Source: an uncultured Scytonema sp.
GTDB taxonomy: Bacteria; Cyanobacteriota; Cyanobacteriia; Cyanobacteriales; Nostocaceae
Assembly: GCA_937873135.1 (NCBI GenBank)
Contig: CALMVQ010000003.1
Span: 1 to 64,000 of the forward strand
DNA: 64,000 nt
Reading direction: 5' to 3'
Positions within the stretch are counted from its first letter, which is position 1; every line of letters begins with the position of its first letter. Below the pieces are notes generated by a model. The model did not search any database, had not been told where the DNA came from, and saw only the letters and a program-made list of their open reading frames with translations. The position numbers and the translations under genes are program-made. Of this stretch, positions 1-64,000 are shown piece after piece.

Positions 1-2327
1 TTGTAATCGTCTAATGCGCCTTTCCAGTCTTCCATTTGATAATGGACATTCCCTCGGTTGCTATAGGCTTCAGCATATTTAGGCTTGAGGCGCAGCGCTT
101 GGTTGTTATCCTCTAACGCTCCTTTCAAGTCTCCGCTGTGCCACTTGATCGTCCCTAAGTTGTAGTACGTATAAGCATCTTTACGATCGAGGTCTAACGC
201 ACCTTTTAAATAGCCTAATGCTCTTTCATCTTGTCCGTTCTCAGCAGCAGCAAGTGCTAATGCGTTGTAGTTGGATTTATCGGAGTTGATTTTTGCTTGT
301 TTCGACCTATTCCAAGCAGTCAGCCCCAATGTCGTGATAATCACCAATGCTGCCGCTAAAAAGCTAGCAATTCCCCTTTGCTTACGAACTTTCTCTTCTC
401 GACGCAGGCGATCACGTAGTTCAATACTCTGTTGGATAAAGTTTTGTTCTGATGGACTTAGCTCTTCGCGACGTTCCTTCAGTTTTTCTTCAGCCTCTGC
501 CAGTGACACACCACGCAACAATGCCCCTTCATCTCGTTTTGTGTCTGACCACTGATGTATAGCTGCTCTGATCCGCTCTTGCCAAGCTCGAAACAAGCGG
601 TCTTTTTTCATCCACTCTCGCAGAGTCAGCCATTCGCGGATCAGGGCTTCATGGACAACCTCCACTGTATCTTCCCCGGACTTCTCATCTCGTCCCGTTA
701 CAACTAAACGGGCTTGATATCCTGCTAAATAACTTACTAATCCCCAGTTCTCATCTCCTACTTCTGCACGGGTAGAGATGCGGCGAGTATCTTCAGTTCC
801 TTCTCCAGGGCGCACTAGTTGCACAAAAATTCGCTGTGCAGCTTTTTGTTCTGTGGCACTCAATTTTTGGAAAACTTTCTCGGCATGATTAGCCAAAGCT
901 TTTTTCACACCTCCAATCTCTTCATAAGCTTGGTGAGTCAGTGTGCGCTTTTGCTGTAATGACCAAAGTCGAGTCAAGGCAAATTCTAGCAATGGGAGAT
1001 TTCCTGGTTCATTGCCAACATCATCTAAAATTTGTTGCGTCAATTGTGCTTCTAATTGAACTTCTATCTTCTGAGCGGGTTGCTCAATTGCTCGACGCAG
1101 TTCCTCTCGATTCATCGCACTCAACAGTTGAGGTGTAAACTGCTGCAATTCATCTCTCCAAGGACGATAAGCAAGGACAAAACCGTAGAAGTCTGCCCGT
1201 AAAGAGAAGACCAATGTTAAACTTTTCTCATGGATCGCTTGGAGCATCAGATCAGCAAAGCGTTCTTGTTCTTCCTTTTTACAAAGGGTGTAGAGTTCTT
1301 CAAACTGATCTACAAAGAGCAGAAGACGTTTATTAGGGTTACGTTTGATAATGCGAGACATTATCTGCTGCAAGTTAACTGTCCCCTCCTGTATATTTAT
1401 TGCAAGTTCTGCCGCTGACCGCAATTGTTGAATTTCATCAACTTCCGGTACTAATTGACGAACAAATGCAGATGCCAGCTGATAAAATAGTTGGTTACCA
1501 GGACGAAATGATTCAATCAGCCAGTTTTCTTTTATGCGTAGTTGTGGAATCAGCCCCGCATACACCACTGAAGATTTGCCGCTGCCACTAGAACCTATCA
1601 CTGCTATCAAAGGCTGTTTGTTAACTGCTTCTACCAAACCATTAACAAACGTTTCCCGTCCAAAAAAGAAAGCAGCATCTTCTTCACCAAATCCTGCTAA
1701 TCCAAGATATGGATTGGGTGGAATAATGTCTGGCAGGATGGGTATGATACTAATTTGGTCTTTTTTAAAAAGAACCGGAGTTTGCTGCTCTAAATAATTT
1801 ATTAAGATCGAGCAACCTAATTCATAAGCAAACTCCATCTGTTCTCCAGCTGCCAGAGCATCATAAAAAGCCACAGAAAATGCTATTGCAGCTTTATCCT
1901 CAACCGTTTTGGTCATACCTATCACATAGTTGACATGTTGGCTAATAGCTTTTGCTTGCATCTCACTATAGCAGGCACTCAGAAGTACGCACTCGACGCC
2001 CTTTTTGGCAAATAGCTTAAACATACTTGCCAATGCCGAAGCATTAATTTCGACTGGCTGCTCAGCTTCATCTTCTAAGACGATACCATCAACGCCTGTA
2101 CCATGCCCACTAAAGTGAACTATCTGGGGTTGATAATCTAAGATAGCTCGGTAGAAATCACGCTGACGCACAGCCCACTTCTGTTCTAACCGGAACTGTT
2201 CACGTTTAGACGCACGTCGCAAACCCTCATCAATTTCCCTTACTTCTTCATCCAATCGTAACCTGGAAGTACTTCTCGGATTGGCTGCCAATATTAAAAT
2301 AGTTTTTACACAAGGGGTTGTTACCAT
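1..2327 (-). CDS. CHAT domain - nSTAND ATPase - TPR protein (3' end outside window)
   Basis: The reading frame opens at an ATG (MVTTPCVKTILILAANPRS) and stays open to the window edge, so about 775 N-terminal residues are visible and the C-terminus is missing. Residues ~1-190 form a CHAT (caspase-like) domain with the His motif HFSGHG near residue 70 and the Cys motif LLSAC near residue 115. Residues ~220-560 form an nSTAND NTPase with P-loop GSSGSGKSS (~245) and a LLLFVDQFEEL Walker B. One hydrophobic helix lies near residue 655. TPR repeats follow from ~690 (YYNLGTIKWHSGDLKGALED and AYSNRGNVHYQMEDWKGALDD). Known biology: CHAT proteases coupled to STAND ATPases and sensor repeats act in signalling, and some act in anti-phage defence or regulated cell death. 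The specific trigger and target are unknown. No operon partner is visible within the window. Confidence 0.88.
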   Translation of the reverse strand, partial: MVTTPCVKTILILAANPRSTSRLRLDEEVREIDEGLRRASKREQFRLEQKWAVRQRDFYRAILDYQPQIVHFSGHGTGVDGIVLEDEAEQPVEINASALASMFKLFAKKGVECVLLSACYSEMQAKAISQHVNYVIGMTKTVEDKAAIAFSVAFYDALAAGEQMEFAYELGCSILINYLEQQTPVLFKKDQISIIPILPDIIPPNPYLGLAGFGEEDAAFFFGRETFVNGLVEAVNKQPLIAVIGSSGSGKSSVVYAGLIPQLRIKENWLIESFRPGNQLFYQLASAFVRQLVPEVDEIQQLRSAAELAINIQEGTVNLQQIMSRIIKRNPNKRLLLFVDQFEELYTLCKKEEQERFADLMLQAIHEKSLTLVFSLRADFYGFVLAYRPWRDELQQFTPQLLSAMNREELRRAIEQPAQKIEVQLEAQLTQQILDDVGNEPGNLPLLEFALTRLWSLQQKRTLTHQAYEEIGGVKKALANHAEKVFQKLSATEQKAAQRIFVQLVRPGEGTEDTRRISTRAEVGDENWGLVSYLAGYQARLVVTGRDEKSGEDTVEVVHEALIREWLTLREWMKKDRLFRAWQERIRAAIHQWSDTKRDEGALLRGVSLAEAEEKLKERREELSPSEQNFIQQSIELRDRLRREEKVRKQRGIASFLAAALVIITTLGLTAWNRSKQAKINSDKSNYNALALAAAENGQDERALGYLKGALDLDRKDAYTYYNLGTIKWHSGDLKGALEDNNQALRLKPKYAEAYSNRGNVHYQMEDWKGALDDY

Positions 2328-2587
2328 AAGGAAGTTAGTGAAAAAACATAGAAAAGGTAATAATTTCTACAAAAGATAAAACATACTCAAAGGCGCTATC
2401 TGAGAAACACTTTACAGTGTAAGGTTTGCTCATGGATATTTAGTATCTACGTGTTGACGGTTTATACATTCAAGGTCTGAAAATTCTACTTTTTTAAAAA
2501 GTGCATAAGTTGATTTTAATGGAATCTATTTAACTCTGACGCCATTCGCACGGGTTTAACCATAGAGTTGGAAAACTTCTGTCAAAG

Positions 2588-2821
2588 TTGTTCAGAATCC
2601 CAAAAACTTTATTATCAAGCAAAAATATGACTAGCCCACTTGAATTTAACGAAATCTCATCTCACGATTCGGCCATCGTAACTCAATCCACATTACTTGA
2701 GGACGGAGGATCTTCGGACAAAAAGACGAGTTCTTCTGAGGCCAAAAAGACGCTTTCTTCTGAGGACGTCGAAGTGATAAAGCCGATTCATGGGGTCCAA
2801 GCTCCGGCAAAAAAGGATTGA
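2588..2821 (+). CDS. possible small acidic/Ser-rich peptide gene (doubtful)
   Basis: An open frame of 77 codons starts at a non-ATG codon. The first ATG is at 2626 and would give ~64 residues, rich in Ser, Asp, Glu and Lys, ending in PIHGVQAPAKKD. It contains two internal near-repeats (SSDKKTSSSE and AKKTLSSED). No Shine-Dalgarno sequence is visible before either start and no family is recognised. The 3' end of the frame overlaps a direct DNA repeat. It may be a real small protein or chance coding in repetitive DNA; the latter is more likely. Confidence 0.2.
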   Translation: MFRIPKTLLSSKNMTSPLEFNEISSHDSAIVTQSTLLEDGGSSDKKTSSSEAKKTLSSEDVEVIKPIHGVQAPAKKD

Positions 2822-2837
2822 TGGGGTCCAAGCTCCG
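2785..2837. repeat. tandem direct repeat, ~22 bp, two copies
   Basis: The unit GATTSATGGGGTCCAAGCTC (plus CG) occurs at about 2785-2806 and 2816-2837 with a single mismatch, separated by 9 bp. The rest of the ~1 kb stretch 2328-3342 holds no recognisable gene apart from the doubtful peptide frame. It includes a GC-rich hairpin near 3003-3023 and a perfect palindrome at 3229. Confidence 0.6.
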
Positions 2838-3228
2838 CCATCAGAGATAGGTTAAGGTCATGAACAATTTGTCAATAAGTAATAGTGCTTAAAATATAGT
2901 AAACAATATGGGTTGTGTAGGAGTGTAGACTTTTTTGGGTTCGAGATCATCTTCAACTGAGAGGGTGCAGGAATCAGTTCGCTAGGAGCAGAGGGACGAT
3001 CGGATGGGATCGAACCCCATCCAATTGAAGATCATCAAAACTGCGATTTTGGTGGAGGACTGGAAGTATTGGTTCCTTCCATCTCCTAAAAAAGCTCCCC
3101 TATCTGCCAACCTGGCTTCAGTTTGTTCTGTAAAACCTAAGGCTATGTCTCTTTAAAACCCCCTCTCGAGGGTCGCCGCAGGCGTTCTTGCTTAGCAGAT
3201 TAGGGGAAAAAAGTCTTATCCGAACCGT

Positions 3229-3247
3229 ATTAGGTAGGCTACCTAAT
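3229..3247. promoter_or_regulatory. perfect 19-bp palindrome, candidate operator upstream of fasciclin gene
   Basis: ATTAGGTAG-G-CTACCTAAT is a perfect inverted repeat around one central base, ~95 bp before the fasciclin start. Its half-site ATTAG(G/A)T recurs as palindromes at 5351-5365, 35433-35445, 35555-35569 and 50874-50890. Operator function is inference. Confidence 0.4.
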
Positions 3248-3342
3248 ATTTTAATTTACTGTAATTTTATCGAGATATTGTAGATTTTTTCAGCCCAGTA
3301 GTGTATAGTATTTAACAGATTCCCAAAAAATAGGTGAAACAC

Positions 3343-3744
3343 GTGGCTGACATTGTTGATACTGCTGTTAATGCTGGTTCTTTCAACACTCTAGTTGCTG
3401 CAGTCAAGGCTGCCAATTTAGTAGATACATTAAAAGGCGCTGGTCCATTCACTGTTTTTGCCCCTACAGATGAAGCTTTTGCTAAGCTTCCACAAGGCAC
3501 GGTAGACGGATTGCTTCAAGATATTCCAAAGCTCACGAAAATTCTGACATATCATGTTGTTTCAGGCAAAGTGACGGCGGCTGACGTAGTTAAGCTAAAC
3601 TCAGCTAAAACAGTTGAAGGAACGGATGTGAAAATTGATGCTTCCAATGGCGTCAAGGTGAATAATGCAACAGTTACAACACCTGATGTTGCTGCTGATA
3701 ACGGTGTTATCCATATCATTGACACAGTGTTGATTCCTGCATAA
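3343..3744 (+). CDS. fasciclin (FAS1/beta-Ig-H3) domain protein
   Basis: A single FAS1 domain fills the whole 133-residue protein: the H1 box [17 protein letters not shown], the YHV motif, and the H2-like [14 protein letters not shown] at the C-terminus. Cyanobacterial single-domain fasciclins have this length and usually begin MADIV, so I chose GTG at 3343, which has AGGTGA six bases upstream, over the GTG at 3334. There is no signal peptide on this start, so it may be cytoplasmic or use a non-classical route. FAS1 domains mediate adhesion or matrix contacts in other organisms; the role in cyanobacteria is not established. An imperfect hairpin follows at 3776-3804, so it is probably monocistronic. 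Confidence 0.9.
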
Positions 3745-3775
3745 GCATTCAGAAGAGTGATAGCTGATTAATAGT

Positions 3776-3804
3776 GGGACAGCGACTACTTATAGTTGCT
3801 GCCC
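3776..3804 (+). terminator. hairpin downstream of fasciclin gene
   Basis: Stem GGG-CAGCGACTA / TAGTTGCTG-CCC with one bulged base and one mismatch and a 4-nt loop, 32 bp after the stop codon. No strong U-tract follows. The rest of 3745-4049 holds only a half-copy of the MITE-like end (near 3915-3945, ending GTGTACTAGT). Confidence 0.45.
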
Positions 3805-4049
3805 AATAGTTGTTATTAGTAGAAAAGCTTCATTCTAAGTAGCGCTCCCTTGGAATTAAAAATTAAAAATCAAAAAAGCTTATGATGTAGCTTTTCGCGC
3901 TCTTGTTAAATGGTTGCGCCCTTTGCGCCGTCGTGTACTAGTTTCATCTCAAAATACGAGAAAGAAACCGGAAAACATCTAAAAATTAAGCAGTCACATC
4001 GTGGATCTTCTCAACAGAGCTTCCACTTCTCCATAGAGTTGCGACTTGT

Positions 4050-5321
4050 TTAGCGAGGAATCCAACGGCTCACTGCTGGCAATTGTGCAGAAAACCATAG
4101 CGCACCTAAGATACTCAGACTACCACAGACAATCAAGGCATTAGTCGCACCAAAATTATCTGCCAAAGTTCCAGCTAACAAATTCCCAAAGGGCATTGTA
4201 CCTACCATTGCTAGGGCATAAAAACTCATTACCCGTCCGCGCTTGTCCTCGGCAACTAGGGTTTGGATAATCATATTACTACTCGTAATCTCTAGGATGG
4301 TAAAGCAACCTGTAAACACCAGTATGATTATGGACAGCCCAACTTGACGCGATAGTGAGAAGGAGATCAAACTCATCCCGATCAAGACTTGAGCGACTAC
4401 AATCAAACGCTCTAAGCCCGCAATCCCTCGCCTGAGACTCAGATACAAACAAGCAAGCAACGATCCAATCGGCGCTGAGGTGCTGAGGTGAGCCATTGTA
4501 GTTGCATCTCCATTTAAAATCTTAGCTGCGAAGACGGGCATGAGCGCGACATGAGACATCCCAACTAAACCCTGTAACGCCAGTATTAATAAAATTGCTC
4601 TAATCGGCTGGAATTGAGAGACATATTCAAAGCCCTCCCGTAATTTTTGCCAAGTATCCCTAAGGTTTGTAAGGGTCTGCATAGGTCTAACTTTAAGCTG
4701 CATCGCTAGCAGGGTAAAGATAGCAGGGATATAGCTGAGGGTATCGTAGAGAAAACAATATTTCACCCCTAGCGTAGCAATCAAAATCCCGCCCATAGCA
4801 GGCCCCAATACCAAAGAGGAACTTAACATCACTGAATTCAAGGCAATCGCATTACTCCAATCAGCGCGATCGTCTACGGTTTCAGTAACGATTGTATGAC
4901 GCACAGGCATATCTAATCCCTTGAGCAAACCATTGAGAGCACTCAGCACCAATAGGATAGGAAACGTAATCCAATTCGTAAAGGTAAGAATCGTTAAAGC
5001 GAGGGAAACGCTAATTCCCAATATCTGCACCAGCATTAACAGATCACGACGACTCCAGCGATCAGACAATATGCCCGAAATAGGAATCAGTAATAATGTA
5101 GGTAAAAATTGCACAAACCCTGCAACTCCCAACAACCAAGCCGATTTAGTCAAATCGTATACCAGCCAAGGAATAGTTAACTGCTGGGTCATAAACGTCC
5201 CAGACATTGATAGTAACTGTCCCCCAAAAAACAGGCGAAAATTACGCCAGCGCAAGGCAGGTAAATAATAGTCAGTGATCTTACTTATGCGTTCCCCTAG
5301 TTGTCTATGCCAAATTTTCAT
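4050..5321 (-). CDS. MFS transporter (EntS/MFS_3-like exporter)
   Basis: A 423-residue integral membrane protein with about 12 hydrophobic segments and the MFS signature region between TM2 and TM3 (GILSDRWSRRDLL). The overall pattern fits the DHA3/EntS-like drug or siderophore exporter group; substrate unknown. The frame can be extended 10 codons upstream to a TTG, but ATG at 5321 (MKIWHRQLGERISK) is the more plausible start because the upstream codons overlap a palindromic operator-like site at 5351-5365. N-terminal RNFRLFFGGQLLSMSG closely resembles an MFS fragment at ~20.4 kb, so related exporters once existed in this region. No downstream partner on the same strand is obvious. Confidence 0.87.
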   Translation of the reverse strand: MKIWHRQLGERISKITDYYLPALRWRNFRLFFGGQLLSMSGTFMTQQLTIPWLVYDLTKSAWLLGVAGFVQFLPTLLLIPISGILSDRWSRRDLLMLVQILGISVSLALTILTFTNWITFPILLVLSALNGLLKGLDMPVRHTIVTETVDDRADWSNAIALNSVMLSSSLVLGPAMGGILIATLGVKYCFLYDTLSYIPAIFTLLAMQLKVRPMQTLTNLRDTWQKLREGFEYVSQFQPIRAILLILALQGLVGMSHVALMPVFAAKILNGDATTMAHLSTSAPIGSLLACLYLSLRRGIAGLERLIVVAQVLIGMSLISFSLSRQVGLSIIILVFTGCFTILEITSSNMIIQTLVAEDKRGRVMSFYALAMVGTMPFGNLLAGTLADNFGATNALIVCGSLSILGALWFSAQLPAVSRWIPR

Positions 5322-5350
5322 GAGGGAAATTTTACTATGTTTTACTAACA

Positions 5351-5365
5351 ATTAGGTTATCTAAT
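5351..5365. promoter_or_regulatory. ATTAG..CTAAT palindromic site before MFS gene
   Basis: ATTAGGTTATCTAAT lies 30 bp upstream of the chosen MFS start. The exact reverse complement occurs at 35555-35569, upstream of a methyltransferase relic. Shared operator function is inferred. Confidence 0.4.
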
Positions 5366-5448
5366 AATTATAGGATCATCGCGATCGCTTATCTGTCTGA
5401 GCTAAGGCACTTAAGCGTAAATAAATTCTTTCCGATTATTCAAAGGCG

Positions 5449-6204
5449 TTAAGACAGTCTCGGGTCTAGAGCATCTCTTAAACCATCACCTATATAGTTA
5501 ATACTTAGCACCGTGAGAAATATTGCTGTGCCAGGGAAAAGAACCATATAAGGAGCAAATTCTAAAAAATTTTGTCCACTATAAAGCATTTGACCCCAAG
5601 TTGGGACATCTGGTGGAAAACCAAGACCAAAAAAGCTGAGGGTAGATTCAGTAATAATCGCATTACTGACAGATAGCGTAGCAGCAACTAATACCGGACT
5701 CATGACATTGGGCAGAATGTGAATCCAAATTAGGCGTTGGGGACTTGCACCCAGTGCCCGTGCAGCTGTGACAAACTCCATTTCGCGTACTGTCAAAAAA
5801 CCAGATCGGACTAATCTAGCGACAGCCATCCAGTTAAGTCCACCAACGATCAGGACTATCAACACAAATATACCTAGTTCTTGACCTGCGATCGCTTTAA
5901 TGGGATCACGAAATAAAAATATGATCAGTAGCAACAGTGGTAGTCGCGGTAAAGCAAGGCACAAGTCAGTGAAACGCATCAACATCATGTCCAGCAAGCC
6001 ACCATAAAAGCCGGAAATTGCGCCAATGAACGTACCCAGCAAGATAGCAACCAACATGGAAAAAATACCCACGGCGATCGATATCCGTCCGCCGTACAAC
6101 AATCTAGCTAATATATCCTGCCCTAAATCGTTAGTACCAAACGGATGTTCCCAACTAGGAGGATGTGCAGATTGGGCAAAGTCAATTTTGTTGATCGGAG
6201 TAGA
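5449..6204 (-). pseudogene. DppC/OppC-type ABC transporter permease, 5' truncated
   Basis: The C-terminal ~250 residues of a peptide/nickel ABC permease are present, including the EAA-type cytoplasmic loop (VTAARALGASPQRLIWIHILPNV) and the conserved C-terminus DGLRDALDPR. Homology can be followed upstream through HPFGTNDLGQDILARLLYGGR to about INKIDF (6190-6204) and then stops. The first transmembrane helix and ~40-50 N-terminal residues are missing and no start codon belongs to the family. At the break the DNA continues as the 5' half of a GNAT gene in another frame, which indicates a deletion junction. No ATPase, second permease or binding protein lies nearby. Confidence 0.8.
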
Positions 6205-6464
6205 ATGTCCACAACTAATCCAAAAAGTATTGCCTGTGTGGGACCAACTATCATGTCACAGACATGAGCATGTGCCCAACCAGTAACATAATCATTTTCT
6301 AAGGTAGCAACATAGATAACATGAGCTTGATTGTATTGAATCTGGGAAAGGCGTTGCTGGATCTGTTGCTGCGTGGCAAAATATCCAAGTTGCTCACAAA
6401 GGATAGCAATCTGTTCTGCATCCTTGATCTCGGCAGGTCTGATTTTAACCCGATTTTGAATCAT
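6205..6464 (-). pseudogene. GNAT acetyltransferase, 3' truncated
   Basis: Starts at ATG 6464 with AGGTGA just upstream (MIQNRVKIRPAEIKDAEQ). About 86 residues follow the GNAT pattern up to the beta4 strand ALFGLVVD-like segment. The acetyl-CoA binding loop (Q/RxxGxG/A) that should come next is absent, because the frame runs into the oppC-like sequence near 6205. The protein cannot be a working acetyltransferase. Part of a two-gene chimera. Confidence 0.75.
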
Positions 6465-6518
6465 TAGTTCACCTAAATAACTTGCCTTCATTGCAAAAAA
6501 AAATACTGTTTTATGATA

Positions 6519-6535
6519 AATTTACCGTATTTAAT
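6519..6535. promoter_or_regulatory. ACCGTATTT-type motif
   Basis: AATTTACCGTATTTAAT, 55 bp upstream of the GNAT start. The same 17 bases occur upstream of the flavoprotein gene at 40.84 kb. Variants are found before other genes in this window (7.83, 19.58, 62.04 kb). Confidence 0.4.
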
Positions 6536-7006
6536 GGTATTATTCTTGTAGCTTGCCTATAAACGAATACCACTTGCCTGATAGTCAAGGTTGCTGAAAA
6601 AAAAGAGATTGACTAAAATTTTCAATCCCACATTATTTCGATGGCGATAAGGTACGACAAAGACTGAATCGAAAAATTTATTAAACAGTTTCTTCATGGG
6701 ATCTGTATCGGGCAGGAGTTGTGTTGCAACTTTATGTCAATGCTTTTTTAATTGCATACGTACATTAATCTATCCATTTATCGTAGATTATACTGCAATA
6801 TGACATCATTGGGCAGTACCATTACGCGAGTCAAGAAATTTCTACAACAAGCGAGGTTGAGAAATGGTGCATTTATCAGAAAAATTAGAGCAGCGATCGC
6901 CTGCTGCTTCTTTGTATTTAGAAAAGGAGAATAAACCGGAGCTAAAATCGTAACCCGTAAATTGAAGATAATCAGGGAATTTTGATGTACTCCATATAAC
7001 TGGGAA
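6536..7006. other. non-coding gap
   Basis: No gene of a recognisable family. The open frames here are short, lack ribosome binding sites and overlap each other on both strands. One 46-codon minus-strand frame starts at ATG ~6698 (MKKLFNKFFDS), is not recognised and is left uncalled. Confidence 0.5.
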
Positions 7007-7180
7007 TCACACAATGAACTTGAACTTCAGGATAGCGTAGTGACGAAATTCTTTCTTTGCGGAGTGGTGTGTTTTGAGGTGGAGGTTACCAAAAGCATGT
7101 TCGGGTACGTGGTAGCAGAAGGTAGAAAGAAAGTCGCCAAAAAACAGTAATAGCCAAGCCGCAACTATAGCCTCAAACAT
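7007..7180 (-). pseudogene. 5' remnant of fatty-acid-hydroxylase/sterol-desaturase-type membrane protein
   Basis: A 57-codon frame with a good ribosome binding site (AAGGAGTAAAA-ATG). The sequence begins MFEAIVAAWLLLFFGDFLST and continues with YHVPEH and KTHHS histidine clusters, as at the start of cyanobacterial hydroxylase-like di-iron membrane proteins. Such proteins are several times longer, so only the first helix and first His motifs remain. Its first codons overlap the last codons of the TTC38-like gene. Family assignment is from memory of related N-termini. Confidence 0.5.
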
Positions 7181-7760
7181 TTTTACTCCTTAAGTCTGGA
7201 GAGAAAGCTATTTCTTCTAAGCCAAAAGCAAGAATTCCGTACATATACTGACTATCGCGGTTGGCTGGTAAAACTTTTTCTACAATCCGCAGCATTCCCT
7301 GACTGTTACCAGAATTTCTGTAGTGGTATTGGCAGATATGCAGCGAAACTAAATCGCGTTTAAAGGATTCGCCGATCGCTTCGTGATGAGCGTAGACGCG
7401 TTCGCGAAGCGTCTCCGACAGGAGAAGCGGCTTGCCGTAAGGCATCGTACGCTTAATATCACGCTTAATCCAAGCATCAATGGCAGCTATATAAAGTTGT
7501 TCACGTTCGTTGGCGCGGGTAACATGTGCTTTGGCACTGTTGAGAAAGTCTGTTGCGGAAGCGAGGGCATCACCAGTGCTAGAAAACATGTAAAAAGCTG
7601 CTGCATGCTCCTGATCTGCCTCAACTGCCTTCAGGATAACTTGGGAGTCGTTTATGACACTAAGTAATTGCTCGAAAAAGCCATTGATGGCATTCACCGC
7701 TTCTAATGAATCAGTGGTGACTTCTAGTTCTTGAGAATCTGTTAACATCGTTCTTTCCAA
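7173..7760 (-). CDS. TTC38-like TPR protein, C-terminally truncated and carrying a repeat insertion
   Basis: The 195-residue product resembles the N-terminal half of tetratricopeptide-repeat protein 38-like proteins (usually >400 residues): the helical hairpins around AAAFYMFSSTGDALASA, ANEREQLYIAAIDAWIKRD, and the diagnostic LPANRDSQYMYGILAFGLEE. The normal TPR continuation after GLEE is lost and the frame ends nine residues later, over the start of the next fragment. Between WIKRDIKR and HHEAIGE about 20 residues (TMPYGKPLLLSETLRERVYA) are encoded by a cyanobacterial palindromic repeat inserted in frame. A paralogue at 51.7 kb has a repeat at the same point. The ATG is one of two (MERTM). 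Probably non-functional or a shortened variant; function of the family in bacteria is unknown. Confidence 0.6.
   Translation of the reverse strand: MERTMLTDSQELEVTTDSLEAVNAINGFFEQLLSVINDSQVILKAVEADQEHAAAFYMFSSTGDALASATDFLNSAKAHVTRANEREQLYIAAIDAWIKRDIKRTMPYGKPLLLSETLRERVYAHHEAIGESFKRDLVSLHICQYHYRNSGNSQGMLRIVEKVLPANRDSQYMYGILAFGLEEIAFSPDLRSKNV
7390..7445. repeat. short palindromic repeat inserted inside TTC38-like gene
   Basis: GC-rich run with GCGTAGACGCG, TTCGCGAAGCGTCTCC, AGGAGAAGC and CTTGCCGTAAGGCAT blocks. The same blocks recur at 51.86-52.04 and 52.22-52.27 kb inside the paralogous gene and, in part, at 33.83-33.98, 38.52-38.66 and 50.55-51.0 kb. Confidence 0.75.
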
Positions 7761-7825
7761 ACGATTGCACGGCTACAACTACTGATTTCTGGAGGCCAAA
7801 TTTTTAAATTTACTAAAATTCTATC

Positions 7826-7845
7826 GAAAAACCGTATTTTACCTA
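7826..7845. promoter_or_regulatory. ACCGTATTT-type motif upstream of TTC38-like gene
   Basis: AAAAACCGTATTTTACCTAT, ~70 bp upstream of the 7760 start. The paralogue at 51705 also has a TACGGTAAA version ~70 bp upstream, in the corresponding orientation. Confidence 0.4.
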
Positions 7846-8143
7846 TTTAGTATATTTGCACAGACAGCAGGAAAAAGCAAGCGATAGTACATAAGTCTAC
7901 AGACAATTCCTTACTTCCTAAATTCAAACTGTCTGAAGTTGCTTTTGAAACAGTTCCTTAACTTTCAGCCAAGCATCAGCAGCAGCTTCAAAGATTGTAA
8001 CTCGGCAGCAAGCTGCGGCAGCGTAGAGAGCGCTCGCCCGAGGCGCTCCAAAATTACTGTAACTTGATTGATTTAGCGTAATTTATCTGTAGAAAAGTGT
8101 TTCATAGATTTACGCCAGTGTCAACACGTTGTAGTTAAAACTT

Positions 8144-8278
8144 GTTAGTACAGGGGCAGCAGCCCTAGTACCGCAAGGCGAAAGTCACTCATTCAAAAGT
8201 CACTCATTCAAAAGTATTATGGAATGGGCTTTTTATGGATTTGAAATGGTTGCCTTATTTCCGCCGCTTTGTACTAGT
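8144..8278. mobile_element. MITE-like element with (A)CTAGTACA ends
   Basis: About 135 bp bounded by TTAGTACAG on the left and CCGCCGCTTTGTACTAG on the right. The right end matches those at 56.58 kb (CCGCCGATGTGTACTAG) and near 3.94 kb. It contains a short direct duplication (AAAAGTCACTCATTC twice). It encodes no protein and appears to have interrupted a gene that starts at 8365. The remainder of 7761-8143 contains no recognisable gene. Confidence 0.55.
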
Positions 8279-8365
8279 ACTAGCCGATCGCGCCATGCTT
8301 GTTTGAGTTGCTTCCCTGACGTTCGGCTGGGAGTAATCGATTGGACGTTTCCCAGTTACTGTCAT
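8255..8365 (-). CDS. 36-codon ORF with strong RBS, probably a gene start cut by a MITE
   Basis: AAGGAG lies eight bases before ATG 8365. The peptide reads MTVTGKRPIDYSQPNVREAT then ...SMARSA, and the final residues STSTKRRK plus the stop are encoded by the MITE-like terminal repeat. The frame is also open upstream of the ATG for ~25 codons. The family is not recognised. Most likely a truncated gene; a functional micropeptide cannot be excluded. Confidence 0.35.
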   Translation of the reverse strand: MTVTGKRPIDYSQPNVREATQTSMARSASTSTKRRK

Positions 8366-8592
8366 TGGAATTTCTCCTTGGATTGGTAAGCGATAGCGGG
8401 TTTCACTTGCACCAGTCAAAAAAAACTCTTTAGTGGAGAATTAAAGTACTAAAATTGTATTGACAAACCGTAGATTATGCTTCATAGTATTGCATATATC
8501 TCTCAAAAGTAGTAATCAACTTTACCGGCAATATTGAAGTAGCTGTGATTCAATGATGCCAAAAGCGATAAGTGTAAACAGAGATTTTAACA

Positions 8593-9480
8593 ATGGAACA
8601 TCGCGAAGGAAGCCTCAAAGGAGTTGGAGGACTGAACCTCTATTACCAAAGCTGGCATCCACTTGGTAATCCATCTGCAATCGTACTGATTATACATGGG
8701 TTAGGAAGTCATAGTGGTTTGTTTAGCAACGTAATTGAGCACGTCGTCAAAGCTGGATATGCTGTTTATGGATTGGATTTGCGTGGGCATGGACGCTCAC
8801 AAGGTCAGCGAGGACATATCAGGACTTGGTCTGAGTTTCGAGAAGATCTAAAAGTCTTCCTCAAGTTGATTGAGGTACAACAGCCGGGATGCCCACGCTT
8901 TCTCTTAGGTCACAGTCTGGGCGGAGCGATCGTTTTAGACTATGTTCTCCGCTTTCCCACCGCAGTTCAGGGTGTGATTACGATGGCTCCACCTTTGGGA
9001 CGAGTTGGTATTTCACCAGTCAAGTTGACCTTAGGGCGCACACTCTCACGGGTGATGCCACGCTTCGCACTCAATACTGGTTTTGCTGGCGCTACAGCTT
9101 CACGCGATCAGAACGTGCTGGCGATCGCTCAAGATCGACTCATGCATTCTCGGGGCAGCGCACGTTTGGCGACAGAGTTTTTAGGGGCGATCGCTTGGAT
9201 TCAATCCCATGCAGGTGATTTACAAGTACCCATCTTGATTCTTCATGGTGGAGCCGATCAAGTAGCTCTTCCTGAAGGCAGTCGTATCTTCTTTCAAAAG
9301 ATTGGCGAACCTGACAAAGAGCATCACGAATATCCCCAAAGCCGTCATGCCCTTCATCGGGATCTCGATTGTCAGGAAATGTTAGCAGACTTAGAAGATT
9401 GGCTGGAAAGGCATGTCAAAGGAGGAACTCTACTCCCGTTCAGACGGCGATCAATGCCAGACGAATATATGTTAGGTTGA
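8593..9480 (+). CDS. alpha/beta hydrolase, monoacylglycerol-lipase-like
   Basis: A 295-residue serine hydrolase of the Hydrolase_4 group. Visible features: oxyanion-hole region HGLGSHSG (35-42), DLRGHGRSQG (62-71), nucleophile elbow GHSLGG with Ser108, the acid residue in LHGGADQV, and the catalytic His in SRHALHRD near the C-terminus. There is no signal peptide, so it is cytoplasmic. Related enzymes hydrolyse monoacylglycerols or lysophospholipids; the substrate here is unknown. It stands alone on the plus strand and faces the convergent BASS transporter 43 bp downstream. Full length for the family, start ATG unambiguous. Confidence 0.9.
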   Translation: MEHREGSLKGVGGLNLYYQSWHPLGNPSAIVLIIHGLGSHSGLFSNVIEHVVKAGYAVYGLDLRGHGRSQGQRGHIRTWSEFREDLKVFLKLIEVQQPGCPRFLLGHSLGGAIVLDYVLRFPTAVQGVITMAPPLGRVGISPVKLTLGRTLSRVMPRFALNTGFAGATASRDQNVLAIAQDRLMHSRGSARLATEFLGAIAWIQSHAGDLQVPILILHGGADQVALPEGSRIFFQKIGEPDKEHHEYPQSRHALHRDLDCQEMLADLEDWLERHVKGGTLLPFRRRSMPDEYMLG

Positions 9481-9522
9481 GAGTTGAGTTTTACACCCAA
9501 TTCATGCTTTTTTTGATTTCCT

Positions 9523-10398
9523 TTACGAAACTTCTACCTGTTCTACCTCTGTACTCTGTACTTGGTCTAGTTCTGGTAAGTTTTGCCCTAAAATAATGAC
9601 TATTACCATCATTAATAAACTCGTTACCATAATGATACTCACCACATTTGGATCATCAAAATTACTTGTACCAATTAACAATGCTGCAGCAAAATTGCGT
9701 TGAGCAGTTCCTACTCCTAGAACTCTTTGAGTATCAATACCAGGGCCGCCTAAAAGATAACCGACACTAAAGGAGAACACAATAAAAATAGCACAAACAA
9801 GGATTACACCAGTTTTCAATAAAGTAATAATCTCGTTGAAGTGTACTATCAGTCTCACTACTAAACCTAAAAGCAATCCAAAGTTAGATATTTTGAAAGT
9901 AATTGGTTGGAGAGTGAAAGCTATCGCCTCATATTTTGCCTTAATTAATAACCCAATTCCTAATGGTGTTAACATCAGAAATATTAATGGTTTTGCAATA
10001 TCCCAAGAGTTGACTTGTACGCCATGTAAAACTAATGGTAGTGCGAGCGGCATATAAAAGACTGTACCGAACATTAACAACATCATCAGTCCTGTAGCAA
10101 AAGCTAAATTTCCCTTAACTATTTGGGCAAGTTTAGGTAAAGCTGGAGGCCCAGATGCCAATGCCATGATGATAAAACCATCTTTCACAGGTTCGTTGAG
10201 AGGTATTACTTGCAGCAGCAAATACACAAAAAGTGGCACTAAGACAAAATTTGTCAGTAGCGATAAGATAACCAAGCGGATATTACAAAGAGGTTGCCAA
10301 ATCTGTTGTATAGTTAACTTTAAACCTGTCCCAAACATAGTGGCGACGACAAATGCTAGGAATGCTAATTTGTCAAGTATTGGGATAATTTCATTCAT
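9523..10398 (-). CDS. bile acid:sodium symporter family (BASS) transporter
   Basis: 291 residues, almost entirely hydrophobic, with about 9 predicted membrane segments. The two conserved family regions are visible: SGPPALPKLAQIVKGN-like (residues ~80-100) and GTAQRNFAAALLIG (~225-240). BASS proteins move organic anions with Na+; in plants and bacteria the substrates include pyruvate, 2-keto acids, glucosinolates and taurocholate-like sulfonates. The gene follows the arylsulfatase on the same strand with a ~97-bp gap and may be co-transcribed, so uptake or export of an organic (possibly sulfated) anion is a reasonable inference. Substrate not determinable from sequence. Confidence 0.85.
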   Translation of the reverse strand: MNEIIPILDKLAFLAFVVATMFGTGLKLTIQQIWQPLCNIRLVILSLLTNFVLVPLFVYLLLQVIPLNEPVKDGFIIMALASGPPALPKLAQIVKGNLAFATGLMMLLMFGTVFYMPLALPLVLHGVQVNSWDIAKPLIFLMLTPLGIGLLIKAKYEAIAFTLQPITFKISNFGLLLGLVVRLIVHFNEIITLLKTGVILVCAIFIVFSFSVGYLLGGPGIDTQRVLGVGTAQRNFAAALLIGTSNFDDPNVVSIIMVTSLLMMVIVIILGQNLPELDQVQSTEVEQVEVS

Positions 10399-10495
10399 GT
10401 TTTTTTTATTTTGCGCTTCCGTTGCAAATAATAATTTTGTTTTTTATGAAAAAATGCGAAATGTAGAGACAATTTATGAATTGCCTCTACATTTT

Positions 10496-12859
10496 TCAAT
10501 TCAAATTCAGGGTAACTTTCTGTAAATTACCTGTGAATGCAAACGGTACTTGATAAGTTTCAACCACAGGAGTACCTGTATCTCGACCAACATCGAAGGT
10601 TTCATCTAAAGCCAAGCGATAGGGTACAGTTTTTTCAATTCGACCTGAAGCTACCTGTTGATCGTTGATGAATAACTTCCCAGTTCCTCCTGCACCAACT
10701 TCACCATTGTCGTAATCAAAATCAAATTTGATTGTTGATTTACCAGGGGATAATTTTTGAGGAGATTGAATTATGTAACGTTTTGCATTAACAAAGTTGT
10801 AGATATATGTTGGTTTGCTATTTTCAAGGAAGAAGCCCCAACCAGCAAAACGTCCCCCTTGGGTTAATAGCACACCCTCTGCCCCACTTTCTGGAATCTC
10901 TACATCAGCCGTGATGCTGAAGGATCTATTTTTCAGACTTGGTGCGCTACCTTCTGGGATGGATGCTACACCAGGATAGTAAGTAAAAGTTGTGCGTCCT
11001 GCGGCTGGAGAGGGGCGACTACTGACATCAAACCGTTCAGAGACGCGATCATCTAATGGTAAAACTTGATATTGACGTGCTTGTGATAAAAACAATTCTT
11101 GCAGTTTTTCCAGTTTCTTTGGATTTTCAGCCGCTAGGTTGTTGGCTTCACTGAAATCTTCCTCAATATTGTACAGTTCCCAAGGATCTTGTTGGAAGTC
11201 AGCATTGATTGTACCCTGCCAAGGTAATCGAGGATGACGAGCTGCGGCTACCCATCCCTCATCATAAATAGCGCGGTTGCCGAACATTTCAAAATACTGG
11301 GTTTTATGATGGGAAGGCGCATCAGAATTATCAAAGGTGTAGAGTAAACTAGTACCTTCAAGTTTCTGTTGCTTCACCCCATTAACTTCAGTAGGTACAG
11401 TAATTCCCGCCGCCTCTAAAATAGTGGGGGTAATATCAATTACATGATGGAATTGATTCCGTATTCCACCACGATCTTTAATTCGATTACCCCAAGTAAT
11501 GATCAAGGGATTACGAGTACCACCAAAGTGAGAGGCGATTTGTTTTGTCCATTGAAAAGGGGTAGTACCTGCCCATGCCCAGGCTGCATGATAATGATTA
11601 AAGGTTTTGGGACTGCCTAAGTCATTCAAGGAAGCCAGCAGTTGTTCTCGGCTTTCGGGTACTTTATTGAAAACTTTTAATTCATTGATGCTACCTGCTA
11701 AACCGCCTTCTGCACTAGCACCATTATCGCCAACGATGTAGAATATTAGGGTGTTGTCCAATTCACCAATTTGGTCAATCGCATTAATCAATCTTCCTAC
11801 TTCATAGTCGGTATGTGCTAAGAATCCCGCAAATACTTCCATTTCATGGGCATAGATTCTTTGGTCATCTTTGGATAAGGAATCCCAAGCTGGCAGTTCT
11901 TTGGGACGGGATGTAAGCTGGGCATCAGCGGGAATTACACCCAGTTGTTTTTGACGAGCAAAGGTTTGTTCTCGTAATTTATCCCAGCCTTGGTCAAATT
12001 TGCCTTTATACTTGTCAATCCAAGCTTTGGGTGCATGGTGGGGTGCATGGGTAGCACCAGTAGCCAAATAGGTAAATGTTGGCTTTTCAGGGGCTATAGA
12101 CTGTTGAGAACGAATCCAGGCGATCGCACGATCTACTAAATCTGGGGTCAAATGGTAATCAGGGTTATTAATTGGTGGTGCCACCCGCTGAGTATTTTCT
12201 ACTAAAGCTGGACTCCATTGATTAGTATCACCACCTAAAAAACCGTAAAAATACTCAAATCCTAACCATGTTGGCCAACGATCAAAAGGACCAGCCGTGC
12301 TAGTTTCATAATCTGGTGTGTTGTGCCATTTACCAAAAGCGGCAGTGTTATAACCATTTTGCCGCAATACTTCTGCTACAGTGGCAGCACTCTTAGGTAA
12401 GATAGTTGTGTAACCGGGAAAACCTGTTGCTAATTCCTCAACTACTCCTGTACCCACCGAATGATGATTGCGTCCAGTCAACAAAGCTGCTCGTGTAGGT
12501 GAACAAAGGGCTGTGGTGTGGAATTGGTTATAACGCAATCCTTTTTCAGCTAAGCGAGTTAAATTTGGGGTTTCTACAGGTCCGCCAAAGGTACTCGCTT
12601 GCCCAAAGCCCACATCATCCAGTAGCACAAGCAGCACATTCGGGGCTTTTTCTGGAGTGGTGATTGGGGCAGGAAAATCCGGTGTTGACTCTTGGTAAGT
12701 GATGCCGATTTTACCCCGAAAGGATGGTTGGGGAATAGGCAATACCTTTGCTGTATCTGCTAGGGCAGGGCTAGTAACCGTCAATAAGCTGATGAAAAGA
12801 GAGACTGCGATGGCTGTAGCGAGCCCAGCGATCGCCCGTCGTAAAGTTAAACGTAACAT
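10496..12859 (-). CDS. arylsulfatase (sulfatase family, exported)
   Basis: A 787-residue sulfatase with an N-terminal signal peptide ending ALADT (~34). Metal-binding Asp81-Asp82 lie in LLDDVGFGQ, and the formylglycine motif [12 protein letters not shown] begins at Cys119, matching the C-x-P-x-R consensus. Further family motifs are visible: GKWH, HAPHH, and GDNGAS with the metal-binding Asp-Asn. A C-terminal beta-sandwich-like region (~600-787) completes the typical large bacterial AtsA form. Activity requires a formylglycine-generating enzyme or anSME, not present in this window. It would release sulfate from sulfate esters in the periplasm or outside. The neighbours, a BASS transporter downstream and an AtsK-type dioxygenase upstream on the same strand, support a sulfate-ester scavenging role. 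Confidence 0.95.
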
Positions 12860-12953
12860 ACATCCAATAACCTATGACTAAAAGTAGCGCGATCGCCCTA
12901 ATTTCATACCGGGCTGCGGATATATGTACGCAGCTCGGTTTACCCTCTGTAGC

Positions 12954-13916
12954 TTACGAAAGCACTGGTTGTGCTTCTAACTTCTCAGCTTTCTGCTTGA
13001 AGACGGTTGGTAATTCTGCGCTGAACGCCTCACCTTGAACGACTTGCGAGCGGAAACCATCGACCCCAACTGGAACATCGCCGGTGATGGTGGTGCGATA
13101 AAGGAGACGCTCAACATCCAAATGATCCAAATCTTGAGGAGCCAAATGCACAGTAGCGCGGTTGTCCCAGAAGGCGATATCACCGTTGTTCCATCGGAAA
13201 CGGGTGGTGTAGGCAGGCTTGGTGATTTGGTTGAAAAATAGCTCAAGCAGCAGCTTACTCTCTTGTGGTGACACGTCAATAATGTGCGAGGTGAAGCCAG
13301 GGTTAACAAACAATGCTCGTTCACCAGTCTCAGGATGAACCCTTACGACTGGGTGGATTGAGACTAGTGGATTGACAGCAATGCGCTCAGCAAATTTGCC
13401 GTTGCGAGGCTGATGCCCGCCCCCATTGAAACGATGTTCAGCCTTTAATGTATCTGCTAGCGTTCGTAGGGGTGCTGACAGACCTTCATAAGCTGCAACA
13501 AGATTACTCCACTGCGTGTCACCACCAATGCTGGGCACATTAACCGCGCGTAAAATCGATGCTGTTGGCGGGTTGATAGCTGCTGTTACGTCAGTGTGCC
13601 AAGGACCTCCACTGCGAAAACCGTACTGCTTCTCATAGAGCTTACGGTCTACGGGTTTGATCTGCGGGAATCCCGCGACTGGTTCAGGTTCTCCAAGCGG
13701 ATGCGCGTAAGTCACTTCGCCGAAACGAGACGTGAACTCAACTTGTGCAGCATGATCGATGTTCTGACCACGAAAGAATACGACTTTCCACTTCAATAGT
13801 GCTTTACGAATCTCTTTGACTTGATCGTCATTCAGAGGATGGGAAAGGTCTACGCCACTAATCTCAGCACCGATGAAACCAGCTACCTGTTTGACTTCAA
13901 TATGCTTGTAGCCCAT
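12954..13916 (-). CDS. TauD/TfdA-family Fe(II)/2-oxoglutarate dioxygenase, AtsK-like
   Basis: 320 residues from ATG 13916, chosen because AGGAG lies seven bases upstream; the frame is open 26 codons further but without support. Fe ligands are His107 and Asp109 (GPWHTDVTA) and the distal His257 (DNRATVHLAPQD), with Arg274 for the 2-oxoglutarate carboxylate. N-terminal VAGFIGAEISGVDL and the C-terminal TGDVPVGVDG resemble AtsK/Rv3406 alkylsulfatases more than E. coli TauD. AtsK cleaves alkyl sulfates oxidatively to aldehyde and sulfate. Located ~95 bp upstream of the arylsulfatase on the same strand, so the two may form one sulfate-ester unit. Exact substrate is inferred. Confidence 0.9.
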   Translation of the reverse strand: MGYKHIEVKQVAGFIGAEISGVDLSHPLNDDQVKEIRKALLKWKVVFFRGQNIDHAAQVEFTSRFGEVTYAHPLGEPEPVAGFPQIKPVDRKLYEKQYGFRSGGPWHTDVTAAINPPTASILRAVNVPSIGGDTQWSNLVAAYEGLSAPLRTLADTLKAEHRFNGGGHQPRNGKFAERIAVNPLVSIHPVVRVHPETGERALFVNPGFTSHIIDVSPQESKLLLELFFNQITKPAYTTRFRWNNGDIAFWDNRATVHLAPQDLDHLDVERLLYRTTITGDVPVGVDGFRSQVVQGEAFSAELPTVFKQKAEKLEAQPVLS

Positions 13917-14243
13917 GTAGATTCTCCTGAGTTTGATATGTAAGGTGGTATTCACATTCGTCTGTTTGCGTTGAAATGTTGCTATCAAATGCAAGCAACA
14001 TTCTACAGTTCGGGAGCATAACTGAAATTATTCTACACTAAGTCGATAAATTTATGAAAGTATATGGCAGTCCTGAATCATTAGATATCTGGTGAAAAAG
14101 ACGTAGAGACGCGATAACCCTTGGTAGAGACAAGGGTTTCAGGTAACGCATAATTAATTTTCACTTTATGTCTATTCGTGAGAAACAAACAAGCCGCTAG
14201 GGTAGCGCAACTACAAGCCTTTCTACTTAATTTTAGGGAAAGC
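13917..14243. other. non-coding gap with hairpin
   Basis: No gene is seen. AACCCTTG/CAAGGGTT forms an 8-bp hairpin at 14116-14138. On the minus strand a short T-run follows it, so it could terminate transcription coming from the MFS fragment at 14244. Confidence 0.4.
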
Positions 14244-15149
14244 CTACTTAATATTAAACCCACGTGCATCGAGATTCAGACGAACTAGGTCATGGAAGGC
14301 AGAGAACTGCTGAGTAAAGAGCAGTGAACCAACAATGCAGATGCTTGCACCAAAAATAACAGTATTGACAGCACCAATGTTGCTTGCCAGTGCGCCAGCA
14401 ACCAAGTTACCTATGGGTACAGCACCTGTAGAGGTTATTACATAAAGACTTGTAATTTGTCCACGATTCTCATCGCTCACCAACAACTGCACCACTGTGC
14501 GACCAGCGATTATCTGCATAATAAAGCCGAAACCAGCTAGCACCAGCGAGAGGAGCGAAAGCCATAACAACTGAGATAGTGCAAAGACCATCAGGCTCAC
14601 CCCCATGAGCGCTATCCCAAATGCTAGAATTCTTTCCAACCCCAGCACACTATTGCGCCAACTCAAGTAAATACCTCCAGCCAACGTTCCCAAACCTGAA
14701 GCTGTCATCAGGAAGCCGAACGCGTTGGGCCCGCCGTGGAGAACTTCCCTAGCAAAAATAGGTCCCAATGCCAAATAAAATCCCCATACGAAGCAGACTA
14801 ACGCCGACCCAATCAAGACAAATCGTATCGGCAAAAACCGGAAAGCGTAAATAAAGCTCGCTTTCAATTCTTCTAAAGGTTTAATCCTAGATATAACAAC
14901 TTGTTTAGGCGCTAGCCGCATCGCTAGGAGGGCAGCAATTACCGTAAGGTAACTGATAGTATCGAGCAGAAAACAGATGCCTGATCCAACTACCGCAATC
15001 AATACGCCTGCAACCGTAGGTCCAAGCATAACAGAAACGCTGACAAGGGAAGAATACAAAGCAAGCGCGTTGCTGAGACTTTTCTTTTCGACCGTTTCTG
15101 GTAAAAATGCCTGTCTTGTCGGAATCTCGAAGGAGTTGATTATTCCTTG
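14244..15149 (-). pseudogene. MFS transporter, 5' truncated
   Basis: About 300 residues of an MFS_3-type exporter related to the one at 4.05-5.32 kb. The frame contains SFEIPTRQAFLPETVEKKSLSNA just after an in-frame stop, then MLGPTVAGVLIAVVGSGICF and the C-terminal half with GNLVAGALASNIGAVN. The first ~115 residues (TM1-3) are missing and no proper start exists; the ATG-initiated part (from 15059) would be only 271 residues. A separate piece of MFS N-terminus lies at 20.35-20.54 kb on the other strand. Likely non-functional. Confidence 0.7.
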
Positions 15150-15378
15150 TTACTTGTAATGAGAAAACGCAGATTTTTCCGGGTTTGGTGAAACGGCTGC
15201 CTACCACTATTTTTAAACTAACGGTAGATATTCAACTACATTATCAACATAAATATAGGACTTACGCACACTCGACGAATTCGGGCGCGTCCTTGGCTCA
15301 GGAGTAGTTCGATAAATTAAGCATACTACTGATCGCACATTGCTAGACGGCAATTATTTAAAAGTACATCAAGTTTTT

Positions 15379-15585
15379 TCACAACTTGAAAAGGATTTTT
15401 ACCTCTGAACACAAATGCGATCGCAGTGTTGATTCTCGACAAGGGATCGCAGCGTTGCTCTTATTAGAGGTAGTGTTTAGAAGAGATGAAACTTTACCCA
15501 ATGCAGGCGGCAATATGAATGTGAGGAATTTTGTCATCCTCTCCAAGTCTCTCACAACGAAGGTAATATGGCTAATTCCCTGAAT
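15379..15585 (-). pseudogene. glyoxalase-fold (FosX-like) protein fragment
   Basis: IQGISHITFVVRDLERMTKFL matches the first beta-alpha unit and metal-binding His of vicinal-oxygen-chelate proteins such as FosX. After ~25 residues the sequence loses the family pattern and ends at a stop ~45 codons later. Only a 5' relic remains, placed just after a GNAT gene on the same strand. Confidence 0.5.
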
Positions 15586-15592
15586 CCTATTC

Positions 15593-16018
15593 TTAGTCGT
15601 CCTGTTGAAGTCGTTTACCCAAACTAACCACATCATCAATAGTATACCCTAAGTGTTGATAGAACTCGATAACTTGGTTGTTTTTTGACCGCACTAGCAA
15701 ATTAATCTTGGGGCAACCCGCTTCACGCAGTCGCCGCTCTACTTGTGCCATCATGGCTCGTCCAAATCCCTTTCGCTGATCACAAGGAGCAACGGCAAGG
15801 TAATTGATCCAACCACGATGCCCTTCATATCCTGCCATCACTGTTGCTACAAGCGATCGCTCTACTAAACCAACAAGAAAAAGATGAGGTTGAATACAGA
15901 GCTTACGGTCAATGTCCTTCTTCGGGTCATTCCACGGGCGAATTAGACTGCATTGCTCCCATAACGCAATGACTGCGGACTCATCAGCAAGTTCAAAAGG
16001 GCGAATATGAATATCCAT
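15593..16018 (-). CDS. GNAT family acetyltransferase (YpeA-like)
   Basis: 141 residues, complete GNAT fold: N-terminal IRPFELADESAVIALWEQC, the beta4 strand INYLAVAP, and the acetyl-CoA loop QRKGFGRAMM (motif A, R-x-x-G-x-G/A). The C-terminal INLLVRSKNNQVIEFYQHLGY is typical of YpeA-type enzymes. The acceptor substrate is unknown. It is followed at its 3' end by a glyoxalase-like relic and preceded by a second GNAT gene ~100 bp away on the same strand. Length and start ATG (MDIHIRP) are normal. Confidence 0.9.
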   Translation of the reverse strand: MDIHIRPFELADESAVIALWEQCSLIRPWNDPKKDIDRKLCIQPHLFLVGLVERSLVATVMAGYEGHRGWINYLAVAPCDQRKGFGRAMMAQVERRLREAGCPKINLLVRSKNNQVIEFYQHLGYTIDDVVSLGKRLQQDD

Positions 16019-16121
16019 ATAGGTAAGTAATACTTGGGATTATATACGGCTGTGAAAGCAAACTTACGAGTCTTATTCCTGCTGTAAAAATTATGACTTT
16101 GGAGTGCACTCAGGCTCCCAC

Positions 16122-16565
16122 TTACCCTGCACTGCGATACTCCATGTATATTCTTTCATCTGTTTGCGCTTGAACAACAAAACCCTCTCGTTCATAAAAC
16201 CTGCGTGCTGGATTTACAGCTAAAACTCTTACTTGGATAGACTTAGATGTCTGTTTCGCCTCAGCAATCAACTGGCGCAGCACAAATGTACCAATTCCCA
16301 AACGCTGAAAATCGGGAAGCAGATACAGTTTGGTTAACTGGATGTGACTTGGATAATGCTCCAGTGCCAAGCATCCAATGTTCTTACCTTTATATTCGAT
16401 AATTTGATGAGTTGATAAATCAATCGTCGCGGAAACTCGCGCACGCTGTTCATGATCAACCCAACTTCCCCACGTTTGTTCGACATACAACTTCATTGCA
16501 GCTTTCGTCACATCATAGATGAAATCAAAATCAACCTTGCTTATAGGTCGAAGACTAATCTGCAT
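16122..16565 (-). CDS. GNAT family acetyltransferase
   Basis: 147 residues with GNAT features: N-terminal LRPISKVDFDFIYDVTKAAM, strand LTKLYLLPDFQ, and the acetyl-CoA binding loop QRLGIGTFVLRQLI, then VLAVNPARRFYEREGFVV. All core motifs are intact, unlike the truncated GNAT at 6.2 kb. No substrate can be assigned. It is one of a run of small minus-strand genes (15.6-17.3 kb) with short gaps that could share a transcript. Confidence 0.9.
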   Translation of the reverse strand: MQISLRPISKVDFDFIYDVTKAAMKLYVEQTWGSWVDHEQRARVSATIDLSTHQIIEYKGKNIGCLALEHYPSHIQLTKLYLLPDFQRLGIGTFVLRQLIAEAKQTSKSIQVRVLAVNPARRFYEREGFVVQAQTDERIYMEYRSAG

Positions 16566-16620
16566 ACTCTGTCACAGTGATAAGGTAGTCTAACCTAATT
16601 ACGTTTATCCTTCACAATCG

Positions 16621-17290
16621 TCATTGCAACCCTTGGTGCAAGATGTAAGTTAGGAGCATTTCTACAACTTTGCTGAAAGAAGCTACGCTCAATACATTTG
16701 TAGATTCTACATGACCGAATCCATAAGAGACATGAATAAAATGAATCCCCGCTTTCATTGCTGCTAATCTATCACCTTCTGTATCTCCAATATAAACTGC
16801 ATCTTTCAAGCTATTGCGTTGGCAGATTGCAGTGATATTTTCTGCCTTGGGCTTTTGAGTTCTACCAAAGCATTCTGAGTCTACAAATATTTCTCTAAAA
16901 GTCTTGCTTGTACGACTACTGTTTAAGGGCATAGAAAGAAATGCCTGCAAGTACCAATGCTGACAATTGCTAACTACAAATAAGGGAAACTGGACGGACA
17001 AAGTGTCTAAGTACTCAGAAACACCCTTATATAAGGTTCCACCCATAGTCTCTATCTCTTGTTTTTCATACTTTTCAATCAAAGGAGCAATTTTGTAGAG
17101 ACTCTCCTATATCTGGAAAGAGATTTTTTACACAGTACATGAAAGGAAGACCACTTACCCTAGCAATATCATCTTCAGTCAGGGGAGTTTTCTGGATGTT
17201 ACCAAGGCTAATTGCCTTATTCCATGCCTCTGCACATATACTTGATGTATTCCAAAGCGTCCCATCTAGATCAAATATTATCCCAATCAT
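16621..17290 (-). pseudogene. HAD-family hydrolase split by a frameshift
   Basis: The first part starts at ATG 17290 with the HAD motif I IIFDLDGTLWNTS and runs to FPDIGESL, then hits a stop at ~17075. The second part, in another frame, continues KIAPLIEKYEKQEIETMGG, VSNCQ (motif II), KPKAENI (motif III Lys) and YIGDTEGDRLAAMKAG (motif IV). All four HAD motifs exist, so a single 1-nt indel near 17085-17100 separates two halves of one gene. This is either a true recent pseudogene or a sequencing error. Family members are phosphatases of the phosphoglycolate/pyrophosphatase type. Confidence 0.8.
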
Positions 17291-17403
17291 TCGTCTTTTA
17301 TTTACGTGACGGTTACTTTTTAAAATGACTGTCTTATCTAAGATAATTATTTGTAAGTGCCTTACCAGTGGACTACCCACAGTAAAAAGTAGAGTTAACA
17401 AAG

Positions 17404-17751
17404 ATGACAGAAAAAAACATTGTGATCGTTAGTTTTCATGCCCATGTCTATTACGATACTGACACTCGCGATATAGCTGCCCGCATCCGTGAAGACTTGG
17501 GCGCTAGATTTGAGGTACAGCTTGGGCGCTGGCGTGATGAACCCGTTGGACCGCACCCAAAATCGATGTATCAAGTTGCATTCTTACCAAGTCAATTTGC
17601 TGAAGTCGTCCCGTGGTTAATGCTTAATCGACAGGGATTGGATATTCTCGTTCACCCGAATACAGGTGATGCGGTGGCTGATCATGCGGTACATTCTTTG
17701 TGGTTGGGGGAGAAATTGGAGCTGAATATTGAGGTTTTAAAAGCAGCTTAA
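17404..17751 (+). CDS. DOPA 4,5-dioxygenase family protein
   Basis: 115 residues spanning the complete small family (PF08883 type): FHAHVYYD at residues 11-18, GPHPKSMYQVAF, LDILVHPNTG and AVHSLWLGEKLEL. Conserved His residues (FHAHVYY, GPHP, VHPNTG, DHAVHS) are the likely metal ligands. Fungal and plant members open the catechol ring of DOPA for betalain-type pigments; bacterial members are common but of unproven role. The gene is divergent from the broken HAD gene, with starts ~110 bp apart. Start ATG fits family length. Confidence 0.9.
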   Translation: MTEKNIVIVSFHAHVYYDTDTRDIAARIREDLGARFEVQLGRWRDEPVGPHPKSMYQVAFLPSQFAEVVPWLMLNRQGLDILVHPNTGDAVADHAVHSLWLGEKLELNIEVLKAA

Positions 17752-17841
17752 TGCAACCCTATCAAAAGTACGGCAAGTAGCGATTCAAGTTTTTGGAGAT
17801 TGTGAATCTTTAAATTTCCTTATATTTGAATCCTATTCAAA

Positions 17842-18660
17842 TTAATATTTCCAAATTACATGGATTGTTGCTTTGAGTTCTTCTGTAAAGTTTCCAGAAG
17901 GCTCAACTGCTAGTAATACTTCTTTGATATCTGCTTCAAATGCTTCGGCTTTATCTCCATAGAAAATTTTGAGAGAGAAGGCTGTAGTGTATAAGTAGCC
18001 AAGATAGCTAGAGACTGTCCAGGATTTTATAAAGGGCACTTCATATATTTGCTGGCGAGCAAAAGGGGAATTAGCAATTATGACTTCGTGGGGAGGATCA
18101 AGTGGTTTACGAGTACCTTGTCCTCTTTGTCCGGTTCGTCGCTCCTCACCTAACCATTTTTTCACTACTCCAATAGCCGCTTGTTTCCAGGGTAGAGAAC
18201 TTTGCCAAGGGTTATCACCAGTGTTAAGCAGTGCGATCGCACCATCATCTGCGATTAATTCATAAAGACGTTCCAGTACGAGTTTGCGTTCCATCCAGTG
18301 GAAGGCTCTGCCAATGGTAGATAGTTTAAATACCCCTAAACTAGGGTTAATCAGTTCTGCTCCTTGCTCTAACCAAGTAATATTTTTTGCTCCTATAGCT
18401 GCTGCTTGACGCTGCGCTTCCTTGAGCATGTCTGGATCGGGATCAATGGCAACGACTTCCTGAAATTTGGTTCGCAGGGGAATTGCAATTAAACCTGGTC
18501 CGGTACCCAAATCAAGGAGTCGTCCCTGACCATTGAGATGAAATATTTCGGTTAGTTTATCGAATACAGCAGGTGGATATTTAGTTCTATACTGAGCATA
18601 ATTCTCCGCTGCACCCTCAAATAATGTTGGGTCGTAGTTGGGAAGTTTTTCAGTTGGGTC
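17842..18660 (-). CDS. class I SAM-dependent methyltransferase, start codon apparently lost
   Basis: Close paralogue of the methyltransferase at 42.72 kb: NYDPTLFEGAAENYAQYR, then the SAM motif LLDLGTGPGLIAIPL, AIDPDPDM, and the shared C-terminus LLAVEPSGNFTEEL. Homology extends to about 18660 (YDPT), but no ATG, GTG or TTG is in frame there; the upstream frame ends in a stop at ~18679. The ATG at ~18662 is in a different frame. The first usable in-frame start (TTG 18510) falls inside the SAM motif and would give 222 residues. The gene is therefore either damaged at its 5' end or uses an unusual start. Substrate unknown. Confidence 0.65.
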   Translation of the reverse strand, partial: DPTEKLPNYDPTLFEGAAENYAQYRTKYPPAVFDKLTEIFHLNGQGRLLDLGTGPGLIAIPLRTKFQEVVAIDPDPDMLKEAQRQAAAIGAKNITWLEQGAELINPSLGVFKLSTIGRAFHWMERKLVLERLYELIADDGAIALLNTGDNPWQSSLPWKQAAIGVVKKWLGEERRTGQRGQGTRKPLDPPHEVIIANSPFARQQIYEVPFIKSWTVSSYLGYLYTTAFSLKIFYGDKAEAFEADIKEVLLAVEPSGNFTEELKATIHVIWKY

Positions 18661-18690
18661 ATATGTTGACTTTTGACTTTAGTTATAGTA

Positions 18691-19374
18691 TCACTTTTGA
18701 GTCGCCCCAACAGCAACGGGTTCACCGAGAATCTTGGCAAATTGTTCTATATAGAACTCCACAGGATTTGCAACTAGCTTCACAGACTCGCGATCGCGCA
18801 CCGTATTCCACCATTTCTGTAACCGAGGTGTTTCTGTTGGCAGGTTGAACTGACGGAAGTGTTCTAGAACTGGTAAGCGTTCAAACCAAGGGTAGAAGCT
18901 GATATCAACTAAACTCAGCTTATCACCCAAAAAGTAAGAACCATTCCCAGATAGCTTACCTAATCCTTCTTGTTCAATGTATAAAAGAGCTTCTGTAAAC
19001 TCTCTTCTTCCCTGTTTTTGTTCCTCGGTCTGTTTACTGCGCAGAAATTTGTTGAATGCAGGTACAAGACGGGTATTGGCATAGTCTATCCAAATGCGAG
19101 CAATTGCTTTTGCTCCTGGAGAGTAGGGTAACAAAGACGGTTGTGGAAAAACTTCTTCTAAGTATTCATTGATGATGGCAGATTCATAGATTTCGACATC
19201 TCCATGCTTGATTGCAGGAACTTTGCCATAGCGCGAAATCTGTGTAAAATCTGCGGGTTTATTTTGGAGATCTATTTCTGTTGAAGTGAACTCAATGCCT
19301 TTTTCCAGCAAAACAACACGGGTACGCTGAGAAAAGGTAGAAGTTTTAGCGAAGTAAAGATGTACTGTACTCAT
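18691..19374 (-). CDS. glutathione S-transferase family protein
   Basis: 227 residues. The thioredoxin-like N-domain (1-80) contains [16 protein letters not shown], the cis-Pro segment [11 protein letters not shown] and the glutathione-binding [11 protein letters not shown]. The all-alpha C-domain (~90-215) contains the N-capping region [21 protein letters not shown]. The ATG start gives normal family length. GSTs conjugate or dehalogenate electrophiles, and some act in sulfur compound breakdown. An ACCGTATTT motif lies ~200 bp upstream (19582), shared with other genes in the window, so regulation with the organosulfur genes is possible. Confidence 0.92.
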
Positions 19375-19911
19375 GAAATTACTCCTTGATAAGTATTACG
19401 AGCACTCGTTTGCGATTTCTACTTTGCACAACAGCGAAGCGATCGCTCTCTATAGTCGGTATCGGACAACACCATCCCAGATTAAAGCCCCATACTGAGT
19501 AACTCGTTTAACCTGTAAGGGACAAATAATCTAATTAGCTGCTATACAAATACAGGCTATAATACTATTTGTCAATCAAAATACCGTATTTTAATTATGA
19601 TTATTGCACAGTGTTGAATGAAAAACAAGCTTTGCCACAAAAAGAATATGTATGTCTAATTATTAGTTTGCCTAAATGATTTATGATATTATGTGATGAT
19701 AAATATATACATGAAAAATAGCATTTAAAGTATATTTTTATTCCATTATTTAGTACAACGTGCTTACGAAACTACCAGATTTTCTGGCTTTTTCCGCTTA
19801 CGAATCAATGAATATTATTTTTATAGGTATATTTAGAAACACAATTTCACTAAGTAGATTAAGGTAATTATTGTTTAAGCAGCTTTAAATGTAAGTGTCT
19901 GGAGAAAGAGC
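19375..19911. other. intergenic region between divergent GST and GFA genes
   Basis: AT-rich, with no open frame of note. It contains a GCGATCGC site near 19440 and the AATACCGTATTTTAATTATG motif at about 19580-19599, preceded by TTGTCAATC. Presumably holds promoters for both flanking genes. Confidence 0.5.
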
Positions 19912-20331
19912 ATGACTGAACTTGTGAGTGGAGGGTGTCTCTGTAGTTATGTGCGATACGAGTACGATGGAGAGATAGGTTCAGCAAATTATTGCCACTG
20001 CCGAGATTGTAGAAAAACAACAGGTAGTGCTTTCAATATTGGGATTTGTCTTCAATCAAGCTCTCTCTGTGTTGTCGCAGGTCGAGTTAAAAGTTACACC
20101 AAAATTGCGGATAGTGGTAACACTATTACTCGCGAATTCTGCCCAGAATGCGGTTCACCACTGTTTACAAGAGCATCTACAAAACCTCAATACATTTGGG
20201 TTAAAGCCGGAAGTTTGGACGAGGCCAAGTGGATTAAACCAATGTATCAAATCTGGACTGATTCAGCAGTACCTTGGGCTTACATCAATACTAAGTTACC
20301 TAGTTTTCACCAGAATCGCAACGTTTTGTAA
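19912..20331 (+). CDS. GFA/CENP-V family protein (glutathione-dependent formaldehyde-activating enzyme-like)
   Basis: 139 residues with the zinc-binding pattern of the family: GGCLC (Cys9, Cys11), YCHCRDCRKTTG (Cys28, 30, 33) and FCPECGSPLF (Cys77, Cys80). Members include Gfa, which binds S-hydroxymethylglutathione, but most bacterial copies are uncharacterised small Zn proteins. It sits divergent from a GST, which fits a thiol-related function. ATG start, full length. Confidence 0.9.
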   Translation: MTELVSGGCLCSYVRYEYDGEIGSANYCHCRDCRKTTGSAFNIGICLQSSSLCVVAGRVKSYTKIADSGNTITREFCPECGSPLFTRASTKPQYIWVKAGSLDEAKWIKPMYQIWTDSAVPWAYINTKLPSFHQNRNVL

Positions 20332-20346
20332 AGCATCAGTCATTAG

Positions 20347-20538
20347 GGGGCTTCAAAAATTGAATTACTGGCTGTGCAAAAATATTTATCTGCATTTTCC
20401 CGCATTCAAATCGCGTAACTTTCGACTTTTCTTTAGTGGACAAACTCTTTCCCTGTCAGGCACTTTCATGACCCAGGTAACGATTTCCAGGTTAATGTAT
20501 AAACTGACAAATTCTGCATTTCTTTGGATTGCGCGACA
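20347..20538 (+). pseudogene. MFS transporter N-terminal fragment
   Basis: About 55 residues resembling the N-terminus of the MFS exporter at 4.05-5.32 kb: FKSRNFRLFFSGQTLSLSG then TFMTQVTISRLMYKLTNSAF. The pattern stops after TM1 and the rest of the transporter is absent. It is a relic between the GFA and methyltransferase genes. Confidence 0.65.
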
Positions 20539-20651
20539 GTTACCGCTTTTGACAAGTTGTATCAAGATGAACAACCCTGCCGCATAGGTGGACGGGGTTT
20601 GTGAATTCCCATCCGCTTTACGAAAAAAGTTTTGATAAGGAATCAATAAAA

Positions 20652-21434
20652 ATGAGTATTTCATTTGATCGTGTTTCTGATATCTACGATGCAACACGTG
20701 GACTACCAGCTAGTATCTCTGTTGCAGTTACGGACACCATCCTCAACCTAACTTCAGCAACACTAGATACCAAGTTCTTTGAAGCCGGTATCGGTACTGG
20801 CAGAATCGCTTTACCCATTGCCCAAAGAGGCTATTCTTATACTGGTGTAGATATTTCAGAAAAGATGCTAGGTGAACTGCAACGAAAATTAGAGGGTATA
20901 TCGCACCAATTCATAACAGTAAAAGCAGATGCTACTTCTCTACCATTTGCAGATAACTCTTTCGATGTGGCACTCACGGTTCATGTGTTTCACCTAATTT
21001 CTAATTGGCAGCAAGCGCTAGCAGAAATTCGTCGAGTTTTAAAGTCTGGAGGTATTTATCTGTACAGTCATGGTTATATGGACAATAACAGTTTTGATTT
21101 TGAGCAAAAATTGCAAGCTATCATGGCTGAGTATGGTTATCCTTTACCCCGTTATGGAGCAATAGAGCAAGAAGTTTTAAACACTTTGGGCGAACAAGGA
21201 GCAACTTTGGAAACAGTTGTAGCAGCTAGATGGCAATCTGAATTGACTGTAGGCAAATTGCTTGAACATCATCAAAACAAGGTTTCTCGCCATACTTGGC
21301 ATCTTCCAGATGACATTTTTGCTCGTGTTATTCAAGATTTACGGGATTGGTCTTTGCAACGCTATGGCTCTCTCAACTATGATTTATCTGGTGAAAGAAT
21401 CTTCAAAATTGTTGTAATACGCAACTGGACTTAA
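20652..21434 (+). CDS. class I SAM-dependent methyltransferase
   Basis: 260 residues from ATG 20652 (MSISFDRVSDIYDATRGLP), preceded by AAGGAA at 9 bases; an earlier in-frame start exists but without a binding site. SAM motif I FFEAGIGTGRIALPIA, motif II YTGVDISEKML, and the post-motif FDVALTVHVFHLISNWQQAL place it in the Methyltransf_11 family. The C-terminal SGERIFKIVVIR is typical. It differs in sequence from the three DPTLFEGAA methyltransferases in this window. Substrate not predictable. Confidence 0.9.
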   Translation: MSISFDRVSDIYDATRGLPASISVAVTDTILNLTSATLDTKFFEAGIGTGRIALPIAQRGYSYTGVDISEKMLGELQRKLEGISHQFITVKADATSLPFADNSFDVALTVHVFHLISNWQQALAEIRRVLKSGGIYLYSHGYMDNNSFDFEQKLQAIMAEYGYPLPRYGAIEQEVLNTLGEQGATLETVVAARWQSELTVGKLLEHHQNKVSRHTWHLPDDIFARVIQDLRDWSLQRYGSLNYDLSGERIFKIVVIRNWT

Positions 21435-22098
21435 TGATATTCCCGTGATAGTGAGATGGCTTAGTATACAGAAAACAAACATGGCCAGCAAGGGATTGAA
21501 AATGTTAAGAAATATTTCGCCAACAGCATCCATTGATACTCACGCCCCAAATTGATCTAGTCCACACTCACTATCCCAGTCCTGCACCTTAGAAAATAGC
21601 CCTCATCCCCATCAAAAATAGACTTGTATTTTCAAAGGGACTGTGGCATACTGATACTTACAATTAATTAACGGTAAGTCGATTGATAAACTGTACTATG
21701 TGAAGTCGATTGATGTCAATACCTGCTAGTCCAATTATTCACACCTATAGCGAACCTCTACGCGGAGTAACAGATGAATGTTGTAGGTAATGGTTGCAAC
21801 ATTCTATTGAGTACGTTGCCAGTACAGAATCAATACTTTTCAGTTAAGGCTTAATCCCCTCCGAAGTTCCGAACGAGCTTCACCCATGAAGGCACACATA
21901 GTTTTCTAACTTGAGCGAACTGGCTTGGGTTGTGGGGATCTCCAATGACTGAACATCACTAACCAAAATGTATTAAATGCACAATTCCTTAGACATTATG
22001 CCACTGGCGCGATGTGCTAAACAATCTTGGTTTCAAGTTGCACCTGAAGAAAGATCGTTTTTACAACAATCAGTTTCTTAATCTATTGGGATAAATTT
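21435..22098. other. non-coding gap
   Basis: No recognisable gene on either strand. An ACGGTAAG element (reverse of the ACCGT motif) is at 21671-21678, ~430 bp before the next gene. Confidence 0.5.
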
Positions 22099-23406
22099 AT
22101 GGCTCTCCTTCCGATAACAGGTAAAGTTAATCGTCAGATTCGCACAATCGGCTTTACTATTGCTGGTTTTACTGCAACTCTGCTTGTGGGCGGGTTCTTA
22201 GTTCAAAGTGCTGATGCATACCGATATCGGACTTCTACAACTGGTGTTGTCTATACAGAAAGCAATACTCCAAGTGAAAATGAGAATACTGTTCTTGGCT
22301 TCCAGCGCGATGCCGATGGCAATCTAACACCGCTACCCACTTCCCCTTTCTCTACTGGGGGTGCGGGCATTACCAATGCAGGCGGGATAACCGTGCAAAA
22401 TGTGATCGCCAACTCCGAACATACCCGGCTTTTTGCTATCAATTCAGGATCGAACACGATCGCTGTCTTTGACATTAATCAAGAAGATGGCAGTCTTTCT
22501 CCAGTGGAGGGGTCTCCATTCCCGAGCGGCGGGGTGAACCCGGTCAGCTTGGGTTTGGCAAAGGATATACTCTATGTGGTTAATAGGAACAAAGACCCTA
22601 AGAATCCATCTCAAGACGCAAGCGGTTCCCTACCAAACTATACTGCCTTCCGCGTTACTCCAAAAGGCAGACTTATTCCCGTTCCCGGGTCTACCGTCTC
22701 AGGTCCCACAGATTCTAGGCCAACCCAAGCCCTGATATCTCAGGACAAACATCTGCTCTTCGGTGTGGACCGAGGGAGTGGCTTACTTCGATCTTTTCAA
22801 ATTCTCAGGGGAGGTCGCCTGCTGGAAAGCCCGAATTCGCCACAACCACTGCCTGCATCTGAATTCTCCCCAGGCACCCCACAGGCATCTGTACTGGGTT
22901 CAGGCAACCCACAAGCAACCGCGCTGGGACTCCAGGTGCATCCCAAACTGCCAATCTTGTATGTCGGCTTCTTTACCATCAATAAATTGGGAGTCTACTC
23001 TTTTGATCCACGAACAGGGAAGCTGACCTTCCTGAAAACTGTACCCAATTCAGGTCAGTTAGTCTGCTGGCTGACTACTAACCGGGCCGGAACCCGTCTC
23101 TACACAAGCAACCCTGGTGATAACAGTATTAGTGTTTACGATATTGCACAAGATCCGACCACACCAGTAGAGATTCAGAACGTGAAACTCCATGGCAGTG
23201 GTGGTAGTGCCGATCTCACTCTCGACCCAACAGAATCGTTTCTGCAAGCGGTCTCTCAGGGGAACTCGCCTAATATAGCCGAGGGTAATGGGCTAGATGT
23301 ACTCAAAGTCAACCCACAAGACGGTACTCTTAGCGAGGTATCTTCCTCACCCTTTCCACTCCCGTCAGTTAATGGTAGTGTTCCGCTAGGGATTGTTGCT
23401 AAGTAG
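22099..23406 (+). CDS. exported lactonase-fold (seven-bladed beta-propeller) protein
   Basis: 435 residues with an N-terminal membrane/signal segment (FTIAGFTATLLVGGFLV) ending near SADA. The rest shows 6-7 repeated blades with the pattern S/T-N-T-I-x-V-F-D plus D-G-x-L-x-P-x-x-x-S-P-F, as in the 6-phosphogluconolactonase-like (PF10282) family: FDINQEDGSLSPVEGSPF, FRVTPKGRLIPVPG, FDPRTGKLTFLKT, LKVNPQDGTLSEVSSSPF. Family members range from true lactonases to surface-exposed uncharacterised propellers; export argues against the cytosolic Pgl role. The DNA is visibly more GC-rich than its neighbours. Function unknown. Confidence 0.85.
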   Translation: MALLPITGKVNRQIRTIGFTIAGFTATLLVGGFLVQSADAYRYRTSTTGVVYTESNTPSENENTVLGFQRDADGNLTPLPTSPFSTGGAGITNAGGITVQNVIANSEHTRLFAINSGSNTIAVFDINQEDGSLSPVEGSPFPSGGVNPVSLGLAKDILYVVNRNKDPKNPSQDASGSLPNYTAFRVTPKGRLIPVPGSTVSGPTDSRPTQALISQDKHLLFGVDRGSGLLRSFQILRGGRLLESPNSPQPLPASEFSPGTPQASVLGSGNPQATALGLQVHPKLPILYVGFFTINKLGVYSFDPRTGKLTFLKTVPNSGQLVCWLTTNRAGTRLYTSNPGDNSISVYDIAQDPTTPVEIQNVKLHGSGGSADLTLDPTESFLQAVSQGNSPNIAEGNGLDVLKVNPQDGTLSEVSSSPFPLPSVNGSVPLGIVAK

Positions 23407-23497
23407 AAAGCAAAGCGTCTGGGCAAGACGGACAACTTTTTTGGGGCGACTCCCTAATAGCCTAATTTATCTCGCAACTATACAACGCCTTCTTTGA

Positions 23498-23932
23498 ATT
23501 GCGATCTTATTGATTCAATCAGTAAAGCATGCTGCTTTAGTAGCATCACTACCAGAGTTTTGGTTCGACTTTATTCATAACTCAACAATGTTGAGTTATC
23601 CTTTCAAAGAAGTTCAACCTGCTAACGATAGACAAACTTTCATTTCTTTTTCCCATCCACCTAGTTCAGAAGAATATTTAATCAAAGTTGAGCAGCTAAT
23701 TGAAAAGTCATCAAATTTTGCTTGTGCAGCTATGGTTGTTTCTGTTTGTTATGACATCATTGGCAATGATCCTCATGGAAGTTGGCATCTGCAAATTTCT
23801 ATTTTCCAAGAAATTGGTCAGATTCTTGCCCAAGCATCTATGCCTCATTGTTTAGTACACGAGGGAGGCTATCTGTTAAATGCTCTAGAAGATTGTGCCT
23901 ATAAATTTGGCTCAGGATTGTTAGGAAAATAG
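23498..23932 (+). pseudogene. histone-deacetylase-like amidohydrolase, 3' fragment
   Basis: The last ~100 residues follow the C-terminal part of the HDAC/AcuC/acetylpolyamine amidohydrolase family: EEYLIKVEQLIEKSSNFA, VSVCYDIIGNDPHGSWHL (corresponding to the GFDTLADDPVG metal-binding Asp region) and CLVHEGGYLLNAL (the EGGY motif). The N-terminal ~200 residues with the catalytic HH pair are missing, and an in-frame stop lies just upstream of the fragment. Only a TTG is available as start. Probably a decayed gene. Confidence 0.5.
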
Positions 23933-24033
23933 GAAGCATCCACTTTGGGAAGAAACATAATTGTTTGGTGCCAGAAACTCTACTATATGTGTTGTCTAAA
24001 AAAGACTATCTGCCAAAAGTGGATGCTCCCGGA
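23931..24033. mobile_element. MITE-like element with ~17-bp terminal inverted repeats
   Basis: Left end GGAAGCATCCACTTTGG and right end CCAAAAGTGGATGCTCCC are near-perfect inverse copies around ~70 bp of non-coding DNA. This is the form of a miniature inverted-repeat derivative of an insertion sequence. The parent IS is not in the window. Confidence 0.55.
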
Positions 24034-24225
24034 AAGTAGGGGTTGCTGACTGACTTTTCCTATTAAGTCTTTCGAGCGAGATCGCTGCCAACTTTCTCAG
24101 CTAATTTTTCATAGGATGTGGAGGTGCGATTCGTTCTTGCGTCAATAAATAGGTATGTCCAGTTTTCTCTTTTACTCCTATCTACGCATATCTTGTTTAC
24201 TTTATTAATGCGTAAGTCATAGATT

Positions 24226-27045
24226 ATGATTAGTCAAGTTTCCGAAAAAAACATGCATTCGATCAGGTGGCTGCTTGCAGTCGGCTGGTTAATGTTAATA
24301 TTTTCATTATTATATGATCCAATTTCACCTTGGTTAACAGATCCTAGTCATCTCATCAGTCCTTTTCATCTTCATCCGGAGAAATACCTTGATCCCACAA
24401 ATTGCGTCAAAGTACAGGGAATATGTCTACCACAACGACCTTATGCTATGGGGGCACGCATCTTCTGGGCAATGATTGTGCCCATTAGTATCATAATTTT
24501 GCTGGTGTTTGGGCATGAATTTTGGCGGCGGATTTGTCCATTATATTTTTTCTCCCAAATACCGCGAGCATTAGGCATCCAACGCCAGCGTAAAATTGTG
24601 AACCCAAAGACGGGTAACATCCGTTACGAATTGGTAAGCGTTGAGAAAAAATCTTGGCTGGGACGTAATTACTTATACCTGCAATTTGGTTTGCTTTACT
24701 TGGGTTTCAATATCCGAATCCTGTTTGTGAATAGCGATCGCCTAACATTGGCTCTTTTCCTGTTATTAACGATCGCGTCCGCTATAACTGTGGGTTTCCT
24801 GTTTAAGGGGAGAAGCTGGTGTCAGTACTTTTGCCCAATGGCACCTGTACAAATATTGTACACAGGTCCACGAGGCTTACTCGGAAGTGATGCTCACCTG
24901 AAATCACCACAGAGCATCACCCAGTCTACCTGTAGGACAGTTGATAGTTCAGGCATTCAAAAGAGTGCTTGTGTGAGTTGTCAATCTCCTTGTATCGACA
25001 TTGATGCAGAGCGCTCTTACTGGGAGGGAATAACCAGACCAGACCAAAAGCTAGTTTTCTACGGTTACTTTGGTCTAATGTTAGGATTCTATTTCTACTA
25101 CTACTCGTACTCTGGCAACTGGGAATACTATTTCTCTGGTGCATGGACTCATGAAGCCGGGCAGTTACAGACACTCTTTAACCCTGGATTTTACATCTTT
25201 GCTCGCCCAATTCCCATCCCCAAGTTAGTTGCATCTCCGCTGACTTTAGCTGTTTTTACTGCGGCTAGCTATTTTAGTTTTGATTTACTAGAAAAAGCTT
25301 ATAAAGCTTATCTGCAACGCCAAAACAAATACATCAACTCAGAACAGGTTCTCCACGTTTTATTTGTCTCATGTACCTTTATATCTTTCAACGTCTTCTT
25401 TTTGTTTGGCGGTCGCCCCAATCTCAACTTACTACCAAACTGGGTGATCCTAATCTTCAATGCGTTGGTTGCACTCTTCAGTGGCACATGGCTATATCAC
25501 AGCCTAGAGCGGAGCAAAGAACGTTATTTCCGCGAAAGTTTAGTCAGTAGTTTGCGTCGGCAGTTAAACAAGCTAGCACTAGACTGGTCAAAGTTGTTGG
25601 AAGGACGTTCACTGCAAGACTTGCTACCAGATGAAGTGTACATTCTCGGAAAGGTACTGCCTAATTTTCACTTTTCAGATAGAGTAAGAGTTTATAAAGG
25701 AGTTTTGCTTGAGACCTTAGAAAAGGGCAATATCCGTTCTGCGGAAAGCTTGTCCGTTCTCAAAGATATGCGTCAGCAATTGAAAGTAACGGACTCAGAG
25801 CATGACTCTATTTTGAGGGAACTTGGGGTGGAAGATGCCAACCTGCTTGATCCACAAGTTCAACTCACCCGCGAAAACAAGTTGCGGCTTGATAGCTATC
25901 AACGTGCTATAGAGTTGCTGCTGTTGAAATCGCTAGAAAATGGTGTATCCCAGACAGAGATCCTCAATGTCAAGCAGAAGGAAATTTTGATATTGAGACA
26001 GGAATATGCCATAACCACAAATGAACATCAGCAGCTCTTAGCGGACATATTTCATCAAGACGGTTCAGTACACAAGACAGCCAAGAGCCTATTAACTCAG
26101 TTACATTCCTTGGCTGTCGGCGAGCAAATGCTGTACGACTTGAAGCCCTTTGAGCAAGCATCTGTTTATATTTTGCTGCAACGCGCTGTGCAGCAGAAGG
26201 AAAAACTCATAATTACTCAGTTACTGAGTATCCTCGAAACGTTGAGAAACTTTCCTGAGGCTTTCAAGATTGCAGGTTCAATCGCCTCTATTGCGCCAAA
26301 TGCGATCACACAAATTCTGCAAAAGGAGCACTCCAGATGGCGAGAGTGTTTAGATCCTAAAATCATCAGTTCATTACAACAAACACAAGATAAGCTCACT
26401 CAGCCTGTGCTATCATCAACACATCTTGGCTCTGTCACTACGACTCGTGAGGCAATAATCGAGCTTCTGCTCGGGCTCTTACAAGATAATGATCCCCTGA
26501 TACAAGCTGCCAGTCTTTATGGCCTGCATGACTTTAATCCTTTGATTGGCTTTCAGCAAGCGAGTCAAGTACTAGATGTTAAACCAAATAAAAATTGGCT
26601 CTTACATAAAACAGCTCAAAGAATTGTCGGTCATCTTCAGCATCACAATCAGCCTGTCTATGTACCGGCTCTGATTGCTCAAGTCAAAGCAATGAAATCT
26701 ACACAACGACTAGTTTTTCAGCAGCTCACAATTCGAGTCGGGCGAGGAGATGAGAACGATATCGTCATTTTGGATGACCGCATTCATCAACAGCACGCTA
26801 TCTTCTATTTGGATGACAAGGGAGTTATTGTTCAAGATTTAGGGAGCAATCAAGGTTTACGCATTGGTCGCGATTATATTCGCAATCAGTACAAGCAACT
26901 GAACCCAGTAGATATTGTTCGCTTTAGCAGTGAAGATGACTTACTCATTCTTGTGCAGTGGAAAATGCAACCCTTGCAAAAAGATAAAATCACGGGATCT
27001 TTAAGAACTTTAGAAGCTGATATCATACATGAACTTCTTACATAA
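24226..27045 (+). CDS. membrane 4Fe-4S (NapH/NosR-like) protein fused to C-terminal FHA domain
   Basis: 939 residues. The N-terminal part (~10-440) has ~8-9 hydrophobic helices with NapH/NosR/RdxA-like ferredoxin cysteines: RRICPLYF (Cys104), SWCQYFCPMAP (Cys199, Cys203), Cys236, and CVSCQSPCID (Cys249, 252, 256). The middle (~440-800) is soluble, helical and without a recognised family. The C-terminus (~825-900) is an FHA phosphopeptide-binding domain: TIRVGRGDENDIVI, RIHQQHAIFYL, VQDLGSNQGLRIG. Known NapH/NosR proteins pass electrons across the membrane to reductases. The FHA part suggests control by Ser/Thr phosphorylation. The ATG start is clean. No obvious redox partner is adjacent; the flavoprotein/ferredoxin operon lies 1.4 kb downstream on the same strand. 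Confidence 0.82.
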   Translation: MISQVSEKNMHSIRWLLAVGWLMLIFSLLYDPISPWLTDPSHLISPFHLHPEKYLDPTNCVKVQGICLPQRPYAMGARIFWAMIVPISIIILLVFGHEFWRRICPLYFFSQIPRALGIQRQRKIVNPKTGNIRYELVSVEKKSWLGRNYLYLQFGLLYLGFNIRILFVNSDRLTLALFLLLTIASAITVGFLFKGRSWCQYFCPMAPVQILYTGPRGLLGSDAHLKSPQSITQSTCRTVDSSGIQKSACVSCQSPCIDIDAERSYWEGITRPDQKLVFYGYFGLMLGFYFYYYSYSGNWEYYFSGAWTHEAGQLQTLFNPGFYIFARPIPIPKLVASPLTLAVFTAASYFSFDLLEKAYKAYLQRQNKYINSEQVLHVLFVSCTFISFNVFFLFGGRPNLNLLPNWVILIFNALVALFSGTWLYHSLERSKERYFRESLVSSLRRQLNKLALDWSKLLEGRSLQDLLPDEVYILGKVLPNFHFSDRVRVYKGVLLETLEKGNIRSAESLSVLKDMRQQLKVTDSEHDSILRELGVEDANLLDPQVQLTRENKLRLDSYQRAIELLLLKSLENGVSQTEILNVKQKEILILRQEYAITTNEHQQLLADIFHQDGSVHKTAKSLLTQLHSLAVGEQMLYDLKPFEQASVYILLQRAVQQKEKLIITQLLSILETLRNFPEAFKIAGSIASIAPNAITQILQKEHSRWRECLDPKIISSLQQTQDKLTQPVLSSTHLGSVTTTREAIIELLLGLLQDNDPLIQAASLYGLHDFNPLIGFQQASQVLDVKPNKNWLLHKTAQRIVGHLQHHNQPVYVPALIAQVKAMKSTQRLVFQQLTIRVGRGDENDIVILDDRIHQQHAIFYLDDKGVIVQDLGSNQGLRIGRDYIRNQYKQLNPVDIVRFSSEDDLLILVQWKMQPLQKDKITGSLRTLEADIIHELLT

Positions 27046-27329
27046 CTAAATTTTCAGGGTGGAACGGTAACATCGGATGCAGGATTAAGTTCAATATCCG
27101 TGAATGAAATTAATAACCAATAACAAGTTTACAAACTGAAAAATCTTAAAAGAAAGGGTTTTCTGTTAGGATCTACTGAAATAAAGTCGATAATTAATGA
27201 TTAATTGTCGATGAACATGTATAAATATTTATGAAATTTTTAACTAAAAAAGTAGTGTAAATTTTCACTATTTATTATGATAATACCATAATATGGAATG
27301 ACAATAGCTGACGAGAAAATCAGGTTTTG

Positions 27330-28196
27330 GTGTAAGAGGGTGTTTGAAAAGTTTTTATGGGTCAAATTTTCTGCTAATCGCCTCACCATAATACGGATCA
27401 TGGCAAGGTAGATAAAGGTTTCCGATGTTTCTGGCAATAACTCATAGTCTCTAACCAATAGCCGACAGCCCATCAGCTTTCTCGTAAGTGCGCTCGACCA
27501 CCCAACGTTTTTTGAGCAACACAAAGCCCTTAGTTTGTTCTGGGCGCAGAACCACCTGCACAATCCACCGGCAAAAGTTCATCACCCATTGCGATTTGAG
27601 GCTCATAATCATTGCCGCCATCTACCCAGATGGTTGTCAAGCGAGATACCTGGTCTTGAGACTGTTGGACCCATTTGAGAACTTGTTTACCCCCTTCACG
27701 CTCACCCACATTGGCTGCTGTAACCAAGACCCGCAAGACTAACCCCAAGGTATCGACCGTCGTAAATCGCTTGCGTACGAGTGATTTTCTTACCTGCATC
27801 AAAGCCCACGGATTGACTCACCATCGCGGCACTTTTCACGCAAAGTCTGCCTGCGAGAGTACTCTCGCAGGCAGACTTTGCGCCAGTTGCGAAAATATGT
27901 GTACACTAGCTTGCCTTGCGGGGAAAATCCCCAGGCAACGCTCGCCATCTAACGCCTTCTACCAAGATATAGAAGATGCCATTGAGGACTTCCCACATAT
28001 CGACTTCACGCTTGCGACCACCCGGTTTGGGTTCACCGAATCAGGTCACTGAGAAATTCATATTGTGCGCGGGTCAGGTTACTGGGGTAAGCTTTACTCA
28101 TGTCGCTTTCTCGGGGAAGTTTATTATCTATACGAGCCCGTAGACACCAGATAGCTTTTTTACAACATAGCCGACTTTTCAAACACCCTCTTACAC
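27330..28196 (-). mobile_element. IS5-family element, degraded
   Basis: Perfect ~23-bp inverted ends (GTGTAAGAGGGTGTTTGAAA and its complement) bound 867 bp. On the minus strand the transposase N-terminus MSKAYPSNLTRAQYEFLSDL starts at ~28100, followed by GGRKREVDMWE, VSQSVGFDAGKK, TVDTLGLVLRVLVTAANVGE and LPETSETFIYLAMIRIMVRRLA. These parts lie in several frames. The centre of the transposase gene (around the first catalytic Asp) is missing, and a 44-bp perfect palindrome sits in its place. Inactive. A second, shorter copy is at 33.1-33.7 kb. Confidence 0.85.
27839..27882. repeat. 44-bp perfect palindrome inside IS remnant
   Basis: Left arm CGCAAAGTCTGCCTGCGAGAG-T and its exact reverse complement meet with no spacer (centre between 27860 and 27861). 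It would extrude as a 22-bp cruciform. A second, smaller hairpin with GGGGAAAATCCCC core follows near 27919-27931. Confidence 0.9.
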
Positions 28197-28463
28197 ATAT
28201 AGTATCTAGCTGCTGTACATAGCAGTCATAAATATTCGTGAGCAACAAACAAGCCTGTAACCATTGAAAAAACCTACCTTTTGGCTCTAATTACTGATAG
28301 GAGTAATTATTTTGCAATACTTAATGTTTGATTAACTAACAATTAGAGTATTATAAGAAAAGAAATTTGCTGTACACATTCAGTAAAAAATTAGCCAATT
28401 TATCGTGGCAGCAGTCAACAGTGGCAAAGTATAAAGTTGACTGCCAAAAAGGAGGACAAAGAA

Positions 28464-30110
28464 TTGCTAACAGTCCGTAGCGAAAATGAACTACAATTAA
28501 CTGCTGACGTGCTGGTAATTGGTGGTGGTCCTGCCGCCGCATGGGCAGCATGGGCAGCCGCATCCCAAGGTGTCCTCGTCATCATTGTTGATAAAGGTTT
28601 TCTGGGTACGAGCGGTGCGGCTGCTGCCAGTGGCAATGGCATCATGGCTCCAACTCCTGAGAATTGGGACAAAGTTTTATGGGAGCGTTATCGCTTAGGA
28701 AAGAATCTAGCTAACTTACGCTGGATCGAGCGTGTTATCGAAAAAACTTGGCTCAGTTTGCCACTAGTGGAAGATTGGGGCTATCGTTTCCCCAAAGAAA
28801 ACGGGGAATCCGTGCGCCAGAGTTATTATGGTCCTGAATATATGCGGGTACTTCGCAAAATTCTCTTGCGTGTTGGTGTTCAGATTCTCGACCAAAGTCC
28901 TGCTCTAGAGCTTTTAGTGGCTGACGACGGCTCAGTGGCTGGAGCAAGAGGTGTGCAGCGGCAAAATCATCGTACCTATACCGTTCGCGCTGGTGCAGTA
29001 GTCCTGGCGAATGGCGGTTGTGCATTCTTGAGTAAAGCATTAGGTTGCAATACTAATACAGGTGATGGACTGCTGATGGCAGTGGAAGCTGGCGGCGAAC
29101 TCTCCAGTATGGAAGCTTCTAATCACTATGCCATCTCCACCGCTTTCAATGCCACAGTGACACGAGGTGTTCCCTTTGGCTGGGCTAGTTACACCTCGGA
29201 AGCAGGCGATGATCTTGGTGGCTATATCAATGGTCGTCGCGATCCATCCTTTCTCCCCAATGCCCTCCTGAAAGGGTCCGTTTATGCCCGTTTGGATCGC
29301 GCCACACCTGAAGTCAAGGCAGTGATTGAAAAGTCTCATTTCATCGCTTTTCTACCGTATAAAAAAGCTGGCATTGACCCCTACACAGAAAGAGTGCCTG
29401 TAACACTGATTTTAGAAGGTACAGTCCGTGGTACAGGTGGAATTCGGATTGTGAATGATAGTTGCGGTACAAAGGTTCCAGGACTCTACGCTGCTGGTGA
29501 TGCTGCATCGCGGGAGTTTTTATCCGGTTTAGCTTCTGGAGGTGGTGGTCCCAATGCCGCCTGGGCAATTTCCACAGGACAATGGGCAGGAGTTGGAGCA
29601 GCTGCCTTTGCTAAAAGTCTGGGCGCTCATGCCCATGAACGGGTTGTACGTCCTGCAGGTCAAGCCGGATTGCGATCTCCGGACTCCGCTTCCGAAACAT
29701 TCGATAGCGAGGCGATTGTGCGCGGTGTACAAGCACAGATGTTCCCGTTAAAGAAGAATTACTTGCGTTGTGAGCAGGGACTTCTGGATTCCCTCGCCGA
29801 ATTAGAAACGCTGTGGCAGCAGGTACAAGCGAACCCGAAACAAGATACAGTGCGCGATGTGGAATTTTCTCGTCGAGCGGCGGCTCTCACAGCTGTAGCG
29901 CGATGGGCATATTTTAGCGCTTTACATCGCACGGAAACGCGCTGCGAACATATTCGCGTGGACTATCCCCAAACCGATCCAAATCAGCGTTATTATCAAG
30001 CAACCGGCGGCTTAGAAAAGCTTTGGGTGAGGCGTGATTGGATCAGGGATGCTCCTGCTACACCACCAGTACTAACCACTCAAACCACATCCTCTACATC
30101 AAAGTTTTAG
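28464..30110 (+). CDS. FAD-dependent oxidoreductase, succinate/fumarate- or APS-reductase-like flavoprotein
   Basis: 548 residues from TTG 28464, which has a strong AAGGAGG eight bases upstream; the TTG at 28437 lacks one. The dinucleotide-binding motif VLVIGGGPAAAWAAWAA is at ~17-33, followed by DKGFLGTSGAAAASGNG and the flavoprotein signature GTVRGTGGIRIVNDSCGTKV...GLYAAGDAA. The C-terminal helical domain carries RTETRCEHIRVDYP, like the RxExRG.H..DYP motif of the SdhA/FrdA/AprA superfamily. The ferredoxin gene starts 10 bp downstream, so the two form an operon, and a paralogous pair exists at 38.7-40.7 kb next to ssuA. The substrate is unknown; sulfur-compound redox chemistry is inferred from context. 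Confidence 0.88.
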   Translation: MLTVRSENELQLTADVLVIGGGPAAAWAAWAAASQGVLVIIVDKGFLGTSGAAAASGNGIMAPTPENWDKVLWERYRLGKNLANLRWIERVIEKTWLSLPLVEDWGYRFPKENGESVRQSYYGPEYMRVLRKILLRVGVQILDQSPALELLVADDGSVAGARGVQRQNHRTYTVRAGAVVLANGGCAFLSKALGCNTNTGDGLLMAVEAGGELSSMEASNHYAISTAFNATVTRGVPFGWASYTSEAGDDLGGYINGRRDPSFLPNALLKGSVYARLDRATPEVKAVIEKSHFIAFLPYKKAGIDPYTERVPVTLILEGTVRGTGGIRIVNDSCGTKVPGLYAAGDAASREFLSGLASGGGGPNAAWAISTGQWAGVGAAAFAKSLGAHAHERVVRPAGQAGLRSPDSASETFDSEAIVRGVQAQMFPLKKNYLRCEQGLLDSLAELETLWQQVQANPKQDTVRDVEFSRRAAALTAVARWAYFSALHRTETRCEHIRVDYPQTDPNQRYYQATGGLEKLWVRRDWIRDAPATPPVLTTQTTSSTSKF

Positions 30111-30120
30111 CAGGAGTATC

Positions 30121-30516
30121 ATGATCGAGCTTGTCAGCCATCAACTCTGTATCAATTGCAATGTGTGCGTCCAAGTTTGTCCTACCAATGTCTTTGAGTC
30201 CGTACCCAACCAACCACCCGTGATTGCCCGAAAGGAAGACTGTCAAACTTGTTTCATGTGTGAGGCATATTGTCCGGCAGATGCCCTCTATGTTGCGCCC
30301 CAATCTCATACCAATGTTGCAGTTAATGAGGATGATTTAATTGAACGTGGCATCATGGGTGAATATCGTCGCCTCTTGGGTTGGGGATATGGCAGAAAAA
30401 ACAATAGTGAGTTGGATACTGCTCATAAGCGGCGCCAACTGCCACGCCCCGATCAAGTTTCTCCAATCAACAACTACAAACACCTCCATGACGTTACCAA
30501 CCACCAATCTCGGTAA
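30121..30516 (+). CDS. ferredoxin-type protein with two [4Fe-4S] clusters, partner of the flavoprotein
   Basis: 131 residues. Two cluster motifs: Cys10-x2-Cys13-x2-Cys16-x3-Cys20-Pro, and Cys41-x2-Cys44-x2-Cys47-x3-Cys51-Pro. The tail after residue ~90 is basic and unlike the 109-residue paralogue at 38.7 kb, although residues 1-85 align closely, including PTNVFESV, DCQTCFMCE and DALYVAPQ. It starts 10 bp after the flavoprotein stop and overlaps the aldo-keto reductase start by 29 bp, indicating translational coupling. It is likely the electron-transfer subunit of the flavoprotein, analogous in layout to AprB or FrdB but not homologous along its length. Confidence 0.92.
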   Translation: MIELVSHQLCINCNVCVQVCPTNVFESVPNQPPVIARKEDCQTCFMCEAYCPADALYVAPQSHTNVAVNEDDLIERGIMGEYRRLLGWGYGRKNNSELDTAHKRRQLPRPDQVSPINNYKHLHDVTNHQSR

Positions 30517-31486
30517 AACTGGATTGACCGTTTCGCGCCTTTGTCTCGGCACTATGACTTTCGGATTGCAAACAAACGAAGAAATTTCTAGGGACATCCT
30601 CGACACTGCCGCCGATGCTGGAATCAACTTTCTAGATACAGCCGACGTTTATCCGCTTGGCGGCGGGCTTCCGACTGCTGGACGCACCGAAGAAATCGTT
30701 GGGCGCTGGTTGAAAGGCAAACGCGAACATTTTATCCTGGCTACCAAGTGCGTAGGCAGAGTTGGCCCTGCGCCTTGGGATCAGGGTGCTTCCCGCAAAC
30801 ACATTCTGGATGCGATCAATGCTTCCCTAAAACGGTTGGGAACCGACTATATTGACTTGTACCAATTGCACTCCGACGATGGCTCAACCCCCCTTGATGA
30901 AACCTTGTCAGCACTAGACGCGGTGGTTCGTGCCGGGAAAGCACGCTATATCGGGGTTTCTAATTTTTTAGCATACCGACTCAGCCGAGCTTTAGGTCGT
31001 GCCGATGTGCAGAATCTAACTCGCTTTGTCTCGATTCAGCCTCGGTACAATCTGTTATTCCGCGAAATTGAGCGAGAACTGTTGCCCCTGGCGCAAGAAG
31101 AAGGACTGGGTGTAATTCCCTACAATCCGTTAGCAGGTGGTTTACTCACTGGTAAACACAATCTTGCTCAAGGTCCCACCGCAGGAACTCGTTTTACCTT
31201 GGGTGTAGCCGCCGAACGTTATCAAGAACGTTATTGGCATGATCGCGAGTTTAATACTGTCAAGGAATTACACACAGTAGCAGATTTATCTGGATTGTCA
31301 CTCACTACCCTAGCAGTGGCTTGGGTGCTGGCTAATCCGATTATCACGGCCCCGATTATTGGCGCTAGCCGTCCAGAACAACTTGCTGATACCATTAAGG
31401 CAGTGGAAGTAAAACTCGACGACACTGTAAAACAAAAACTAGACGACATAACTGCTGAATACCGAAGGGGAGATTCTCGACGTTAA
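30488..31486 (+). CDS. aldo/keto reductase
   Basis: 332 residues from ATG 30488 (MTLPTTNLGKTGLTVSRLCLG), chosen because the family begins here; a longer frame from 30341 would overlap most of the ferredoxin gene. The catalytic tetrad is visible: Asp and Tyr in FLDTADVYP, Lys in LATKCVG, His in YQLHSDD. NADPH-binding IGASRPEQL is near the C-terminus. It belongs to the Gsp69/YajO-like AKR group. Third gene of the flavoprotein-ferredoxin-AKR operon, followed by a good intrinsic terminator. It would reduce an aldehyde or ketone, possibly the carbonyl product of the same pathway (inference). Confidence 0.92.
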   Translation: MTLPTTNLGKTGLTVSRLCLGTMTFGLQTNEEISRDILDTAADAGINFLDTADVYPLGGGLPTAGRTEEIVGRWLKGKREHFILATKCVGRVGPAPWDQGASRKHILDAINASLKRLGTDYIDLYQLHSDDGSTPLDETLSALDAVVRAGKARYIGVSNFLAYRLSRALGRADVQNLTRFVSIQPRYNLLFREIERELLPLAQEEGLGVIPYNPLAGGLLTGKHNLAQGPTAGTRFTLGVAAERYQERYWHDREFNTVKELHTVADLSGLSLTTLAVAWVLANPIITAPIIGASRPEQLADTIKAVEVKLDDTVKQKLDDITAEYRRGDSRR

Positions 31487-31501
31487 GAATGATCCTATTT
31501 A

Positions 31502-31522
31502 AGACCACCCGTCCAGTGGTCT
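31502..31522 (+). terminator. intrinsic terminator after AKR operon
   Basis: AGACCAC-ccgtcca-GTGGTCT perfect 7-bp stem 16 bp after the AKR stop codon, followed by a T-rich run (ATTTTTATTTTTTG). A second hairpin, CCGGATTgAATCCGG at 31554-31568, resembles hairpins at IS200/IS605-type ends. Confidence 0.65.
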
Positions 31523-31589
31523 AGCCATCCATTTTTATTTTTTGAACTCTCCCCCGGATTGAATCCGGAGGATTCTGAATCTTTGTGGT

Positions 31590-32187
31590 TACGGCGGATA
31601 AAATTCGTACTTCGCTAAAATCAAATGTTGTTCACTCTTTCCAAGCGCTAATTACATGTAGTGCTGATTTGCCTTGCCGATCAGTCATAGGAACCTCTAA
31701 TTGTCTTACCATCTATGGGGACAATCTCTCCTCCCATATTCGTTATCAAGGTTTCTACCCATTTAAGAAAGCATCGATTCAACGCTTCTGGGTCAATGAA
31801 TTCAAATACCCGACGGAAGGTGTCATCGGAGGGGATGCCATATGGTAATGCCAAAAACTCTTCTAACCAATGTTACAAGAGTAATGCCGTAATTCTCAAT
31901 GTCTTCCCATTAAGAGCGCTCCGCCAATTATTACTAAAATAGCGATCGCGGTTGATGTCTGTGAATTGATGTTTCTTCGTTCGCTCTACTCTTGGGTCTT
32001 GGATGTCTCTGAAGTGCTTGATTAAACTCTGTTGAATAACTGTGATAGATGCCACTTCTTTTGACTTTCTCACAATGCGAGAAATTTTCTTGGCATCAGC
32101 AGATTTAATTTCAAAGCAAGGAGACATAAAGCTTGTTCCTTGGTATTTTTCAAGCAGCATTGTTGTCATCTCACTTATGTTGCACAT
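31590..32187 (-). pseudogene. ISAs1-family transposase remnant
   Basis: The minus-strand N-terminus (from ~32148) has FMSPCFEIKSADAKK, then LIKHFRDIQDPRVERTKKHQFTDI, the H-repeat/ISAs1 N-terminal signature. After an internal deletion other frames show LPYGIPSDDTFRRVFEFIDPEA, GGEIVPIDGKTIRGSYD (first catalytic Asp) and SALHVVISAW. At least two frameshifts and a deletion are needed to join them, and the C-terminal half is absent. Inactive. Confidence 0.75.
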
Positions 32188-32393
32188 AAGTCAAGTATGA
32201 TTTATGCCCAGAAGGTTTACGCTTACTGGGCTGGATTTGTCAAGTCCAAATTATACAAAATTAGATGAGCTTAACCTGTAATTTGTTACTTAATTTATAA
32301 GTCTTGTGGAAGATAAAAAAGACGGTACTGTTTGCGTATAGTTAAGCTATCAAGGTTATTAAAACCAGCTTTTACGAAAGAAAGATTTGAACA

Positions 32394-32750
32394 ATGAAAG
32401 GTCTATTTGTCGGTAGCTTATCCGTTTTGCTCTTATCTACTGTTTCTACAAGTGCAGTTCGCGCTGAACAAGCAGCTTCTAATCCTGCTGTTTCCAGTCA
32501 AACTTCTGCTTATCAAACTCAGGTATCACCTGTTAAGCTTGTGCTTTTAGCTTATAAAGGTGAATTAAAAAGCGCTGGTATTCCCAGTTATAAACAGTTT
32601 CAAACTGCCTTGGTTAACAAACAAATTACAGCTAAGGATCTTGTAAGAGCTGCTGTTAGCTCAAGACTACTACCACCAGAAACTCTTGGTGATCAAAAGT
32701 ATCTCAAAGATGTTGATAGTCAATTGTTTAATTTCTCCTACAATCTCTGA
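32394..32750 (+). CDS. small secreted protein, paralogue of 52429-52785
   Basis: 118 residues with a signal peptide MKGLFVGSLSVLLLSTVSTS ending AVRAEQ. The mature part is ~94 residues, helical, without cysteines, with the block YLKDVDSQLFNFSYNL at the C-terminus. About nine in ten residues are shared with the copy at 52.4-52.8 kb. No domain is recognised. The promoter regions of the two copies are also alike (GCTATCAAGGTTATTAAAAC about 45 bp before the ATG). It probably acts in the periplasm or outside; function unknown. Confidence 0.8.
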   Translation: MKGLFVGSLSVLLLSTVSTSAVRAEQAASNPAVSSQTSAYQTQVSPVKLVLLAYKGELKSAGIPSYKQFQTALVNKQITAKDLVRAAVSSRLLPPETLGDQKYLKDVDSQLFNFSYNL

Positions 32751-33121
32751 TCGGTCATGGCTAAAACACTAGTTGAGGAATTAAAGGTGAGTTATGGGGT
32801 GTTTGCAAGTTGAACATATTATCATTACTCAGTTCTACAGGTGGGATCCACCTGCCTGTATTTTCTTTGACACTCTCCGCTCTAAAGAGACGGAGATTCT
32901 TAAGACTTTTCAGCCTTAATATCCCCATTGCTGGGGTTGCTAGGCTCAACACGTTTGCTCACAATAGGGCGTATTGATATCTCCTCAAGGTTATTTCAGC
33001 CGTAACTTTCTTCCAGTCCGGAAGTAGGTTTTTATGTCTTATCTGACTTTTTTAGTATACAACAACTCTCGTTATTCACGTTGATGAGCAGCCAAAATTT
33101 TCATCAATAAAAGCCGTCCTA
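32751..33121. other. non-coding gap with hairpins
   Basis: Contains CAGGTGG-gat-CCACCTG (32838-32854), followed by a T-rich stretch, a plausible terminator for the preceding gene, and CTCCG..CGGAG (32875-32895), a hairpin type seen at ends of IS200/IS605-like insertions. No gene seen. Confidence 0.45.
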
Positions 33122-33710
33122 TAAGAGGATGTTTGAAAAGTTTTGATGGGTCAAATTTTATGCTAATCGCCTCACCATGATCCGGATCATGCTAAGGTAG
33201 ATAAACGTCTCTAATGTTTCTGGCAATAACTCATAGTCCCTGACCAACCGCCGACACCCCATAAGCTTTCTCGTAAGTGCGCTCTACCACCCAACGTTTT
33301 TTGAGTAACATAAAGCCCTTGGTTTGTTCTGGTCGCAGAACCACCTGTACAACCCAACGGCAAACGTCCATTACCCAACGCATGAACGCCTCACAGTCAT
33401 TGCCCCCATCCACCCAGAGGGTGGTCAAACGACCAGGTATATCCTTTGACTGTTTGACCCGTTGAAGAACTTGTTTACCCCCTTCACGTTCACCCACATT
33501 GGCAGCCGTGACCAAGACTAACCCTAAGGTATCGACCGTCATAAATCGCTTGCGTCCTTTAATTTTTTTGCCCGCATCAAAGCCCACTTGTTGACTCACC
33601 ATCGCCGCACTTTTTACACTTTGACTATCAATGATTGCTTCTGATGGGCTCGGATGACGCTCAATTTCGATTCTCGTCCACTTTCGTAGACTATCGTGAA
33701 TGTGCAACTA
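33122..33710 (-). mobile_element. IS5-family element, second degraded copy
   Basis: Only one end is present (AAGAGGATGTTTGAAAAGTTTT at ~33126). The transposase 3' part on the minus strand reads IHDSLRKWTRIEIERHPSPS, IDSQSVKSAAMVSQQVGFDA (catalytic Asp), TVDTLGLVLVTAANVGEREG, WVDGGND (second Asp) and WVVERTYEKAYG before a frameshift. The N-terminal third and the other inverted repeat are missing. Closely related to the copy at 27.3-28.2 kb. Confidence 0.85.
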
Positions 33711-33828
33711 AGGACGGGGTTTTAAACCCATTTTTTCGATAAAAGACTTCCAGAAAATAAATTATCCCGAAATGAACTAAATATACGCTTGGTGAGCCAG
33801 CGCTGCATGAGGGTTAGCCCGAACTTAC

Positions 33829-33976
33829 GGCGACTGGCGTTAGCGTTAGCGAGTCTTCTCCCAAGGGGAGACGCAATCATGCGAACGAGCGTTAGCGAAG
33901 CGTTAGCGACGTTAGCGTAGCGGTAGCGAGGCACGAGCGTCAGGAGCGTCGGAACGAGCGTCACCCGTAAGGGCTT
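33829..33976. repeat. TTAGCG/GAGCGT short-repeat cluster
   Basis: Many tandem and interspersed GTTAGCG, GAGCGTC, CCCAAGGGGAGACGC and CACCCGTAAGGGC blocks, some palindromic. Similar clusters occur at 38.52-38.67, 50.55-50.63 and 50.94-51.01 kb. The open frame through this DNA (33722-34009) is not a credible gene. Confidence 0.75.
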
Positions 33977-34100
33977 ATTATCTTCCTTATCATAGTAAAT
34001 ATAATCCAATTTTTCACTTTATGCGCGAACTCACAGAGATACCAGCATTCAGGGGATACTTTGTAAAGATATGTAATGATTCACAAGTGCATAATACCCT

Positions 34101-34877
34101 CTAGGGCTGGGAGACGATAAGGCGCAAGGAACCGTCGAACTCGGGCAAGGTTCGCAAGGGATTATGGTAGATATCCCAAGTGCCGTTGTCGAGATCGCAG
34201 CGTAGGTGATCGATGTAGCGGCGGGTGGTTTCTTGGCTCACGAAGCTCCATGCAGAGCAGGCCAACCGGGCACCATCCTCTAAGAACCGATCAGGACGCC
34301 CGTAATAGGCTTCGTTGAAGCCATCCTTACAGTGGAGAGGGATAGGAACTGAAAGGATGGTCACGCGACTGCCAAGAAGCGAACCAATCCGTTGCAGGGC
34401 AGGGTATCGGCGGGCCTCCGCCGCCAGCACTTCCGGGGCGTAGGTGTTCAGCCAAAACTGTTGCACCAGATCAGGGTCGCACGACAGGACAACAACCGGA
34501 CCCTTCGTCACCCGCCGCATCTGGTGCAGCCCGGCATCTAGATCGCTCCATTGATGCACGGTGAATGTCGCCATGCTGGCGTCAAAGTGGCTGTCCGGGA
34601 ATGGCAGCTTTTCGGCGACGGCATCGATTGCAACGCTTAGATGAGCGGACCGCTGTGCTCGCATCGACGCGGAAGGCTCAACAGCGGTCACATCGCGGTC
34701 CAAAGGTTCATAGGAGCCTGCGCCAGCACCGACATTAAGCACTGTTCTTGCTGTGCCAAGTGCAGCATTGATGAACGCGGCTATCTGTGGCTCTGGCTGA
34801 CGGTATATGGGATAATCTTTCCCAATTATGCCGTAGTTTGCATCACCGATACTGCCATCATCTTTTCTTCCTGCCAT
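34101..34877 (-). CDS. class I SAM-dependent methyltransferase (horizontally acquired type)
   Basis: 258 residues. SAM-binding VLNVGAGAGSYEP at ~61-73, then VTAVEPSASMRAQR, the acidic loop VAEKLPFPDSHFDASM and TVHQWSDLDAGLHQMRRV. This matches small Methyltransf_11 enzymes found in actinobacteria and proteobacteria. The DNA is clearly more GC-rich than the surroundings, which suggests transfer. Its start (MAGRKDDGS) abuts the decayed end of another methyltransferase gene (34.9-35.24 kb). Substrate unknown. Confidence 0.87.
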   Translation of the reverse strand: MAGRKDDGSIGDANYGIIGKDYPIYRQPEPQIAAFINAALGTARTVLNVGAGAGSYEPLDRDVTAVEPSASMRAQRSAHLSVAIDAVAEKLPFPDSHFDASMATFTVHQWSDLDAGLHQMRRVTKGPVVVLSCDPDLVQQFWLNTYAPEVLAAEARRYPALQRIGSLLGSRVTILSVPIPLHCKDGFNEAYYGRPDRFLEDGARLACSAWSFVSQETTRRYIDHLRCDLDNGTWDIYHNPLRTLPEFDGSLRLIVSQP

Positions 34878-34894
34878 GTGTTCTACTACATCCC

Positions 34895-35239
34895 ATTGTC
34901 ACTAGTTGAAACTGACCCAAATCCTCAGAAATCGACTCTGCCCGGTCATGAATCCACCTGATATTGGTGGCTCCCACGGCTGCTGCTTGCTCTTAGGCAA
35001 CTTTTAGCATGTCTGCTTTACTGAGCAAGTCCTACTTCCTCAGCAAAGCGATCCCGCTCGGAAATGCCAACTAATTAATCCCGCACTACAACCAAGGTCA
35101 AGTAATCGTCTCTTAACATCAAAAAGATATCGGCTAGAAAGTAAAACAAGGCTCGGGGGTACTTCGAGCGGTAACGAGCATAATACCAAGCAGCACCCTG
35201 AAATAAGGTTGGATCGTAGGCAGAAAGTATTGTAACCAT
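34895..35239 (-). pseudogene. methyltransferase paralogue of 42.72 kb, decayed
   Basis: Begins with GGAG and ATG 35239: MVTILSAYDPTLFQGAAWYY, then ARYRSKYPRALF, closely matching the intact gene at 42721. It then shows LLDLGCSAGLI, WIHDRAESI and LVTMG in changing frames, with two stops and several indels. It stops where the GC-rich methyltransferase at 34877 begins. Third member of a methyltransferase subfamily in this window. Confidence 0.8.
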
Positions 35240-35432
35240 TGGTAATTCTCCAAAATGTCATCGAAATTCGGAGGGTCCGAATGATGTATTTGGGCAGTAT
35301 TTGCAACAGAATTTGAAAAAATACTGTTTATTGACCGATTTTGCGGTTAATTATTTACAAGTGTTACATAACCATAGGTAAAGTTCAAGTTCTTCGCAAA
35401 AAAAAGTATACGTTTAACTAAATATATGTTTT

Positions 35433-35445
35433 ACTAATTATTAGT
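35433..35445. promoter_or_regulatory. ACTAATTATTAGT palindrome
   Basis: Perfect 13-bp inverted repeat ~195 bp upstream of the decayed methyltransferase start. It has the CTAAT/ATTAG half-sites shared with 5351, 35555 and 50874. Confidence 0.3.
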
Positions 35446-35554
35446 TAATTTAAATATAAATATATCGGTGTCATTAAATATGTTACGTAAGGGTTCAGGG
35501 TAGGTTTTCTTACCCTCACCCAATTTAATCAGACTGAGAAAAAATCGGATTTTA

Positions 35555-35569
35555 ATTAGATAACCTAAT
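35555..35569. promoter_or_regulatory. ATTAGATAACCTAAT site
   Basis: Exact reverse complement of the site at 5351-5365 upstream of the MFS exporter. Candidate binding site of one regulator at both loci. Confidence 0.4.
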
Positions 35570-35654
35570 AGTTAGCTACACATAATTTTCTTGCCAGTAA
35601 GACTTGTATTTCAGGAAAGACCGTGCGATAATGGTGAATAAATCTACGGTAAGC

Positions 35655-35998
35655 CTAGCAGTTAAAAGTATTTTAGCTTGGCTGGTGTAAAACCTGCCAG
35701 TCAGATTATTTGCCCCTGACAAATCAGCAAAATACATTGCTGTATAGGAGTAGTCACTAACCGTCCTTCATTCGGAGTTGCTCGGATATAAACGTCATGT
35801 CATAAGGTTCCGATTGACCTCTATACCAGAAAAAGCGCTCATCTTCGTTTTTAAGACCAATACCTTAATGGGATTTGCTAGTCTCAAGCGGTTAGAAGCG
35901 GTACATAGCCAATTAGCTGAATACAACCGACTTCAGTGCCAAGTCTTAAAAACATTTTCAAAGCAAACTAAACCCCGTAAGGGTGGGAGAAATCCAAA
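35655..35998 (+). ncRNA. candidate OMEGA-type guide RNA region upstream of IscB-like relic
   Basis: The ~340 bp directly before the RRXRR-like frame have no credible protein but several local pairings, for example GGCTGG-tgtaaaa-CCTGCC, CCCCGT-aa-GGGTGGG, and the paired GCGGTTAGAAGCGG blocks. IscB genes are known to carry a structured RNA immediately upstream. The position and compactness fit this, but no conserved motif was verified. Weak inference. Confidence 0.3.
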
Positions 35999-36171
35999 AT
36001 GATACTAACTCAGTTTTTGTTGTTGACAAGAATGGTACGCCATTACAGTCAACTAACCCAGGAAAAGCAAGGATACTACAACGCTCATTTAGGGCTAAAA
36101 AGATTAGATTGTATCCCTATCAAGTTTATTCACCGCAGCGATGGTTACTTGTACAACTTCACTCAGATTGA
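35975..36171 (+). pseudogene. RRXRR/IscB-like protein, N-terminal remnant
   Basis: NSVFVVDKNGTPLQSTNPGK followed by ARILQ and IRLYPYQVY corresponds to the PLMP/RRXRR N-terminal domain of IscB-like proteins (VFVxDxNxxPLxPxxPxxAR...RRYPF). The RuvC and HNH nuclease domains are absent and the frame ends after ~60 codons. An ATG lies at 35999 in a different frame, so an indel has also hit the start. Dead copy. Confidence 0.6.
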
Positions 36172-36341
36172 CTCTGATTTACTCCAAGATCGCGCTATCT
36201 AGTAATACGACGTTGATTTGGATTGGGCGTTGCCCTACATCAATTAAAAAATATAGAAAACTGCTCTAGCAGTCATTTTAAATTTCTCTGCAATCCTAAA
36301 GATTGGTTAGCAACCAAAACTTTGAAAATGAGGATAGAACC

Positions 36342-37205
36342 ATGAGCTTAGACATCCCTGTTCTAGACAAACCCGTTTTCGAGAAACTCCCACAGGTTGA
36401 GGCAGAACTCAACTACCTCATTCCGATGGCGTCCAAGCCTGTCAATTACACCTACGAACCGCCACCAGGAATTCCACGCTCCAACGGGAAGCACGAGACA
36501 CACAGGCTGCCAATCCATAATGCACGGGCAATCGCACAAAACCTATCCCTAGACCGAGAGGGTTTCGCATTCACTGTGCATGATAGCAATGTCCACAATT
36601 TCTATGACGAAGATGATATACGCCGCGTCTATTATCCTGAAACCGAGCAACTCTTGAAAAAGGTAACAGGTGCAACTCAGGTGGTGATTTTCGATCACAC
36701 TCTCCGTAATGCTCAACGCTCAAAGCAGGGTGAGAGCGGGATCAGAGAGCCGGCAACGCGCGTACATAACGACTTTACAGCCAAATCTGGCTATACTCGC
36801 GCACGCATAGAGTTAGCAGCACGGGGGGTTGATAACATTGATGAACTGCTGCAACAAAGGTTTGCTGTGATTAACGTTTGGCGACCGATAGCACCAGTTC
36901 AGGAGTCACCATTGACAGTGTGCGCCGCTCTCAGTATCGCACCAACAGATCTTGTCGCTAGCGACCTCGTGTACCGCGATCGCGTTGGCGAGACTTACGC
37001 AGTCACATACAACCCAACGCACCGATGGTTCTATTTTCCGCAAATGCAACGGGACGAAGTGTTATTCATCAAATGCTTCGACTCCATAGAAGACGGACGG
37101 GCGAGGTTTGCCACCCATACTGGATTTGACGACCCGACAAGCCCGGTAGATGCCCCGCCGCGAGAGAGCATAGAGTTACGGACGCTGGTTTTCTACCCCT
37201 CATAG
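36342..37205 (+). CDS. CmcJ/NvfI-type 2-oxoglutarate-Fe(II) oxygenase-like protein
   Basis: 287 residues from ATG 36342 (MSLDIPVLDKPVF), preceded by GAGGA at eight bases; the TTG at 36303 is less likely. The characteristic core is RVHNDFTAKSGYTRAR (His-x-Asp, Fe ligands) and the distal His in ARFATHTGFDDPTSPVDAPPRESIELRTL. VINVWRPI lies between and is typical. Family members act in fungal and bacterial secondary metabolism (NvfI, AsaB-like, CmcJ). The neighbouring genes show no biosynthetic cluster, so the substrate is unknown. Stands alone on the plus strand. Confidence 0.85.
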   Translation: MSLDIPVLDKPVFEKLPQVEAELNYLIPMASKPVNYTYEPPPGIPRSNGKHETHRLPIHNARAIAQNLSLDREGFAFTVHDSNVHNFYDEDDIRRVYYPETEQLLKKVTGATQVVIFDHTLRNAQRSKQGESGIREPATRVHNDFTAKSGYTRARIELAARGVDNIDELLQQRFAVINVWRPIAPVQESPLTVCAALSIAPTDLVASDLVYRDRVGETYAVTYNPTHRWFYFPQMQRDEVLFIKCFDSIEDGRARFATHTGFDDPTSPVDAPPRESIELRTLVFYPS

Positions 37206-37403
37206 TTTTGGTGCTAGCGGATTTTGTGGAAACGTAAAAAAAAAACGAACTCAAACCTCAGGTAAACAAAAAAATGAGTACGAAAAGACGTGTTTGCTAG
37301 TAACAATTTCTAGGAATTAAGTCAGAATAGTTACTATTTTGGAGAAAAGTAGTAACTAGCCGCGCTTATGAGCGATCGCCATTCATCTGCAGCCACAACC
37401 TTG

Positions 37404-38468
37404 TCAAAATTTGGTAGGGGTTGGAGATGGCGGCGACTCCCTAAAATTCTCACTGTTACTGGTAAGAATCCAATCGGTCAGTTTAAAATCTGATTTGGCT
37501 AATTTCTCTGTGACTAAAAATTTCTTGGTTCCTTCTAGGAGTTGCAGTCCTTGAGCAGAAAATGCTTCCTCGGGAAACTGTTTGACGGAGAAGGAAGCTT
37601 TAACGATATTAATTGGGTATCCAGATGCTTGGGCGTGAAATTTGTAATATTCTTCTGGGTTGGCTTTAATATCTTTGACTGCTTCAAGTTTAATCTGATT
37701 CCACTTCTTGGGAAGATTAGGATGTTTAGCAAGGAAATTTTCTGTTATTACAGTAGCGCTTGTCCCTGGTAAGTCAGGATGTTTCGCTGCTTCATCAATT
37801 ACTGGAAACCCTTTTGACACTAAAATTGGACCTGTACCAGTCGGTGCGGCAATAGCAGCGACATCGCCACGTTCTAGGGCGGCTTGGGCAACGCTTGGGA
37901 GTAGGTGAACAACGGTCACTTGTTCAGCAATGCCATTTTTTTGCAATAATCCTAATAAGTAGCGGTGCATATACGACCCAATTGAAGTCGCCACTTTTTG
38001 CCCTTTGAGTTCTGTAATTGAATGCGGTCCGTTTTTCTTAGCTAACAACCAAGCATTTTGCCCCACTTGCTCTTGACTAATTAATCGGGTTTTGATGCCA
38101 TTAGCTTTGGCGACGATCGCTGGTGTATCGCCATAGATGCCAATGTCTACCTTCTCTGCTACAAGAGCTTCATTGAGATCTGGTCCGTTGGGAAAATGGA
38201 AGATCTGGACCTTTGCGATCCCCAATTTCTCTAATTCCGGCTTAAGGTTGCCTTTATGTATTGCCCAGCCTATAGGTCCAGTTGGAACATTAGTGTTACT
38301 AATGATCCCTAAGTGCAGGGTAGAAGTAGTTGATGGGGCTTGGGTTTTAGTGCTTGGTGCTTCTTTAGATAAGATTTGATTGGAACTACACGCGGTGTTT
38401 AGTAGTAAGAGAGATGCTATTAAGGTGGATAATCTGGAAAAAAGGGGTGGATGGACAAAATCAGTCAT
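37404..38468 (-). CDS. ssuA: sulfonate/nitrate/taurine ABC transporter substrate-binding lipoprotein (SsuA-like)
   Basis: 354 residues from ATG 38468 (MTDFVHPPLFSRLSTLIAS). Lipobox LNTAC with Cys27 predicts a lipoprotein. The NMT1/SsuA fold is visible: LHLGIISNTNVPTGPIGWAI, FPNGPDLNEALVAEKVDIGIYGDTPAIVA, ELKGQKVATSIGSYMHRYL, and the hinge ALERGDVAAIAAPTGTG. The open frame runs upstream into repeat DNA (to 38639), which is not native. Last gene of a minus-strand unit after flavoprotein and ferredoxin, but separated by 250 bp with repeats. The cognate permease and ATPase (SsuC, SsuB) are not in the window. Binds an organosulfonate or similar anion; exact ligand unknown. Confidence 0.87.
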   Translation of the reverse strand: MTDFVHPPLFSRLSTLIASLLLLNTACSSNQILSKEAPSTKTQAPSTTSTLHLGIISNTNVPTGPIGWAIHKGNLKPELEKLGIAKVQIFHFPNGPDLNEALVAEKVDIGIYGDTPAIVAKANGIKTRLISQEQVGQNAWLLAKKNGPHSITELKGQKVATSIGSYMHRYLLGLLQKNGIAEQVTVVHLLPSVAQAALERGDVAAIAAPTGTGPILVSKGFPVIDEAAKHPDLPGTSATVITENFLAKHPNLPKKWNQIKLEAVKDIKANPEEYYKFHAQASGYPINIVKASFSVKQFPEEAFSAQGLQLLEGTKKFLVTEKLAKSDFKLTDWILTSNSENFRESPPSPTPTKF

Positions 38469-38499
38469 ATGACTTCGCAAAGGAATTTTTTTATGAACC

Positions 38500-38670
38500 G
38501 CACCAGGCACAGAGGAGCCAGCGCTGCATTCTCGCAGTTCCGAGGAAAGTTTCCTTCCGTAGGAGACTGCGGAGCGCGATCTTCTCCCAAAAGAAGACGC
38601 TGCCTTGAACGACGTTCGTAGCGTCGAAACGAGCGTCACCCGAAGGGCGAACCCGTAAGGACGCGATACA
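38500..38670. repeat. GC-rich palindromic repeat cluster upstream of ssuA
   Basis: Blocks CCAGCGCTGCAT (also at 33797), CTTCTCCCAAAAGAAGACGC, GAACGACGTTCG, CGTAGCGTCG and GGGCGAACCCGTAAGG. They separate ssuA from the ferredoxin gene and create a false N-terminal extension of ssuA. Confidence 0.7.
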
Positions 38671-38722
38671 GAGAGAAAATATAGGGTTTTTGATTTTTTG
38701 CGTAAATATTAAGTCTTTTTTT

Positions 38723-39052
38723 TTACTTTAAATGCTTTAGTAATTCGTAAGTTGAATCTTCTTTGGCTCCGTTTGTGCGTTCACGACCCCAACCGATATT
38801 TTTGCGATAACTACCTAGCAGTCCGGCTTCTGCAAGAGACTTCTCGTCTACTGACTCAAGCGGTTCGACTTGAGGTGCTACATAAAGGGCATCTACTGGA
38901 CAGTACAATTCGCACATGAAACAAGTTTGACAGTCACTTTGTCTGGCAATGGTTGGAGGTGCGTTTTGTACGCTGTCAAATACATTTGTTGGGCAAACGT
39001 TGACGCAGATATTACACTCTATGCACCGCATGGCGCTGACTAATTCAATCAT
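38723..39052 (-). CDS. ferredoxin-type protein with two [4Fe-4S] clusters
   Basis: 109 residues; cluster motifs at Cys10/13/16/20 and Cys41/44/47/51, each ending CP, identical in spacing to the paralogue at 30121. MIELVSAMRC, PTNVFDSVQNAPPTIARQSD and DALYVAPQ show the close relation. It starts 27 bp after the flavoprotein stop, so they are co-transcribed. Predicted electron-transfer partner of that flavoprotein. Only the C-terminal tail differs from the paralogue. Confidence 0.92.
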   Translation of the reverse strand: MIELVSAMRCIECNICVNVCPTNVFDSVQNAPPTIARQSDCQTCFMCELYCPVDALYVAPQVEPLESVDEKSLAEAGLLGSYRKNIGWGRERTNGAKEDSTYELLKHLK

Positions 39053-39079
39053 GTTGGTTGTTAGTTGTTCTACTAACTA

Positions 39080-40717
39080 CTATTTACTAACCATTAACAA
39101 CTCTTGAGTCTCTAGTTTTTTAGGTTCTGGTTTTACCCAGACTTGATCTAAACCTCCACTAATCAGGTGATGCTGCTGGTTCGCATCCAATTGTGGATGG
39201 TCTTCGTGCTTGTGCATACCGCGAGTTTCTTTGCGTTCTAAAGCGCTGCTGTACATCCATCGCGCTGTTGCTACCATTGCTGCTGCTTCCCGCGTCCGGA
39301 CGATATTTTGATCGTTTGCAGATTGGCTATTACGAATTTCTTGCCAAAGTTGATTTAACCTCTGCAAAGATTCTGTCAAATTTTTCTCGTTGCGGAAATA
39401 GTTGCGATCGTAGGGGAAGACTTCGTCTTGGGTTGCTTGGATGATTTGATCGGGGTTTAGGGTGCGATCACTGCCAGAATAGAATGCAGCTTCGCCTATT
39501 GCTTCTGTTGGGCGTTGTGTTGCTTTATCTCCCAACTTATGGGCGTAAACGGTAGCAGATTGTCCAGCCCAATAACCTGAAGATATCGCCCAAGCAGCAT
39601 TATGACTACCGCCGCCTGTGAACCCACCGCAGATTAATTCTCTTGTTGCTGCATCTCCGGCGGCATACAATCCTTTTACAGAGGTAGCGCAGGTATCATC
39701 CACAATTCTAATTCCACCTGTACCACGCACTGTTCCTTCGAGGCGGAGGGTGACGGGGAAGCGCTGGGTAAAGGGATCAATGCCTGCCCGATCTAAGGGT
39801 AGGAAGAAGTTGGGCTGTGCCTTACGCATGGCTGAGCGCATTTCTTCTGTTGCTTGATCGATAATGGCGTAAACTGGTTGATTCAACAAGGTTTTGGCAA
39901 TCACCGAACGTCCCCCGTGTGAACCTGCGCCCGGAATTGGGGTGTTGTCTTCGTAGGTAAAAGTTGCCCAGCTGTAAAATAGGGTTTTGGTGACGGAAGA
40001 AAAGGCGGGACAGATGCCGTAAGCGTTGGAAAATTCCATTCCCGACATTTCGGCACCTGCTTCAGCCGCCATTAAGTAACCGTCCCCAGTTAAAACGTTG
40101 CATCCTAGTGCTTTACTTAAGAAAGCACAGCCGCCAGTGGCAATGATCGCCGCACCTGATTGCACAATCCATTTTTTACCCGTTTGACGGTTAATTCCTG
40201 TTGCACCTGCAACTGCACCATCAGATACCAACAGTTGCAAAGCTGGACTGTTGTCTAAGATTGTGACGCCTGCCCGTTTGATTTGCTTGCGCATCAGTCG
40301 CATATATTCTGGTCCTTGGAGACTACGCCGATAGGGTTTACCCGATTCGTCGGTGGGAAAGGGATAACCCCAGTCTCCTAACAGATTGACGTTCGCATAA
40401 GTTTGATCCAGTACCCGCTGCATCCAATCGCGGTTTGATAAAAATCCACCCAATGTTTCGCGACTTGCCATTGCTGCATCTCGAGCATCAGCATCAGGCG
40501 GTACGTACCAAACGCCGTTGCCAGATGCCGCCGCGCAGCCTGTGGTACCACAGTAACCTTTATCTACGAGGACAACTCTAGCACCACTCGATGCAGCACT
40601 CCAAGCTGCCCAAGTACCAGCCGGACCACCTCCAATTATCAGCACATCTGCCTGCAAGTTAGGATAAATATCAGTGGTAGATGACTCTTCTGACCAAAAC
40701 TGATTCATACTGCTCAA
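39080..40717 (-). CDS. FAD-dependent oxidoreductase (paralogue of 28464), ssuA-linked
   Basis: 545 residues. ADVLIIGGGPAGTWAAWSAA (~23-42), DKGYCGTTGCAAASGNG, and the signature GTVRGTGGIRIVDDTCATSVKGLYAAGDAA match the SdhA/FrdA/AprA superfamily. The capping region contains KALGCNVLTGDGYLMAAEAGAEMSGMEFSN, also present in the 28.5-kb paralogue, and the C-terminal helical domain has KETRGMHKHEDHP. Followed by ferredoxin and SsuA genes. An ACCGTATTTAAT element lies 120 bp upstream. Linkage to a sulfonate-binding protein suggests organosulfur redox chemistry, but the substrate cannot be named. Confidence 0.9.
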   Translation of the reverse strand: MSSMNQFWSEESSTTDIYPNLQADVLIIGGGPAGTWAAWSAASSGARVVLVDKGYCGTTGCAAASGNGVWYVPPDADARDAAMASRETLGGFLSNRDWMQRVLDQTYANVNLLGDWGYPFPTDESGKPYRRSLQGPEYMRLMRKQIKRAGVTILDNSPALQLLVSDGAVAGATGINRQTGKKWIVQSGAAIIATGGCAFLSKALGCNVLTGDGYLMAAEAGAEMSGMEFSNAYGICPAFSSVTKTLFYSWATFTYEDNTPIPGAGSHGGRSVIAKTLLNQPVYAIIDQATEEMRSAMRKAQPNFFLPLDRAGIDPFTQRFPVTLRLEGTVRGTGGIRIVDDTCATSVKGLYAAGDAATRELICGGFTGGGSHNAAWAISSGYWAGQSATVYAHKLGDKATQRPTEAIGEAAFYSGSDRTLNPDQIIQATQDEVFPYDRNYFRNEKNLTESLQRLNQLWQEIRNSQSANDQNIVRTREAAAMVATARWMYSSALERKETRGMHKHEDHPQLDANQQHHLISGGLDQVWVKPEPKKLETQELLMVSK

Positions 40718-41594
40718 ATTCCTCGCTTTAATATCAGATGCCCACGACAGAAAGACTTTGGCGATCGCACAGTTTTGTTATGCAAGTTTTCAATAGACTG
40801 GCATCTACACTCTTAAAATACTGTTATTCTGTCAATTTACCGTATTTAATTTATAAAAATATAATCACATAGTTTCTTTAGAAAATCAAGGACAATTTTC
40901 AGAAAAATTTAAATTCAAGGCATAAAGCCCAATTGATCAAGATAGAAAAAAACATACGCAAAAGGTTGCGTATAAAAATGTTAATACAGCCTTAATTGCT
41001 TGATGATTGCTAAACAGTTGTGTTGCGTAGAGTGAGAAAGACTAAAACACAAGTAGCGCGTTTCAGTGAATCGTTGCTCAGATTGCTCTTCTGAAAAATG
41101 TCAAATGACTTTATAAAAAGAATTTCAGTTTTTCAGAGCCTGCGATCGCCGTTTCGGTTTCGCTATAACCAGATTAGCAATATTTGGCTGATTTCAATCT
41201 TTGATATCAGATCCGATATCAAATTTGCACTAATACTCCCTTTTTCTCCACATCCGTAGAGGCGTTTGTACAAGAAATTTAATGTTGTAATTTTTTATCA
41301 ACTGCCCTTGCTATTTCACTAAGACTATGTAAAACTACTAGAATTATACTAATATCCTATCAATTAACCGAAGTTTATTAGACAACCAAAGGGGATAACA
41401 ACTCTGCTAAAACAATTGAGCGGCAAAGCTTTCAGGTTACAGACCAAAAAATTGAGGGGATGAAAGGCTTTAGTTTTCAACTTCACAGCCTACCGAGGGT
41501 TTTTAGTGTTCCACCCCAGCCTTACTCTTGCCAGATATAATTATTGGAGGTTTTTTTGCATGGGATCTGATCCGAATAGGGAACGCTAATACCG
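40718..41594. other. long intergenic region, regulatory
   Basis: AT-rich, no gene. It holds the ACCGTATTT motif at 40835-40853, a HIP1 site near 41144, paired GATATC elements near 41201-41219 and, towards the end, the frameless 5' side of the ssuA tail relic. Confidence 0.5.
40835..40853. promoter_or_regulatory. ACCGTATTT-type motif before flavoprotein gene
   Basis: CAATTTACCGTATTTAATT, 120 bp upstream of the 40717 start. It shares 17 identical bases with the site at 6519-6535. TTCTGTCAA precedes it. Confidence 0.4.
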
Positions 41595-41789
41595 ATGTTG
41601 GATTTTAACCGCACCCTCGACGTAGATAAAAGTGAATCGACCAAGGAAATCATTAACAAGCAACAACAGGTTGCAGACTTATGGTACAGCCTAAAACTTA
41701 TTCCTAAGAAGGTCAATGTGAGAGACGGGTTTTTGACACCCGAACAGTATGCCGAAATTACTCCCAAGGATGTGCTAGCTAAAAAGTAG
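41595..41789 (+). pseudogene. ssuA-like 3' fragment
   Basis: 64 residues, of which ESTKEIINKQQQVADLWYSL followed by KLIPKKVNVRDGFLTPEQYA matches the C-terminus of aliphatic-sulfonate-binding proteins (helix plus IPK-x-x-N-V-RD). The rest of the protein is absent. It precedes a decayed tauD-like gene by 39 bp on the same strand, as in an ssu/tau operon. Confidence 0.65.
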
Positions 41790-41828
41790 CAAATCAATTC
41801 TCAGGATAAATCAAAAAAGGAGATTATT

Positions 41829-42694
41829 ATGCCTACATTGACTTCAACGAATTTTCAAATAACTCCCATTGATGCACCCTTAGGAGCTGTGGTGCAACAG
41901 GCTGGATGCAAGCCAACCTGTTGCACCTGAAGTCCTGTTTGCAACTGAAGCAAGCTCTGCGCGATTACCATATCTTGATTTTCAAAGAGCTTTTGCTCTT
42001 TGATGTGCAACTATTGGACTTTGCATTTTACTTTGGCTCACTCTATGTACCACCAGATGATATTCCGGTGCTAGCTTCTAAGGGTAGGAGTTACTCCGGT
42101 GGTGATTCCGATTTCCAACGTTGATGGCGGCTACACTGGCTCTGGAGAGATTCCCTTCCATTCCGATCACCAATGGACTCCCTATCCTTCGAGTAGATCG
42201 CTGCTTTATGCGCTGGAAGTTCCAGTTAAGGGTGGAGATACCTATTGGTTAAATCTTAATTTGGCATATGAGACGTTAGATGAGTCAACTAAGCGACGGA
42301 TTGCTGACTTGAAGTTGATTACGTACAACCCGTTTTTGCGAAATCCTGACGCACCAAAAGCTAAATATCGTTTGGATCAAAGTATTCCCCTGATCAGTCC
42401 TGTCTTCCTCCATCCTTTGGTTCGGACTCACCCCGATAGCGGCAAAAAAATTCTCTCCCTGAGTTTGACTACTGAAGTCGAAATTGTCGGCATAGATCCG
42501 CAAGCAGGAGCAGAATTGATCGAGCAGTTGAGACAGGATCTGAATCAACTTCAGTTTTATTATCAACACAAATGGTCTGTGGCTTGATTGTCTACTGGGA
42601 CAATCAAGCTACCTTACACTATCGTCAAGCATTTGATCCGAATCAGCGACGGGTAATGAAGCGCGTCAGCCTTGCAGGTAGTCGTCCATTTTGA
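41829..42694 (+). pseudogene. TauD/TfdA-family dioxygenase with several frameshifts
   Basis: Starts with AAGGAG and ATG 41829: MPTLTSTNFQITPIDAPLGA. Later segments in other frames: LKQALRDYHILIFKELL, SGEIPFHSDHQWTPYPSSRS (His-x-Asp ligands), VPVKGGDTYWLNLNLAYETL, HPLVRTHPDSGKKIL, and finally VYWDNQATLHYRQAFDPNQR (distal His) ending RPF at 42694. At least three frameshifts separate them, so the gene is dead though nearly full length. An 11-bp inverted repeat at 41891-41927 coincides with the first damage. Confidence 0.85.
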
Positions 42695-42720
42695 AGTAAA
42701 TACAATCTTGAGTTGCTAAC

Positions 42721-43533
42721 ATGACTACAATTTCTACATACGACCCAACGTTATTTGAAGGTGCTGCTTGGTATTATGCTCGTTACAGACCTAAATATCC
42801 ACCAGCTTTGTTTGAGTTGCTAACAGAAAAATTTCAACTCAATGGTCAGGGACGGCTTCTTGACCTTGGTTGTGGTGCTGGGTTGATTACAATTCCTTTA
42901 AGTGATCGCTTTGAAGAAGTCATTGGGCTAGATCCTGATCCAGATATGCTTAAAGTTGCCCACCGGGAAGCAGAAGCATCAGGAGTAACAAATATCAGTT
43001 GGGTGCAACAACGAGCAGAACTAATTTCTCCCGCAACAGGCAAATTCCGTCTGGTAACAATTGGGCGTGCTTTTCATTGGATGCAACGGGAACTTGTACT
43101 AGAGCGAATTTATAAGTTGCTCTCTACTGATGGTGGAGTAGCAATTATTAATGCTCCTCAAGATGCTTGGACTAGTGAGCATCCGTGGAAAAAAACAGCG
43201 ATCACAGTTGTCAAGCGGTGGCTGGGTGAACAACGTCGGACAGGTCAAGGTGGACAAGGTGTGTGGAAACCTCTAGCAGTTTCCCATGAAGAGATATTGG
43301 CTAAATCGCCCTTTCCTCGCATCGATAAATATGAGTTGAAATTTGAGCAATCTTGGACGATTGACACTTACCTTGGCTATCTCTATACAACTGCTTTCTG
43401 CCTACCATCTTTTGTAGGAGATAATTGCGAAAAATTCGAGACGGATCTCAAAGAATCTCTGCTTGCTGTCGAACCATCTGGGCAGTTTACAGAAGAACTA
43501 CCCGTCTATGTTATTGCTGCTTGGAAGCAGTAA
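42721..43533 (+). CDS. class I SAM-dependent methyltransferase
   Basis: 270 residues, intact, ATG 42721. N-terminal STYDPTLFEGAAWYYARYR, SAM motif I LLDLGCGAGLITIPL (~46-60), motif II VIGLDPDPDM, IGRAFHWM, and C-terminal LLAVEPSGQFTEELPVYVIA. Same subfamily as the 5'-damaged gene at 17.8-18.7 kb and the relic at 34.9-35.2 kb. It lies between tauD and ssuD relics, so it was once part of an organosulfur operon, and it alone has been kept. Substrate unknown; methylation of a thiol or sulfur metabolite is a speculative possibility. Confidence 0.88.
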   Translation: MTTISTYDPTLFEGAAWYYARYRPKYPPALFELLTEKFQLNGQGRLLDLGCGAGLITIPLSDRFEEVIGLDPDPDMLKVAHREAEASGVTNISWVQQRAELISPATGKFRLVTIGRAFHWMQRELVLERIYKLLSTDGGVAIINAPQDAWTSEHPWKKTAITVVKRWLGEQRRTGQGGQGVWKPLAVSHEEILAKSPFPRIDKYELKFEQSWTIDTYLGYLYTTAFCLPSFVGDNCEKFETDLKESLLAVEPSGQFTEELPVYVIAAWKQ

Positions 43534-43560
43534 ATTTTCAGCTTTGGTGGGCAATGGTAG

Positions 43561-43716
43561 CCCATTCAAGCGGAATCCGAGGGACAACGCCGAATGGTAC
43601 AACCACATCAAGGCAGTCGCGAACAATTAGAAATTAGTCCCAATTTATGGTCAGGAGTTGGCTTAGTGCGTGGAGGGGCTGGTACTGACTATAACGAACC
43701 GTATCGTCTTGTTTAA
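43561..43716 (+). pseudogene. alkanesulfonate monooxygenase (SsuD) 3' fragment
   Basis: One frame reads [20 protein letters not shown] followed by [18 protein letters not shown], which is the hallmark SsuD segment ([19 protein letters not shown]). It is preceded by a stop and breaks off right after GGAGT into nine unrelated codons. The N-terminal ~300 and the last ~60 residues are absent. The break sequence ATAACGAACCGTATCGTCT is also found upstream of the secreted-protein gene at 52.84 kb. Confidence 0.8.
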
Positions 43717-43760
43717 CTTCTAGAAAACATCCAATCGTAGCTAAACTGGAGTTTGTGTCT

Positions 43761-44396
43761 ATGTCACCGCAATCAACACAACAATTAGAGAAAAACGTCT
43801 CTCAAACGCAATCTCCCCTAAAAGTGCCTGCCACTCGCAGACGGAATCAGCGTTCCCATCAGGCAATTCTCAATGCTGCTGCTGAGTTATTAGAGGAAAA
43901 AGGCTATGGCGGTGTTTGTATTGAGGCGATCGCCAACCGTGCAGGGGTGGGCAAGCAAACTATTTACCGTTGGTGGTCATCCAAGGCGGAGGTAATGATG
44001 GAAGCTTATTCTACCGATGCCGCACACAATTTTCCCACACCTGATACTGGTTCAGTTAAACAAGACCTGTGTCAGATTCTGCAACAAATGTTTACAGTGC
44101 TGACAACGACGACGGCGGGTGCTGCTTTCACCGGACTCATTGCGGAAGCGCAAATGGACACCAATTTAACTGAGGCGTTTCGCGAACAGTTTATTGCCAG
44201 TCGCAGAAAAGCTACCCGTACCATTTTAGAGCGAGGTATCGACCGAGGTGAAATACGCCCAGATCTGAATTTAGAATTGGTAATTGATGGAATTTATGGT
44301 CCAATCTGGTATCGGTTGCTGTTAAAGCATGCACCTTTGGATGATGTATTTACGGAAGAATTGATAAATTTATTGATGCTAGGTATACAAAGTTAG
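43761..44396 (+). CDS. TetR/AcrR family transcriptional regulator
   Basis: 211 residues from ATG 43761 with GGAG nine bases upstream (GTG 43755 is also in frame). The HTH lies at ~33-75: RSHQAILNAAAELLEEKGYG then IEAIANRAGVGKQTIYRWWSSK. The C-terminal ligand domain is of the TetR_C type. It precedes an SDR gene by 42 bp on the same strand and likely regulates it. The ATTAG/CTAAT palindromes elsewhere in the window are the right type of site for a TetR protein, but none lies just upstream of this gene. Confidence 0.92.
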   Translation: MSPQSTQQLEKNVSQTQSPLKVPATRRRNQRSHQAILNAAAELLEEKGYGGVCIEAIANRAGVGKQTIYRWWSSKAEVMMEAYSTDAAHNFPTPDTGSVKQDLCQILQQMFTVLTTTTAGAAFTGLIAEAQMDTNLTEAFREQFIASRRKATRTILERGIDRGEIRPDLNLELVIDGIYGPIWYRLLLKHAPLDDVFTEELINLLMLGIQS

Positions 44397-44438
44397 CGGG
44401 TGCGTTGCGAGTCATCTGTGATAGTTTAGGAGTGATTT

Positions 44439-45188
44439 ATGGTAGGTAAATTAGATGGAAAAGTGGCGATTATTACTGGCGCTTCTTCTGGTATTGGGGA
44501 GGCTACAGCAGTCGCCTTAGCAGCAGAGGGAGTAAGAGTCGTGATCGCAGCAAGACGTGCTGAGCGTTTGAATGCGGTAGCAAAAAGGATCGAAGCCACC
44601 AGTGGTCAGGTATTGCCTATTGTTACGGATATTACAGACGAAGCTCAAGTGAATTATTTGGTGCAAAAGACTAACGCAGAGCTAGGACAGGTGGATATTC
44701 TAGTTAATAATGCAGGAATTGGCGTGCTAGGCACAATTGATACTGGAAATCCTGCAGACTGGCGGCGAGCATTGGATGTGAATGTTCTAGGAGTTTTATA
44801 TGCTACCCATGCAGTCTTACCTATTCTCAAAACCCAACAATCTGGACATATAGTCAATATTTCTTCTGTCGCAGGACGGACAGCGCGGGCTGGTGTTGGA
44901 GTTTATAACGCTACCAAATGGGGTGTCAATGCTCTTTCAGAAGCATTACGCCAAGAAGTGTATAAGGACAATATTCGCGTTACCATCATCGAACCAGGCT
45001 TAGTCGATACACAATTCAGTGACTTCATTTCTGATCCCATTGCCAAACAGCGTAGCGAAGAACGACGTAAGAGAATAACGCCTCTAAAAAGTGAGGATAT
45101 TGCTAGAGCTATAGTCTATGCGGTGACACAACCCCAACATGTGAATGTGAATGAAATTCTGATTCGACCGACTTCACAAGATAACTAG
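44439..45188 (+). CDS. short-chain dehydrogenase/reductase (SDR)
   Basis: 249 residues, classical SDR: cofactor motif TGASSGIG (13-20), AARRAERL indicating NADP preference, NNAGIG, the catalytic Ser in VNISSVAG and YNATKWG (Tyr-x3-Lys), and EPGLVDTQF. Length and start ATG normal, with AGGAG in the short spacer after the TetR gene. Resembles clavaldehyde/serine dehydrogenase-like cytoplasmic SDRs. Substrate unknown; regulated by the upstream TetR is a reasonable inference. Confidence 0.93.
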   Translation: MVGKLDGKVAIITGASSGIGEATAVALAAEGVRVVIAARRAERLNAVAKRIEATSGQVLPIVTDITDEAQVNYLVQKTNAELGQVDILVNNAGIGVLGTIDTGNPADWRRALDVNVLGVLYATHAVLPILKTQQSGHIVNISSVAGRTARAGVGVYNATKWGVNALSEALRQEVYKDNIRVTIIEPGLVDTQFSDFISDPIAKQRSEERRKRITPLKSEDIARAIVYAVTQPQHVNVNEILIRPTSQDN

Positions 45189-45344
45189 GGTTTTTGCTCT
45201 ATGAGTTTTCCGCCCAATGGTAGCGATCGCAATGCTTGTGAGAAATGCGGGCTGACTAGTCTAAACTGTAGTAGTATTTCTGAAACAACCCGCTGTACAT
45301 ATCATGTATATATATTTAGGTTCTTCAGTACTTGTTATGCTGAA

Positions 45345-47177
45345 CTAACATAAGAATCCACCTGCCTGCATTTTCCATAACTTGTGGTAAGCACCGCCGA
45401 GTGCCAGCAGCTCGGTGTGGGTACCATCTTCGATGATACGACCTTGATCAAATACCAAAATGCGATCCAAATGCGCAATAGTAGAAAGCCGATGAGCCAC
45501 CACGATGACCGTTTTTCCATTCATCGCTAAGTCTAGGGTATCCTGGATCGCTTTTTCGGTGAGCGAATCGAGGCTGGAGGTGGCTTCATCTAAGATCAGG
45601 ATCGGCGCGTCTTTGAGGATCACCCGTGCGATCGCAATGCGCTGCCGCTGCCCTCCGGACAGTTTAACACCGCGTTCGCCGACCAGAGAGTCATACCTCT
45701 CCTTCGTTCGCTCAATGAAATCGTGAGCATGAGCCTTGCGTGCTGCCTCGATCACTTCTGCATTAGTTGCCTCTAGGCGTCCGTAACGAATATTTTCCAG
45801 CAATGTCCGATGGAACAGAGATGGATCTTGTGGAATCAAGCTAATTTGGGCATGTAGAGCATCCTGAGTCATGTCTCGAATATCAACCCCATCAATGAGA
45901 ATCTGTCCAGATTGGGGGTCGAACAGACGCAAAATTAGATTGACAAAGGTAGATTTTCCGGAGCCAGAAAAGCCTACCAGTCCGACTCGCTGTCCCGGTT
46001 GGATGGTGACACAGAGATGATCGAACACTTTCTTCTGGGCCAAGTAGCTGAAATGCACGCGACGAAACTCGATACGCCCTTGGGTGATTGTGAAGGGGAT
46101 CGCATGCTCGCGATCAATCAACTCGTGGGGTTGAACGATGGTGAAGACACCATTGGCAACATTGCCGATATGTTCAAAGAATTCTATAAAGCGTTTACTT
46201 AAATTGCGGGCTTCACTGATGATCAATAGCGACAGACTGGTTGCTACCACAAAGTCAGCACTAGCGATTTTTCCTTGACTCCAGAGGGAGAGTGAGTAAT
46301 ACAGAGTGCCAATTTTCAAAATCGCTGCTGAAATAAACTGAAACCAGCGAATTCGCTCCGAGTGCCAGTTAGATATTCTTACTTCTTTGAATTCGCGCCC
46401 TAATTGCTCATTCAAATAGCGTCGTTCAAAACCCAAGCGAGCAAACAGTCGGCTACTAGTAAGATTTGTTACCGTATCTACAATGATGCCAGTTGTCTCA
46501 CTTCTGGCAGCTGCGGCTTTTCGGGAGTAAATTCGACAGCGAGTTGCTAACCAGAAAGAAATACTGACGAATAGAACTGCCCACACTCCCACAAATGCAG
46601 CAAGCGGAGGATAGGTGCGATACAGTAAAGTTGTAGCAACAGTATATACGATGATTACTGGCATAAACTCAGTAATCAGCATTTGCATTGTTTGGGTTAC
46701 ACCTAAAGAAGATTCGCTAATCCGATGTGCCAAAGCCCCAGCAAAACTGCTGCTCAGGTAGCGATGGGAATGCTGTTGCAAGTAGGCATATAGATACCGG
46801 ACTATGTGCTGGCGGTGAATTGGGTGACGGATAGTTTGCAAGAATCCAGATGATCGCCCGAATACCACTTCACCCACACTCAAGGCGATGAACAGCATTA
46901 TTGGTTGGCTCACAGCATCAAAAATATGTTTGCTGTCGCCCGCCCGTTGCGTCACGCTACGGATAATCTCGCCAATGGCATAGGGCAACATAATGCCACA
47001 AGTTGCGTGTACTGTCTCCAGGAGCACCATTGCCACATACCACCAGCGAAACTGATTGACAAAATAGCAAATAAACATGAATGGAGTTGGTGGTAAGTTG
47101 GGTGCATTGGCAGCACTTTGAAAGAATTGAGGTGAACGAGGACTTTTGATTAAAGAACGGCGATCGCGTCGTATCAC
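45345..47177 (-). CDS. ABC transporter, fused permease/ATP-binding exporter
   Basis: 610 residues. The N-terminal membrane domain (~30-330) has six helices; the ATPase domain (~360-600) contains Walker A GFSGSGKST (~400), the Q-loop ISLIPQDPSLFH, signature LSGGQRQRIAIAR (~505), Walker B ILILDEATSSLD and the switch His in VVAHRLS. This is the half-size type I exporter arrangement (MsbA/lipid or drug type). Starts at GTG 47177 with AAGGAG eight bases upstream and overlaps the preceding HAD fragment by four bases (GTGA), implying coupled translation. Substrate unknown. Confidence 0.93.
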   Translation of the reverse strand: MIRRDRRSLIKSPRSPQFFQSAANAPNLPPTPFMFICYFVNQFRWWYVAMVLLETVHATCGIMLPYAIGEIIRSVTQRAGDSKHIFDAVSQPIMLFIALSVGEVVFGRSSGFLQTIRHPIHRQHIVRYLYAYLQQHSHRYLSSSFAGALAHRISESSLGVTQTMQMLITEFMPVIIVYTVATTLLYRTYPPLAAFVGVWAVLFVSISFWLATRCRIYSRKAAAARSETTGIIVDTVTNLTSSRLFARLGFERRYLNEQLGREFKEVRISNWHSERIRWFQFISAAILKIGTLYYSLSLWSQGKIASADFVVATSLSLLIISEARNLSKRFIEFFEHIGNVANGVFTIVQPHELIDREHAIPFTITQGRIEFRRVHFSYLAQKKVFDHLCVTIQPGQRVGLVGFSGSGKSTFVNLILRLFDPQSGQILIDGVDIRDMTQDALHAQISLIPQDPSLFHRTLLENIRYGRLEATNAEVIEAARKAHAHDFIERTKERYDSLVGERGVKLSGGQRQRIAIARVILKDAPILILDEATSSLDSLTEKAIQDTLDLAMNGKTVIVVAHRLSTIAHLDRILVFDQGRIIEDGTHTELLALGGAYHKLWKMQAGGFLC

Positions 47178-47380
47178 TTCAGCTTCTCCTTAACATGATC
47201 ACAATCTGCCAGTATTTCACTAATTTCAGTGAGTCTGCTAATGCGTTCCACTCCTCGAGGAGTATCCTCCAACTTGACACGATACCGATCAAGCCAGATT
47301 CCGACCATTCCAGCCTTCTTTGCTGCGATCGCATCCAGTTCAAGATTGTCGCCAACAAAAAGACTCTCCTGTATCTGCAC
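47174..47380 (-). pseudogene. HAD hydrolase C-terminal fragment upstream of ABC exporter
   Basis: 68 residues with HAD motif IV SLFVGDNLELDAIAAKKAGM and IWLDR, then the usual C-terminal helix. Motifs I-III are missing. The start here is not family-like, so the 5' two thirds have been lost. Its stop overlaps the GTG start of the ABC gene, which suggests the original operon was hadX-abc. Confidence 0.7.
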
Positions 47381-47500
47381 TTCCAGGAGCCTTACCTGAA
47401 AATTGCTGCAAACAAGAAAGCAGAGAGGTGAGAGCAGAGGGGAAAGAGGTCATTTTTTTATTCTCTCCCTTGTTAAGTACTCCCTGCTCTACTAGGTCAT

Positions 47501-49039
47501 TTACGCTACTACCAGGTTCTTATCCACTTGTTTGGATTCGATCTTCGCTACTTTGGATTCAATCGCCGTACCCTTGAAGAAATTGGGGTTGGCTTCGGTA
47601 TAAAACTTGTAGGGATTAGCGAATACATAGGACTTGAAGTCGGCTTCGGTCAGGACGCCTTCTTTCACGAGTTCCCAGCTTTCAGCTAGTGGGGCGGTGA
47701 GATCAGGCACATCCCAATGACCAACATCCGAGGAATAGATCGCGTTGATCTTGACACCTAACGGATTGGCTTTGTCGTTGAATGCTGCTGCTATAGTGCG
47801 ATCGTCAGACTCAGAACCAAAGAAGAAACTGTTCACCCAGCGATCGCGGATATCCTCAATTGTTTCAATGCCTGCTGCCGCAAAATCTTCCAGTTCGCTA
47901 CCAATCGGCTGACGACTATGACGAGTGAATGAAGATCCCAGTACACTTTTGGTCAATTCCTCTTTGTCAAGGGAATGCCCTTGAGTAATTTCGCCACCGA
48001 AGCGCTCAAATAGCTCGAACAGCTCCGTTGCATTTGTCAGATCTGGGTTGTAGTTTTGCAGTGCCTTGAGATTACGCTTGGAGAAGCGATCTACCAAATG
48101 AATGTAGACGTGGGCACCCCAATCTGCGCCACCTTCCAGCATACCTACTCGCAACTGTGGAAAACGCTTGGTTACACCGCCAAAGAATAGCGCTTTAGCA
48201 AATGCTTGCGAGCCATCTGCAAAGTGACCAATATGGTTGTTCATGTAGTTACTGATCGAAGAGCGTCCAGTCCACCCCTGACTGCCGTAATGGGTGGTGA
48301 CGGGTACGCCCAGTTCCACGACCTTAGCCCAGAAGGGATCGTAGTCGTATTCACTATCTAGTCCGTAAAAGTCGATATAAGAAGCATACTTGGCAATTTC
48401 CGGAAATTTATCCGGTGGATACTTATCAGCAATCGCCTTAATCGGTCGTTTCACACCACCAAGGATATTAATCACCTTCAATCCCAGTGTCTTCACAGCA
48501 AATTCTAGCTCCTCAATGGCTTCAAGCGGAGTCGTCATAGGAATGCCTGCCACTGGTGTCAGGCGATCGCTATATTTACGGTAGATATCAGCATGATAGT
48601 GATTGACCGCACGTTGCAGTGCCTGACGGTTTTCTTGACTTGCTCCAGCCGGTGCGAGGACATTGTTCGGAAACAGCACTGAATAGTCTGATCCCTGCTC
48701 CGCCTGACGCTCATAGAACAGTTCGGGGAGGGTGTAAGTAGCGAGATCCAACGTGTTGCGGGTGACTCTAGCCCACCAAGGCGAGCGAATTGTGCGGTTG
48801 TAGTGACGTTCTTCTGGAGTTTGTTGATACCAATCTTTACCGTTGCTCTTGGAGTTGAGACGGGAGGATTCTGCCTTGCGTAATTCGTCCACGAGTTTTG
48901 CGCCACCGTAATTAGCAATGTAATCCTCAAGAGCCGGGGTGAAATCATTGGTGTGAACGTCAGTGTCGATTACCGGATAATCAAGAGTTGCTCTAACTGC
49001 GGCAGAAGGCGAGGTCTTTAATCGGCTATATTCAGTCAT
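47501..49039 (-). CDS. amidohydrolase family protein (Amidohydro_2 type)
   Basis: 512 residues from ATG 49039 with AAGGAA upstream (MTEYSRLKTSPSAAVRATLD). The metal motif is DTDVH near the N-terminus (YPVIDTDVHTNDFTP); later come TTHYGSQG, EGGADWG and the C-terminal metal Asp region YSSDVGHWD. This is the arrangement of metal-dependent hydrolases/decarboxylases of the ACMSD/Amidohydro_2 clan. It lies 128 bp after an FMN monooxygenase on the same strand, and the pair may act in sequence on a sulfur- or nitrogen-containing organic compound. Substrate unknown. Confidence 0.87.
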   Translation of the reverse strand: MTEYSRLKTSPSAAVRATLDYPVIDTDVHTNDFTPALEDYIANYGGAKLVDELRKAESSRLNSKSNGKDWYQQTPEERHYNRTIRSPWWARVTRNTLDLATYTLPELFYERQAEQGSDYSVLFPNNVLAPAGASQENRQALQRAVNHYHADIYRKYSDRLTPVAGIPMTTPLEAIEELEFAVKTLGLKVINILGGVKRPIKAIADKYPPDKFPEIAKYASYIDFYGLDSEYDYDPFWAKVVELGVPVTTHYGSQGWTGRSSISNYMNNHIGHFADGSQAFAKALFFGGVTKRFPQLRVGMLEGGADWGAHVYIHLVDRFSKRNLKALQNYNPDLTNATELFELFERFGGEITQGHSLDKEELTKSVLGSSFTRHSRQPIGSELEDFAAAGIETIEDIRDRWVNSFFFGSESDDRTIAAAFNDKANPLGVKINAIYSSDVGHWDVPDLTAPLAESWELVKEGVLTEADFKSYVFANPYKFYTEANPNFFKGTAIESKVAKIESKQVDKNLVVA

Positions 49040-49167
49040 GTCTTTTTCCTTCAAAAAATTACAGGTTTTTCAGGTTCTTGCATTCGGTCTACCTCAAACC
49101 GGAGGCGATCTGCAAAAAGCACGCTTTAATTGGTATGACTTAACCATCCGTGAAAAGAAAAATTTAT

Positions 49168-50532
49168 TTACGCCAACACCAATCTCTCATCCACAAGTTT
49201 TGCGGCAAAACTATTGCCCGGACGCCGCAGTCCCAGGTTTTCACGCAAAGTACTACCCTCATATTTGGTACGGAACAGTCCGCGTTTTTGTAGGACGGGA
49301 ACGACTAGAGTAACGAAGTCATCTAATCCTGTGGGCAAAATTGGCGGCATGATATTAAAGCCATCTGCCGCACCGTTGTTGAACCATTCCTCTAGTTGGT
49401 CGGCAATGGTTTCAGGAGTACCAAGTATAGTGCGATGACCTCGTGCGGTAGCAAGAGAGAGATATAACTGGCGCAGAGTGAGAGTGCCACGAGTAGCCAA
49501 ATTTCTGACTAGTTTGAGACGACTCTTGTTGGTGTTGGTGTCGCTGGGCAGTTCGGGAGCCACATCATCTAGGGAATATTTCGACAGATCGACACCTTTG
49601 TAATAGTTCTTTAAAATACCCCACGCCACATCGGGATGGATCAACGATTGCAGGAATTCGTACTTTTCCTGAGCTTCTTCTTCGGTACGACCAATGATTG
49701 GGAAAGCACCAGGCATGATTTTTAGATCGTCTGGAGAGCGCCCATATTTCCCCAATCTACCTTTCATATCAGCATAAAATTCCTGGGCATCGGCTAGGGT
49801 TTGATTGGCAGTGAAGATCACTTCGGCAGTGCGTGCAGCTAAATCGCGTCCAGGTTCAGAGGCTCCAGCTTGAACGATCACCGGGTAACCTTGGGGCGGA
49901 CGACCGACGTTCAAAGGGCCTTTTACAGAAAAATGTTTGCCCTTGTGGTTGAGTGTATGCAGTTTGTTCGGAGCGAAATAAATACCAGATTCTTTGTCGC
50001 GGATGAAGGCATCGTCTTCCCAGCTATCCCACAAACCTTTCACCACTTCCACAAACTCTTCGGCGCGTTCATAACGCTGGCTGTGTTCCGGGTGATGCTC
50101 AAGTCCAAAATTACGTGCAGCATTCTCATTGCCTGTGGTGACTACATTCCACCCCGCCCGGCCCTTACTCAAGTAGTCCAGGGAGGCAAATTTACGTGCC
50201 AGGGTGTACGGTTCTTCATAGGTAGTCGAGGCGGTCGAAATGAAGCCGATGTTCTGGATCACTGAGGACAAAGCCGAGAAGAGAGTGACCGGCTCGAAAT
50301 GGGCTATTTTACCGTTGCGATGCTGAGTTTCCGGTGCCTCGCCCCAGACTCCTGGGCTATCTGCTAGGAAAACTGCATCGAACAAGCCGCGTTCGGCAGT
50401 TTGGGTAATTTCCTTGTAATGCTCGAAATTTAGACCAGCATCTGCTTGTGAATCAGGGTGTCGCCAAGCAGATACATGATGTCCAGTGGCTTGAATGAAT
50501 GCACCTAAACGAAACTTACGTGTTTGGCTCAT
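49168..50532 (-). CDS. LLM-class flavin-dependent monooxygenase (NtaA/SnaA/DszA/SoxA type)
   Basis: 454 residues. Luciferase-like fold with N-terminal KFRLGAFIQATGHHVSAWRH, ERGLFDAVFLADSPGVWG, STTYEEPYTLARKFASLD, SKGRAGWNVVTTGNENAARNFG, and VIVQAGASEPGRDLAA. The length (~450) and the insertion region are those of the two-component NtaA/DszA/SnaA group, which oxidise nitrilotriacetate, dibenzothiophene sulfone, or similar, using FMNH2 from a separate reductase (none seen here). First gene of a possible unit with the amidohydrolase. C-S or C-N cleavage is possible; substrate unknown. Confidence 0.93.
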   Translation of the reverse strand: MSQTRKFRLGAFIQATGHHVSAWRHPDSQADAGLNFEHYKEITQTAERGLFDAVFLADSPGVWGEAPETQHRNGKIAHFEPVTLFSALSSVIQNIGFISTASTTYEEPYTLARKFASLDYLSKGRAGWNVVTTGNENAARNFGLEHHPEHSQRYERAEEFVEVVKGLWDSWEDDAFIRDKESGIYFAPNKLHTLNHKGKHFSVKGPLNVGRPPQGYPVIVQAGASEPGRDLAARTAEVIFTANQTLADAQEFYADMKGRLGKYGRSPDDLKIMPGAFPIIGRTEEEAQEKYEFLQSLIHPDVAWGILKNYYKGVDLSKYSLDDVAPELPSDTNTNKSRLKLVRNLATRGTLTLRQLYLSLATARGHRTILGTPETIADQLEEWFNNGAADGFNIMPPILPTGLDDFVTLVVPVLQKRGLFRTKYEGSTLRENLGLRRPGNSFAAKLVDERLVLA

Positions 50533-50552
50533 ATGCTTTTTTCTTTTCTATA

Positions 50553-50630
50553 GTGCGTTAGCGGCGCTTAGCGTTTGCGTAGCGTTCCTGCTGAAAGGTA
50601 TCACTGAAAGGCGTTTAGCTAAAGCCTTTT
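50553..50630. repeat. TTAGCG/TTTGCG short repeats
   Basis: GCGTTAGCGGCGCTTAGCG, TTTGCGTAGCGTTCC and GAAAGGCGTTTAGCT blocks just upstream of the LLM gene start. Same repeat class as 33.83-33.98 kb. A further cluster (GCGATAGTGTTAGCGACGC, CGTCGGAACAAGCGTC) occupies 50944-51010. Confidence 0.6.
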
Positions 50631-50873
50631 CATCTAACGTCAATTATTATTTGACTGCTGCTACAGTCTTGTTGACTAATTCCTAACTGCTCAAAACTCA
50701 TGCATTCACCCAGATTGACTGACATATCTTGGTCAAAAGCACATGGCTAGTTGAAAAATTCAAAGTACTATTTGTTTACCAACTAACAGGTGATTCTTCT
50801 GAATTCTGACTTAACACCCTGGCAAAAGACAACCTCTTTGTAAACAAAATATATGTTAACCTAGTATTACGTA

Positions 50874-50890
50874 AATCTAATTATTAGATT
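50874..50890. promoter_or_regulatory. AATCTAAT-T-ATTAGATT palindrome
   Basis: Perfect 17-bp inverted repeat in the gap upstream of the LLM gene (~340 bp). Contains the ATTAGAT half-site of 5351 and 35555. Nearby TTAACCTAG and TTAACTAAAT are partial matches. Confidence 0.4.
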
Positions 50891-51125
50891 AACTAAATAT
50901 ATATGGTCGGAAAAAGGCCTTGCCTTAGATGAGGTGCACATCGGTAGCGATAGTGTTAGCGACGCTCATAGCGTCGGAACAAGCGTCACAAGGAAGGCGC
51001 AGCGTCTAGGCTGCTATCTAACCAATCATCAACGAATATCTTCTGGCTGTCTCTCCACGCGAACCGGAGATGCAGTTGTAGATGAACCCACGTTTAAGGC
51101 GAAGAAACTCAACCAATTATTGAAG

Positions 51126-51300
51126 AAGGCAGCTATGCTGAGGGCAGAGGGCACTTATGTTTCGTTCAGATGGGGATTCCGACCCCGACTGAACGAGAGC
51201 CACGCTTACGGACGTTCAATGGGGGTCTTAAACCCTTGTTCCCTTCGGTCACGGGCAGAGAACAAGAGTCTAAATTCCCTTCAGCATAGCTGCCTCCTGC
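51126..51300. repeat. inverted-repeat element, possible IS605/TnpB right-end (omegaRNA-like) relic
   Basis: AAGGCAGCTATGCTGAGG and CCTTCAGCATAGCTGCCT bracket ~150 bp with internal stem-loops (GTTCAG..GGGG..CCCC..CTGAAC and GGGGGTCTTAAACCC) and the string GCAGAGAACAAGAGTCTAAA. A related segment with GCAGAGAACAAAGTCTAA lies at 60.83-60.99 kb. No protein is encoded; the frame through it (50934-51371) is not credible. No tnpB is attached. Identity uncertain. The rest of 50.53-51.70 kb has no gene. Confidence 0.35.
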
Positions 51301-51626
51301 CCTCTGCCTTTCCCGATAAAACTATTATTTTGTACACATGCCCAAAAGGCTGTAGACGTCAAGGACGCTAAGAAAAAGATAGGTAATCTTGTAGCGGTTT
51401 GGGAGTAAGACAATACGGTTCGGATATGATAATTTAGCTCCCGACAACTTTTGGGGAATAAGAAGTTTATTTAGATAAATTACTGTATACTGGTAGAAAT
51501 ACAGTAGTATAATATAAGAAATAGCGTAAATATCCTGAATTTGGCAAGTAGAGAGTTGATTGTGTACTTATGTAATACCGCTTGCTTTTTACTACGGTCT
51601 GTGCAACACTCTTATTTAACAACTGC

Positions 51627-51643
51627 AAAGTACGGTAAACTTA
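51627..51643. promoter_or_regulatory. TACGGTAAA motif upstream of TTC38-like paralogue
   Basis: CAAAGTACGGTAAACTT, ~70 bp before the 51705 frame. It is the reverse form of the ACCGTA motif that precedes the paralogous gene at 7760 at a similar distance. Confidence 0.35.
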
Positions 51644-51704
51644 TAGACTTACAGTAATAAAGTTATAGCATCAAAAAACCAAGTAGTTGTAGCTCTGGAA
51701 TTGT

Positions 51705-52424
51705 TTGGAAAAAACGATGTTAACAGATTCTCAAGAACTAGCAGTTACCACTGATTCATTAAAAGCTGTAAATGCTATCAATGACTTTTTTGAGCAATTA
51801 CTTAGTGTCGGAAACAACGGTCGAGTTATCCTGGAGGTAGTTGAGGCAAATCCAACTTGTGCGATGCCTTACGGCAAGCCGAGTCGCGCTTCTTCTGGTG
51901 CGAGACGCTACACGTAGCTTGCTTCCCCGAAAGGGTACGTCGTTCGCGCAGCGTCTCCCTTTGGGAGAAGATCGCGCTCCGCTCGGAGTTCATGATTGCG
52001 TCTCCCCGAGTGAGAAGACAAGGGAGATTGAAGATCGCGTCTACGCCAATGCTCATGCAGCAGCTTTTCACTTATTTTCAGGCACAGGTAATGCGATCCC
52101 TCAGGCAACAGCGTTTCTCAACACTGCAAAAGCAAACCTAAAGCGTGCCAACGAACGCGAACAGCTATATATAATAGCAGCTATTGACGCTTGGATAAAG
52201 CGCGATACTAGGAAGGCGATGCCTTACGGCAAGCCGAGTCGCGCTCCTTCGTCGCTACCGCTAACGCGTCTACGCTCATCACAAAGCTATTGCTGAAGCT
52301 TTTCTCCGCGATTTAGTCTCGTTGCATACCTGCATCACTACAGAAATTCTGGTGATAGTCAGAGAATGCTGCGGATTGCAGAAAAAGTTTTCAGTGCCAA
52401 CGACAACTGGCTTTCTAGCCGTGA
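51705..52424 (+). pseudogene. TTC38-like TPR gene broken by two repeat insertions and a frameshift
   Basis: Paralogue of 7173-7760. The 5' part MEKTMLTDSQELAVTTDSLK runs to LEVVEAN (51850); then ~195 bp of palindromic repeats interrupt it. Homology resumes with NAHAAAFHLFSGTGNAIPQA, ANEREQLYIIAAIDAWIKRD (to 52215), a second repeat (52218-52268) follows, and then HHKAIAEAFLRDLVSLH and, after a frameshift, HYRNSGDSQRMLRIAEKVFS. The end merges with the 3' end of the convergent secreted-protein gene. The second insertion is at exactly the same codon position as the insertion in the 7.2-kb paralogue. Non-functional. Confidence 0.8.
51852..52047. repeat. palindromic repeat cluster inserted in TTC38-like gene
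   Basis: Blocks GATGCCTTACGGCAAGCCG, GCGAGACGCTACACGTAGC, GCGCAGCGTCTCCCTTTGGG, and AGATCGCGCTCCGCTCGGAG. A shorter related block (ATGCCTTACGGCAAGCCG) recurs at 52218-52268 and in the paralogue at 7.39-7.44 kb. Confidence 0.8.
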
Positions 52425-52428
52425 CCTA

Positions 52429-52785
52429 TCAGAGATTGTAGGAGAAATTAAACAATTGACTATCAACATCTTTGAGAAATTTTTGATCACCAAGAGTTTC
52501 TGGTGGTAGTAGCCTTGAGCTAATAGCACCTCTTACAAGATCCTTAGCTGTAATTTGTTTGTTAATCAAAGCATACTGAAACTGTTCATAACTGGGAATA
52601 CCAGCGCTTTTGAATTCACCTCTATAAGCTAAAAGGACAAGCTTAACAGGTGATACCTGAGTTTCATAAGCAGAAGTTTTACTGGAAACAGCAGGATTAT
52701 AAGCTGCTTGTTCAGCGCGAACTGCACTTGCAGAAACAGTAGATAAGAGCAAAACGGATAAGCTACCAACAAATAGACCTTTCAT
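52429..52785 (-). CDS. small secreted protein, paralogue of 32394-32750
   Basis: 118 residues: signal peptide MKGLFVGSLSVLLLSTVSAS...AVRAEQ, mature domain with KLVLLAYRGEFKSAGIPSYE, ITAKDLVRGAISSRLLPPET and the C-terminal LKDVDSQLFNFSYNL. Nearly identical to the 32.4-kb copy, with conservative changes only, so both are probably under selection. The 3' end abuts the broken TTC38-like gene in convergent orientation. Its promoter region has GATACGGTTCG, another ACCGTA-type element. Function unknown. Confidence 0.8.
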   Translation of the reverse strand: MKGLFVGSLSVLLLSTVSASAVRAEQAAYNPAVSSKTSAYETQVSPVKLVLLAYRGEFKSAGIPSYEQFQYALINKQITAKDLVRGAISSRLLPPETLGDQKFLKDVDSQLFNFSYNL

Positions 52786-53794
52786 TATTTAAACCTTTGT
52801 TTCATGAAAGCAGGTTTTAATAACCTTGATAGCTTAAGCATAACGAACCGTATCGTCTATCCTATCTTCCATAAGACTGATCACCTAAGTAACAAATTAT
52901 TTATAACTATACCTGTGTATCCTTCTTTCCTGTTTCCTGCCGTAACGAGTAAGTTTACAACTCCTGCACGGATTGCTAAGATGCATATATGGTAATTATT
53001 GTCAATATGCAAGTCTACATATTAGCCCTTTTAAGGTGTGTTAATTTTCTGTGTTCTTTAGAGCTAGAATCTTAAGTCCTTTTAAAGGATGCTCACTGAC
53101 TGCAATCACATTCTACTATTTTTTTGGGGAAAAAATTTTATTAATACAATCCTTGCATTACACAAAGCTATATGCGAAAATTGCTTTATCAAAAAAATAC
53201 GATAAGTCGATAAACCTACAGTATTTTACTATGAATTCTATGATCATTAGGGATGACTAGGAAATAATTGAAATCGAAATCAAACTTTAGAGATTTGAAT
53301 TAATCAGTGAAGAACTTCTTACACTGTCATTAATTAAAACAGATATCTCAAAAATGTCTGTTTTAATTAATGTGTGCTTGAAAGTCTTTCTCCTGGTACT
53401 CATAAAAAGAGGAACAGGATTTTCAGAATTAGAGGATTTGCAGGAGAGAAACAAATCTTCTTGCAAATTCCAAAATCTTTCAAGATTTTGCTGAAAAACG
53501 CCAATTAATGATAATTAGCAGAACGCTCTGAGCAAGTGTTTCTGTTCAGAGGGAACTCCAGAGCAGGAAGTAGGGAGTAGGGATCTCTTGGGTTCCCACG
53601 GCGCGCATCTGTGGGATTCAAGGATGCCGTGTTTCTCTAAAAGAGCGCGTCTCGCAACACATCTTTTTTTAAAGTGGGCTGTCTTACCCACAACGCTCAT
53701 TTTTTTAGTTCTCTATTCCCTGCTCCCTTTTTTGTAATTTGCTCTATCAATTTTTGTTTTGAGCCAATACATACAGTTTTGAGGTTGAGGAGTC
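52786..53794. other. long non-coding region
   Basis: AT-rich 1-kb stretch without a convincing gene. Contains the strong hairpin at 53328-53372, a smaller one (CAAAATCTTTCAAGATTTTG near 53472-53491) and GC-rich repeat debris (GGAAGTAGGGAGTAGGGA) near 53566-53583. The promoter of the SLH porin gene must lie near its end. Confidence 0.5.
53328..53372. terminator. 16-bp perfect hairpin, function uncertain
   Basis: CATTAATTAAAACAGA and its exact complement flank a 13-nt loop. No gene ends close by on either strand, so it may be a transcription barrier, an RNA structure or a small mobile relic. Confidence 0.35.
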
Positions 53795-55618
53795 ATGTTG
53801 TCAAAATTTTACTGGAATTCAAGATGGATACTGTTCCTGCTTTCCATGATAGATGTGCTTACGATCCCGTTTATTAATCCTGCAAAAACTTGGGCAGATA
53901 TACCTGAATCTTCCTCATCTACTTTAAGTGTGCCTTCATCTCCATCTCTCCTCAAGCCTATCTCACAAACACTTTCACCAGTCCCTGAACAATCATCTAT
54001 TTCTCAAGCTGCTGACTTTACAGAAGAAGATAAGATTAATTCTGTCTCTGACATTTTGAATGGCAAGCGATCGCCTATTTCTAAACCTACTGATTCACAA
54101 AAAGAAGACCAAGCTAATTCTGTTTCCCAGCTTGCGGATATCAAATCGACCGACTGGGCTTTTCAAGCATTGCAATCATTAGTAGAACGCTATGGTGTAA
54201 TTACTGGTTATCCCAACCACACTTTTCAAGGTAATCGAACATTGACTCGCTACGAATTTGCAGCAGCGTTGAATGCAGCAGTAGATCGGTTACGAGAGTT
54301 GCTTACAATTAATACAAGCGACCTAGTCAGAAAACAGGATTGGGAAACCCTGCAAATATTACAAAATCAATTTTCAACAGAACTGACTACACTGCGGGGA
54401 AGAGTTGATCTGCTGGAAGCAAAAACAGAGACCCTTAAACAACAACAGTTTTCCCCCACAAGTATATTGAATGGTCGCGCCCAGATTGTCGTTGGCTCAC
54501 TTTTCGCGGGCAATAACGTCATTACCAAGAGACCAGCGCCTCGCGTCGTCACAATGCAAGATAATGTGTCTTTGCGCTTGAACACAAGTTTTACTGGTAA
54601 AGATGTACTAAGTATAACAGCGGGAGGTGGAAATATTACCTCATTGGGACAAACAAGAGCGGGATTATTGGGAACTTATGATGGGAGAACTTCTGATAAC
54701 GCCGTTCTTTCACTTGCACCCAATCAAGTTGCACTGACTGGTTTCCGCTATCGGTTTCTACCGACTCCAAATACCCAAGTCAATATTTATGCCCAAAACG
54801 ATGGAGCCAATGAGATCGGCTTTTCTGTTCCGATTAACCCATATTTTGAATCTAGTTTTGCCAGTGGTGCTAATGGGATTTCACGATTTTCGCGGCGGGC
54901 TTTAGTCTATAATTATGGGGATAACGGTGCCGGAATTGCGGTACTCCAAAAATTAGGTAAACAGTTCCAAGTAGGTCTAGCTTACAGCGCGCCCAACGGT
55001 GCCAATCCGTCAGCTAACAATGGCTTTTTCTCTGGCAGATATTTATTTCTAGGGCAAATATTGTACAACAACCCTAAAAGCAATTTTCGGGTGTCTGCTG
55101 CATACGTCAATACTTATAGCCCGCCAAATACCCTAGGTTTCAATGGAACAAACTTTGGTCCAGCAGCTGGGAGTAATCTGGTAAATAGTACAGTGGCTGG
55201 AACCGGAACTGTCGGCAACCTGTATGGCGTACAGGCGTTCTATCGGGTTAATCCCAAGTTTGCAATCAATGGGTGGGTAAGTTATGCAGTACACCGCTAT
55301 TTGGGGCGTGGAGATGGTCGAGCTATGGATTGGGCGGTAGGACTAGCATTCCCGGATCTTTTTAGTCAAGGTAGTCAAGGAGGGTTTTTTGTTGGTATGG
55401 CACCGAGACTCATCAGTCTCAATAAGAGTGTAAATTTGGGAGCAGGTTTGGGGCAAGCGGACAAAGATGTCTCCCTGCACATTGAGACATTCTATCAATA
55501 TAAACTTACAGATAATATTGAGATTACGCCAGGGTTGATTTGGGTTACTGCACCAGACTCTGATGCCAGCAATCCTAGTAGTTTATATGCTTGGGTTCGT
55601 ACTTTATTTAGGTTTTAA
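53795..55618 (+). CDS. SLH-domain OprB-family porin (cyanobacterial iron-uptake-type porin)
   Basis: 607 residues. Signal peptide ~1-34 (KTWA-D), a low-complexity Ser/Pro linker, one SLH domain (~113-168: LADIKSTDWAFQALQSLVER and YPNHTFQGNRTLTRYEFAAA), a coiled coil (~180-215) and the OprB beta-barrel to the terminal Phe (WVRTLFRF). This is the standard architecture of cyanobacterial outer-membrane porins (SomA/iron uptake porin group), in which SLH anchors the barrel to peptidoglycan-linked glycan. It conducts inorganic ions and small solutes. ATG start 53795; a strong hairpin follows at 55664. Monocistronic. Confidence 0.93.
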   Translation: MLSKFYWNSRWILFLLSMIDVLTIPFINPAKTWADIPESSSSTLSVPSSPSLLKPISQTLSPVPEQSSISQAADFTEEDKINSVSDILNGKRSPISKPTDSQKEDQANSVSQLADIKSTDWAFQALQSLVERYGVITGYPNHTFQGNRTLTRYEFAAALNAAVDRLRELLTINTSDLVRKQDWETLQILQNQFSTELTTLRGRVDLLEAKTETLKQQQFSPTSILNGRAQIVVGSLFAGNNVITKRPAPRVVTMQDNVSLRLNTSFTGKDVLSITAGGGNITSLGQTRAGLLGTYDGRTSDNAVLSLAPNQVALTGFRYRFLPTPNTQVNIYAQNDGANEIGFSVPINPYFESSFASGANGISRFSRRALVYNYGDNGAGIAVLQKLGKQFQVGLAYSAPNGANPSANNGFFSGRYLFLGQILYNNPKSNFRVSAAYVNTYSPPNTLGFNGTNFGPAAGSNLVNSTVAGTGTVGNLYGVQAFYRVNPKFAINGWVSYAVHRYLGRGDGRAMDWAVGLAFPDLFSQGSQGGFFVGMAPRLISLNKSVNLGAGLGQADKDVSLHIETFYQYKLTDNIEITPGLIWVTAPDSDASNPSSLYAWVRTLFRF

Positions 55619-55663
55619 GACTTCCGCCAAACTCACACCTAAAAAGATCGGGATGTCTGGTAG

Positions 55664-55725
55664 CCCCGAAATACGAGACTCAAGAAATTAAATGAATTGA
55701 GTCTCGTATGTTATTTATATCGGGG
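55664..55725 (+). terminator. long hairpin after porin gene
   Basis: CCCCGA / TCGGGG outer stem and a perfect 13-bp inner stem ATACGAGACTCAA / TTGAGTCTCGTAT (55671-55683 with 55697-55709), starting 46 bp after the porin stop codon. Confidence 0.7.
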
Positions 55726-55771
55726 CGGAAAGACTACCACTTGCAGATTTATCTGCCGTGCCGTTCTCTAA

Positions 55772-56416
55772 TCAATTGCTCAATATATTCACTACGCTCA
55801 AACAATTGATTCTAATACTCAACAGACCATTGCTAAAAGAGCTTTTTTGGCATCGGAACGGGTAATGTTTGGGCGTGCTAAGAAAGTTCGTTTCAAAGTA
55901 CCTAGTCGCTTCCGCTCTGTTGAAGGAAAAATAAATAAACAGGGACTACGCTGGAAAGATAATCAATTAGTTTGGGGTAGCCTCAAGTTACGTCCAATCA
56001 TTGATGAGTCTAACGATGTCATCATGCATGGACTACAATTTCCTATCAAATATGTTCGTTTATTGTGGAGAGACTTAAACGGTAAACGTCGTTGGTATGC
56101 TCAACTCATTAATGAAGGACAATCCTATCAAAAAGAGAAAAATTACATTTCTGACGGGTTGATTGGGCTTGACTTGAATATTTCCAATATTGCCTTTGTT
56201 GAGGATCTAAAAGCTGGCTTGTTACCATTTGCGGAAAAAGTTTCCACTTATGAAAAAGAGATTGCTGCGCTACAAAGAAAGATGCAGCGCTCCCAACGGA
56301 TAAACAATCTAACGATTGTGCAAGGGTTTTGGGACTCTAGATGTTATAATAAACGCACTGGATTTGTGGAAAAAGGCTTGAACTCCTTACACTTGTATTC
56401 AGCAAGCCCTACTTAA
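55772..56416 (+). pseudogene. TnpB-like (IS200/IS605-group) protein, fragment
   Basis: The frame after a stop at 55769 reads AQYIHYAQTIDSNTQQTIAK, then RVMFGRAKKVRFKVPSRFRS and KYVRLLWRDLNGKRRWYAQL, and the RuvC-I-like GLIGLDLNISNIAFV (catalytic Asp), followed by a coiled segment EKEIAALQRKMQRSQR. It then diverges; the remaining RuvC and zinc-finger parts are missing. Both ends are lost, so it is a dead fragment. The start listed by a simple ORF call (TTG 55847) is internal. Confidence 0.7.
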
Positions 56417-56464
56417 CTGCTCAACTACGAGAAAAAGTCCAAAATAGTGTTTGAGACGTGCTTA

Positions 56465-56581
56465 CCCTAACTAGTACAACAAGGCAAAAGTAAAAAGTAA
56501 AAAGTAAAAAGAAAGAACCTTATTTTGTAAGGGTTTTAACTATTTCAGATGGGTGGTTTATTTCCGCCGATGTGTACTAGT
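56465..56581. mobile_element. MITE-like element abutting chlH
   Basis: ACTAGTACAACAAGGCAAAA at the left and TTTCCGCCGATGTGTACTAGT at the right are imperfect inverted copies; the middle carries a 7-bp tandem repeat (AAAAAGT, three copies). The right end supplies the TAG stop codon of the chlH-like gene. Same family as the element at 8.14-8.28 kb. Confidence 0.65.
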
Positions 56582-59500
56582 TTATACCCTCTAACTCCTC
56601 ATCTGTCAAATCATACAATTGTCGTAACTTCTGCAACTTCTCATCATCAGCATTCCAAAAACCGCGTCCGTGAGCTTCTAGCATTCTGCTGACGATATTA
56701 CGGAAAGCTTCGGGATTGCTAGTACGCAGCTTTTCTGCCATTAAGGGATCAAAAGCATAAGTATCTGCTGCTTGTTCGTATACCCAATCCTCAGTAAAGT
56801 CCGCAGTTCCACCCCAACCAATTAACGCCGTCATGCGTTGAGAAATTTCAAAAGTACCGCCTGAACCTTGATTTGCCATTGCTTCGGCCCATTTAGGATT
56901 CAGCAACTTGGTGCGATACTCCATCCGCAGCAAATCATCTAGGTTGCGGGGTTCGGTGTCTTTGGAGAAACTTTCCACAAAACTCGTTGTGACTTTTTGT
57001 CCGCGTTGTTTTTCTGCTGCTTTTTTCAAACCGCCTGTATTGGCGTAGTATTCTTGAATGTCGGTTAAACCGTATTCAACCGAATCGATTTCTTGGATAA
57101 TGCGATCGCTTGTCTGTAATAGTTTATCCAACACTTGTGGTCTAGCTTGACCTTTATCTTCTCTCCCATAGCTAAACACATTCCGACTTTGCCAAGTATT
57201 GCCCAACTCCTCTCCAGACTCCCAATTCCCATCCACTACACGATCATTCACCAACGAACCAAAATCACCTGCCGGGTTAGAAAACAACCTTGCAGAGGCA
57301 TTCTCAACGCCTTGCGCTTGTAATGCCAAAGCGTGTTTTCTAATAAAATTCCAGTCTTCTGGTTCATCTGCATCAACCGCCCGTTGAAACAAATCATCCA
57401 ACAACTCAATGATATTCACAAAACTATCCCGAAAAATACCAGACAAATTCCCCAACACATCAATTCGAGGATGTCCCACCTCTTTTAAAGGCTTCAACTC
57501 ATAACGAACAATTCGTCCGGTACCTTCCTTAACAGGTTCCGCACCCACCAACTCCAACAAAATACCTAGAGATTCGCCCTTAGTTTTAATTGCATCCAAA
57601 CCCCACAACATCACTGCCACAGTCTCTGGATATTTCCCATACTCCTGCAAATGCTGGGCAATCATTTTCTCCCCAATCTCCCGTCCTCTGGCATAAGCCG
57701 CAAATGAAGGCATTCTGTAAGGATCTAAAGCATGAATATTTCTCCCCGTGGGCAAAACACCTGCGCCATCCCGCAACAAATCACCCCCAGGTGCAGGCAA
57801 AATATATTCCCCATTCAAACCCCGTAACAAATTTGTCAACTCATCAGTTGTTTGCATCAACAATTCTCTTATTTGCCTTTCTTCTTCTTCGCGTTCTTCG
57901 CTTTCTGGCGGTTCATTCCCAAAATAAGCCTTCAAATACCCCGCCATTTCCTTCTCATTCGGTACATCCCCCAACGTATGCAAGCCAGAAGAAAAAAGCC
58001 GATTCTCTAACACCTGCAAATACTCGTACAACTTCACGAGATAATTATCAAAAGCGCGATCACTAAACAGTCGGATATTCTCAAAACTCAAAGCAATCCC
58101 CAACTGCTTCGCATCCTCAAACGGACAATCTGCATCTAAACCAGTATCGACAATCTTTTGACAAATCGCTTCCCGGAGGACATAATTCTTCTGTGGGTCT
58201 TCTCGATACTCCGAGATTAAATCCCGCACTACCATCAATTCCTTGTACAATCCGGCACGACCATAAGGCGGTACGTTGTGAGAAATTAATACACCATAAC
58301 CGCGACGCTTCGCCAAAATAGATTCTGAAGGATTATTTGCCGCATATATATATAGATTAGGCAAATCCCCCAACAAAATATCAGACCAAGAATAACCCGT
58401 ATTCCCTAAAGGAGATCCGGGCAACCATTCTACAGTACCGTGCATTCCAAAGTGAACGATCGCATCAGCTTGAAACTCATTTTGCAACCATTTGTAAAAA
58501 GCTGCGTATTGAGGATGAGGAGTTAAATCGCGTTCAAACATCAACCGCATCGGATCGCCTTGTATTCCTAAAGGTGGTTGTACGCCTATCCAAACATTCC
58601 CCAACCAGACACCGCCAATCTGAAATTCATCACCATCAGTTTTAATCCCAGTACCTGTGAGTGATTTCCATTGCTTCTCAATTCGCGATGTGTGAAGATA
58701 TCCCAACCATTTTTCCAGAGTGCGGACGTTGACTGAAGAAGCACGCCCGTAAACAGAGGAGAATAAAACTCCCTCCTCGCTTGCGGGGAGGGTTGGGGTG
58801 GGGTTCTTATCCGCGTCTTGCACCCTATGAATTAACTCTTCCCCTTCTTCAGGTAAATCCCCAACCGTATATCCTTGCTCTTTAAGTACCTGGAGGAATT
58901 TGAGCAAACTTCGAGGTACATTTAACAATGCTGCTGTTCCTACAGCACCGTAACCTGGTGGAAAGCCATACAAGATAATAGCAATCTTCCTTTCAGAGAC
59001 AGGCTTTCGTCTAAGGGAAATCCAGCTTTTTACCCTGCTAATTAATCGCTGTACTCGTTCGGGAACCAAGTAAATCTTTTCTCCCACCAAACCACCAAGG
59101 GGAACGGTATCAATTGCCCCATCCAGTTCAGGTAAAGCATATAAGACAACACTTTGCAAGCCCCCAATCCCTTGACGAGTCCAAGAGGATATATCTTGAA
59201 TGAGTAGTGGTGCAGCAACGATATATGGTACATTCTTAGCAGAAAGAATTTGTATGGCAACTTGCGTCTGTCGTCCAGCCTCCATTGAACCAGCAGGACC
59301 TCCGACTAAAGGGAAACCAATCGTAGAGACAATGGCATCCACTTTTACTGCTTCCGGGGAAAGAGAGGGAATGCTTACATGCCCAAGATGTCGTTGCTGG
59401 GTTTCATAGTCGGTTGTCATCCAATCCCGTACCGCCACATGTCCTTCTACACCGTTGATGAAGATCGGCAACGGGATCATACCAGCTTCTTCAAAATGGC

Positions 59501-60278
59501 GAATTAACTGATTGATGTAGGGTTGAGAGGTAACAACGTGCTTGCGGTATAGGAGAATGCCAATGACTGGGGATGAGGAAAGTAATTTTTCTTCCGCGAT
59601 TCCCCTTTTGTGATACCATTCTAGATACTCGCGTGGAGATTCAAAATATTCCGAGTAGTTAGGATGCAGCAAACCCATGTTTGGGGTTTCAATTGGTGGT
59701 GGGATGTCACCTACTTTTAAATTTAAGTATTTTTCTGCCAGTGTCCAGAATAAAGCGGCAACATTTTCCGGTCCACCAGCATTCCAGTAACCGTAGATAA
59801 TCAGCCAGTTACGTAAATCTTGCACTTTCTGCACTGGCACAAATTTTAACAGCTTTGGTCCAATTTTTAGAAAGCTGATATAACCTGCAAGTTTGTCTTC
59901 CTCGCGTCCGTTACTGAATTTATCGAGGATAAATTTAACTGGCTTGGGCATTCCTTTGGGTTTGTCGCCAATGGCAAAAGCACCTAACTGCGTTAAACTC
60001 ATCAGTTCTAAAGCTGACTCAAACACGAGGCGGATGGGAATGTCACAGATGCGATCGCGCAACCACAAACAAGAGTCATAGTCAAATAGCAGACTGCCAA
60101 AAAACACATCAGCATTATGAAGTGCAGCTTCCACCTCAGTACGCTTGGAAGTCAAGTCGCGATCGCTAAACACCCTCAGATCCAACTCAGTACAACGAGA
60201 AGTCGCTAAAAAAGCAGCCTTTCGGTACAAGTCAGCGTTAAACGATTCAAATCCAGCAATCAAGACGATGCGTTTCAT
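56577..60278 (-). CDS. chlH: magnesium chelatase subunit H (ChlH/BchH, CobN family)
   Basis: 1233 residues. The family runs from MKRIVLIAGFESFNADLYRK through SVYGRAS, IVHFGMHGTVEWLPG and GDLPNLYIYAANNPSES to SQRMTALIGWGGTADFTEDW and the C-terminal FWNADDEKLQKLRQLYDLTD. ChlH binds protoporphyrin IX and, with ChlI/ChlD, inserts Mg2+ in chlorophyll synthesis. No ChlI or ChlD is nearby, and cyanobacteria often carry extra divergent copies, so this could be a second ChlH. Two oddities: ~15 residues (PTPTLPASEEGVLFS, ~491-505) are encoded by a GC-rich repeat inserted in frame, and the last Asn and the stop codon come from a MITE end, so the natural C-terminus is slightly altered. Confidence 0.92.
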   Translation of the reverse strand: MKRIVLIAGFESFNADLYRKAAFLATSRCTELDLRVFSDRDLTSKRTEVEAALHNADVFFGSLLFDYDSCLWLRDRICDIPIRLVFESALELMSLTQLGAFAIGDKPKGMPKPVKFILDKFSNGREEDKLAGYISFLKIGPKLLKFVPVQKVQDLRNWLIIYGYWNAGGPENVAALFWTLAEKYLNLKVGDIPPPIETPNMGLLHPNYSEYFESPREYLEWYHKRGIAEEKLLSSSPVIGILLYRKHVVTSQPYINQLIRHFEEAGMIPLPIFINGVEGHVAVRDWMTTDYETQQRHLGHVSIPSLSPEAVKVDAIVSTIGFPLVGGPAGSMEAGRQTQVAIQILSAKNVPYIVAAPLLIQDISSWTRQGIGGLQSVVLYALPELDGAIDTVPLGGLVGEKIYLVPERVQRLISRVKSWISLRRKPVSERKIAIILYGFPPGYGAVGTAALLNVPRSLLKFLQVLKEQGYTVGDLPEEGEELIHRVQDADKNPTPTLPASEEGVLFSSVYGRASSVNVRTLEKWLGYLHTSRIEKQWKSLTGTGIKTDGDEFQIGGVWLGNVWIGVQPPLGIQGDPMRLMFERDLTPHPQYAAFYKWLQNEFQADAIVHFGMHGTVEWLPGSPLGNTGYSWSDILLGDLPNLYIYAANNPSESILAKRRGYGVLISHNVPPYGRAGLYKELMVVRDLISEYREDPQKNYVLREAICQKIVDTGLDADCPFEDAKQLGIALSFENIRLFSDRAFDNYLVKLYEYLQVLENRLFSSGLHTLGDVPNEKEMAGYLKAYFGNEPPESEEREEEERQIRELLMQTTDELTNLLRGLNGEYILPAPGGDLLRDGAGVLPTGRNIHALDPYRMPSFAAYARGREIGEKMIAQHLQEYGKYPETVAVMLWGLDAIKTKGESLGILLELVGAEPVKEGTGRIVRYELKPLKEVGHPRIDVLGNLSGIFRDSFVNIIELLDDLFQRAVDADEPEDWNFIRKHALALQAQGVENASARLFSNPAGDFGSLVNDRVVDGNWESGEELGNTWQSRNVFSYGREDKGQARPQVLDKLLQTSDRIIQEIDSVEYGLTDIQEYYANTGGLKKAAEKQRGQKVTTSFVESFSKDTEPRNLDDLLRMEYRTKLLNPKWAEAMANQGSGGTFEISQRMTALIGWGGTADFTEDWVYEQAADTYAFDPLMAEKLRTSNPEAFRNIVSRMLEAHGRGFWNADDEKLQKLRQLYDLTDEELEGIN
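58766..58805. repeat. GC-rich palindromic repeat inside chlH
   Basis: AACTCCCTCCTCGCTTGCGG continuing GGAGGGTTGGGGTGGGGTT; the CTCCCTCC.TCGCTTGCGGGGAGGG part is a hairpin. It keeps the frame open and adds PTPTLPASEEGVLFS to the protein. Confidence 0.7.
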
Positions 60279-60569
60279 GCCAATCTATAAATGGGGAGTG
60301 CGGGGGGAGTTTATTTTGATTCTAAACTTGTTTTCCGCCTATAAGCTGATAGCTATAGCAATGCTATTTGAGTTCCAAACAGGGTGCAAAAGTAATGCAG
60401 CGAGCTGAATCTCAAATTCTTGGCGATCGCAACGCTCTGCACAAGTAATGACTCACCTCACAATACAACAATTTCTAAACTACTGTAGCTATCGACGTTT
60501 AGGGTCCAAGACCATTAAGACTTATGCGGGAACACTCGCCATGGTTTGGTCAAGAGTACCATTATTGTC

Positions 60570-60743
60570 TTATTGGGGCTCCACTCCTTCATCAATCCAA
60601 ACATCAATGACTGCTTTTACTTCTGATTCAGTTATGGCAGACCACTCTTTTTCGTTGATAGTCGTCCTAAATACGGCTCTTTTACCGTGACCAACTTTCT
60701 CTATTGCGTGTCCACGATATACATTATTTTTAGGCTTAATCAT
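60570..60743 (-). CDS. small hypothetical protein, 57 residues
   Basis: ATG 60743 to TAA 60570: MIKPKNNVYRGHAIEKVGHG then KRAVFRTTINEKEWSAITES and a C-terminal EVKAVIDVWIDEGVEPQ. The composition is protein-like (an amphipathic C-terminal helix after a short beta-rich start), which resembles compact stand-alone small proteins. Shine-Dalgarno is weak (TTGAGAAACAA). The overlapping plus-strand frame is less convincing. Family not recognised; function unknown. Confidence 0.5.
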   Translation of the reverse strand: MIKPKNNVYRGHAIEKVGHGKRAVFRTTINEKEWSAITESEVKAVIDVWIDEGVEPQ

Positions 60744-60816
60744 TTGTTTCTCAATTTTACTGACTATTGTAACAAAAATACAAATTCATTCTTTCTAGAC
60801 AGGTCAACTTGAAAGA

Positions 60817-60990
60817 CAGCTAGGAGTCAACTTGAAAGGCAGCTATGCTGGAGGCAGCTATGAGTCACGGGAAGACAATCAGTGGGAGCTTGAACCCGCC
60901 ACGCAATTGTTGACCACCAAATCTTCAATTTGGTGGGGGCGGTGAGTACCCGGTTTGTGGCGGCTTTGGCAGAGAACAAAGTCTAATTCT
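60817..60990. repeat. stem-loop-rich element, possible IS605/TnpB right-end relic
   Basis: Direct copies of GGCAGCTATG, then CCACCAAATC-ttc-aATTTGGTGG (a near-perfect 9-10 bp hairpin at 60918-60940), GGGGCGGTGAGTACCCGG and GCAGAGAACAAAGTCTAATT. The last string is shared with the element at 51.13-51.30 kb. Non-coding; such arrays resemble right ends of TnpB-carrying elements, but no tnpB gene is attached. The rest of 60744-61067 holds no gene. Confidence 0.35.
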
Positions 60991-61067
60991 GTATAAAATA
61001 TTACTTATTTCTTCTTTTGCTCTTTAATATACCCATAAGGAGAAGTATGGGTCATCAGCGATCGCCC

Positions 61068-61976
61068 CTAGCTCACGCCCCAATCAGGCGGGTCGCGAAA
61101 TCGCTCCACTAAAAAATCAACAAAAACCTGGGTTTTAGAAGGAGCATATTGCCTTACGCTCAACACTGCAAAAATGTCAGTTGTCGCGGGTTGCCAATCA
61201 TCAAGCACTATTTTCAATTGTCCGGTTCTGAGCGCGTCTCCCACCATAAATGTCTCCATTAGTGCAATTCCACACCCTCCTAACACCACTTGATACAAGG
61301 CTTCTACACTATTTGCCCTGAGCTTACCTTTAACGGGAACAGCAACCCGTTGGTTTTGGCGCGACAAGTGCCAGAGATCTCCGGTCGCAAGTTGCGAGAA
61401 GTTTAAACAATTATGCTGTACTAACTCCTGTGGCGATTGAGGCGAACCGTACTTTTGAAGGTAAGCGGGTGAAGCGCATAAAATGCGGCGACTAGTCGCT
61501 AACCGACGCACAATCAGCTGGGAATCCTGTACCTGACCAATGCGAATGGCAACATCAATTGATTCCTTCAAGATGTCCACGTATTGATTCGTGAAAGCGA
61601 GATCGATCTCAATCTGAGGATAACGATCAAGAAATTCGGGTAGCGCAGGTGCGATTTGTCGTTGTCCAAAACTCACAGGTAGTGTCACCCGCAGCAACCC
61701 ACGTGGCTCCGCACTCAAGTGCGAGACTAGAGCATCCGCTTGGTCAAGTTTTGCCAATACTTCTTGAGAGTGAGATAAATACAAAATTCCGGCTTCTGTT
61801 AATGCCACGCGTCGCGTGTTGCGGTTGAACAACCGTACACCTAATCGCTTTTCTAAGCGTCGAATCCGGCGACTCAGTGCAGATGGATCAATTTGTAAGC
61901 TATCTGCCGCTTCCACAAAGCTCAACTTTTGCGCCACTACCACAAAACTTTCAATTAACTCAAATCGATCGTCCAT
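61068..61976 (-). CDS. LysR family transcriptional regulator
   Basis: 302 residues from ATG 61976 (MDDRFELIESFVVVAQKLSF); a TTG seven codons upstream is also possible. The winged HTH spans ~5-62 (FVEAADSLQIDPSALSRRIR and RLEKRLGVRLFNRNTRRVAL), and the substrate-binding domain ~90-295 has LPVSFGQRQIAPALPEFLDR, VDVAIR-type DVAIRIGQ and GCGIALME. This is the PgrR/DsdC-like group that often controls adjacent divergent catabolic genes. It is divergent from the cupin/SDR/CMD genes, so it probably regulates them. An ACCGT motif lies 68 bp upstream. Confidence 0.93.
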   Translation of the reverse strand: MDDRFELIESFVVVAQKLSFVEAADSLQIDPSALSRRIRRLEKRLGVRLFNRNTRRVALTEAGILYLSHSQEVLAKLDQADALVSHLSAEPRGLLRVTLPVSFGQRQIAPALPEFLDRYPQIEIDLAFTNQYVDILKESIDVAIRIGQVQDSQLIVRRLATSRRILCASPAYLQKYGSPQSPQELVQHNCLNFSQLATGDLWHLSRQNQRVAVPVKGKLRANSVEALYQVVLGGCGIALMETFMVGDALRTGQLKIVLDDWQPATTDIFAVLSVRQYAPSKTQVFVDFLVERFRDPPDWGVS

Positions 61977-62039
61977 CTGCGCGATTGTTCCCAGCAATGC
62001 GTTTAAAAATTAGGGTATCTCATGCACTAAAGTATTGCA

Positions 62040-62060
62040 CAAATTACCGTTTATTAATTT
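62040..62060. promoter_or_regulatory. ACCGTTTATT motif in LysR divergent promoter
   Basis: AAATTACCGTTTATTAATTT, a variant of the ACCGTATTT element, in the gap between the LysR gene and the plus-strand remnants. It includes a T-N11-A type spacing compatible with a LysR box (inference). Confidence 0.35.
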
Positions 62061-62158
62061 TGCGGCAACAACTATATTCAGTACATGGCAATAAGTTTGG
62101 AAGAACTTGGTTTTTACGTGTGGATGAGTCTAGAGCATTACTTAAGGAGAGATTGCTA

Positions 62159-62396
62159 TGCCACTACAAATATGTCGGATTGTCACAGGACATGATGCGA
62201 ACGCCAAGGCGGTTGTAAAGAGTGATGTGGGCAGCTGACCGCAGATTCCCCCGTGTACAACGCGGCATGATCCACACTTGGGTTAACCATGGTTCGGTTC
62301 CGGCGGTTATAGCGTTCATCCTGATTGATGCGAAGCCGGTGGAGGTGAACAGAGAGGTGTTAGGCCCTACTTTTCGGCATAGTGCAACGGCAATAT
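62159..62396 (+). pseudogene. cupin-domain protein with internal deletion
   Basis: AAGGAG precedes ATG 62159: MPLQICRIVTGHDANAKAVV, KSD, then a stop. In another frame the last cupin strands follow directly: VQRGMIHTWVNHGSVPAVIA and FILIDAKPVEVNREVLGP. The first cupin motif with its metal His residues (~100 residues) is missing, so the deletion joins the two ends. The order LysR-cupin-SDR-CMD is typical of a small catabolic operon. Confidence 0.75.
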
Positions 62397-62412
62397 CCTC
62401 ACGCTATCGGAC

Positions 62413-62682
62413 TTGCCTCATTTCATTACAGGCGTAAGCACGGGGATTGGAGCGGGAATTGCGAAAGTTCTTGCTTATGAAGGCGCTAAGGTTACAATGG
62501 TTGCACGCCGTGCAGACCTGTTAGACCAAGTTGCGGCAAAGATTCACAATCAGGTTGGCGTAAAACTTTTCACTATAGTAGGCGACATTATGGTGATAGA
62601 GCACATTACTCGCATTATGAATACATCAATCGCAGCGATCGCGTCGAAGATGATCGCTGATGCGTTTAAACGGCGCTCGTAA
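62413..62682 (+). pseudogene. SDR N-terminal fragment
   Basis: FITGVSTGIGAGIAKVLAYE and AKVTMVARRADLLDQVAAKI are the classical SDR nucleotide-binding region; then VGVKLFTIVGDI. No NNAG, Ser/Tyr/Lys active site or C-terminus follows before the frame ends. Only ~60 residues are genuine. Remnant of the operon upstream of the CMD genes. Confidence 0.7.
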
Positions 62683-62713
62683 CTCTCTTTGTAACAAGCG
62701 AGGTATCAACGAT

Positions 62714-63283
62714 ATGCCTGAAAATTCTGACTTTGGCACGTTCGGTCGATTTGAAGAAACTCCCGTTGACCAGATGCCTGCCGACATGAAGGAAGCGTAT
62801 GACTTCACGATGAAGCTGCGCGGTCTAGTGCCCGGTCCGCACAAGATTTGGTTAGCAAACCCGAAACTATCCAAGACGATCGTGCCTATAGGTGCATACT
62901 ATCAAACGCAGTCAACCCTGAAGAAGGCGGAAATTGAGATCGCTACTAACCTCATCAACGGTCGCTGGTTGACGGCTTACTCAAATTATGAACACGAGAT
63001 GATTGCAGAGAAGATGGGCGATTTGCCGCCAGAGAAAGTAGAAGCGTTAATTGCCGGACTGCCGACCTCGTTTGTCGATCCTCGGCAACAGGTGGTGTAC
63101 GAACTTGTATCAGCTTTGATTGCTCCACGGGTCGTACCAAAAGGTCTCTACCAACGCGCCAAAGACTTATTAGGCAATGCTGGCATCGTTGAGGTGACTG
63201 TCCTTTTAGGATGGTTCACTGGCGTTTCGCTGACGCTCACGGCTTTCGACGTTCCCTCCAACGCCGTTGGTTTGAAGCAGTAA
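62714..63283 (+). CDS. carboxymuconolactone decarboxylase family protein (AhpD-like fold)
   Basis: 189 residues from ATG 62714 (MPENSDFGTFGRFEETPVDQ), with GAGGT 10 bases upstream. The alpha-helical AhpD/CMD fold is indicated by TMKLRGLVPGPHKIWLANPK, STLKKAEIEIATNLINGRWL, AYSNYEHEMIAEKMG and VVYELVSALIAPRVV. The His in NYEHEM is the conserved one; the CxxC redox pair of AhpD is absent. Likely catabolic or stress-related, acting with the next gene. GC-richer than the surroundings, suggesting transfer. Confidence 0.88.
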   Translation: MPENSDFGTFGRFEETPVDQMPADMKEAYDFTMKLRGLVPGPHKIWLANPKLSKTIVPIGAYYQTQSTLKKAEIEIATNLINGRWLTAYSNYEHEMIAEKMGDLPPEKVEALIAGLPTSFVDPRQQVVYELVSALIAPRVVPKGLYQRAKDLLGNAGIVEVTVLLGWFTGVSLTLTAFDVPSNAVGLKQ

Positions 63284-63340
63284 ACAGACAATTTTCCATG
63301 CTTGCGGCATGGGAGCATCATAAGACAAGGAGAAATCATT

Positions 63341-63931
63341 ATGTCCCAAGCAGAGACGCCGGGTGGTCGCCTGCCCCTTTTAGACCCTCAGGCGCTGTCG
63401 GTAGAACAGAAGGAGCTTTACAACCGCATGCAGACGACGGCGGTTCTTTGGGCTGACAGCGCTCATTTCCAGAGCCAGACTGAGGATGGCAGAATGATCG
63501 GTCCATTCAACCCGGTTCTCTTCAGCCCAGGCATCACCCCGTCTTTCTTGGATTTACAAGATGCCGAGGAGAAACACACGTCGCTAAGCGAGCGAGTCCG
63601 CCAAGTGGTGATCCTCGCGGTTGGAGCAGTGTGGGAGTCGGACTACGAGCGCTACGCCCATTCAGCAGTAGCCAGAAAGGCTGGTCTGTCAGAGGAGGCG
63701 ATCCGAACGCTTGCGGCCGGTGGGCTACCGGAGGACTTGAGCGACGAGGAGAAGATCGCTCAACGTTACGCACGGCAACTTTCGGCTGAGCACCGTGTCG
63801 ATGCGGCTCTTTACAACGCTGCTGAGCAGGCCTTCGGAAAGCAGGGATTGGTAGATATCACTTATCTAACCGGCATCTATCACATCGTCTGCGCGTTATT
63901 AAACGGGTTTGAAATCCCTGCTCCTAAATAG
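63341..63931 (+). CDS. carboxymuconolactone decarboxylase family protein (second copy)
   Basis: 196 residues from ATG 63341 with AAGGAG upstream (MSQAETPGGRLPLLDPQALS); an earlier in-frame ATG (63302) lacks support. CMD signature: LSERVRQVVILAVGAVWESD, YERYAHSAVARKAGLSEEAI, LAAGGLPEDLSDEEKIAQRY, and DITYLTGIYHIVCALLNGF. The residue pattern WESDYERYAH places the conserved His but no Cys pair. Tandem with the preceding CMD gene (57-bp gap), GC-rich. The function of such pairs is not established. The final 69 bp of the window hold nothing further. Confidence 0.9.
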   Translation: MSQAETPGGRLPLLDPQALSVEQKELYNRMQTTAVLWADSAHFQSQTEDGRMIGPFNPVLFSPGITPSFLDLQDAEEKHTSLSERVRQVVILAVGAVWESDYERYAHSAVARKAGLSEEAIRTLAAGGLPEDLSDEEKIAQRYARQLSAEHRVDAALYNAAEQAFGKQGLVDITYLTGIYHIVCALLNGFEIPAPK

Positions 63932-64000
63932 CAAGCCTATACGTAAGACTTTGCTGAAATTCCACGGTTTTGAGTTCATGTCAGACCGCAGACACTTCCA

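Follow-up and report, generated by a model that had tools for sequence, protein, structure and literature searches.

The open reading frame at positions 24226–27045 (plus strand) of the window, the 64,000-nucleotide stretch of contig CALMVQ010000003.1 analyzed here, raises the question of whether a NapH/NosR-like iron–sulfur (Fe-S) membrane protein is genuinely joined to a C-terminal FHA domain and, if it is, whether that domain reads out Ser/Thr phosphorylation. The frame runs from ATG to stop without interruption and encodes a protein of 939 amino acids (P0001), in which a NapH-like Fe-S membrane core is followed by a helical region and an FHA domain. Pfam places a Fer4_5 match at residues 178–209 (26.7 bits; cut-off of 22) and an FHA match at residues 836–900 (37.5 bits; cut-off of 20.7), the latter overlapped by the Yop-YscD_cpl model, which likewise exceeds its own cut-off. 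In the AlphaFold2 model, built from a 58-row alignment (mean pLDDT of 78.6; pTM of 0.58), residues 811–910 have a pLDDT of 86–92 per ten-residue block. Structural alignment of the FHA fold (residues 812–916; 26659–26973) with VIA-align gave Z of up to 15.3 and an rmsd of 1.7 over 98 residues, and the FHA domains of GarA, OdhI, MDC1, and Slr1951 have the same fold (Z of 14.8–15.3). Pfam, AlphaFold2, and structural alignment thus agree on the predicted architecture, and the FHA fold, whose failure in structure prediction had been named as a refutation, is recovered.

Between the two matches, residues 210–831 have no Pfam match above cut-off, only weak matches to ENT, DUF7047, and HEAT, and residues 431–805 are largely helical in the model, with a low-confidence gap at 724–738; the helical middle region had been described in the same terms, as one of no recognized family. 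According to alignments and the model, its first part (residues 431–735; 25516–26430) is common to the whole family, and its second part (residues 736–810; 26431–26655) is helical with the weak HEAT-repeat similarity below cut-off. A Foldseek search with a 540-residue model of the core and the first helical part yielded no credible match (best E of 0.37) and excludes no family, and the best 60 of 192 rows in a PDB sequence search with the family profile align to the FHA and cNMP part only.

An artificial joining of two genes in the assembly was the other named refutation, and it is rejected. The genome holds three short-form paralogs on separate contigs (C3, C362, and C132; 85 per cent identity), and a second Rhizonema genome (G002) has one intact short form at 97 per cent identity. 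The recurrence of the architecture on three contigs and in the second genome rules out chance or misassembly, and the open frame is a real gene architecture, which confirms the original observation.

The family is laid out as an Fe-S membrane core, a helical region, an optional FHA domain, and an optional cNMP-type domain. A long paralog in the same genome (L004/L119) has the layout of P0001 plus the cNMP domain; Pfam detects a cNMP_binding domain in L004 and none in P0001 or the other short forms. From 386 relatives we kept the best 80 loci, and the counts given here therefore lean towards close relatives. From these loci, 76 references were made (L037, L088, L056, and L102 being omitted); alignment A2 combines 56 of them with P0001 and L037 (58 rows), alignment A3 combines 73 of them with P0001, L037, L056, and L102 (77 rows), and the tree adds nine hand-chosen rows to the 58 of A2. 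Domains were classified in the 95 of 107 frames left after removal of copies, two of which are halves of the interrupted gene L088. The cNMP domain is also present in 36 of the 40 FHA-bearing cyanobacterial frames examined, and the remaining four are the Rhizonema short forms. In the tree, the short forms and a truncated Tolypothrix copy form one clade (support of 100/100) inside the Nostocales FHA+cNMP clade.

Long cyanobacterial relatives share the core and helical region with P0001 (44–68 per cent identity in full-core matches), but most bear a C-terminal cNMP-type domain and many have a FAD/NAD/[2Fe-2S] reductase encoded next to them, and P0001 has neither. The rhizobial proteins annotated 'FHA domain-containing protein' in R. 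etli and A. fabrum also have the core and helical region (34–35 per cent identity); their cNMP region aligns, yet has no Pfam cNMP match. Two plasmid records annotate long relatives as 'cyclic nucleotide-binding domain-containing protein'. More distant are proteins of about 840–875 amino acids that combine cNMP, AAA, and Fer4_5 (27–32 per cent identity to P0001 over about residues 71–240), in which cNMP and AAA lie N-terminal to the Fe-S part and, in the two scanned, there is no FHA match. Neither the architecture nor its operon is named among the matches listed in searches of open-licence PMC articles.

The membrane core (residues 1–430; 24226–25515) has eight helices assigned from the structure model and hydropathy, the fifth of which (272–296) is weakly hydrophobic, and the positive-inside rule (K+R count per loop) predicts that both of its termini are cytosolic. 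Like NapH, NosR, and RdhC(PceC) (Fer4_5, PF12801), P0001 combines an above-cut-off Fer4_5 match and a CX3CP motif with Fe-S-type cysteines that are predicted to be cytosolic. The complete CX3CP motif is Cys199-x3-Cys203-Pro204 (24820–24837); in the other (WRRICP), Trp100 occupies the position of the first Cys, leaving Cys104-Pro105 (24535–24540), and this single-Cys half-motif is invariant across all 77 rows of A3. A ferredoxin-type four-Cys set follows (Cys236 ... Cys249-x2-Cys252-x3-Cys256; 24931–24993), in a loop with a pLDDT mostly below 50. All seven of these predicted cytosolic cysteines are kept in each of eight proteins compared, three of them alphaproteobacterial. Passages in PMC5928378 describe two CX3CP motifs in NapH-like proteins and two C-terminal 4Fe-4S motifs in NapH and NosR; set against those descriptions, P0001 has one complete CX3CP motif, with one Cys kept in the other, and one ferredoxin-type set. 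It further differs from these proteins in its eight assigned helices, as compared to the four to six given for them in such descriptions, and in the C-terminal FHA/cNMP extensions of its family. No FMN-binding profile is among the six Pfam matches of P0001 at E of up to 1, so that P0001 departs from NosR and RdhC, as they are described there, in having no match to a covalent-FMN domain. Two additional cysteines, Cys60 and Cys67 (24403–24426), lie in a predicted extracytoplasmic loop; they are conserved without exception in A3 (77 of 77 rows) and missing in all three alphaproteobacterial relatives aligned, including those of R. etli and A. fabrum.

FHA domains canonically contact phosphate through an Arg, the Ser of an SxxH motif, and the Asn of an NG motif. 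By alignment, Arg840 (26743–26745) is the sole member of this trio kept in P0001: His854 (26785–26787) replaces the Ser and Gln876 (26851–26853) the Asn, so that two of three pocket residues differ from those canonical in phosphopeptide-binding FHA domains. By the same rule, Arg, Ser, and Asn are all kept in 25 of the 40 FHA-bearing family members, whereas all four distinct short forms are without the pocket Ser and Asn (R/H/Q in three and R/D/K in one). The loss of Ser and Asn makes the proposed readout of Ser/Thr phosphorylation unlikely for P0001. Long relatives whose pocket is intact could plausibly use one, and the idea suits them better in view of the FHA-tagged reductase encoded downstream and, in some, a CHASE2 kinase close by. 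Altered-pocket FHA domains may still bind phosphopeptides or acquire other ligands, and Arg840 is kept. Little regulation may have disappeared with the cNMP domain, since the Arg of its phosphate cassette is missing in 25 of 25 long forms with an intact FHA pocket. By these two residue rules, the 36 FHA+cNMP members divide into 25 that have an intact FHA pocket without the cassette Arg, nine that have the Arg and an altered FHA pocket, two with neither feature, and none with both.

Long forms have a characteristic neighbor, a reductase with FHA, FAD_binding_6, NAD_binding_1, and Fer2 domains (Pfam, in the two members scanned). Among FHA+cNMP loci whose sequence extends for at least 1.8 kb downstream, 26 of 31 have its gene on that side (24 of the 26 within 600 bp), versus 1 of 29 cNMP-only loci (Fisher test; P-value = 6e-11, from phylogenetically non-independent counts). 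At L059, an FHA+cNMP locus outside the 31 because its downstream side is cut off, a homolog of the partner lies 1.4 kb upstream. Of 60 genomes, 21 are family-positive (hand-picked as those with matches at E below about 1e-150), or 52 if the AAA-type family and small fragments are included; the reductase is found in 13 of the 21 family-positive and in 1 of the 39 family-negative genomes (P-value = 5e-7, again from phylogenetically non-independent counts), with no partner in the other eight family-positive ones, and by coordinates it is adjacent and co-directional in 12 of those 13. The FHA membrane protein is directly followed by an FAD/NAD/Fer2 reductase in R. etli 8C-3 and A. fabrum, and R. 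leguminosarum has only the core. At 15 of the 31 FHA+cNMP loci, a CHASE2 protein (a kinase where readable) lies beyond the reductase, as defined by a single-linkage cluster whose members elsewhere include CHASE2-SpoIIE and SpoIIE proteins. The CHASE2 kinase of L050 is confirmed by Pfam, and in the cultured, genetically tractable Leptolyngbya boryana the genes for kinase, core, and FHA-reductase follow one another in that order, only 2 and 18 bp apart. The genome of P0001 has one copy of the partner reductase at E of 1e-60 or better, on contig C91 beside the long paralog, where a further frame reads as a CHASE2 Ser/Thr kinase homologous to that of L050. The FHA-FAD-NAD-Fer2 gene is not directly downstream of P0001 or beside any short form.

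These neighbors bear on the alternative that P0001 responds to phosphorylation after all, its FHA domain binding a pThr peptide of its own or of a partner despite the changed pocket. The clean FHA fold, the retained Arg840, and the putative kinase beside the long paralog are consistent with it, as is purifying selection on the domain (dN/dS of 0.17–0.31 among the three paralogs); the shared replacement of Ser and Asn in all short forms, set against the 25 relatives that keep the trio, makes it improbable, and neither the FHA reductase nor a kinase frame is seen beside the short genes (for kinases, the second and third paralogs).

For the long form, the reductase gene suggests a path in which the soluble enzyme, which often bears an FHA domain of its own, would draw electrons from NAD(P)H and pass them to the Cys-ligated Fe-S centre(s) that the membrane protein may bind on its cytosolic side. 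The membrane protein would then hand them on to an acceptor in the membrane, for which plastoquinone is the simplest candidate. Gating or docking of the reductase/membrane-protein pair could fall to the FHA domains together with the neighboring Ser/Thr kinase, and in the Rhizonema short forms the FHA domain probably persists as a scaffold, either structural or for docking that does not involve phosphate. The core could instead work in reverse or on another acceptor, with electrons flowing from quinol to a cytosolic oxidase or oxygenase, or across the membrane to Cys60/Cys67. This is unlikely, in our judgment: passages in PMC5928378 and PMC8238504 place characterized NapH-like proteins at a quinol-oxidizing step, Cys60/Cys67 are invariant in A3, and a putative Rieske-type oxygenase frame lies near the third paralog, but the gene most often found beside the long form encodes an NAD(P)H-type reductase, a natural donor, and the relatives in R. 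etli and A. fabrum keep the pair with the reductase although they are missing Cys60/Cys67. Against it stands, too, the DNA around the three short copies, which has no similarity except for a lactonase-like gene common to two loci.

As described originally, P0001 stands alone. The DNA that the paralogs share is limited to the gene plus 28–67 bp upstream (for the L117 paralog, only 503 bp upstream on its contig were available for comparison), and the next genes on the same strand, at 28437–30516, lie beyond a stretch of about 27240–28100 that reads as transposase remnants. A link between P0001 and the flavoprotein/ferredoxin operon at 28437–30516, hinted at originally, is not supported: no similar DNA was found downstream of the other two paralogs (10.7 kb and 7 kb compared), and the usual neighbor of the family is a different reductase.

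Such surroundings invite the view that the short forms have no present function and are decaying duplicates spread by transposition. The three copies are dispersed single genes, putative transposases or their remnants are close to P0001 and to the L117 copy, the Tolypothrix copy ends beside a putative IS630-type transposase with its remainder not found in the stretch compared, and a further fragment, on contig C263, contains stops. Nevertheless, all three paralogs are full-length open frames at a core dS of 0.27–0.33, the G002 copy is intact, and dN/dS is low not only in the FHA domain but also in the core (0.13–0.15), from which it follows that the three copies are not free to decay; we regard decay as quite doubtful. 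Among the paralogs, the helical region (dN/dS of 0.34–0.37) is changing more quickly than the FHA domain. In two close pairs of long forms, the FHA dN/dS is 0.03–0.05, a value resting on only 1–2 changes, and its lower level fits a relaxed FHA domain in the short forms.

Because the cNMP domain is lost, the pocket altered, and the partner non-adjacent, the short forms are most likely ungated redox modules. We favor, with a probability of roughly 0.6, the interpretation of P0001 as a short, orphan, ungated but selected paralog of a family that would carry NAD(P)H electrons into the membrane. A wider proposal is possible, although on the unlikely side: the long form and its reductase may be a new switchable NAD(P)H entry into the membrane redox pool of cyanobacteria and rhizobia, with at most one ligand pocket per lineage, and the Rhizonema short forms its ungated, pocket-less versions, selected in a lichen symbiont. 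If such a module is real, it would join Ser/Thr phosphorylation (through FHA) and possibly cyclic nucleotides to membrane Fe-S electron input, with a dedicated neighboring reductase in two phyla, and the copies in Rhizonema would provide natural controls that have no pocket.

The region of the operon at 28437–30516 contains frames that appear to encode sulfonate-type transport, a sulfatase, and TauD-like dioxygenases. A link of P0001 with the lactonase-like gene at 22099–23406 is conceivable, as a homolog is also near the third paralog, but the gene is one of five copies in the genome with at least 53 per cent identity. A role in a biosynthetic cluster was considered as well: the Tolypothrix copy adjoins frames read as PKS, and frames that read as thioesterase-like and Rieske-like are near the third paralog, but no genes of these kinds were seen next to P0001 or in the 10.7 kb that follow the second paralog.

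The gene at 24226–27045 on the forward strand is a single open reading frame encoding a protein of 939 residues (P0001). As in the original prediction, it is an Fe-S membrane protein with a C-terminal FHA domain: Pfam matches over the cut-off were obtained for Fer4_5 (26.7 bits) and FHA (37.5 bits), and the AlphaFold2 model (58-row family alignment; mean pLDDT 78.6, pTM 0.58) is dominated by helices over residues 431–805, has pLDDT blocks of 86–92 over residues 811–910, and contains an FHA fold at approximately residues 812–916 (VIA-align Z up to 15.3, rmsd 1.7 over 98 residues). An artificial joining of two genes can be ruled out, because three contigs of the source genome (C3, C362, and C132) and another genome, G002, share the architecture. 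The best named match is from Rhizonema sp. NSF051 (97 per cent identity); Rhizonema is a lichen cyanobiont.

The family occurs in 25 of 194 genomes drawn evenly from the phylum (E 1e-60 or better), with the source genome counted. The source genome also encodes a longer paralogue (1107 amino acids) that extends beyond the FHA domain into a cNMP-binding domain. Among 95 non-redundant family frames, 36 carry both FHA and cNMP domains, 39 carry cNMP without FHA, 16 carry neither (several being truncated or fragments), and four carry FHA without cNMP, every one of them a Rhizonema short form. In a 67-row tree, the short forms group with a truncated Tolypothrix copy in a single clade (support 100/100) nested inside the Nostocales FHA + cNMP clade, a placement indicating that the P0001 gene is a derived short form rather than an ancestral design. 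The Tolypothrix copy (L121:7165–8793) ends beside a frame that reads as an IS630-type transposase and adjoins two frames interpreted as type I PKS. In the source genome, two of the three short paralogues have a lactonase-like beta-propeller gene nearby (window 22099–23406 and L118:12868–14202), and the genome has five such copies, each of at least 53 per cent identity.

When the frames flanking the best 80 of 386 relatives were clustered, one homologous gene was found close to 31 of the 80 loci, always on the same strand (31/31). It encodes a reductase with FHA, FAD_binding_6, NAD_binding_1, and Fer2 domains (Pfam; two members scanned). Counting only FHA + cNMP loci whose downstream sequence extends for 1.8 kb or more, this partner lies downstream at 26 of 31, within 600 bp at 24 of the 26, whereas it does so at only one of 29 cNMP-only loci (Fisher P-value = 6e-11, a value that ignores relatedness of the loci). 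The five FHA + cNMP loci without it are L047, L066, L067, L069, and L070; in genome G015, the family protein matches that of L047 exactly across the last 400 residues, and the partner is 7.5 kb away on the opposite strand. Across 60 genomes, the partner is present in 13 of 21 family-bearing genomes and absent from the other eight, compared with one of 39 family-free genomes, that one being a partial match. Beyond the partner, on the same strand, 15 of the 31 FHA + cNMP loci encode a protein of a CHASE2 cluster; 11 of the 15 have the kinase HRD motif, the remaining four are cut off by the end of the stretch, and two are CHASE2-Pkinase proteins by Pfam. The long paralogue of the source genome is likewise adjoined by a frame that reads as a CHASE2-kinase gene. 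Since the only reductase copy in this genome (E 1e-60 or better) is located at the long paralogue, the short genes have no reductase of their own.

Outside cyanobacteria, an 'FHA domain-containing protein' with 34–35 per cent identity to P0001 is plasmid-encoded in Rhizobium etli 8C-3 and Agrobacterium fabrum; it aligns to P0001 residues 1–862 and 1–858, respectively, and has no Pfam cNMP match in the C-terminal part. The next gene in each case encodes a 'hybrid-cluster NAD(P)-dependent oxidoreductase' in which Pfam matches FAD, NAD, and Fer2 domains but not FHA. In Leptolyngbya boryana, three closely packed genes encode a WD40 Ser/Thr kinase, a core protein with neither FHA nor cNMP matches in Pfam, and an FHA-FAD-NAD-Fer2 protein. 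Judged from these gene arrangements, the membrane protein and reductase are a stable pair where the partner exists, and the FHA and cNMP domains are variable, having been gained or lost. There are counter-examples, however: the Rhizobium leguminosarum core stands alone with no such reductase adjoining, and in Synechocystis PCC 6714 a cNMP form lacks the reductase. Divergent genes flanking the two plasmid modules (L123:4872–8805 and L124:3966–7790) are annotated as cytochrome c peroxidase, ATP-binding protein, and response regulator; the R. etli peroxidase is of the di-haem type according to Pfam.

The canonical FHA phosphate pocket consists of Arg, Ser, and Asn. By this rule, all three residues are present in 25 of 40 FHA-bearing family members. 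The four short forms have R/H/Q (three) or R/D/K (one), and the pockets of the other 11 are changed in different ways. The His of the SxxH motif (His857 in P0001) is retained in 40/40. In the two rhizobial proteins, the Arg is kept, Trp replaces Ser, and Asn is absent. Across the three short paralogues, Nei-Gojobori dN/dS is 0.17–0.31 for the FHA domain and 0.13–0.15 for the membrane core (core dS 0.27–0.33), whereas long-form FHA values are 0.03–0.05 in two close pairs (1–2 amino-acid changes only) and 0.14 in a distant pair. These ratios indicate that the short-form FHA domain is maintained, under weaker constraint than its long-form counterpart. It is probably not an ordinary phosphothreonine reader, and the original view of P0001 as a redox protein read out by phosphorylation is improbable for a gene whose pocket reads R/H/Q. 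Such a readout would be a reasonable expectation in relatives whose FHA pocket is intact.

The phosphate cassette of cNMP domains follows the rule R[ST]A. In 25 of the 36 FHA + cNMP proteins the FHA pocket is intact and the cassette lacks R[ST]A; in nine R[ST]A is present and the FHA pocket is altered; two have neither an intact pocket nor R[ST]A, and none has both. This one-pocket pattern is only suggestive, because it reflects few evolutionary events, mostly two clades in the tree. As R[ST]A is retained in just two of 39 cNMP-only frames, many cNMP-type domains in the family may not bind cyclic nucleotides.

The core, a variant of NapH-like proteins, has eight membrane helices assigned from models, the fifth (272–296) weakly hydrophobic. 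From K + R counts, the loops with Cys104, 199, 203, 236, 249, 252, and 256 are predicted to be cytosolic and Cys60/67 to lie outside. The seven predicted-cytosolic cysteines are common to 8/8 compared proteins, three of them alphaproteobacterial, and Cys249 is absent once in the 58-row alignment. Cys60/67 are invariant in a 77-row alignment (77/77, one row from a MAG labelled Gracilibacteria) but missing from all three alphaproteobacterial proteins. Compared with NapH, NosR, and RdhC as described in PMC5928378, the family has a single ferredoxin-type Cys set, and its first CX3CP keeps a single Cys. The MAG protein (L102; labelled Candidatus Gracilibacteria) has 57 per cent identity to P0001 over residues 1–555 and likely comes from a contaminating cyanobacterial contig.

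For electron flow, acceptor, and gating, we infer that the cytosolic Fe-S site of the long form most likely receives electrons from the adjacent NAD(P)H reductase and that the protein hands them on to a membrane acceptor, with FHA/kinase control over the transfer; the short form would retain the electron-carrying core and FHA scaffold and lose the control. Among the titles listed for open-licence PMC, the literature covered by our search, we found no FHA/cNMP-tailed form with a neighbouring reductase.

Weakly related cNMP/AAA/Fer4_5 proteins of ~840–875 amino acids (L007, L029–L036) occur in many of the 60 genomes, with a match in the source genome at C279:3658–4116. In the two that were scanned, a cNMP domain at the N-terminus is fused to an AAA domain of the sigma-54-activator type and to Fer4_5 helices. 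GAFTGA is absent from 9/9 proteins inspected, and the Walker A stretch reads GEPGLEKD in seven of the nine (GEPGLGKD in L031 and L032), so this AAA domain probably does not act as a sigma-54 activator.

In the window, putative transposase remnants (27240–28100, reverse strand; by reading) lie between the P0001 gene and a flavoprotein operon. Fumarate-reductase-like flavoproteins are encoded at 28437–30516 (by Pfam/NCBIfam) and 39080–40717 (by reading), one of them followed by a dicluster ferredoxin; with surrounding frames interpreted as sulfonate-binding, sulfatase, and TauD-like proteins, the stretch looks like one for organosulfur use.
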